IMG/VR virus record: IMGVR_UViG_3300006805_000153
Span: 1 to 24,682 of that record
DNA length: 24,682 bases
Reading direction: 5' to 3' (one strand)
DNA from: a virus
The position numbers and the translations under genes are program-made. The notes under the pieces are model-generated. The model was not told the DNA's origin. It did not search any database and saw nothing but the letters and a program-made list of their open reading frames with translations. Of this stretch, positions 1-24,682 are shown piece by piece (the stretch's first letter is position 1; every line of letters begins with the position of its first letter).

Positions 1-237
1 GGCTTCAAGAATGGCCAGTACAAGTGGACGGGCTGCACGCTGGACCTGGTGATCGGGCATTCATTCAAGACGATGCGGTTTCCGAGCGGGATGTCACGCC
101 GCGCTCTGACGTGGGAGCTAGGCAGGTTGACTGGGTGGGTGGAGGCGCTGAGCGACACGTACACGGCGGAAAACCCGGAACTAAAGCTAGTGAAGAAGCC
201 GAACGGTCACGCCTCACCGGTGGAGATGCACGCATGA
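1..237 (+). CDS. Hypothetical protein, 5' end missing (left window edge)
   Basis: The reading frame is open from base 1 to the TGA at 235-237, so the start lies outside the window; 78 codons are visible. An internal GTG at 49 is in frame but has no ribosome site worth choosing. The visible part is basic to neutral, with a short stretch reading TMRFPSGMSRRALTWELGRL followed by a Lys-rich end. I recognise no domain. Its stop overlaps the ATG of the next gene (ATGA), so the two are co-translated. By position just before the large terminase it could belong to the packaging region, but there is no clear helix-turn-helix and I do not call it a small terminase. Confidence 0.55.
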   Translation, partial: GFKNGQYKWTGCTLDLVIGHSFKTMRFPSGMSRRALTWELGRLTGWVEALSDTYTAENPELKLVKKPNGHASPVEMHA

Positions 238-506
238 GATCAAGCGATCTTCACGTGGGAGACTTTGTTCAGCTTCCAACACCGCAAGGCGTTCGCCGGG
301 TTGAGATCATTAACATGGATGACGGCGGGTTCACGGTGAAATGGTTCTCACCGGAGGGCTTAGGCCCCTACGTCGCCGTTCTTCCGCATGGAACATTCCC
401 GCATAACACGCTGCACAAACAGCTTTATGCGGATGAGAGAGCGGGCCAGCACGAAAGCTATTGGACCAGTCATTCTGATTTTACAGGGAGGACAGGTGAG
501 TTCTGA
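234..506 (+). CDS. Hypothetical protein, possibly SH3/KOW-like beta fold
   Basis: This is a 90-residue protein. The ATG at 234 overlaps the stop of the upstream gene by 4 bases, and the frame runs to TGA at 504-506. The frame is also open further upstream, but that part lies wholly inside the previous gene and makes no sense as protein. Residues 6-50 alternate short beta-like stretches (HVGDFVQL, RRVEIINM, FTVKWF, YVAVLP), which looks like a small SH3- or KOW-type barrel; this is a guess from pattern only. The C-terminal part is His/Tyr/Ser-rich. It overlaps the terminase start by 11 bases. Position alone makes it a candidate small terminase or packaging accessory, but no DNA-binding motif is visible. 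Confidence 0.6.
   Translation: MRSSDLHVGDFVQLPTPQGVRRVEIINMDDGGFTVKWFSPEGLGPYVAVLPHGTFPHNTLHKQLYADERAGQHESYWTSHSDFTGRTGEF
485..491 (+). promoter_or_regulatory. Ribosome binding site deciding the terminase start
   Basis: AGGGAGG lies four bases before GTG 496. It is inside the 3' end of the preceding gene and supports GTG 496 over the in-frame ATG at 388, whose extra 36 residues overlap the upstream gene and look unlike terminase. Confidence 0.6.
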
Positions 507-1989
507 GCGAGCGGTTGCCGCTTCTTCGGAAGCTTGGGCTGAAGCTTGGGCTGCATCACACCGAGATCCGTACCTCTTCGCTACAAAGGTTTTGGGCTTT
601 CTACCTCACGGGAGTGAACCGGACGGCGACAAGCCAATATTGGAGAAATGGCAGAGCGACTTTCTGAAGGGATTTTTCATCGGCTCCGACGGAAATCCCG
701 TAGCTGATCCACGGCATTCTGTACGATCTGGACACGGCTGCGCTAAGACATGCACGATCGCTATCTTAGCGCTCTGGTTCGTGACGACGCACTATGACGC
801 AAAATGCGTTATCACCGCTGCTTCACAGGACCAGCTTAGAGACGGCGCTTGGTCCGAACTACGCAAGTGGTCGAGTAGACTACCAGTCCCTCTTCGCGAG
901 CAGCTGGAGATTTCAGAAGAGCGTGTCGTTGTTAAAGCGGCTCCCGAGATGGGCTTTGTTGTTCGACGTACAGCCAGCAAAGCAAACCCAGTGGCCTTGG
1001 CCGGCGTCCACGCTAAATTCGTCCTCTATCTCATTGATGAAGCTAGCGGCATCGACAATCTTATTTTTGAAGTAGCAGCCGGATCGCTATCGACCGAAGG
1101 TGCGATGGCGGCGATGTTTTCGAATCCGACCAAGACGAGCGGATTTTTCTTCGACACGCATAACAAGATGCGCGACCGCTGGCGTTGCTGGCGTGTGTCG
1201 TCAGAGGATGTGCCTCGTGCACGGGGTCATATCGCGGATGTCATCGCGGCGTATGGCAAGGATTCGAACAAGTATCGTGTTCGTGTTCTCGGGGAATTTC
1301 CAACCCAGGATGACGATACAGTCATTCCTCTGGAGTTAATTGAGGCGGCGAAGGGGCGCAAGGTTGAAGCGCATGCGGTGTGGCCGGTCTGGGCACTGGA
1401 CGTATCACGGTTTGGCGACGACAGGACCGTTCTAACTAAGCGCCAAGGCAACGTCATGCTCGAGCCGCCTACGATTTGGCGAAACATCAGCACTACACAG
1501 ATCGCAGGTCGGATTATCGAGGAATACCGACGCACAACGACGGATATGAAGCCGGAAGAGGTTTGCATTGACGTGATCGGTTACGGCGCTGGTGTCGTTG
1601 ACGCGCTGGATGAGCGAGGGTCACCGTTCCGTGGCAAGGTCAGCGGTATTAATGTCGCGGAATCGGCATCCGTCAGCGGCAAGTACCATCGTCTGCGAGA
1701 TGAGCTCTGGTGGAAGGGCCGCCAGTGGTTTGAAGCCAAGAACTGCTCAATCCCGGAAAAGGGATGTGAGGAGCTAATCGCGGAACTCGCAACGCCGACT
1801 TACGATTTTACGGCAACCGGCGTGATAGCCGTCTGCTCAAAGTCTGAAATGAAGAAAGACCTCGGGTTCTCGCCCGACATTGCGGATTCCTTTCTGCTCT
1901 CGCTTGCGGCTGGCATTTATCCGAGAGAGCCGGATCGTCATCGCCGGTTCCGGGAACGACCGAGAAATAGCGATCCTTGGTCCGCCTGA
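496..1989 (+). CDS. terL: Terminase large subunit (packaging ATPase and nuclease)
   Basis: The product is a 497-residue motor that would drive DNA into the prohead through the portal and cut the concatemer. A GTG start with AGGGAGG is chosen. The ATPase half has a Walker A motif GHGCAKT at residues 79-85 and a Walker B LIDEA with acidic residues D181/E182. The nuclease half has the usual spaced acidic residues: D302 in WALDVSRFGDD, D359 in CIDVIGYGAG, and D461/D464 in SPDIADSF. The overall length fits the family. An exact 12-base tandem repeat at 529-552 gives EAWAEAWA near the N terminus. No frameshift is visible. It is the first recognisable gene of the packaging and head module, followed by small genes and the portal. 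Whether packaging is headful or cos-type cannot be read from this. Confidence 0.93.
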   Translation: MSSERAVAASSEAWAEAWAASHRDPYLFATKVLGFLPHGSEPDGDKPILEKWQSDFLKGFFIGSDGNPVADPRHSVRSGHGCAKTCTIAILALWFVTTHYDAKCVITAASQDQLRDGAWSELRKWSSRLPVPLREQLEISEERVVVKAAPEMGFVVRRTASKANPVALAGVHAKFVLYLIDEASGIDNLIFEVAAGSLSTEGAMAAMFSNPTKTSGFFFDTHNKMRDRWRCWRVSSEDVPRARGHIADVIAAYGKDSNKYRVRVLGEFPTQDDDTVIPLELIEAAKGRKVEAHAVWPVWALDVSRFGDDRTVLTKRQGNVMLEPPTIWRNISTTQIAGRIIEEYRRTTTDMKPEEVCIDVIGYGAGVVDALDERGSPFRGKVSGINVAESASVSGKYHRLRDELWWKGRQWFEAKNCSIPEKGCEELIAELATPTYDFTATGVIAVCSKSEMKKDLGFSPDIADSFLLSLAAGIYPREPDRHRRFRERPRNSDPWSA

Positions 1990-2060
1990 CGCTGTGGCGT
2001 TTGAAGGGTCGAAGCCGAAGCTATCGCGCGAAAGATCATTCTGAAAACTTGGAGAACCCC

Positions 2061-2309
2061 ATGCTTTCGAAACCGCAAGGTTCGACGGCGGCGCATAGTT
2101 TTGTGCCGAAGATGAGCACGAATATCGCAAAGGTCGAGTGGCACTCGGAGCGATCGGAACTCCACGTCACGTTCAAGAACGGCGCATCTCATGCGTTTCG
2201 GGATGTTCCGCTTGGTGTGTTTCACGACATGAAGCGCGCACCGAGCCCAGGCAACTTCTTCTTCCATAACATCAAGGGCCGGTTCACGGGCCGGAAGCTC
2301 GGCTCATGA
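2061..2309 (+). CDS. KTSC domain small protein
   Basis: This 82-residue protein starts at ATG 2061, five bases after GGAGA at 2051-2055. Residues 18-77 match the KTSC pattern: a strand with VEW, then LHVTFKNGASHAFRDVP, then a helix FHDMKRAPSPG, then FFFHNIKGRF. KTSC domains are common in phages and near lysyl-tRNA synthetase-type proteins. Their biochemical role is not well established, and RNA or nucleotide binding has been suggested. It sits between terminase and portal and overlaps the next gene (ATGA). An alternative start at ATG 2112 would remove only the unconserved N-terminal tail. Confidence 0.75.
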   Translation: MLSKPQGSTAAHSFVPKMSTNIAKVEWHSERSELHVTFKNGASHAFRDVPLGVFHDMKRAPSPGNFFFHNIKGRFTGRKLGS

Positions 2310-2545
2310 GCATCCGGTTTATTGCTGAAGCGTTTCGTCGTGGGATTGGTGAGAAGGCCACCTGTTCGTCCGCAACGATGAAATACGAGCGGGATGCGGA
2401 CACGGGGAAGGATCGGCAAGTCCTGACCTTCTATATCCAGCCGAACGACGGCGAGATGATCCCATTCACGCACAAGATCGACGGCAGAGCCGACCCGGTG
2501 GCGGGCGCTTCGGACGCTGCTCGCATTTATCTCGAAACACACTGA
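2306..2545 (+). CDS. Hypothetical protein (79 aa)
   Basis: The ATG at 2306 overlaps the stop of the KTSC gene, and the frame ends in TGA at 2543-2545. The protein has an N-terminal helix-like stretch (FIAEAFRRGIGEK) followed by a region with beta character (QVLTFYIQ), and ends in SDAARIYLETH. I recognise no family. Gene order and coupling indicate it is expressed with the terminase-portal block. It could be a minor head protein or a packaging helper, but nothing in the sequence decides this. Confidence 0.6.
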   Translation: MSIRFIAEAFRRGIGEKATCSSATMKYERDADTGKDRQVLTFYIQPNDGEMIPFTHKIDGRADPVAGASDAARIYLETH

Positions 2546-2554
2546 GGGAAACAC

Positions 2555-2809
2555 ATGGCACGCAATGGCGCACTGGTCGCCCCGGACACGTTCAAGGAAC
2601 TGACGGCAATCACCAAGAGCGATGTGACGGTTTATGACCGGCCGTTTGATGCGTTCATGGTCGGTGGTGCCGGCGATGTCAGCATTACGGATCTGAAGGG
2701 CGTCACGGTCGTCGTCAAAGGATGTCTGACCGGCACGATTTACCCGATTGCCGCTTCGAAGATCAACAACGCGACGACGGCGACCGATCTCGTTGGCTTG
2801 CGGTACTGA
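2555..2809 (+). CDS. Small head-spike-base-like protein (Rcc01079-type)
   Basis: This 84-residue protein starts at ATG 2555 after GAGGGAAA. The core at about residues 22-84 alternates short beta strands: DVTVYDRPFDAFMVGGAGDV, ITDLKGVTVVVKG, then GTIYPIAASKI and ATDLVGLRY. This is the pattern I associate with small spike-base proteins of the Rhodobacter gene transfer agent Rcc01079 family (a GDV turn, a GT-I-PI strand, then TTAT-IV-L at the end). In that agent the protein decorates capsid vertices or carries a head spike. Here it lies directly before the portal gene, 13 bases away. The family call is by memory of the pattern and is not certain; a generic beta-rich virion protein is the alternative. 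Confidence 0.5.
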   Translation: MARNGALVAPDTFKELTAITKSDVTVYDRPFDAFMVGGAGDVSITDLKGVTVVVKGCLTGTIYPIAASKINNATTATDLVGLRY

Positions 2810-2822
2810 GGGATAATCCATC

Positions 2823-5045
2823 ATGGCGGACGATGCCGATTACATGGCCGTGAGCCGTGAGGAAGACGAGCAGAACCCGAGCAAGCTTGAGGCGGACGAT
2901 CTGTTCGTCACGATGCGTGGCTGGTTCTCGACGGACAAGTCCAAGTCGGACGAATGGAGGGAAGAGGCCAGGACGTCTTTCAATTTCGTTGCCTCGGATC
3001 AGTGGGACCCGAATACTGAAAAGCAGATGGCGAGCGAGAAACGTCCGGCCATCACGTTCAACCGCGAACTTTCGATCATCAAGGCCGTGGCTGGTGTTGA
3101 GATCAACACGCGGCAGGACATCATCTATCTTCCGAGAGGGATGGAAGAAGGAGATGTCGTTGCGAATGAGAGTCTGTCAGCAGCTTCAGAATGGATGGCA
3201 GACGGCTGCAATGCGCAGCAGCAGGAAAGCCGCGCGTTCCAGGACATGCTTGTCTGTGGCATCGGCTCGACGGAATCCCGGATTGATTACGAGCTTCACC
3301 CGGACGGGAAGTACATCGAGCAGGCCATAAGTCCGCTGGAAATGTACTGGGACCACGCCGCACGGGAGCAGAACCTTTCTGACCGCAGACGCACTTGGCG
3401 TGCGCGGAAGATGCCATTGTCCGATGCGAAGGCGCTGTTCCCTGGAGAACAAGACCGCGACCTAAACTGTAGCTGGGTCAGTGATGTCGGTTCGACTGTT
3501 CCTGTGCCGGTCGAAGAGCGTAGGCTCAAGCAAGGGTCGATGACCAGCAGTGACACGAAGTCGACCGTTGTCATCCTGCAAATCCAGTGGTGGGAGCGAG
3601 AGAAATATCACCGCGCCGTCAATCCAGCGACGGGCGAGATGGAGGAACACGACGATAAAAGCCTGAAGGCGCTCAAGTCTCAGGTTGATGCAACCAACAA
3701 GGCGATGCAGACCGAAGCGCAGCAGTCGGGCGCGCCGTTCGAGCCGATGGAGGTTCAGAGCGTCACACAATATCGCCGCGTCTACAAGCAGGCATTCATC
3801 GGAGACAAAATTCTCAAGGCGGGTCCGTGCCCAAGAGCAGACGGGTTTACGCTGAACTTCATCACGGGAGAGCGCCACGAGACGAAGAATTCCTGGTTTG
3901 GGCTGGAGAAGCTTCTTCGTCCTGCGCAGCAGATGGCCAACAAGTGGCTGTCTCAGGCGACGCATATCATCAACACCACGGCGAAGGGCGGCATTCTCGC
4001 GGAGGAAGACGCCTTCGTAGACCAGCGCCAAGCCGAAGCAACCTATGCCCAGCCCGACGCGATCACATGGGTAAAAAAGAAGGCGATCAGCGAAGGCAAG
4101 ATCATGCAGAAGCCGGGCGTCGGCATGGCCGCGCCTTACGTGCAGCTTCTGCAACTCGCCCTCGATGCGATGCCCCAGGTCACGGGCATCAACATGGAAC
4201 TGCTGGGCATGCGGGATGTCAACCAGCCCGGCGTGTTGGAAGCGCATCGCAAGCAAGCCGCCATGACCATCCTTGCGACGCTGTTCGATAGTTTGACCGC
4301 ATACCGGATTGAGATTGGCCGCACGCGTCTGTTCTTCATTCAGAACTATCTCGCTGACGGCCGGTTGATCCGCATTCTAGGGCCGGATGGCTACAAGGCG
4401 ATCAGCCTCGTGAAGGACCAAGCCGTTGGTGAATATGATGTGATCGTTTCGGAAGCGCCGACGAGCCCGAACCAGAAGGAACAGACCTGGGCCGCGTTAC
4501 AGACTGTGCTTCCCGCGTTCCAAGGTTTGATGACGCCGGATGTCGCTGTGATGTTGTTGGAGTACGTGCCCGGCCTGCCGCAGAAACTGATCGATAGCCT
4601 TAAGAAATTGCTCGAACAGCAACAGCAATCTCCGGAAGCCGCGCAGCAAAAGCAGATCGCGCAGGACGCGGAACTGACGAAGATCGACCGGGACAAGGCG
4701 GCATCGGAGAAAGACAGGGCCGTCGCGAAGAAGACGCTTGCAGAGACTGTGTTGGGTTTCGCATCGGTCGCCAGCGACAATCACTTGAAGGAAGCGCAGG
4801 CCGAGCGGGAACAATCGCTTGCGGTTCATACGAAGGTGAGGGCCGTCAAGGATTTAACGCTCACGGCGGTCCCGGAAGATCCCCTGTTCTCGAACTCCGA
4901 CCTTCCGAAACTTCCCCAACTTCCGCAAATCCCCATGCGCCGCCAGCCGGATGCAAACCCGCTCGCAGCGCCGACGATCGACGACACCCCAGTCCAGCCG
5001 CCCCGAGGTCCCTCGATTGCGGGGATCAATGGCGCTGGCATTTAA
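2823..5045 (+). CDS. Portal protein, P22-like
   Basis: This 740-residue protein would form the dodecameric ring at the unique capsid vertex through which DNA enters and leaves. The length is close to that of P22 gp1 (725). The N-terminal part shows the P22-like portal signature: FVASDQWDP at about 55, RPAITFNRELSIIKAVAGVE about 20 residues on, then an NTRQDI segment and later WRARKMPLSDAKALFPG. The middle has the clip/stem region with the helix VTGINMELLGMRD. From about residue 590 to 680 there is a Gln-rich, strongly charged coiled coil (LLEQQQQSPEAAQQKQ onward), like the barrel of P22 portals. The tail is Pro-rich. A perfect A_AAA_AAG heptamer lies in frame at 4073-4079. Scaffold and capsid genes follow, as expected. 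Confidence 0.92.
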   Translation: MADDADYMAVSREEDEQNPSKLEADDLFVTMRGWFSTDKSKSDEWREEARTSFNFVASDQWDPNTEKQMASEKRPAITFNRELSIIKAVAGVEINTRQDIIYLPRGMEEGDVVANESLSAASEWMADGCNAQQQESRAFQDMLVCGIGSTESRIDYELHPDGKYIEQAISPLEMYWDHAAREQNLSDRRRTWRARKMPLSDAKALFPGEQDRDLNCSWVSDVGSTVPVPVEERRLKQGSMTSSDTKSTVVILQIQWWEREKYHRAVNPATGEMEEHDDKSLKALKSQVDATNKAMQTEAQQSGAPFEPMEVQSVTQYRRVYKQAFIGDKILKAGPCPRADGFTLNFITGERHETKNSWFGLEKLLRPAQQMANKWLSQATHIINTTAKGGILAEEDAFVDQRQAEATYAQPDAITWVKKKAISEGKIMQKPGVGMAAPYVQLLQLALDAMPQVTGINMELLGMRDVNQPGVLEAHRKQAAMTILATLFDSLTAYRIEIGRTRLFFIQNYLADGRLIRILGPDGYKAISLVKDQAVGEYDVIVSEAPTSPNQKEQTWAALQTVLPAFQGLMTPDVAVMLLEYVPGLPQKLIDSLKKLLEQQQQSPEAAQQKQIAQDAELTKIDRDKAASEKDRAVAKKTLAETVLGFASVASDNHLKEAQAEREQSLAVHTKVRAVKDLTLTAVPEDPLFSNSDLPKLPQLPQIPMRRQPDANPLAAPTIDDTPVQPPRGPSIAGINGAGI

Positions 5046-5067
5046 CTCTTAGCGGAGACGGACCTGA

Positions 5068-6192
5068 ATGCCCCCTTTTGACGACGATCTTTCGCCGGAA
5101 GAACTGGCGTATATGCAGAGCGGCGGACGGACGGAACTTCCGGCCAAGCCCGCCGCCGAAGCAGTTGAGCCTGCGCCGGCGGCGGAACCTGTTGCAACGC
5201 CCGATGCTAGCGCGCCGACCGCAGAGGATGCGCCGAAGACGGAGGCACCAGGCGAGCCTGACATTTCGGACGACGATGATGAAGACGTAGAGGAAGGCCA
5301 GTACGTCAAGGATGCGCAGGGGCGGTTGCGTGATCCAAAGACGAACCGTTTCGTCAAAATGGTTCCGATCAATGCCGTGCATCGGGTGCGGGATAAGCAC
5401 AAAGCGACGAGAGCGGAGCTTGAAAAACTCCGCATCGACATGGCGCGTGGCGAGGAACGGCTCGCAATCCTGAATGAAGCCTTCAGCGGACAGAACAAAC
5501 CACTGGCGCAGCAGCAGGCGCCGAAGGAGGAATCTGAGCCCAATCCGTTCGAAGAGCCGACCGTCGACCATATGAAGGATTTCGTTGGTGCCTTCGATCA
5601 AATGAGCCGACGCAACGCCTGGCTTCTGAAGCAGCGCGAGAAGGACGCGGAGCGCACCGCCAACATCGAGCAGCAGACCAGCCAGCGCGATGCGATGTCG
5701 TCATTACGGCAGACGTACACGAGTGACGTGCAGGCATTCCGCCAAGCGAATCCCGACTTCATGGACGCATATCAGCACTTGGTGAAAGGTCGTCTAGCGG
5801 AGCTTGATCTTCAGGGCGTGCGCGATCCACTGAAGCGCAAAGCGATCATCGAAGCAGAAGAAACGCAGATCGTGGCGCAGGCTTTGCAGAATAATCAGTC
5901 CCCTGCACAATTGATTTACGGCATCGCAAAAGCCCGTGGATATATGGGGAAATCTGCAACTACGGTACCCGCCGCAACCCCAACATCAACGCCCGCTTCG
6001 AATGCGGCAACGGAGAAGATCAAAGCACTTCAGACCGGGCAGGCAGCAGCACAAACGCTGTCGAATGTTGGAGGACAAGCAGCACCGAGCTTGACATACG
6101 CAACGCTTGCACGTATGAACCAATCCGATTTCGACGCAGCGGTCGACCAAATGACCGAGAAGCAGCTAGAGCGTTTCCTAGGCGGTCGTTGA
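5068..6192 (+). CDS. Scaffolding protein
   Basis: This 374-residue, highly charged protein contains no Cys. It starts at ATG 5068, nine bases after GGAGA. Residues 1-65 are Ala/Pro/Glu-rich, followed by an acidic run around 66-77 (SDDDDEDVEE), then a long helical and coiled-coil region from about 95 to 290 with many Gln, Glu, Arg and Ala. The C-terminal part is Ala/Thr-rich and ends in a helix-like stretch (DAAVDQMTEKQLERFLGGR). This composition and its place between portal and major capsid protein are those of podovirus scaffolds that direct shell assembly and then leave. No protease domain is seen, so it would be released rather than self-cleaved; that is inference. Confidence 0.8.
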   Translation: MPPFDDDLSPEELAYMQSGGRTELPAKPAAEAVEPAPAAEPVATPDASAPTAEDAPKTEAPGEPDISDDDDEDVEEGQYVKDAQGRLRDPKTNRFVKMVPINAVHRVRDKHKATRAELEKLRIDMARGEERLAILNEAFSGQNKPLAQQQAPKEESEPNPFEEPTVDHMKDFVGAFDQMSRRNAWLLKQREKDAERTANIEQQTSQRDAMSSLRQTYTSDVQAFRQANPDFMDAYQHLVKGRLAELDLQGVRDPLKRKAIIEAEETQIVAQALQNNQSPAQLIYGIAKARGYMGKSATTVPAATPTSTPASNAATEKIKALQTGQAAAQTLSNVGGQAAPSLTYATLARMNQSDFDAAVDQMTEKQLERFLGGR

Positions 6193-6415
6193 AATCGGGA
6201 TGGCCAAGCATCCCACAAAGAAGACATCCCCAACACTACCGTGTCCCCGTGTGTCGTGCGTCTCGCGCAAGAGACCGTTTCAGGAATCGTAATCCTGCTT
6301 CGGACGGCCTCCGATAATGGCCACGGCGAACGGCTCGCCCAACACCCCGAAGCTGTCCCGCTGAGCGCAGCGATCAAGCGCATCAATCACCGGAACAGAG
6401 AACGGGGTATTTCCC
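6193..6415 (+). other. Leader region before the capsid gene, with small hairpins
   Basis: This is the longest + strand gap (223 bases) in the structural block and holds no convincing gene. A perfect 6-bp stem GGGATG/CATCCC with a 6-base loop lies at 6197-6214, five bases after the scaffold stop. A second stem CAGGA/TCCTG lies at 6281-6297, and a third CGGA/TCCG at 6301-6313. None is followed by a T run, so I do not call a terminator. The region may set capsid mRNA level through a promoter, processing or mRNA stability, but no clear -35/-10 pair is visible. Confidence 0.4.
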
Positions 6416-7525
6416 ATGTCTTACACGGAATTTGGCGTCAATGACGCCAACGCAGTGCATCTGTGGGCCAAAGTGCTCGCACGTGCGGAGCGTGACTCGC
6501 TTGAGATCGCGCCCTTGATGGGTACGGATGACAACTCGATCATCCACATCAAGGAAGAGACGGAGAAGGGCGCGGGCGACAAGGTGTCGTTCAACCTTCG
6601 CGGTCGTCCGAAGCAGGACGGCTTTACCGAGAGCATGACGGCCGAAGGCAACGGCGAATCTCTCACCATCCTCCAAGACTCGATCTACATCAACGAACTC
6701 GGTGGCGTCATGTCGTCGAAGTCGGAGAACACGATCGATGCGCAGCGTGTTCCGTTCAAGCTCCGTCAGGAGTGCAAGAACGCGCTAACGGATTGGTGGG
6801 CTGATCGGAAGTCGGCGATCTTCTTCAACCAGACGTGCGGTTATACGCCGTCAGTTGGAACAGGCGTCGGCAAATACCTGCGCACCGGCAACAACGCCGT
6901 GACTGGGCCTGCGGGCGTAGCGGGCAAGACACGCCAGATTTTCCCTGGCGCAGTGACGAACGATGAATCGCTCGGCAGTTCTGACACGTTCTCGGTCGGC
7001 TTGATCGATAATGCTGTTGCGGCTGCCCGTACGGGTGACGTGATGGTGCGCCAGGTGAAAGTGGCGGGCCAGCCCAAGTACGTCGTCTACCTTCACGAAC
7101 AGCAGGTGGTGCAGCTCCGTACGAGCACGTCCCAGGGCTCGTGGCAGGACATTACGAAGTTCACCTACTCCGGCGTCGATCCGTCCAAGAACCCGCTCTA
7201 TAGCGGTGCTCTGGGCGAATACAACGGCTGCATCCTCCGTCGATCGCAGGACGTGACGCCGGGTGTGCACCATTCGAGCGGAGCAAGCGTCGCCAATACG
7301 CGCCGCGCCATTCTGCTCGGTGCTCAGGCCGCAGCTTCGGCCTTTGGCTTGAAGAGCGAAGGCTCAGGCTCGGACGGGATCACCAAGTATCGCTGGAACG
7401 AAGAGCTGCTTGATCACAAGCGCAAGCTCGAAGTTTCGGCATGGGCGATCTGGGGCCTGAAGAAGACGGTTTACGACAGCGTCGACTACGGCACGGTCGT
7501 GATCTCCACCTACAGCGCCGCTTAA
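6416..7525 (+). CDS. Major capsid protein, N4-gp56 family type
   Basis: This is a 369-residue coat subunit of the HK97-like fold. The start ATG 6416 is preceded by a purine-rich GAGAACGGGG stretch. The N-terminal third has the N4-gp56 family layout: a helix with VHLWAKVLARAERDS, then LMGTDDNSIIHI, then GDKVSFNLRGRPKQDGFT, then GNGESLTILQDSIYINELGG, followed by a helix with FKLRQECKNALTDWW and IFFNQTCGY. The C terminus ends in a strand region (YDSVDYGTVVISTYSAA). The length is in the usual range. It is preceded by the scaffold and followed at once by the probable decoration gene and a terminator, as expected for the most highly expressed gene of the phage. Family assignment is by motif pattern. 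Confidence 0.87.
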   Translation: MSYTEFGVNDANAVHLWAKVLARAERDSLEIAPLMGTDDNSIIHIKEETEKGAGDKVSFNLRGRPKQDGFTESMTAEGNGESLTILQDSIYINELGGVMSSKSENTIDAQRVPFKLRQECKNALTDWWADRKSAIFFNQTCGYTPSVGTGVGKYLRTGNNAVTGPAGVAGKTRQIFPGAVTNDESLGSSDTFSVGLIDNAVAAARTGDVMVRQVKVAGQPKYVVYLHEQQVVQLRTSTSQGSWQDITKFTYSGVDPSKNPLYSGALGEYNGCILRRSQDVTPGVHHSSGASVANTRRAILLGAQAAASAFGLKSEGSGSDGITKYRWNEELLDHKRKLEVSAWAIWGLKKTVYDSVDYGTVVISTYSAA

Positions 7526-7530
7526 GGAGG
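7523..7530 (+). promoter_or_regulatory. Strong ribosome binding site for the decoration-type gene
   Basis: TAAGGAGG includes the stop codon of the capsid gene and is nine bases before ATG 7540. The near-perfect Shine-Dalgarno match fixes this start over in-frame upstream codons inside the capsid gene and suggests a protein made in large amount. Confidence 0.7.
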
Positions 7531-7539
7531 GCTCCGAAC

Positions 7540-7956
7540 ATGCCGACGAATACTCAGGGACGTCCTGCTCGAGAGTTGTCCTCGCAGCAGGTCAACTATC
7601 TCCGCAAGACGGTGAACTTCAACGACCCCGGCATCGCCACGGGCATTCCGGTTCGAAGCTGGCTCCCGGAAGGGGCTCAGATTCTCCGGACCGTGGTGAC
7701 GATCCAGACCGTGTTCAACGCTCAGACGACCAACGTCCTGACCGTTGGCACCAACGCTTCAAGCTACAACGACATTGTGGCTTCGGGCGATGTTGACGAA
7801 ACGGTGTTGGGCGCAACGACGGTTTTGACCGGCGCGAAGCTCAACGCTCTTTCGGCCGATAAGCAGGTGTACGTCATGTACACTCAGACTGGCACTGCGG
7901 CGACGACCGGCAAAGCCTCGATCGTCATCGAATACGCTCCTGACAACGACGAATAA
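7540..7956 (+). CDS. Probable head decoration or stabilisation protein
   Basis: This 138-residue protein starts at ATG 7540 with TAAGGAGG. It is mostly beta-type sequence rich in Thr, Val and Ala: KTVNFNDPGIATGIPV, then ILRTVVTIQTVF, then TTNVLTVGTNASSYNDIV, then KQVYVMYTQTG, and a closing strand IVIEYAPDNDE. The pattern, with a helix-poor jelly-roll-like core and a TNVLTVGTNAS stretch, recurs in small phage proteins that follow N4-gp56 capsid genes. A role as a capsid-binding decoration or cement protein is inferred from size, fold type, strong ribosome site and location between the capsid gene and the terminator. A minor neck protein is the alternative. Confidence 0.6.
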   Translation: MPTNTQGRPARELSSQQVNYLRKTVNFNDPGIATGIPVRSWLPEGAQILRTVVTIQTVFNAQTTNVLTVGTNASSYNDIVASGDVDETVLGATTVLTGAKLNALSADKQVYVMYTQTGTAATTGKASIVIEYAPDNDE

Positions 7957-7964
7957 CGCGACGT

Positions 7965-7999
7965 GCGGCCGGCAGCAAAACCTGTCGGCCGCTTTCTTC
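7965..7999 (+). terminator. Intrinsic (rho-independent) terminator after capsid genes
   Basis: The stem GCGGCCGGCAG (7965-7975) pairs with CTGTCGGCCGC (7982-7992) over 11 positions with one G-U pair, around the loop CAAAAC, and is followed by TTTCTTC. It begins 9 bases after the stop of the decoration-type gene. It should end or thin the very abundant head transcript before the glycosyltransferase and tail genes. It is the clearest terminator in the window. Confidence 0.85.
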
Positions 8000-8015
8000 A
8001 ATCCTTGGGGGCAAG

Positions 8016-8732
8016 ATGAAGCGCGAACGGGTTCTGATCTGCATTCCAACGCATGACTGCAAGGTCAGCGTTCCGACGTGCCAATCGCTGATGTTCTCGA
8101 TCGCTGCTGGTTCAAGAATCCACGCAATCAATATGCAGTTCGAGTGCGGGAACTCGATCATTGCGCGGGCAAGAAACAAGCTCGTCGCGGAATTCATGGC
8201 TGGCGGTTATGACCAGCTCTTTTTCATCGACTCCGATCTCGGATGGCAGCCCGACGCCTTTGTCCGGTTTATTCAATACCCTGAAGAAGTCGTTTGCGGG
8301 GTTTATCCCTATCGCTATGACGAGGCGCACGACGCTGGCAAATGGCCGGTTAAATGGACTGTCGAGGATGGTGCGGCAATCGCTGCCAACGAGAACGGGC
8401 TTTTGGAAGTTAAGGCCGCAGCAACCGGGTTCATGCGGATCAGGCGGAGCGCGATTGAGAAACTGATCGCGGCAAACCCGGACAAGCTGGTGCAGTGTCC
8501 GCAGACTGTGAACGGCTGGTATTACGCCCTGTTCAACAACGAAGTGCGGAACGGCAAGTTCACGGGCGAAGACTATTACTTTTGCGATCTCTGGAAGCAG
8601 ATCGGCGGCAAGGTCTGGATCGACCCGAACATAGGCTTTGAGCACATGGGCGTGAAGTCGTGGCGGGGAAACCTGTCGTCGACGCTTATTGCCCAAGGTG
8701 GCGAGGCCTCCGAACAATCAAGCGCGGCATAG
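8016..8732 (+). CDS. Glycosyltransferase-like protein (GT-A fold)
   Basis: This 238-residue protein starts at ATG 8016 after TTGGGGGCAAG. The N terminus (RVLICIPTHDC) is the first strand of a GT-A Rossmann-like fold. It is followed by a helix with NSIIARARNKLVAEF, then LFFIDSDLGW with a DSD motif at residues 72-74, the usual metal and sugar-nucleotide binding triad. Further on, GFMRIRRSAIEKL and then GEDYYFCDLW (E185/D186) fit the acceptor or catalytic side, and GFEHMGVKSW ends the fold. It would transfer a sugar from a nucleotide donor; the acceptor is unknown. It is encoded between capsid genes and the adaptor, which points to glycosylation of a virion protein or protection of phage components. 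A host surface acceptor is also possible. It has no membrane helix or signal peptide. Confidence 0.75.
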   Translation: MKRERVLICIPTHDCKVSVPTCQSLMFSIAAGSRIHAINMQFECGNSIIARARNKLVAEFMAGGYDQLFFIDSDLGWQPDAFVRFIQYPEEVVCGVYPYRYDEAHDAGKWPVKWTVEDGAAIAANENGLLEVKAAATGFMRIRRSAIEKLIAANPDKLVQCPQTVNGWYYALFNNEVRNGKFTGEDYYFCDLWKQIGGKVWIDPNIGFEHMGVKSWRGNLSSTLIAQGGEASEQSSAA

Positions 8733-8742
8733 GGGTTAGGCC

Positions 8743-9747
8743 ATGTCGACGCTCGGCGTGATGAAGGCGAGAATTGCCTCGGAATTTCGGAGAGACGACC
8801 TCTCTGCCGACATTGCGAACGCGATTACGACTGCGATCAACGCTTATAAGTACGAGCGCTTCCCGTTCAATCGCGCGGGATTTGTTGATGCTCCGGCCAA
8901 CGACACGGAAACAGACAATCCCTGGATGACGACGGCCGAGCGGTTGATCCGCTGCCGTGCGAAGCTCGAAGTCGCGGTCAACGTCATAAAATATGATGCG
9001 ACGGACTCCTTTCCTCAGTCAATGTTGGAAGAAGTCAACGACGCACTGACGCAGCTACGCATCAGCCTGGTCCAAAGCACGACGGCGGTTCCGGGAACAC
9101 TCGGAGCGATGAAGGTCCGGATCGCGAACGAGATCAACCGGGGAGATTTGGACCCGGAGATTGCCGATGCGATCAATGCCGCCATCGATTACTGGTCGGG
9201 TGAGAGATACTTCTTCAACGAAACACGAGACACGACGTTCCAGACGATTGCCGATCAGGACAGCTACGGGATCAATGAATTCAACGACATCCGGAACGTC
9301 ATCAAGATCGACTACATGATGTGCATTACCGGAGGTCTTCCGGACGGTCAAAGCTACGACATCGTCCCCCGGTTTCCGCGAACGATAGAGCGCTCGATCC
9401 AAAGTGGCGCGCCATCGCGAGGCATTCCTTCGGAATATACGTTCTACAATCAGACGATCCGGCTCTACCCCGTCCCGTCATCTCCGTTTGATGTGCGGAT
9501 TGCCTATCAGCGATCGATTCCTGCTCCAGTGCAGAATGATGAGACAGGCAACGCCTGGATGACGGTGGCCGAACGGATGATCCGCGCCCAGGCGAAGGCC
9601 GAACTTTACAAGCATGTGGAAGCGCTGGCCGACGAGGGCAAGGCTGCGAAATACGCAACGCTGGCTGATGATGAGTCATCAGTTCTATCGCGCAAAACGA
9701 CCAAGATGACCCAAGTCGGAGCGGGGCAAATACTGCCCTATAATTAA
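8743..9747 (+). CDS. Head-tail adaptor, SU10 adapter-like, with internal duplication
   Basis: This 334-residue protein starts at ATG 8743. Residues 119-334 form a complete adaptor of the type found under podovirus portals: GTLGAMKVRIANEINRGDL, IADAINAAIDYW, ERYFFNE, the IRNVIKID strand, PSEYTFYNQTIRLYPVP, then NAWMTVAERMIRAQAKAEL. Residues 3-45 repeat the first part (TLGVMKARIASEFRRDDL to ERFPFN), and residues 53-76 repeat the late part (NPWMTTAERLIRCRAKLE), without the central beta region. The protein therefore carries a shortened second copy at its N terminus. It would bind the portal ring and connect to the nozzle. The family name is by recall of the pattern. The next gene starts directly at the base after its stop. 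Confidence 0.78.
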   Translation: MSTLGVMKARIASEFRRDDLSADIANAITTAINAYKYERFPFNRAGFVDAPANDTETDNPWMTTAERLIRCRAKLEVAVNVIKYDATDSFPQSMLEEVNDALTQLRISLVQSTTAVPGTLGAMKVRIANEINRGDLDPEIADAINAAIDYWSGERYFFNETRDTTFQTIADQDSYGINEFNDIRNVIKIDYMMCITGGLPDGQSYDIVPRFPRTIERSIQSGAPSRGIPSEYTFYNQTIRLYPVPSSPFDVRIAYQRSIPAPVQNDETGNAWMTVAERMIRAQAKAELYKHVEALADEGKAAKYATLADDESSVLSRKTTKMTQVGAGQILPYN

Positions 9748-10431
9748 ATGACAGAATTCATTCCGTTGCCGAAGAATGCAAAGGATATCTCTGGTCAGAG
9801 ATTTGGCCGGTTAGTTGCTTTGGGGCCAGTTGGCTTCAGAAGCGGCAACGGGTGGCGAGTTCTTGAATGGCTATGTCTATGCGATTGTGGCGAACAACGA
9901 CTCTCGCACCAATGCGTTTTAAAAAATGGCCGAGTGCGATCATGTGGGTGCATGCGGCGCGAGGCTGCCCTCTATGCATCTCAGCAGGGCATGACCCACG
10001 GGGCAACGCGTTCTCCAGAATGGAGAAGCTGGCAGAGCATGCTGCAGCGGTGCGAAAACCCAAAGAATACTTCGTACGCTAGTTATGGCGGTCGAGGAAT
10101 TCGCGTTTGCAACAGATGGAAGAAATTCGAAAATTTTCGCGACGATATGGGCAACCGGCCATCTTTAAAGCACTCGATCGACCGCATCGATGTGAATGGC
10201 AATTACGAACCCGGGAACTGTCGTTGGGCGACACCGAGTGAACAAGGTCTACATCTTAGGCGCAATGTTATCGTTGAAGCATTCGACCGAAAGGGAGCCT
10301 TGTGCGGGTTTTTCCCCGAGGGGAGCCAATCAAAACAGTACGAATTTGCGCGGAAGCGGATTCACCGGGGCTGGGACGCCGAGAAAGCGATCAAAGCCGC
10401 TCTGATTGGGGTGAGCCCATGTCTGAGATGA
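9748..10431 (+). CDS. HNH homing-type endonuclease, inserted between tail genes
   Basis: This 227-residue protein has its ATG immediately after the adaptor stop. Residues 17-70 form a zinc ribbon with Cys at 43, 45, 47, 66 and 68 (CLCDCG ... SCGC), preceded by the common start ISGQRFGRLVALG. Residues 90-128 are the usual W-SM-RC-NP-N--YGGRGI-VC-RW stretch. The catalytic HNH-type centre lies at residues 142-160, with H142, D145, D148, N150, N157 and the closing NCRWA. The C-terminal part (FARKRIHRGWDAEKAI, about 200-216) resembles the small DNA-binding helix found at the end of many phage homing enzymes. It would cut DNA lacking the insertion and so spread itself. Its base composition looks more AT-rich than its neighbours, in line with a mobile gene. 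It overlaps the next start by 13 bases. Confidence 0.85.
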   Translation: MTEFIPLPKNAKDISGQRFGRLVALGPVGFRSGNGWRVLEWLCLCDCGEQRLSHQCVLKNGRVRSCGCMRREAALYASQQGMTHGATRSPEWRSWQSMLQRCENPKNTSYASYGGRGIRVCNRWKKFENFRDDMGNRPSLKHSIDRIDVNGNYEPGNCRWATPSEQGLHLRRNVIVEAFDRKGALCGFFPEGSQSKQYEFARKRIHRGWDAEKAIKAALIGVSPCLR

Positions 10432-12110
10432 TCCCGTTTGGAGAATACCGGCCGGATTGCTCGGATTTCAACGGGTCGACGACGGCTGCGATCAACAACG
10501 TCATACCGAGAGCAGACGGTTACGGTCCGTTCAAAACCTCTGTTCCGATCACGGCGGCGCTCCCTGCGGTGTGTCGGGGGTATTTCTACGCCCGTGATGA
10601 AGACGGCTCGGTCAAGGTATTTGCAGGAACGGTCAATCGCCTTTACGTCCTGAACAACACAACGCTCCAGTGGGAGGATGTTTCCAAGGGTGCTACGACG
10701 TACACGTCTTTGAACCCTGATGCGAACTGGAGCTTCGCGCAGTTCGGAACCCTGATTGTTGCGGTTCAGCAGAACGTCAATCCGCAGGTGTTTGACCTAT
10801 CGTCTGACACGGAATTCGACGACCTCGGTGGCAGTCCGCCGAAAGGGGCGTACGTCTCGGTCGTGAACCAGTTCTTGATGCTCTCCGGACTGCAGCTCAA
10901 TCCGAAGCGAGTTCAATGGTCCGGCTTGAATGACGTCACGAACTGGACCTCTGGGGTTAACTCCTCGGATTTCCAGGATGAGCCGGACGGCGGGTTTATT
11001 CGGGGTGTGATCGGGGGCGAATTCGGAACGATCCTGCAGGATCAGATGATCCGGCGCATGACCTTCTCGCCCGGCTCCGATGTGATCTTTGAAATTCAGA
11101 AGCTCGCGGAGAATCTTGGCGCTCTTGGGCCGTATGCGATTTGCTCCGGCGGATCGCTGCACTTCTTTCTGACACCCAAAGGCTTTCATCAGGTCGATAA
11201 CTCGGGGGGGCTGACGCCAATCGGGGAAGAAAAGGTCAACCGGACATTCTTCGCCTCCTATGACTCGTCCAATCCTCAGTTGCTTCAGGCTATGGCTGAT
11301 CCGAACAGCAACATTGTGATGTTCGTCTGGAAGTCGGTCGCATCGTCTCAAATCCTGTTCGATAGCGCGCTGATTTACAACTACGTTCTGCAGCGCTGGG
11401 CGCCACTGTCAGTGAGTGGAGAAGCGTTAGCGCAGTTAGCGGCTCCAGGTCTGACGATGGAAGCCCTGGATGCCATTGCGCCGGGCGCTCAGACGATCAG
11501 TGGCGCGGCGAACAACGGTTCAGGGAAAATCCGCCTCACGGTCGGATCAACGTCCGGATGGACGACGGGTGACTATAAGACGATTTCCGGTGTTGTGGGG
11601 ACGACGGAGGCTAATGGCACGTGGGCCATCACCGTTATCGACGGAACGCATATTGATCTCAATGGATCGACGTACACCCATGCCTATTCCTCGGGAGGAA
11701 TTGTCGGCGGTTCTCTTGATGCGCTGCAGTTTTCACTCGACACGGTAGGCCTGGCTTCGCTACCCGCGCTCTCCTGTTGTGACAGCACGCATAGAGTTGG
11801 AACCTTTACGGGGCAAAACCTCGAAGCCGTTCTGGAGACGGCGGAGCAAAGCGGAAACGGCCAACGGCTTCGCATTCGTGGCTTCACGCCGATCACCGAT
11901 GCATCAGATGTTAAAGGAACGATTTCCAAACGGGAGAATCTGAGAGACGCGCGCACGTATCTGCCAGAGTCGTCGATGAATGGTGAGGGCGTGTGTCCCC
12001 TGATCTGGTCGACCCGCTACGCTCGCGCAAGAATTCGTATTCCTTCCGGTCAAGCATGGTCCTTCGCAAGCGGTGTCATTCCCGACGCCGGTGCGGACGG
12101 TCAGCATTGA
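10419..12110 (+). CDS. Tail nozzle or DNA-stabilisation protein with inserted domain
   Basis: This 563-residue protein begins at ATG 10419, chosen because GGGGTG lies five bases upstream; ATG 10428 overlapping the endonuclease stop is the alternative. The first 350 residues look like a beta-propeller-type protein: MIPFGEYRPDCSDF, then DGYGPFKT, RGYFYARDEDGSVKVFAGT, NRLYVLNN, WSFAQFGTLIVAVQ, then KRVQWSGLNDVTNWT and LQDQMIRRM. This pattern is that of SU10 nozzle or P22 gp10-type proteins that plug the tail below the adaptor and hold the packaged DNA. Residues 358-428 (QTISGAANNGSGKIRLTV to SSGGI) form a separate FCCH-like domain, a common add-on in phage structural proteins. A G7 run lies at 11204-11210. 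The family assignment is moderate. Confidence 0.72.
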   Translation: MSEMIPFGEYRPDCSDFNGSTTAAINNVIPRADGYGPFKTSVPITAALPAVCRGYFYARDEDGSVKVFAGTVNRLYVLNNTTLQWEDVSKGATTYTSLNPDANWSFAQFGTLIVAVQQNVNPQVFDLSSDTEFDDLGGSPPKGAYVSVVNQFLMLSGLQLNPKRVQWSGLNDVTNWTSGVNSSDFQDEPDGGFIRGVIGGEFGTILQDQMIRRMTFSPGSDVIFEIQKLAENLGALGPYAICSGGSLHFFLTPKGFHQVDNSGGLTPIGEEKVNRTFFASYDSSNPQLLQAMADPNSNIVMFVWKSVASSQILFDSALIYNYVLQRWAPLSVSGEALAQLAAPGLTMEALDAIAPGAQTISGAANNGSGKIRLTVGSTSGWTTGDYKTISGVVGTTEANGTWAITVIDGTHIDLNGSTYTHAYSSGGIVGGSLDALQFSLDTVGLASLPALSCCDSTHRVGTFTGQNLEAVLETAEQSGNGQRLRIRGFTPITDASDVKGTISKRENLRDARTYLPESSMNGEGVCPLIWSTRYARARIRIPSGQAWSFASGVIPDAGADGQH

Positions 12111-12122
12111 AAGAGGGGACAC

Positions 12123-12437
12123 GTGTCAGGAAACTGTCCGCCATCAACCGAGAAGGATCCGGTTCGGCTGTGTCGCGCCATTCGGGACTTGTTCGCCGGA
12201 CGGTCGAATGCAGCGGGAGAGTTCACGCTGCGAACGGGTCAGACGACGACCGTCGTCTCTGCTCCGAATTGTGGCGCTACAAGCAAAGTGTTTCTGCAAG
12301 CCGCCTCAGCAAATGCCGCCACGGAAGTTGGAAACGGCACGATCTACGTTTCGGCTGTTGACGTTGGGGAATTCACGGCGACGCACGTTAACTCCGGAAC
12401 GACCAATCGGAAATTCTATTACAGGATCGCGGATTGA
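12123..12437 (+). CDS. Small virion-type protein, beta-rich (104 aa)
   Basis: The start is GTG 12123 with AGAGGGGA just upstream; no in-frame ATG fits the conserved part. The N terminus is a helix (PVRLCRAIRDLFAGRSNAAG). The rest consists of beta strands: EFTLRTGQTTTVVSAPNCG, KVFLQAASANAATEVGNG, TIYVSAVDVGEFTATHVN, and RKFYYRIAD. The combination GRSN-A-G--TL--G-TTT-V-----G then a strand with TANAA and ending in a T-V---G-FT--H repeats in many phages near tail genes and is usually listed as hypothetical. It could be a small tail or fibre-base protein. It is coupled to the next gene (TGATG). Confidence 0.6.
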   Translation: MSGNCPPSTEKDPVRLCRAIRDLFAGRSNAAGEFTLRTGQTTTVVSAPNCGATSKVFLQAASANAATEVGNGTIYVSAVDVGEFTATHVNSGTTNRKFYYRIAD

Positions 12438-12877
12438 TGGCTGACATCGAGATCATCCAAATACCGATGGAGATGGTCGGCGCGATGCTTCCGCATCTCG
12501 GTCCGCATCTTCTTCGTGGAGCTTCGGCAGAGCCGGAACAGGTCAACGTCAAAGATACGATCGATCGCATCGTCGATGGTCGCATTCAGATGTGGGCCAT
12601 CATGACACCGGACGAAATCCACGCCGCGTTCCTGACCTCTGTTCTCTCGAATGACGACGGGACGTTCGATCTCGATGTCTACGGGCTTGGAGGCGCGGGC
12701 ATTCTGAAATGGGGCAAGCTTATCTCTGACCGGATGATGAGTTTTGCACGGTTCACAGGCTGCAAGCGGATCGTGTTCAGCGGCCGCAAAGCACTGCTCA
12801 AGGCATACGACGGCGTGACGATTACCGGCCGTCGTCCGGACGGGCTCTATCAATTTGAAAGACAGGTGGCGGCATGA
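12437..12877 (+). CDS. GNAT-like small virion protein (T7 gp13-like pattern)
   Basis: This 146-residue protein has its ATG 12437 overlapping the TGA of the previous gene by one base. The core reads QMWAIMTPDEIHAAFLTSV, then FDLDVYGLGGAGILKWGKLI, then ARFTGCKRIVFSGRKALLKA. This order (W-I, a T-V strand, a strand with GG, a helix after W, then GC--I---GR) is that of small GNAT-fold phage proteins such as those grouped with T7 gp13, thought to be internal virion or assembly proteins without proven acetyltransferase activity. It lies directly before the ejection proteins, which fits such a role. The acetyl-CoA binding loop is not clear. The fold call is by pattern only. Confidence 0.55.
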   Translation: MADIEIIQIPMEMVGAMLPHLGPHLLRGASAEPEQVNVKDTIDRIVDGRIQMWAIMTPDEIHAAFLTSVLSNDDGTFDLDVYGLGGAGILKWGKLISDRMMSFARFTGCKRIVFSGRKALLKAYDGVTITGRRPDGLYQFERQVAA

Positions 12878-13983
12878 GTAAGGGCGGCGGGAGTAAATCC
12901 CAAAAGCAGGTCACGACGTCCGAACCGTGGGCAGCAGCACAACCTTATCTCAAGGACTACCTTGCGAAGGTCGGCAGCCTTTCTGGGTCAACGGACATTA
13001 CGCCGGCGCAAACGGATGCGTTCGCACAACTTGAGACGAACGCAAAAGCCGGAAATCCGTTCTCAAGTTCACTGACGACAGCCGCAAACAGCGCTCTGAA
13101 TTACGACAATTCCGATCAGGTCGGCTTGTTAAAAGACGCCTACGGCACGCTGCAGAGCAATCTCGGAGACTATGCTTCCGGGAAATACCTCGATGTCGGA
13201 AACAATCCTCAGATTCAGGCGGCATTGAAGGTCGCGGCAGACGATGCGCAGAGCCGTATCAACCAGATGTTCGCTGGCTCTGGGCGTTCTTTCTCAGGCG
13301 CGAACCAGGGTGCCGTGGCACGTGGTGTTACGTCTGCTACGGCACCCATTCTGTTGAACGAGTTCAATCAGCAGCAGCAGAACCAGCTTGCGGCCGCAAA
13401 TGCACTATTCGGAGGGGCTGGTTCAACGGCCTCTGGAACCTCTGCCCTAGATACGACGAAGGCAAACATCAACGCGGCAGGTGTTCCGTTGTCTCAGTCA
13501 GCAATGGATGCAGCGAACTACACACCGAACCAGCTTCTCAACATCGAACAGCAGAAAACGGAACTTCCGTTTCAGAACCTGTCTCTGCTGAGCCAGCTTC
13601 TCCTTCCGGCCGCAGGGCTTGGAGGAACGTCGACAGGGAAGGGCTCCGGAAGCGACAGCCAGTACGGCATCACGTCTTCCGGTGTCGGGTCTGTCATCGG
13701 CGCGCTCGGCTCCTTGTTCGCCCTCTCGGATGAAAACGCGAAAGACAATATCGAGCCCGTTGGTCTCTTGGCCGATGGCCAGCCGATCTACCGCTACAAC
13801 TACAAAGACGATCCAACCGGCGAAGTTCATATCGGCCTGATTGCGCAGGATGTTGAAGGTGCGACTCCGGAAGCGGTTGCTCCGATGGGCAACGGATTTA
13901 AGGGCGTGGATTACGACGCTGCTACGAGAAACGCGGCGGCAATGGTTCGTGATGCGGTTCAGAAGAAGGGCAAAGCAGCATGA
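12874..13983 (+). CDS. DNA-ejection protein with C-terminal S74 self-cleaving domain
   Basis: This 369-residue protein overlaps its neighbours by ATGA at both ends. Residues 1-280 are Ala/Gln/Ser/Asn-rich and helical (WAAAQPYLKDYLAKVGSLSG, NQQQQNQLAAANALFGGAG), with low-complexity segments, as in internal virion proteins that enter the cell with the DNA. Residues 284-369 are a Peptidase S74 (intramolecular chaperone) domain: LSDENAKDNIEPVG with the Ser285/Lys290 dyad at the usual spacing, then GQPIYRYNYKDD, HIGLIAQDVE, and FKGVDYDAATRNAAAM. Such domains guide folding of trimeric fibres and cut themselves off just before the Ser. Here cleavage would release about 85 residues and leave a 284-residue protein. 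S74 domains are usually on fibres, so the context is of interest. Confidence 0.75.
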   Translation: MSKGGGSKSQKQVTTSEPWAAAQPYLKDYLAKVGSLSGSTDITPAQTDAFAQLETNAKAGNPFSSSLTTAANSALNYDNSDQVGLLKDAYGTLQSNLGDYASGKYLDVGNNPQIQAALKVAADDAQSRINQMFAGSGRSFSGANQGAVARGVTSATAPILLNEFNQQQQNQLAAANALFGGAGSTASGTSALDTTKANINAAGVPLSQSAMDAANYTPNQLLNIEQQKTELPFQNLSLLSQLLLPAAGLGGTSTGKGSGSDSQYGITSSGVGSVIGALGSLFALSDENAKDNIEPVGLLADGQPIYRYNYKDDPTGEVHIGLIAQDVEGATPEAVAPMGNGFKGVDYDAATRNAAAMVRDAVQKKGKAA

Positions 13984-15359
13984 ACATCACCGACCTTCTG
14001 ACGAGCCTTGCGAATGGCAAGGGGCTGAACATCACACCGGGCGTTCCGGATACGAACCTTCAGCAGGTGGTGTCACGCTTTGCGCAGGGGAATGGCGCGC
14101 CTCAGATGCCGTTCGGCATGGCCGTGCCTCAGATGCCTGACCCGGCACAGGCGGCAAAGATGTTCGCCGGTCTCAGCCCGTCAGCCGATGTTCCAACGAA
14201 CCTTCCTGGCAGTCTCGCAGTTCCGAACGATGCGCAGACCGGGGGCTATATGGGTGTCGGCGCAGGGCTGCAGGGGAATATCCCGAAGACACCGCTTCCG
14301 CCGCCTGAAACCGAACTGACGTCGCCGCAGAACACGTCAGGTATGACGACTGGATCGATTGCGCAGCCTTCTGCCCCGGCGAGCACGTCAACACCAGATT
14401 TCAGCCACTCGTTTGCCGACACGCTGACGAACGTCGGCAATGCGCTTCAGGGGAAGGCCACAGCTAATCTCGGTGAAGACACGCTCAGCAAGAACAAGAC
14501 CTACCAGGCATTGATCGCCAAGGGACTAGACCCGGCGAGCGCGGAAGCGGCTGTGCGTAACCCGACAATTCTGCAAGCGGTTCTTCCTGCTGTGTTCAAC
14601 CCGACCAAGAATCTCACCAACGATCAGCGGGAATATGAAACGGCGCAGGCTCAGGGGTTCAAAGGAACGTTCCTCGATTACCTCACGACGGTAAAGCGAG
14701 CTGGCTCTCCGCAGTTTAGCGTCACCACTGATATGAAAGCAGAGAACGCGGAATCAAAAGGTAGAGGGGAAGGTCTAGCCAAGCGCCTGAACTCAATCGC
14801 CGAAGACGGCGTTGAAGCAGGGAAGGACATGCAGACGCTGCAGCGGCTATCTCAACTAACCAGCAACGTCGATCCCGGCACGAAGACGGCGCTGCTTGAG
14901 CAGGTTCGAGATCTGACCGGCATTGCGCTCGATCCTAACACCGACAACGTGCAGGCATTCAAGGCGGCCGCCAGCTACCTCGCGCCCCGCATGCGGGTGC
15001 CGGGGTCCGGTGCCTCATCCGACCGGGACGTGTCGCTCTTCATGAAAGCGCTGCCGTCGCTTCTTGGCACTCCAGAGGGCAATCAGACGGTCATCGAAAC
15101 TCTTGGTGGGATGGCTCAACAGCGCCAGCGAAGAGCGGACATTGCCGCGCAGTGGCAGCGCGGGGAGATCGGCGCGGCAGACGCGGACCGGGCAATGGCC
15201 GCTCTTCCTGACCCGTTTGCTGAATTCAAATCCCGGACAAAAGGTATGCAGCAGCCGCAAGCAGGCGATCTGCCGGTCATGACGCCGGAGCAGGCGGCTA
15301 GGGCTCCATCTGGCACTAGGTTCAAGGACGTCAACGGTAAGGTGAGGGTCAAGCAATGA
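13980..15359 (+). CDS. Probable DNA-ejection (internal virion) protein
   Basis: This 459-residue protein has an ATGA overlap with the preceding gene and another with the next. The first 150 residues are Pro/Gln/Gly/Met-rich low complexity (QMPFGMAVPQMPDPAQ, TPLPPPETELTSPQ). The middle is helical with NKTYQALIAKGLDPASAEAA and REYETAQAQGFKGTFLDYLT. The C-terminal half has long amphipathic helices (KRLNSIAEDGVEAGKDMQTL). It ends in APSGTRFKDVNGKVRVKQ, a short PGTRF---DG-V-V-type tail that I know from other podovirus internal proteins. No enzyme motif is visible. It probably forms part of the channel or is injected with the DNA, together with the genes on either side. The function is inferred from composition, size and order. 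Confidence 0.65.
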   Translation: MNITDLLTSLANGKGLNITPGVPDTNLQQVVSRFAQGNGAPQMPFGMAVPQMPDPAQAAKMFAGLSPSADVPTNLPGSLAVPNDAQTGGYMGVGAGLQGNIPKTPLPPPETELTSPQNTSGMTTGSIAQPSAPASTSTPDFSHSFADTLTNVGNALQGKATANLGEDTLSKNKTYQALIAKGLDPASAEAAVRNPTILQAVLPAVFNPTKNLTNDQREYETAQAQGFKGTFLDYLTTVKRAGSPQFSVTTDMKAENAESKGRGEGLAKRLNSIAEDGVEAGKDMQTLQRLSQLTSNVDPGTKTALLEQVRDLTGIALDPNTDNVQAFKAAASYLAPRMRVPGSGASSDRDVSLFMKALPSLLGTPEGNQTVIETLGGMAQQRQRRADIAAQWQRGEIGAADADRAMAALPDPFAEFKSRTKGMQQPQAGDLPVMTPEQAARAPSGTRFKDVNGKVRVKQ

Positions 15360-17557
15360 CCGCGAAAGACCCCTACGCCGGAATTGCAGCCCTTGTCCCG
15401 GACGCAGACAAAGACAAAGACCCTTATGCCGGGATCGCGAGCCTTGCGCCGTCCGGTCCGGTTGCGACGGATTTCTCAAAACTGACGTCGCCCAAAGACG
15501 TGCAAGCCGAGATGGACAAGATCCCGGATGCGGATGGTAAGCGCGCTTTCTTGAACGAATGGGCACGACAGAGAGTCGGCAGCGAAGGCGTCCACAACGT
15601 CGCGACGCGGCTGTTCGCAAAGGGGACTCCTGTCGGACCTTGGCTTGATGAAATTGGCTCAGGGCTGAACTCTGCGATCCATACCATCTCTGGCGGCCGA
15701 GCCGGAATGCCCTACGATCAGGCGCACGCTTTGGAAGAGGCGAGAGACGCAGAGACGGAGCGCATTTCTGCGGAGCAGCCGAAGGTAGGGCATCTACCGC
15801 TGATTGGAGATATCACGACTGGCTCTTTGATTAAGGGGGCCGGCGGCGTTGCGAGTGCGGCAGCCGCTGCCCCGCTCGCTCCGCTGCGCGTGATGCAGGG
15901 AGAGGCGGTGGTCCCGAGTATCATCAACTACGGCGCAACAGGGGCTGCGACGGGGGCTGTGGCAGGTGCTGGCGAAGGTGAAGGACTGGACCGGCTGAAG
16001 AATGGAGGCATTGGAGCCGGAGCCGGTCTCTTGATTGGCGGCGGCGCGCCTGTTGCCGGTCGCGCCATCGCCGCCCCTTATCGGGCTGTCCGCGATCGGC
16101 TCCGGCCACTGCCGGAGGAATTGAACGGCTTCTCTCGACCTGAAATCGACAGGGTGTCACGTGCGGTCCGTGATGACCAGATCCCGCAAAACTTTGATCA
16201 GCTCGCCCAGGAGCTTGGTCCTGAAGGAATGCTTGCAGACATGGGTCCCAACGTGCGGGCACAAACCTCCGCATTAGCCAATCAGCCTGGCGCAGCCCAG
16301 TTTCGCATTCGCGATGCCTTGGCGGATCGTTCGGAAGGAGCCTCCGATCGCATTCGCGCTGATCTTGATCAAGCGTTCGGCCCTCAGCAAAACGTCATAG
16401 CTCTCGAACGGCAGAGAACGAACGCAGCCAACATGGCGGCACGGCCGCACTACGAAGCGTTTGAGAATGCCGAAATTCCGATGACCGAGGAGTTACACGG
16501 CGCCTTGCAGGAAGCGCGGCACTGGGGAGCCGTTCAGGAAGGGATCAAGATGGCGCGGGGGCAAAGCATCATGCCGCGCGCCATCAACCGTCTAGAGCCG
16601 GACGCGATGACACCAATGACCGGCCTTCCGAACCAAGTAACCGATCTCGTGCCGTCTGGACGGGAACTCGATTATGTGAAGAGGGCGCTCGATCGCAAAG
16701 CTAATGAGGCTTTCGAAAAGGGAGATACGCATCTAGGAGACATCATCAACCAAACGGCGCGGCGGCTAACAACGGAAATCGATCGCATTTTGAGCCCGGA
16801 TAACCCGGCCGGAAGCGTTTACGCCAGAGCACGCGGCGCGGCTGCGGAAGGCAAGCAGTTCAGCGAAGGCTTGCGTGATGGCTCAGGCGTTTTTTCTCGC
16901 CCGAAGACCCACCACCCAGATCAGGTGGAAGATGATCTTTATGACGCCTCGGTGCCGTACAGCGACGGGTATTTCGCCGGCGCTCGCGCCGACATCGGCA
17001 ACATGATGGACGAATCGGCAACCCAGTTTGGAAGCACGGGCGACCGCGCGGCGCGGAAAGGATTGTGGAGTCGGAATTCTGAGCGGCGCATTCAGCAGTT
17101 AACCGACGTCCCAAACGCCCAACGCGTTCTTAATCGACGAGACGCGGAAAGCACGTTTGCTGAGACGCAGAATACTGCGTTGGCGAACTCGGCCACAGCC
17201 GCTCGGCTTCAAGCGCAGAAAGAGTTTCCAAATCCGATCATGAACAATGGGGAAGGACCGCGCGTCACGGATGTGACGTTGACGGGCATTCCGCTGAAAA
17301 TTCTTCAGAAGGTCGTCGGCGCAACGACGCGAGAGTCGACCAATGAATCCTTGACGCGCATGGCGGACAACGCCGCGCGCATTCTCACGGCGACGGGGGC
17401 TCAGCGCGATCAGTTCTTCCGGGGCCTCGCCAAAAATCTTGAACGTCGTGGGGCGACGGCAGAGCAGGGGGCACAGATCGCGGGAGCGGTGGAGGCGTTG
17501 ATGCTGGGGTCGGTTCCAAGCGCAGTCGGCGCCGCCACTTCTGACGGAGGGCGTTGA
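15356..17557 (+). CDS. Large DNA-ejection (internal virion) protein
   Basis: At 733 residues this is one of the largest proteins here and the last of three consecutive internal-type proteins. The N terminus has a short repeat DPYAGIA at residues 5-11 and 22-28 separated by a charged linker. Residues 157-240 are Gly/Ala-rich and weakly hydrophobic (GGVASAAAAAPLAPL, ATGAATGAVAGAG, GAGAGLLIGGGAP), which suggests membrane insertion. The rest is long, charged helix (NVIALERQRTNAANMAARPH, DYVKRALDRKANEAFEKGD). No lytic motif is visible. This build is common in podovirus ejection proteins that cross the envelope with the DNA. Its last 173 bases are overlapped on the other strand by the membrane-protein gene. 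Confidence 0.68.
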   Translation: MTAKDPYAGIAALVPDADKDKDPYAGIASLAPSGPVATDFSKLTSPKDVQAEMDKIPDADGKRAFLNEWARQRVGSEGVHNVATRLFAKGTPVGPWLDEIGSGLNSAIHTISGGRAGMPYDQAHALEEARDAETERISAEQPKVGHLPLIGDITTGSLIKGAGGVASAAAAAPLAPLRVMQGEAVVPSIINYGATGAATGAVAGAGEGEGLDRLKNGGIGAGAGLLIGGGAPVAGRAIAAPYRAVRDRLRPLPEELNGFSRPEIDRVSRAVRDDQIPQNFDQLAQELGPEGMLADMGPNVRAQTSALANQPGAAQFRIRDALADRSEGASDRIRADLDQAFGPQQNVIALERQRTNAANMAARPHYEAFENAEIPMTEELHGALQEARHWGAVQEGIKMARGQSIMPRAINRLEPDAMTPMTGLPNQVTDLVPSGRELDYVKRALDRKANEAFEKGDTHLGDIINQTARRLTTEIDRILSPDNPAGSVYARARGAAAEGKQFSEGLRDGSGVFSRPKTHHPDQVEDDLYDASVPYSDGYFAGARADIGNMMDESATQFGSTGDRAARKGLWSRNSERRIQQLTDVPNAQRVLNRRDAESTFAETQNTALANSATAARLQAQKEFPNPIMNNGEGPRVTDVTLTGIPLKILQKVVGATTRESTNESLTRMADNAARILTATGAQRDQFFRGLAKNLERRGATAEQGAQIAGAVEALMLGSVPSAVGAATSDGGR

Positions 17558-17756
17558 AGGACACCACGGTTTCGGCTCGGCCTTCGGGCGTATCGATGAA
17601 CCAGCCGAGCACGATCGTTCCGATGAACAGCACAGGGAGAAGATACCAGTAGCCCGCGTCCACCATGTCGTACAGCGCATACTTGTACATGAGCAGAACG
17701 AGACCCGTCACGACGATGGTGATGATCTGAAGCACGAAGAGTATGGCGACCCGCAT
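17385..17756 (-). CDS. Two-helix membrane protein on the minus strand
   Basis: This is the only credible minus-strand gene: 123 residues from the ATG whose complement lies at 17754-17756. Residues 1-23 (MRVAILFVLQIITIVVTGLV) and about 36-55 (GYWYLLPVLFIGTIVLGWFI) are strong membrane helices. A positively charged segment (LRQKWRRRLRLEP) follows and then a Pro-rich tail. The helices lie in the 249-base stretch that has no + strand gene, while the tail overlaps the 3' end of the large ejection gene. The upstream site (CGAGAAACTTG) is weak. By analogy with small antisense or moron genes it could act in superinfection exclusion, lysis control or envelope change; no family is recognised. A random open frame is possible, but the helix quality argues against it. 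Confidence 0.55.
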   Translation of the reverse strand: MRVAILFVLQIITIVVTGLVLLMYKYALYDMVDAGYWYLLPVLFIGTIVLGWFIDTPEGRAETVVSFNALRQKWRRRLRLEPTPASTPPPLPRSVPPALPSPHDVQDFWRGPGRTDRAEPPSP

Positions 17757-17806
17757 CAAGTTTCTCGCGTTTGTGCAGTGCGTATTCAAAAACAACGAGC
17801 ACTGGA

Positions 17807-18571
17807 ATGGCACAGACGCCAGCTTCGATCCGCTACAACAATCCTGGGGCGCAATGGCCAGGACAAAGCTCGAAGAAATTCGGCGCTGACGGCTACGCAA
17901 CGATTGGCGGTGGCAATCAGATTGCGATTTTCTCCGATCCCGTCAATGGCGGAGCGGCGCAATTTGACCTGTTATCCCGGAATTATGCCGGGCTCCCCCT
18001 GACCGAGGCCATCCGAAAGTGGTCGGGTGGCAACGCCTCAGATGCCTATGTCGCGAATATCGCAAAGCGAACCGGGCTCAGTCCCGATGCGGTGCTTTCA
18101 CCAGAGCTTCTAGCCGATCCGGCTCGAGCCATCCCGCTCGCAAAGGCGATGGCCGCCCATGAGGCAGGCCAAGACTATCCAATGACAGATGAACAATGGG
18201 GCAGCGCATTCCAGCGCGCTAGCGGAGGGGGAAGCATGCCGGTTCAACCAGGGTTCGGAATGTTGGCGGGCGTACCGGGTACGACCATCGCAAATCCAAC
18301 CTCAGGCGGTCCGCAAATGGCTCTTCCGGCCGGTCTCTTGGCGGGCATGGATATGTCAGGCCAAGCCCCACAACAGCCGCCGGTGGCCGCGCCAGGGGCG
18401 GGAGCCGCGCCTTCAATTCTTCAGTCCTTGGCAGAGGCCGATAAAGGCGCGGTCGCGGCAATGCCGAAGATGGCGGACTTCCAATTCTCGGCGCCACAGC
18501 GGGCGCCAGTTGATCTCAGCCGCTTGGCTCAGATCGCACAAAGCAGACAGAAGCTCGGGAGCCAAGCATGA
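17807..18571 (+). CDS. Lysozyme/transglycosylase-like structural protein
   Basis: This 254-residue protein starts at ATG 17807; 12 more in-frame residues back to a TTG are unlikely. Residues 8-140 follow a pattern seen in many phage tail and internal proteins taken to be peptidoglycan-active: IRYNNPGAQWPG, then FGADGYATIGGGNQIAIF, then GGAAQFDLLSRNYAGLPLTEAIRKWSGGN, then YPMTDEQWGSAFQRA. A nearby AMAAHEAG at residues 114-121 supplies a possible catalytic Glu (E119), but this is not proven. Residues 145-254 are Pro/Gln/Ala-rich linker and coil. It may open the cell wall for DNA passage. The ribosome site is poor. It lies at the start of the fibre block, divergent from the minus-strand membrane gene. 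Confidence 0.62.
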   Translation: MAQTPASIRYNNPGAQWPGQSSKKFGADGYATIGGGNQIAIFSDPVNGGAAQFDLLSRNYAGLPLTEAIRKWSGGNASDAYVANIAKRTGLSPDAVLSPELLADPARAIPLAKAMAAHEAGQDYPMTDEQWGSAFQRASGGGSMPVQPGFGMLAGVPGTTIANPTSGGPQMALPAGLLAGMDMSGQAPQQPPVAAPGAGAAPSILQSLAEADKGAVAAMPKMADFQFSAPQRAPVDLSRLAQIAQSRQKLGSQA

Positions 18572-19383
18572 CATTCTATCTCTGGTCAAAAACCGCTTCC
18601 GATAACGATACAGCCGATCCAACAGCAAACCTTCGCGAAGGATGGTCCCCCTCGATCGTCAACAATTCGATCCGGGCTTTGATGGCGGCGGCTGCGAAGT
18701 TTCGCGATGACATATCTGGGATTCTACCAACAACGGGGACAGCTTCCGCCTATGCTGTTGCGACAAACCAATACCTGACCTCAGGAATCCCTGATGGATT
18801 TACGGTGAGTTTCCGGGTTCATACCACGAACAACGCGGGCGTTACGCTCAATCCTGATGGTCAAGGTGCCGGACCTTTAAGAACAGCTTCCGGAGCGTCC
18901 ATAGCTCAGGGCGTGCTTATCTCGGGGAATGTCTACAAAGCCACGTATGTCTTGGCGAACACCGAATGGCTCCTCCACGGATTCTATGGCGGGGTTGCCT
19001 CGTCGACGATCGATATTCCGTTTCTGATCGGAGATGGGTCGAACGTCATCACGACAGGACTGGGAAGCGCAATCGGGCCTTTCGACTTCGCCTTTGAGAT
19101 TTCGGCTTGGTCTCTGCTCGCGTGGCAGAGCGGATCTATATCGGTCGATCTCTACAAATGCACCTATGCGCAATGGGATGCGGGAGCGACGCACCCCGTT
19201 GCAGGTGACAAGATCACCGCCTCTGCGCCGTTGGCGATTTCGAGTGCGCTTAAGAATCAGTCCAGCGCCCTGACCGGATGGACGGCGACGGTTGCCGTTG
19301 GAGACATCCTCGTTCCGAACGTTGCGTCCGTCACCAGCATCAAACGCCTCCAGGGCATGTTGAAGGCGCGCAAAACGTCATGA
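18568..19383 (+). CDS. Tail fibre or tail-surface protein
   Basis: This 271-residue protein overlaps the preceding gene by ATGA. Residues 1-50 have the N-terminal attachment pattern seen in fibre proteins of podoviruses: WSKTASDNDTADP, then EGWSPSIVNNSIRALMA and KFRDDISG. Next come GTASAYAVATNQ and FTVSFRVHTTNNAGVTLNPDG, a beta-strand module also common in fibres, then the short segment AQGVLISGNVYKATYV. Residues 140-271 are beta-rich and Ser/Gly/Thr-rich and form the distal or receptor part. It overlaps the next gene by ATGA. The distal region is unlike anything I recognise, so host target is unknown. Confidence 0.75.
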   Translation: MTFYLWSKTASDNDTADPTANLREGWSPSIVNNSIRALMAAAAKFRDDISGILPTTGTASAYAVATNQYLTSGIPDGFTVSFRVHTTNNAGVTLNPDGQGAGPLRTASGASIAQGVLISGNVYKATYVLANTEWLLHGFYGGVASSTIDIPFLIGDGSNVITTGLGSAIGPFDFAFEISAWSLLAWQSGSISVDLYKCTYAQWDAGATHPVAGDKITASAPLAISSALKNQSSALTGWTATVAVGDILVPNVASVTSIKRLQGMLKARKTS

Positions 19384-20642
19384 TGAAGCCTGACGATCGT
19401 TCCCCGTGGGGAATTCTCGGCGTTCACCCGACGCGGATGACGCATTACCTCCGCGTGCGCCGGAAACCGATCAAACGTGTGTCGCGTTGGATGCTGGTCG
19501 CCGGGATGGTTCTTGCGGTCCAGACGACTTATTCTCTCGATGCAAGCCGCAATCTTATTGTTCAGCAGGCAACGATAGAGCGCCAAGCCAGTGCGCCTCA
19601 TAAGGCCTTCAAATATTGCACGTCGACGTTCGTTTTTTTTACGGTTGCTGGCGCGGGCGTATGGATCGTCCCGACTGATTGGAACAGTGCCGACAACAAG
19701 GTCGAATGCATCGGGGCCGGAGGCGGCAGCGGTAGCGCATCGAACTCCGGTGGCAGCGGCGGCGCTGGCGGTGGTGCTTACTCGGCTTCGACGAATTTAA
19801 CGTTTAGCGTTGGCGCCGGTGTCGCTTATTCGGTCGGCGATGCTGGGCTGGGTGGCGCGTCGGGCATTGGGCATAACGGGACAGCGGGCGGAGATACGTG
19901 GCTCGGCGCTTCTTCGTTTGCTTCGGCGACTGTTGCAGCCAAGGGCGGCGGGAAGTCCGACGCGTCTAACAATAGCTATTCAAACCCAGGCGCGGGCGGG
20001 TCGTCGTCCCTTGGTATAGGAGCAATCAAACGAAGTGGCGGCTCTGGCGCGGGCACGGCAGGGGGCGGTGGCGGTGCTGGTGGACCGAACGGGGCGGGGA
20101 ACAGCGCATCAGGTCTGAACGGCGGTGCTGGAGATGCGGGATTAGGTGGCGCGGGCGGTCGACCAGGCGGCGGCGCGGGCGCCAACATGGGCGGCGGTGC
20201 GGTCGGTTCCGGTGGTGGTGGCGGCGGTGCCAAAGACGGCGGCCTCTACGGCGGCGGCGCGGGCGGACAGGGTTCAACGTCTGGATTTACGTCTGCAGGC
20301 TATTCCGGCGCAAAAGGCATCATCGTAATCACCTACACGCCACTTGTCCCGCCGACGGTCACGAGTATTTCACCGAATTCGGGTTTTACGCTCGGCGGCG
20401 ACAGCGTCACGATTACCGGGGCCTCGTTCACGGGCACGACGTCCGTCAAATTCGGCACGTCTAGCGCAACCGGAGTGATCGTCGTCAACGCGTCGGCGAT
20501 CACGTGTCTAACACCGGCACATGTTTCTGGGACTGTCGACGTATCCGTTACGACGCCAGCTGGGACTGGTGTGTCGACGAACGGCTTCACGTTCAACAAT
20601 ACACCTTCTCCGGCTGTCGCGCCGTTCATTCTAGGGGTGTGA
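19380..20642 (+). CDS. Gly-rich fibre or adhesin with IPT/TIG domain
   Basis: This 420-residue protein has its ATG 19380 overlapping the stop of the previous gene. Residues 1-36 are Arg-rich (RVRRKPIKRVSR), followed by a short hydrophobic stretch 37-48 (WMLVAGMVLAVQ) resembling a signal or anchor segment. Residues 85-110 (FVFFTVAGAGVWIVPTDW) start a glycine-rich domain that runs to about 315, with dozens of GG/GGA/GGG repeats and few charged residues, as in Gly-rich tips of phage fibres. Residues 325-404 form an IPT/TIG immunoglobulin-like domain (PTVTSISPNSG, GGDSVTITGASFTGTTSVKF, ITCLTPAHVSGTVDVSV, NGFTFN). It is a plausible receptor-binding protein. A T8 run lies in frame just before the Gly-rich domain. 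Confidence 0.72.
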   Translation: MMKPDDRSPWGILGVHPTRMTHYLRVRRKPIKRVSRWMLVAGMVLAVQTTYSLDASRNLIVQQATIERQASAPHKAFKYCTSTFVFFTVAGAGVWIVPTDWNSADNKVECIGAGGGSGSASNSGGSGGAGGGAYSASTNLTFSVGAGVAYSVGDAGLGGASGIGHNGTAGGDTWLGASSFASATVAAKGGGKSDASNNSYSNPGAGGSSSLGIGAIKRSGGSGAGTAGGGGGAGGPNGAGNSASGLNGGAGDAGLGGAGGRPGGGAGANMGGGAVGSGGGGGGAKDGGLYGGGAGGQGSTSGFTSAGYSGAKGIIVITYTPLVPPTVTSISPNSGFTLGGDSVTITGASFTGTTSVKFGTSSATGVIVVNASAITCLTPAHVSGTVDVSVTTPAGTGVSTNGFTFNNTPSPAVAPFILGV

Positions 20643-20643
20643 G

Positions 20644-22203
20644 ATGGTTCTGAAAAGCCCACTTGAACGGACGCAAGCTTTCTCGACACCGCGAAAACCG
20701 ACTGCTGGGATTCCAGCGTCGAACGTCGAAGATGCGCTGAAATATATCAAGGAGAACGCGAGCGGAGGCTTAGCTTCTGTCGAAGACGATCCGGCCCCAA
20801 GGCTCGGCGGCGATCTCAATCTGAATGGACATCAGATCGTCGGCTTGGCGGCCGTCGCAACGTCTGGAAGCTATAGCGATCTGACGGGAAAGCCAACACT
20901 CGGAACCTCCGCCGCTCTGAACGTCGACACAGACGGCGCGATGGCAGCGAATAGCGACACAAGAGTGCCGTCGCAAAAAGCTGTTCGCACCTATCTGGAT
21001 GCGCGCATTGCTGCACTTGACGTCGTGGAGATCAAAGGCGGCATCGATTGCTCGTCTAATCCGAACTATCCCGCAGCAGACGCTGGATATCTCTACAAAG
21101 TTACGGTTGCGGGCAAGATCGGCGGCGCATCCGGACCTAATGTAGAAGCTGGCGACACGCTGCTTTGCTTCGTTGACGGATCATCGAGCGGAAATCAGGC
21201 AGCGGTCGGGGCGAACTGGACGATTGTCCAGGTCAATATTGACGGCGCGGTCATCGGCCCGGGTTCATCGACAAGCGGTAACGTTGCTACGTTCAACGGG
21301 ACTGGCGGTAAGCTTCTGCAAGACGGCGGCAAAGCACTGCCGTCCGGAGCCATCGTCGGCACGTCAGACACCCAAACTCTGACAAATAAGACCTTCGATA
21401 CTGCCGGAGCGGGCAACGTCCTAAAGGTCAATGGTACCCAAATTTCTGACAAGACCGGAACCGGAAAGGCCGTTCTTGATACGTCGCCGACAATTACAAA
21501 CAATCAAACCATATCACAATCCGCTGCGCAGCCGTTAGCCTCCCTAAACGTCTCAACGACAGCCACAGGGTCAGGCGAGACGCATATCTCGAAATTCTGC
21601 GGCCAGGATTCCATCGCGGGCGGTGGGTTTATTAGAGCATTGTTTTTTGCTGCTGGTCCTCTCAATGGCGGCGTCAATAACCAAGGCCAATTCGACATCA
21701 TCAACGAAAACGGATCAATATTTCTTGCCTCTATAACAAGTCTTTCTGCTAATAACGGCAGCGTCTTAACTCTTTACGACAGATCAAACAACATCAAGAC
21801 TATCCTGCGCGCCGATCCGGCAAACGTTAGTTACATAAGCAGCGGTTTAGTCGTCGGCGGATCGACCGGGAATGGTGCTAGCAACTTCAGGTCCATGGGC
21901 TCCATAGGGACGGCCGCACCAGTCACGGTCACGGCGTCAACGTACACGGTCGGGGCGAACGAGAGTGATATCATCTTCAATACGTCAACGACACATACGC
22001 TGACGCTTCCGTCCGCATCAGCCAATCCGGGACGCTTCCTATTCGTTAAAACCATTGCGGCATTCGCCGTCAACAGCGCTTCATCCAACGTCTGTCCTAT
22101 AAGCAGCGCCACCCCAGGGACCGCTATTCTTGCGGCCACTGCCGGGAAATGGGCAACACTCAAATCGGATGGAACCAACTGGATCGTTATGGCGGCGAAC
22201 TGA
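20644..22203 (+). CDS. Tail fibre protein
   Basis: This 519-residue protein starts one base after the previous stop. Residues 47-65 (EDDPAPRLGGDLNLNGHQI) and 108-120 (VPSQKAVRTYLDA) are well-known fibre N-terminal motifs. Residues 128-200 (EIKGGIDCSSNPNYPAAD through GDTLLCFVD and GANWTIVQVN) form a repeated domain found in many phage fibre proteins. SDTQTLTNKTFD at residues 241-252 and VLDTSPTITNNQTI are further fibre repeats. The rest is beta-rich Ser/Thr/Asn sequence. It ends in a strand with LKSDGTNWIVMAAN, a typical distal tail of fibres. No chaperone domain is fused, which is of interest since a S74 domain sits on an ejection protein upstream. It overlaps the mini-ORF after it by TGATG. 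Confidence 0.8.
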   Translation: MVLKSPLERTQAFSTPRKPTAGIPASNVEDALKYIKENASGGLASVEDDPAPRLGGDLNLNGHQIVGLAAVATSGSYSDLTGKPTLGTSAALNVDTDGAMAANSDTRVPSQKAVRTYLDARIAALDVVEIKGGIDCSSNPNYPAADAGYLYKVTVAGKIGGASGPNVEAGDTLLCFVDGSSSGNQAAVGANWTIVQVNIDGAVIGPGSSTSGNVATFNGTGGKLLQDGGKALPSGAIVGTSDTQTLTNKTFDTAGAGNVLKVNGTQISDKTGTGKAVLDTSPTITNNQTISQSAAQPLASLNVSTTATGSGETHISKFCGQDSIAGGGFIRALFFAAGPLNGGVNNQGQFDIINENGSIFLASITSLSANNGSVLTLYDRSNNIKTILRADPANVSYISSGLVVGGSTGNGASNFRSMGSIGTAAPVTVTASTYTVGANESDIIFNTSTTHTLTLPSASANPGRFLFVKTIAAFAVNSASSNVCPISSATPGTAILAATAGKWATLKSDGTNWIVMAAN

Positions 22204-22268
22204 TGTGGATCTGGGAAACAGTTAAACTCTTCTGTGCGCGTTCTAAAGCGGGGAACATCCGCACATGA
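22203..22268 (+). CDS. Possible 21-residue mini-ORF between fibre and lysis genes
   Basis: The ATG at 22203 overlaps the TGA of the fibre gene (TGATG), and its own TGA at 22266-22268 overlaps the ATG of the next gene (ATGA). The product would be MWIWETVKLFCARSKAGNIRT: an aromatic start and a basic end. It may be a translational coupling spacer rather than a functional peptide. The double overlap is the evidence; length allows no family call. Confidence 0.35.
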   Translation: MWIWETVKLFCARSKAGNIRT

Positions 22269-22471
22269 TCGAACTCATCCTGTCGACCTGCAGCATTGTA
22301 TCGGGTGCTGCGTGCAAGGATGTTTCTCTGATCTATTCCGACATTTCACTGATGCAGTGCCAGACCGGAATTATGGCCCAGAGTGAATCTGCAAAATGGG
22401 CAAATGAGCATCCGAACTGGCGGGTAGAAAAGTACCGCTGCCAAGTGCCGGGCACGTTCGCGAAACTCTGA
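22265..22471 (+). CDS. Conserved-type small Cys protein
   Basis: This 68-residue protein starts at ATG 22265 with GGGGA ten bases upstream. It has four Cys (9, 17, 32, 59). The pattern MIELILS-C--V----CKDVSL----S-MQC then W---HP-W-V----C matches small proteins I recall from genomes and prophages of Hyphomicrobiales, of unknown function. The N-terminal end is hydrophobic but too short and lacks a signal cleavage pattern. It precedes the endolysin by 22 bases, so it may take part in lysis or be expressed with it. This gene is part of why I place the host among Hyphomicrobiales. Confidence 0.65.
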   Translation: MIELILSTCSIVSGAACKDVSLIYSDISLMQCQTGIMAQSESAKWANEHPNWRVEKYRCQVPGTFAKL

Positions 22472-22481
22472 CATCGAAACG

Positions 22482-22487
22482 AAGGAG
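22482..22487 (+). promoter_or_regulatory. Ribosome binding site fixing the GTG start of the endolysin
   Basis: AAGGAG lies six bases before GTG 22494. No ATG is close by in frame, and the protein from GTG reads as a complete lysin, so the GTG is the start. Confidence 0.65.
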
Positions 22488-22493
22488 AACGTC

Positions 22494-23519
22494 GTGACCA
22501 TCAGGCTCACGCGAGACGATCTCGTCCACATTGCTTCAAGGCCAAAGAACGCGGCTCAAGCAAAGGTCTGGGATGCTTATGTCGCTTCTCTCATGTCGGC
22601 AGAAGCAACAGCCTTGTTCGATCGATATCAGATCAACACGCCGCGCCGGATGCAGCATCTTCTCGCGACGATGGTGTGCGAAACGAACCTTTCGATCATC
22701 TGGGAGTCTGGAGCATACTCGGCGAGCCGGATCACGCAGGTGTTCGGAGCCGGTCGGCATTCCTCAGCAGTCACGCCAGAAGAAGCGCAGAAGATTGCGT
22801 CACTCGATGTCAATCCAGACGGTAGCGGCCCTCGTTGCGAGGCCTTGTTTGAGCGGGTCTACGGCTACAAGACAAAGATCGGCCGCGGTATGGGCAACAC
22901 CGCACCGGGCGATGGTTGGAAGCATCGTGGCCTGGGACTCAATCAGCAAACAGGCAAGGCATCCCAGCAACGCGCTGCGGCAAAGGTCGGATGCTCTCTC
23001 GAAGACCTGCAGAAGCCAATCAACCTCATCCACATGGCCTTGACTGAGTGGGAGGAAAAGAATTGCAACAGGTACGCGGACAATGACGACGCAGTTTCGA
23101 TCCGCAAGCTCATCAACGGGGGTTCGCTCAAGGTTTCGATTTCCAAGATCAACGGGCTTCCTCAGGCACAGGCGGCGCTTCGTCTGGCGAAGAACGTCAT
23201 CACCGACGCCGATTTTTCCGATACCGCAGTCGCGGATGCTGCCGATCCCGTTCCAGCGAACGAGAACAAGCCCGTCTCTCTCATGGCATCAACCGAGATG
23301 CAGGCTGCAGGCATCGTCGGAACGGGCGGTGCGGTCCAGATGCAGCAGTCCCTTGCGAACGCAGCCGCGCAGACGGCTGCCGGAGGGCGGTTCTCTCTCG
23401 GATCGTTCCTCATGCATCTGATGGCTGATCCGTTGTTCTGGCTGACAGTCGTGACGATCGCCGGAGCGGTCTACATGGCCATCAAGCGGCGCAAGCGCTT
23501 CCACATCTTCGGAGTTTGA
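22494..23519 (+). CDS. GH19-type endolysin with C-terminal membrane helix
   Basis: This 341-residue enzyme would break the glycan strands of peptidoglycan at the end of infection. Residues 48-165 fit the GH19 lysozyme/chitinase pattern in phages: MQHLLATMVCETNLSIIWES (candidate catalytic E63 and E71), SASRITQVFG, LFERVYG, and GRGMGNTAPGDGWKHRGLG followed by NQQTGKASQ. Residues 200-240 contain VSIRKLINGG, which is common in this family. The last part differs from the usual soluble lysin: after an Ala/Met/Gln-rich linker, residues 314-330 (LFWLTVVTIAGAVYMAI) are a clear membrane helix followed by KRRKRFHIFGV. The enzyme is thus probably membrane-held, or carries its own holin-like part. It uses a GTG start with AAGGAG. 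Confidence 0.82.
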   Translation: MTIRLTRDDLVHIASRPKNAAQAKVWDAYVASLMSAEATALFDRYQINTPRRMQHLLATMVCETNLSIIWESGAYSASRITQVFGAGRHSSAVTPEEAQKIASLDVNPDGSGPRCEALFERVYGYKTKIGRGMGNTAPGDGWKHRGLGLNQQTGKASQQRAAAKVGCSLEDLQKPINLIHMALTEWEEKNCNRYADNDDAVSIRKLINGGSLKVSISKINGLPQAQAALRLAKNVITDADFSDTAVADAADPVPANENKPVSLMASTEMQAAGIVGTGGAVQMQQSLANAAAQTAAGGRFSLGSFLMHLMADPLFWLTVVTIAGAVYMAIKRRKRFHIFGV

Positions 23520-23522
23520 CCC

Positions 23523-23891
23523 ATGGCGCTATTCACTGGACTGGCCCGCTGGGTCTCGCTCGACGCGATCAAATCAATTGCCATCGGGATTGGCTGCGCC
23601 ATTCTGCTTGGCCTCGCAGTTTCGATCTATGCCGACATCAAAACGTCGGGAGGTGCGCAAGCCCGTCTCCAATGCGCTCAGGCGGTCATAGACGGCAACG
23701 AGCAAGCGGCAAAGGAAATCGACGCTCTCAACGCAAAGGCTGTCCAGGCAGCAAATGCGGAGCGGGAAAAGGCAAAGGCAGAGGTTGCGCAAACGGCACA
23801 GCGGATCGTGACGCTCGAAGCTTCCCTTCGTGCCCTGAGTGATGATCCGATCTGCTACCCGCAATCCATTTCTCGGAGCCTCAGACAATGA
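23523..23891 (+). CDS. Rz-like i-spanin (inner-membrane spanin)
   Basis: This 122-residue protein starts three bases after the endolysin stop. Residues 17-37 (KSIAIGIGCAILLGLAVSIY) are an N-terminal membrane helix, and residues 45-105 a coiled coil rich in Ala, Glu, Lys and Gln (AKAVQAANAEREKAKAEVAQ), the usual form of an inner-membrane spanin. It ends in DDPICYPQSISRSLRQ. It would link through the periplasm to an outer-membrane partner and join the membranes after wall breakdown. The next gene overlaps it by ATGA, where an o-spanin is expected. A holin is less likely because there is only one helix. Confidence 0.72.
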   Translation: MALFTGLARWVSLDAIKSIAIGIGCAILLGLAVSIYADIKTSGGAQARLQCAQAVIDGNEQAAKEIDALNAKAVQAANAEREKAKAEVAQTAQRIVTLEASLRALSDDPICYPQSISRSLRQ

Positions 23892-24187
23892 AATGGCACA
23901 TCATCGCCGTCCTACTGCCGATCCCGTTTTTGATGGGAAACAAAGGCGGATGCTGGTCGGAGCCACCCGATCCCATGATCTCGACCAAGCTCGCGATGAT
24001 CACGCCACCGCATGAGTGTCTGTCGTCTGATCCGGCATGGTCCAACCCTCCCGATGCGGACGAGCCTCGTTCTGAAACGGCGCGTCGCGAGAGAAAGAAC
24101 AAGGACAGCTTCAACGCCATTCGTTCTGATCGTTCCGTGTGCCGGGCTGGGCTCAAAGCCATCCAGAAGCAAGCCAGCAAGGACTAG
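23888..24187 (+). CDS. Small exported protein, possible outer spanin
   Basis: This 99-residue protein has its ATG 23888 overlapping the i-spanin stop. The N-terminal MKWHIIAVLLPIPFLMG is a short signal-like hydrophobic segment, and Cys22 follows in NKGGCW. This is not a proper lipobox (the -3 residue is Lys), so a lipoprotein cannot be claimed. The remainder is Pro-rich in the middle (SSDPAWSNPPDADEP) and basic at the end (FNAIRSDRSVCRAGLKAI). Location right after the i-spanin suggests an outer-membrane spanin partner (Rz1 type), but the residues do not fully agree. It may be another periplasmic lysis helper. Confidence 0.45.
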   Translation: MKWHIIAVLLPIPFLMGNKGGCWSEPPDPMISTKLAMITPPHECLSSDPAWSNPPDADEPRSETARRERKNKDSFNAIRSDRSVCRAGLKAIQKQASKD

Positions 24188-24196
24188 GAGACGACC

Positions 24197-24634
24197 ATGC
24201 TACTCGACTACCGAACCGCCTGGACCAAGATCAAAAACGCCTGGGCCAAGACAACGAGCGTCCTTTCTTCGATGCTCAAGGTGGTGTCGCCTCAGTGGAG
24301 TAAGGCAGAAACGACGTGGGACGGCTGGACGGTGACGAAGCGTGGGATTGCGCTTGGCATCCTCGCTGTCGGTGCAGTGCTTGCCTGGAAGTTCAGCCTC
24401 GACATCACGCGGCTTGTGTCCGGCTCGTACCGATCAGCGCATGCTTACGGCTACGGTCAGAACGTCAGCCGGTCGGATATTTCCGGCATGGCGAAGGTGT
24501 CGGACATAAGTCGCATCCAACGACAGATCGATGACCTCAAGTCGCAACTTTCGAAAATTGACGACACGATAGACAAGGCTCAGGCATCCAAGATCACGAC
24601 CGGCTCTTTGCCGACCAAGAAGAAGCGGCGCTAA
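24197..24634 (+). CDS. Single-helix membrane protein with coiled coil
   Basis: This 145-residue protein starts at ATG 24197, nine bases after AGGAGACG begins. The N-terminal 46 residues are amphipathic and Trp/Lys-rich (AWTKIKNAWAK). Residues 48-66 (KRGIALGILAVGAVLAWKF) are a membrane helix. Residues 100-135 form a short coiled coil (SRIQRQIDDLKSQLSKIDDTI), and the C terminus is strongly basic (PTKKKRR). It has one helix and no holin signature; in this location it might be a holin-type or lysis-associated protein or a virion membrane protein. No family is recognised. Confidence 0.6.
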   Translation: MLLDYRTAWTKIKNAWAKTTSVLSSMLKVVSPQWSKAETTWDGWTVTKRGIALGILAVGAVLAWKFSLDITRLVSGSYRSAHAYGYGQNVSRSDISGMAKVSDISRIQRQIDDLKSQLSKIDDTIDKAQASKITTGSLPTKKKRR

Positions 24635-24653
24635 CCTCAAAAGGAGAGCCGCT

Positions 24654-24682
24654 ATGGCCTTCGCAGAGCCACGGAGCTGGTA
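24654..24682 (+). CDS. Start of a further gene, cut by the right edge
   Basis: ATG 24654 follows AAGGAGAG (24641-24648), a strong ribosome site, with five bases between. Nine residues are visible (MAFAEPRSW) before the window ends. The next codon begins TA, so even its continuation cannot be judged. The good ribosome site is the reason for listing it. Confidence 0.5.

What the first reader, a model, noticed from the sequence alone, without database searches (positions are those of the whole stretch)
17385..17756. Lone antisense two-helix membrane gene inside the ejection-lysin junction
Apart from this gene, all convincing genes are on the + strand. Its two membrane helices lie in a + strand gap of 249 bases, and its Pro-rich tail runs antisense through the last 173 bases of the large ejection gene. 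That placement suggests a separately expressed gene, such as a superinfection exclusion or envelope-altering moron expressed from a prophage, and possibly an antisense regulator of the ejection gene end. The function is inference.
Basis: partly seen in the sequence, partly recalled or inferred. Interest (0 to 1): 0.55.

Follow-up and report, generated by a model that had tools for sequence, protein, structure and literature searches.

The report
Antisense membrane gene beside ejection gene
A small membrane-protein gene reads backwards against the end of a phage's DNA-injection gene; related phages usually carry such a gene there, and Salmonella phage P22 keeps a superinfection-exclusion gene in that place, so it probably helps the carrier's host keep rival phages out.

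Summary
A 123-codon minus-strand ORF (17756-17385) puts two membrane helices in the 249-b + strand gap between a P22-type ejection gene and a lysin-like gene. Its gap part has gene-like codon usage, above all 516 antisense windows of the + genes; the tail antisense to the ejection gene looks passive. The junction is a conserved slot: among 68 non-redundant loci with an ejection-gene relative, 55 have a membrane-helix minus ORF at that gene's end, against 31 of 278 other + gene ends. Over half belong to one unnamed hairpin family under purifying selection. Searching with that small protein alone, all 87 readable loci (of 89) converge on an ejection-family gene. P22 keeps sieA, whose inner-membrane protein blocks DNA injection, in the same slot and orientation (PMC10883804). 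The window's own protein has no detectable homolog, so it is a positional analogue, not a proven member of either family. Best reading: prophage-expressed, SieA-like exclusion of DNA injection; function and expression are inferred. Antisense regulation is unsupported.

The parts
17385..17756 (-). 123-aa two-helix membrane protein gene, ATG 17756, stop 17387-17385
17682..17750 (-). membrane helix 1 (residues 3-25)
   Evidence: Kyte-Doolittle; helix 2-34 in the low-confidence single-sequence model
17592..17651 (-). membrane helix 2 (residues 36-55)
   Evidence: helix 39-55 in model
17523..17588 (-). basic segment after helix 2 (residues 57-78, contains RQKWRRRLRL), predicted helix, probably cytoplasmic
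   Evidence: sequence; (low confidence)
17385..17557 (-). Pro/Arg-rich tail antisense to the ejection gene's end, probably passive read-through
   Evidence: coding score -0.149; phase statistics
17763..17766 (-). weak Shine-Dalgarno-like GAGA, 6 nt before the ATG
   Evidence: sequence
17558..17806 (+). 249-b gap on the + strand that holds the minus gene's helices
15356..17557 (+). large ejection-type gene (phrog_5880, itself of unknown function in PHROGs; gp16-like by position in a P22-type late operon)
17807..18571 (+). lysin-like gene (phrog_873 match, annotated endolysin)
13980..15359 (+). gene before the ejection gene, gp20-like by position only (no PHROG match)
2823..5045 (+). P22-type portal gene that fixes the phage type
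   Evidence: PF16510 E=6e-100
22494..24187 (+). + strand lysis cassette: endolysin 22494-23519, Rz-like 23523-23891, Rz1-like 23888-24187
   Evidence: phrog_181; sequences and helices; the Rz/Rz1 labels are inference by eye

Best explanation
The ORF is a real gene for an inner-membrane protein with two helices (N-in, C-in by the positive-inside rule, judged by eye), carried as a separate opposite-strand unit at the end of the ejection gene. Shown: ORF, helices, coding signal, true + strand gap, conserved slot in relatives. Inferred: it is expressed from the prophage while the + strand late operon is silent, sits in the host's inner membrane, and blocks DNA entry by incoming related podophages by jamming the ejection-protein conduit whose gene it abuts, as SieA does in P22. 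The tail over the ejection gene is probably a passive extension.
For: Gene-like codon usage of the gap part, above all 516 antisense windows. Slot: 55 of 68 loci against 31 of 278 other gene ends (KD>1.6), 66 of 68 against 75 of 278 (KD>1.2); first, narrower filter 54 of 68. Reverse search with the small protein: 87 of 87 readable loci (of 89) converge on an ejection-family gene. Slot proteins are under purifying selection: median dN/dS 0.14 over 58 pairs. The slot protein co-varies with the ejection protein (rho 0.36-0.69 along it), not with the next gene (0.11-0.14). RHph_I3_18 has the same build: two helices in the gap, tail running 152 b antisense into the ejection gene. P22 sieA: same slot and strand, 22 b after gene 16; [quoted passage not shown] The hairpin family occurs in bacterial chromosomes, for example Rhizobium johnstonii 3841.
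Against: No homolog of the window's own protein: viral contigs, phages at E<=10, one plasmid hit at E=10, Pfam, PHROGs, PADLOC none, NCBIfam only far below cut-off; it scores no better than shuffles against the family model. RHph_I3_18's matching ORF has only a weak coding score (0.057 over 43 codons; its annotated + genes 0.08-0.32). L131, a relative with a 30% match over 211 residues of the ejection protein, has no gap and only a 51-aa helix ORF antisense inside the next + gene, so the slot is not kept everywhere. No sigma-70 consensus or terminator. No integrase among the 20 ORFs scanned, so a temperate life is not shown for this phage. Exclusion is untested for any member of the alphaproteobacterial family.
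Confidence: 0.48

Rival explanations
1. A real membrane-protein gene and moron with another envelope function (receptor masking, plasmid or other phage exclusion, host fitness), not aimed at the ejection conduit.
For: Lipoprotein-like genes often lie beside the slot gene on the same strand (crude pattern, 20 of 87 loci, some rows chance; RHph_I3_18's P0001 weakly like EexN, 18.3 bits against a cut-off of 33, and Cor, E=0.11). The libraries searched give no function.
Against: The strict tie to the ejection gene (87 of 87) and co-variation with it rather than with the next gene point to the ejection machinery, though physical linkage and differences between groups could cause part of this.
Confidence: 0.26
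2. A two-helix holin or antiholin of the lysis system placed on the other strand.
For: Size and hairpin with a basic tail fit class II holins (recalled); two PHROG holin profiles each weakly match one of 32 family members, perhaps the same one (E 0.041 and 0.053).
Against: Opposite strand to the lysis cassette at 22494-24187; RHph_N2, RHph_Y25 and Mae-JY35 have separate + strand two-helix proteins next to their lysozymes and also carry the slot gene.
Confidence: 0.08
3. An antisense transcript that regulates the end of the ejection gene; the protein is incidental.
For: Convergent overlap of 173 b. In P22 a sieA deletion is said to ensure robust tailspike synthesis after induction (PMC10883804, passage seen), so opposite-strand transcription there may matter for late genes.
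Against: Slot-protein dN/dS of 0.14 in the part outside the overlap and conserved protein motifs; 83 of 87 relatives overlap by only 4-57 b and 4 not at all.
Confidence: 0.07
4. Chance ORF in a non-coding gap.
For: No homolog of this exact protein; antisense ORFs with a helix occur at 31 of 278 (KD>1.6) or 75 of 278 (KD>1.2) control gene ends.
Against: Top coding score of 71 minus ORFs and 0 of 516 antisense windows as high; conserved slot.
Confidence: 0.11

Closest known systems
SieA of Salmonella phage P22
   Same: Same slot (directly after gene 16), same opposite strand, membrane protein (PMC10883804)
   Different: P22 SieA is 162-164 aa with three helices by TMHMM (paper; my hydropathy script marks four segments); not among the 8 best BLASTP rows for the window protein; the FxRYPxEAxxFNK motif is absent by inspection
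Unnamed IDHDPNEP...TGNKVPDSWRR family of alphaproteobacterial P22-like prophages (defined here: A4, A5)
   Same: Slot, strand, small membrane protein, basic C-terminal segment with a tryptophan
   Different: Window protein lacks the motifs and scores 1.3 bits, below shuffles of itself (up to 6.8)
Unannotated two-helix minus ORF of Rhizobium phage RHph_I3_18 (L037:9358-9675)
   Same: Two helices in the gap and a tail running antisense over the ejection gene's end, 152 b
   Different: No demonstrable sequence homology; weak coding score; a lipoprotein-like gene lies beside it

Membership tests
SieA (P22) superinfection exclusion | Gene directly after the gp16-like ejection gene, opposite strand | tested here: met
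   window 17557/17756; P22 13313/13336-13830
SieA (P22) superinfection exclusion | Sequence similarity to SieA or its FxRYPxEAxxFNK motif | tested here: not met
   SieA not among the 8 best BLASTP rows shown for the window protein; motif absent by inspection
SieA (P22) superinfection exclusion | Three transmembrane helices | tested here: not met
   two helices; counts depend on the method
SieA (P22) superinfection exclusion | Inner-membrane location and block of DNA injection | not testable with these tools
   needs fractionation and plating assays
IDHDPNEP/TGNKVP slot family | Sequence match to the family model above shuffles | tested here: not met
   1.3 bits against shuffles up to 6.8; best BLASTP 28.6% over 63 aa, E=0.007 in a set of 60, without composition correction
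IDHDPNEP/TGNKVP slot family | Convergent with an ejection-family gene, at least one membrane helix | tested here: met
Class II holin | Two-helix hairpin with basic tail (recalled definition) | tested here: met
   (prediction only)
Class II holin | Part of the lysis cassette, same strand as the endolysin (recalled definition) | tested here: not met
   opposite strand, 4.7 kb from the endolysin at 22494

The most novel reading that the evidence does not exclude
Temperate P22-like podophages of Alphaproteobacteria carry, as a near-universal rule, a cognate membrane protein written backwards over the end of their own ejection gene: a conduit-and-immunity pair inherited as one module, with seemingly unrelated membrane proteins recruited repeatedly into the slot (the IDHDPNEP family, the IDLxP group, the L118-like group, RHph_I3_18, this window, and SieA in enterics). 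The membrane protein would act as the lock that matches its own phage's DNA conduit.
Probability: 0.35. Interest if true: 0.75.

Novelty: new variant of a known kind. Interest (0 to 1): 0.6.

Why it matters
[quoted passage not shown] A large set of unnamed small membrane proteins tied to the ejection gene would extend that mechanism to another bacterial class and give natural partner pairs for asking what part of the conduit is recognised. It also shows where annotation misses genes: the two-helix ORFs of RHph_I3_18 and pCB2047-C are not annotated.

Tried and rejected
Homologs of the 123-aa protein: viral contigs, 14 and 20 handled records, phages, plasmids, Pfam, PHROGs, NCBIfam, PADLOC: nothing usable. 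The one match (G017, E=0.0012, 12.9 bits) is a chance match in a Pro-rich stretch of a late-strand ORF. Close relatives by portal (L016, 99%; L018, 80%) end before the junction. The lysin relatives L002-L015 and L041 showed no such junction. Rfam: no match (25). Promoter and terminator scan of 17300-18100: nothing (24). Homology of the window protein to the family: rejected against shuffles (67). Fold search of the family hairpin model against BFVD: no match with E<=0.001; the window's own model was not searched. L128 and L130, two portal relatives, could not be resolved at the junction.

Mended on checking: one search held one gene out of frame and is replaced. One search's filter edge (-160) missed the window; widens it. 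Paracoccus phage KLEP18-1 was dropped as an 'empty slot' control: the protein at that place does not match the ejection models. L131 has no gap, but a 51-aa helix ORF antisense inside its next + gene passes my own filter. The short slot proteins match the family model only weakly and the IDLxP ones not at all, so I no longer count them as one family. For these reasons confidence went from 0.50 to 0.48, and two rivals rose by 0.01.

Literature searches. No listed title or abstract opening describes such a family; six terms were searched in PMC10783043, with no mention of superinfection, antisense, opposite strand, moron or ejection. [quoted passage not shown] Subscription papers are not covered.

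Full report
What is there. The minus ORF 17756-17385 (123 aa) is as described. Two hydrophobic helices (residues 3-25, 36-55) lie in the + strand gap 17558-17806; a basic segment (RQKWRRRLRL) and a Pro/Arg-rich tail follow, the last 173 b antisense to the ejection gene. The + gene's end is real, because its C-terminus aligns to the end of phrog_5880. The phage is P22-like by portal (PF16510, E=6e-100), with further head and ejection PHROG matches. The window is a 24,682-b IMG/VR virus record. The name 'ejection gene' rests on position in a P22-type operon; phrog_5880 is of unknown function in PHROGs.

Is it a gene? The phage's own codon usage, trained on 15 + strand genes, gives the 66 gap codons 0.169; left-out windows of those genes average 0.149 (n=172), none of 516 antisense windows reaches 0.169, and the ORF ranks first of 71 minus ORFs of 60 aa or more by best 60-codon score. 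The tail scores -0.149. That antisense phase stays open for 57 codons in 646 of 4793 overlapping windows and is Arg/Ser/Pro-rich by nature, so the tail needs no function.

The slot. Two named phages gave the lead: RHph_I3_18 and Mae-JY35 have minus genes right after their ejection genes, and P22 has sieA there. A scan with the ejection alignment A2 returned the best 80 of 99 viral loci; 79 had a readable stop. With the window and seven named phages, 84 loci had 500 b or more after the stop, reduced to 68 non-redundant ones at 90% identity. A membrane-helix minus ORF sits at the junction in 54 of 68 against 31 of 278 other + gene ends in the same loci. With the filter widened by 20 b to include the window: 55 of 68 against 31 of 278 (KD>1.6), or 66 of 68 against 75 of 278 (KD>1.2); for two helices 15 of 68 against 6 of 278, or 49 of 68 against 22 of 278. 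At KD>1.2 only L038 and L125 fail; L038 (RHph_Y1_10) has a doubtful 72-aa ORF, and L125 has a motif-bearing ORF seen by eye.

What fills it. Of the 68, 54 have an IDHDP- or IDLxP-like N-terminus by pattern, 6 more by eye (L039, L058, L080, L104, L119, L125), and 7 carry other small membrane proteins (window, L037, L045, L046, L118, L122, L124). These are not all one family. A model of the 26 members with a TGNKVP-type end gives 59-103 bits for 13 further ones, clearly the same family; 11 shorter proteins (50-70 aa, one helix in the examples looked at) share the N-terminal motif but score only 6.7-17.2 bits; the 4 IDLxP proteins score 0.9-5.7, within the range of shuffles (shuffles up to 6.8). 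Mae-JY35 scores 102 bits. So 39 of the 54 pattern members, plus Mae-JY35 by score and L080, L104 and L119 by motif, make one family. Of the 54, 37 show two helix segments and 17 one at KD>1.2.

The family. In 15 aligned members I, H, E, W, G, W, TGN, P and W are invariant. Pairs of similar slot proteins give a median dN/dS of 0.14 over 58 pairs (6 more had saturated dS), measured only outside the overlap; the pairs are not independent and include the short type. AlphaFold2 on 32 aligned members gives a confident hairpin (mean pLDDT 91-95 by ten-residue block over residues 21-60). Searched on its own, the small protein found 10 loci in bacterial genomes and the best 79 in viral contigs (capped at 80 of 84). 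In 87 of these 89 it had a readable ORF, and in all 87 that ORF converges on one of the ejection family, overlapping it by 4-57 b in 83 and abutting it in 4. Many viral loci are the same contigs as; the 10 genome loci come from another collection. Of the 79, 46 carry IMG numbers not of the 3300 type; that such numbers mean isolate genomes is recalled. No Pfam, PHROG, NCBIfam or PADLOC family names the representatives scanned.

Coupling. Across 51 loci the slot protein's similarity matrix follows the ejection protein's C-terminal 160 aa (rho 0.79), its N-terminus (0.68) and middle (0.46), the upstream gene less (0.36) and the downstream gene hardly (0.11). With the overlap zone removed and 53 loci, rho along the ejection protein is 0.36-0.69, highest 25-105 residues from the C-terminus (0.69) and 425-505 from it (0.67); it is 0.11-0.14 for the downstream gene in 51 loci. 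Slot and ejection gene travel as one module. Physical linkage, and differences between the groups above, could produce part of this; the downstream and upstream genes were picked by position and may not be orthologous; and the signal is not specific to the C-terminus.

Mechanism. [quoted passage not shown] escape needs changes in gp16 and gp20; [quoted passage not shown] passages of others). Slot, strand and membrane nature match here. The step from slot to function is inference. The window's protein is not shown to be homologous either to SieA or to the new family, so it is filed as an analogue, not a member.

Against the reading. RHph_I3_18's ORF, the closest in build, has only a weak coding score (0.057 over 43 codons, tail -0.134; its genes 0.08-0.32), though it is the best of the six frames there. 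L131, the relative with a 30% match over 211 residues of the ejection protein, goes straight to a + strand gene that looks like a lysin by eye, without a gap; a 51-aa helix ORF antisense inside that gene passes my filter and is probably a shadow. That is one locus, so I do not claim that gene and gap always come and go together.

Limits. No close relative covers the junction, so selection on the window's own ORF cannot be measured; no promoter was recognised; helix calls are hydropathy-based; the window's model is single-sequence and weak (mean pLDDT 67); the lipoprotein count (20 of 87) is from a crude pattern and includes chance rows.

Noticed in passing
L037:9639-9929; L050, L059, L076, L091, L148, L150, L157 and others: A second same-strand gene, often lipoprotein-like, lies just upstream of the slot gene in many loci (20 of 87 by a crude lipobox pattern, some rows chance); RHph_I3_18's weakly resembles EexN entry-exclusion lipoproteins (below cut-off). 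The pair could act at both membranes.
   Followed up: partly
L039 (PP438426, Microcystis phage Mae-JY35): Deposited with a cyanobacterial host, but among the phage records its ejection protein matches only Rhizobium and Sulfitobacter phages besides itself and it carries the slot family; the true host may be an associated alphaproteobacterium.
   Followed up: no
L143 (JAHREI010000013, labelled Bacillus subtilis SK6B4): Carries the slot family, while the other 9 genome loci are Rhizobiales-type genomes by title; possibly contaminating sequence in that assembly.
   Followed up: no
L045:6306-6536 (-) and L037:9358-9675 (-): Two-helix ORFs in the slot left unannotated in the records of Sulfitobacter phage pCB2047-C and Rhizobium phage RHph_I3_18.
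   Followed up: partly
window 23523-23891 and 23888-24187: Overlapping Rz/Rz1-like pair by eye: N-terminal helix and charged rod-like remainder, then a small protein with a lipobox-like start.
   Followed up: no
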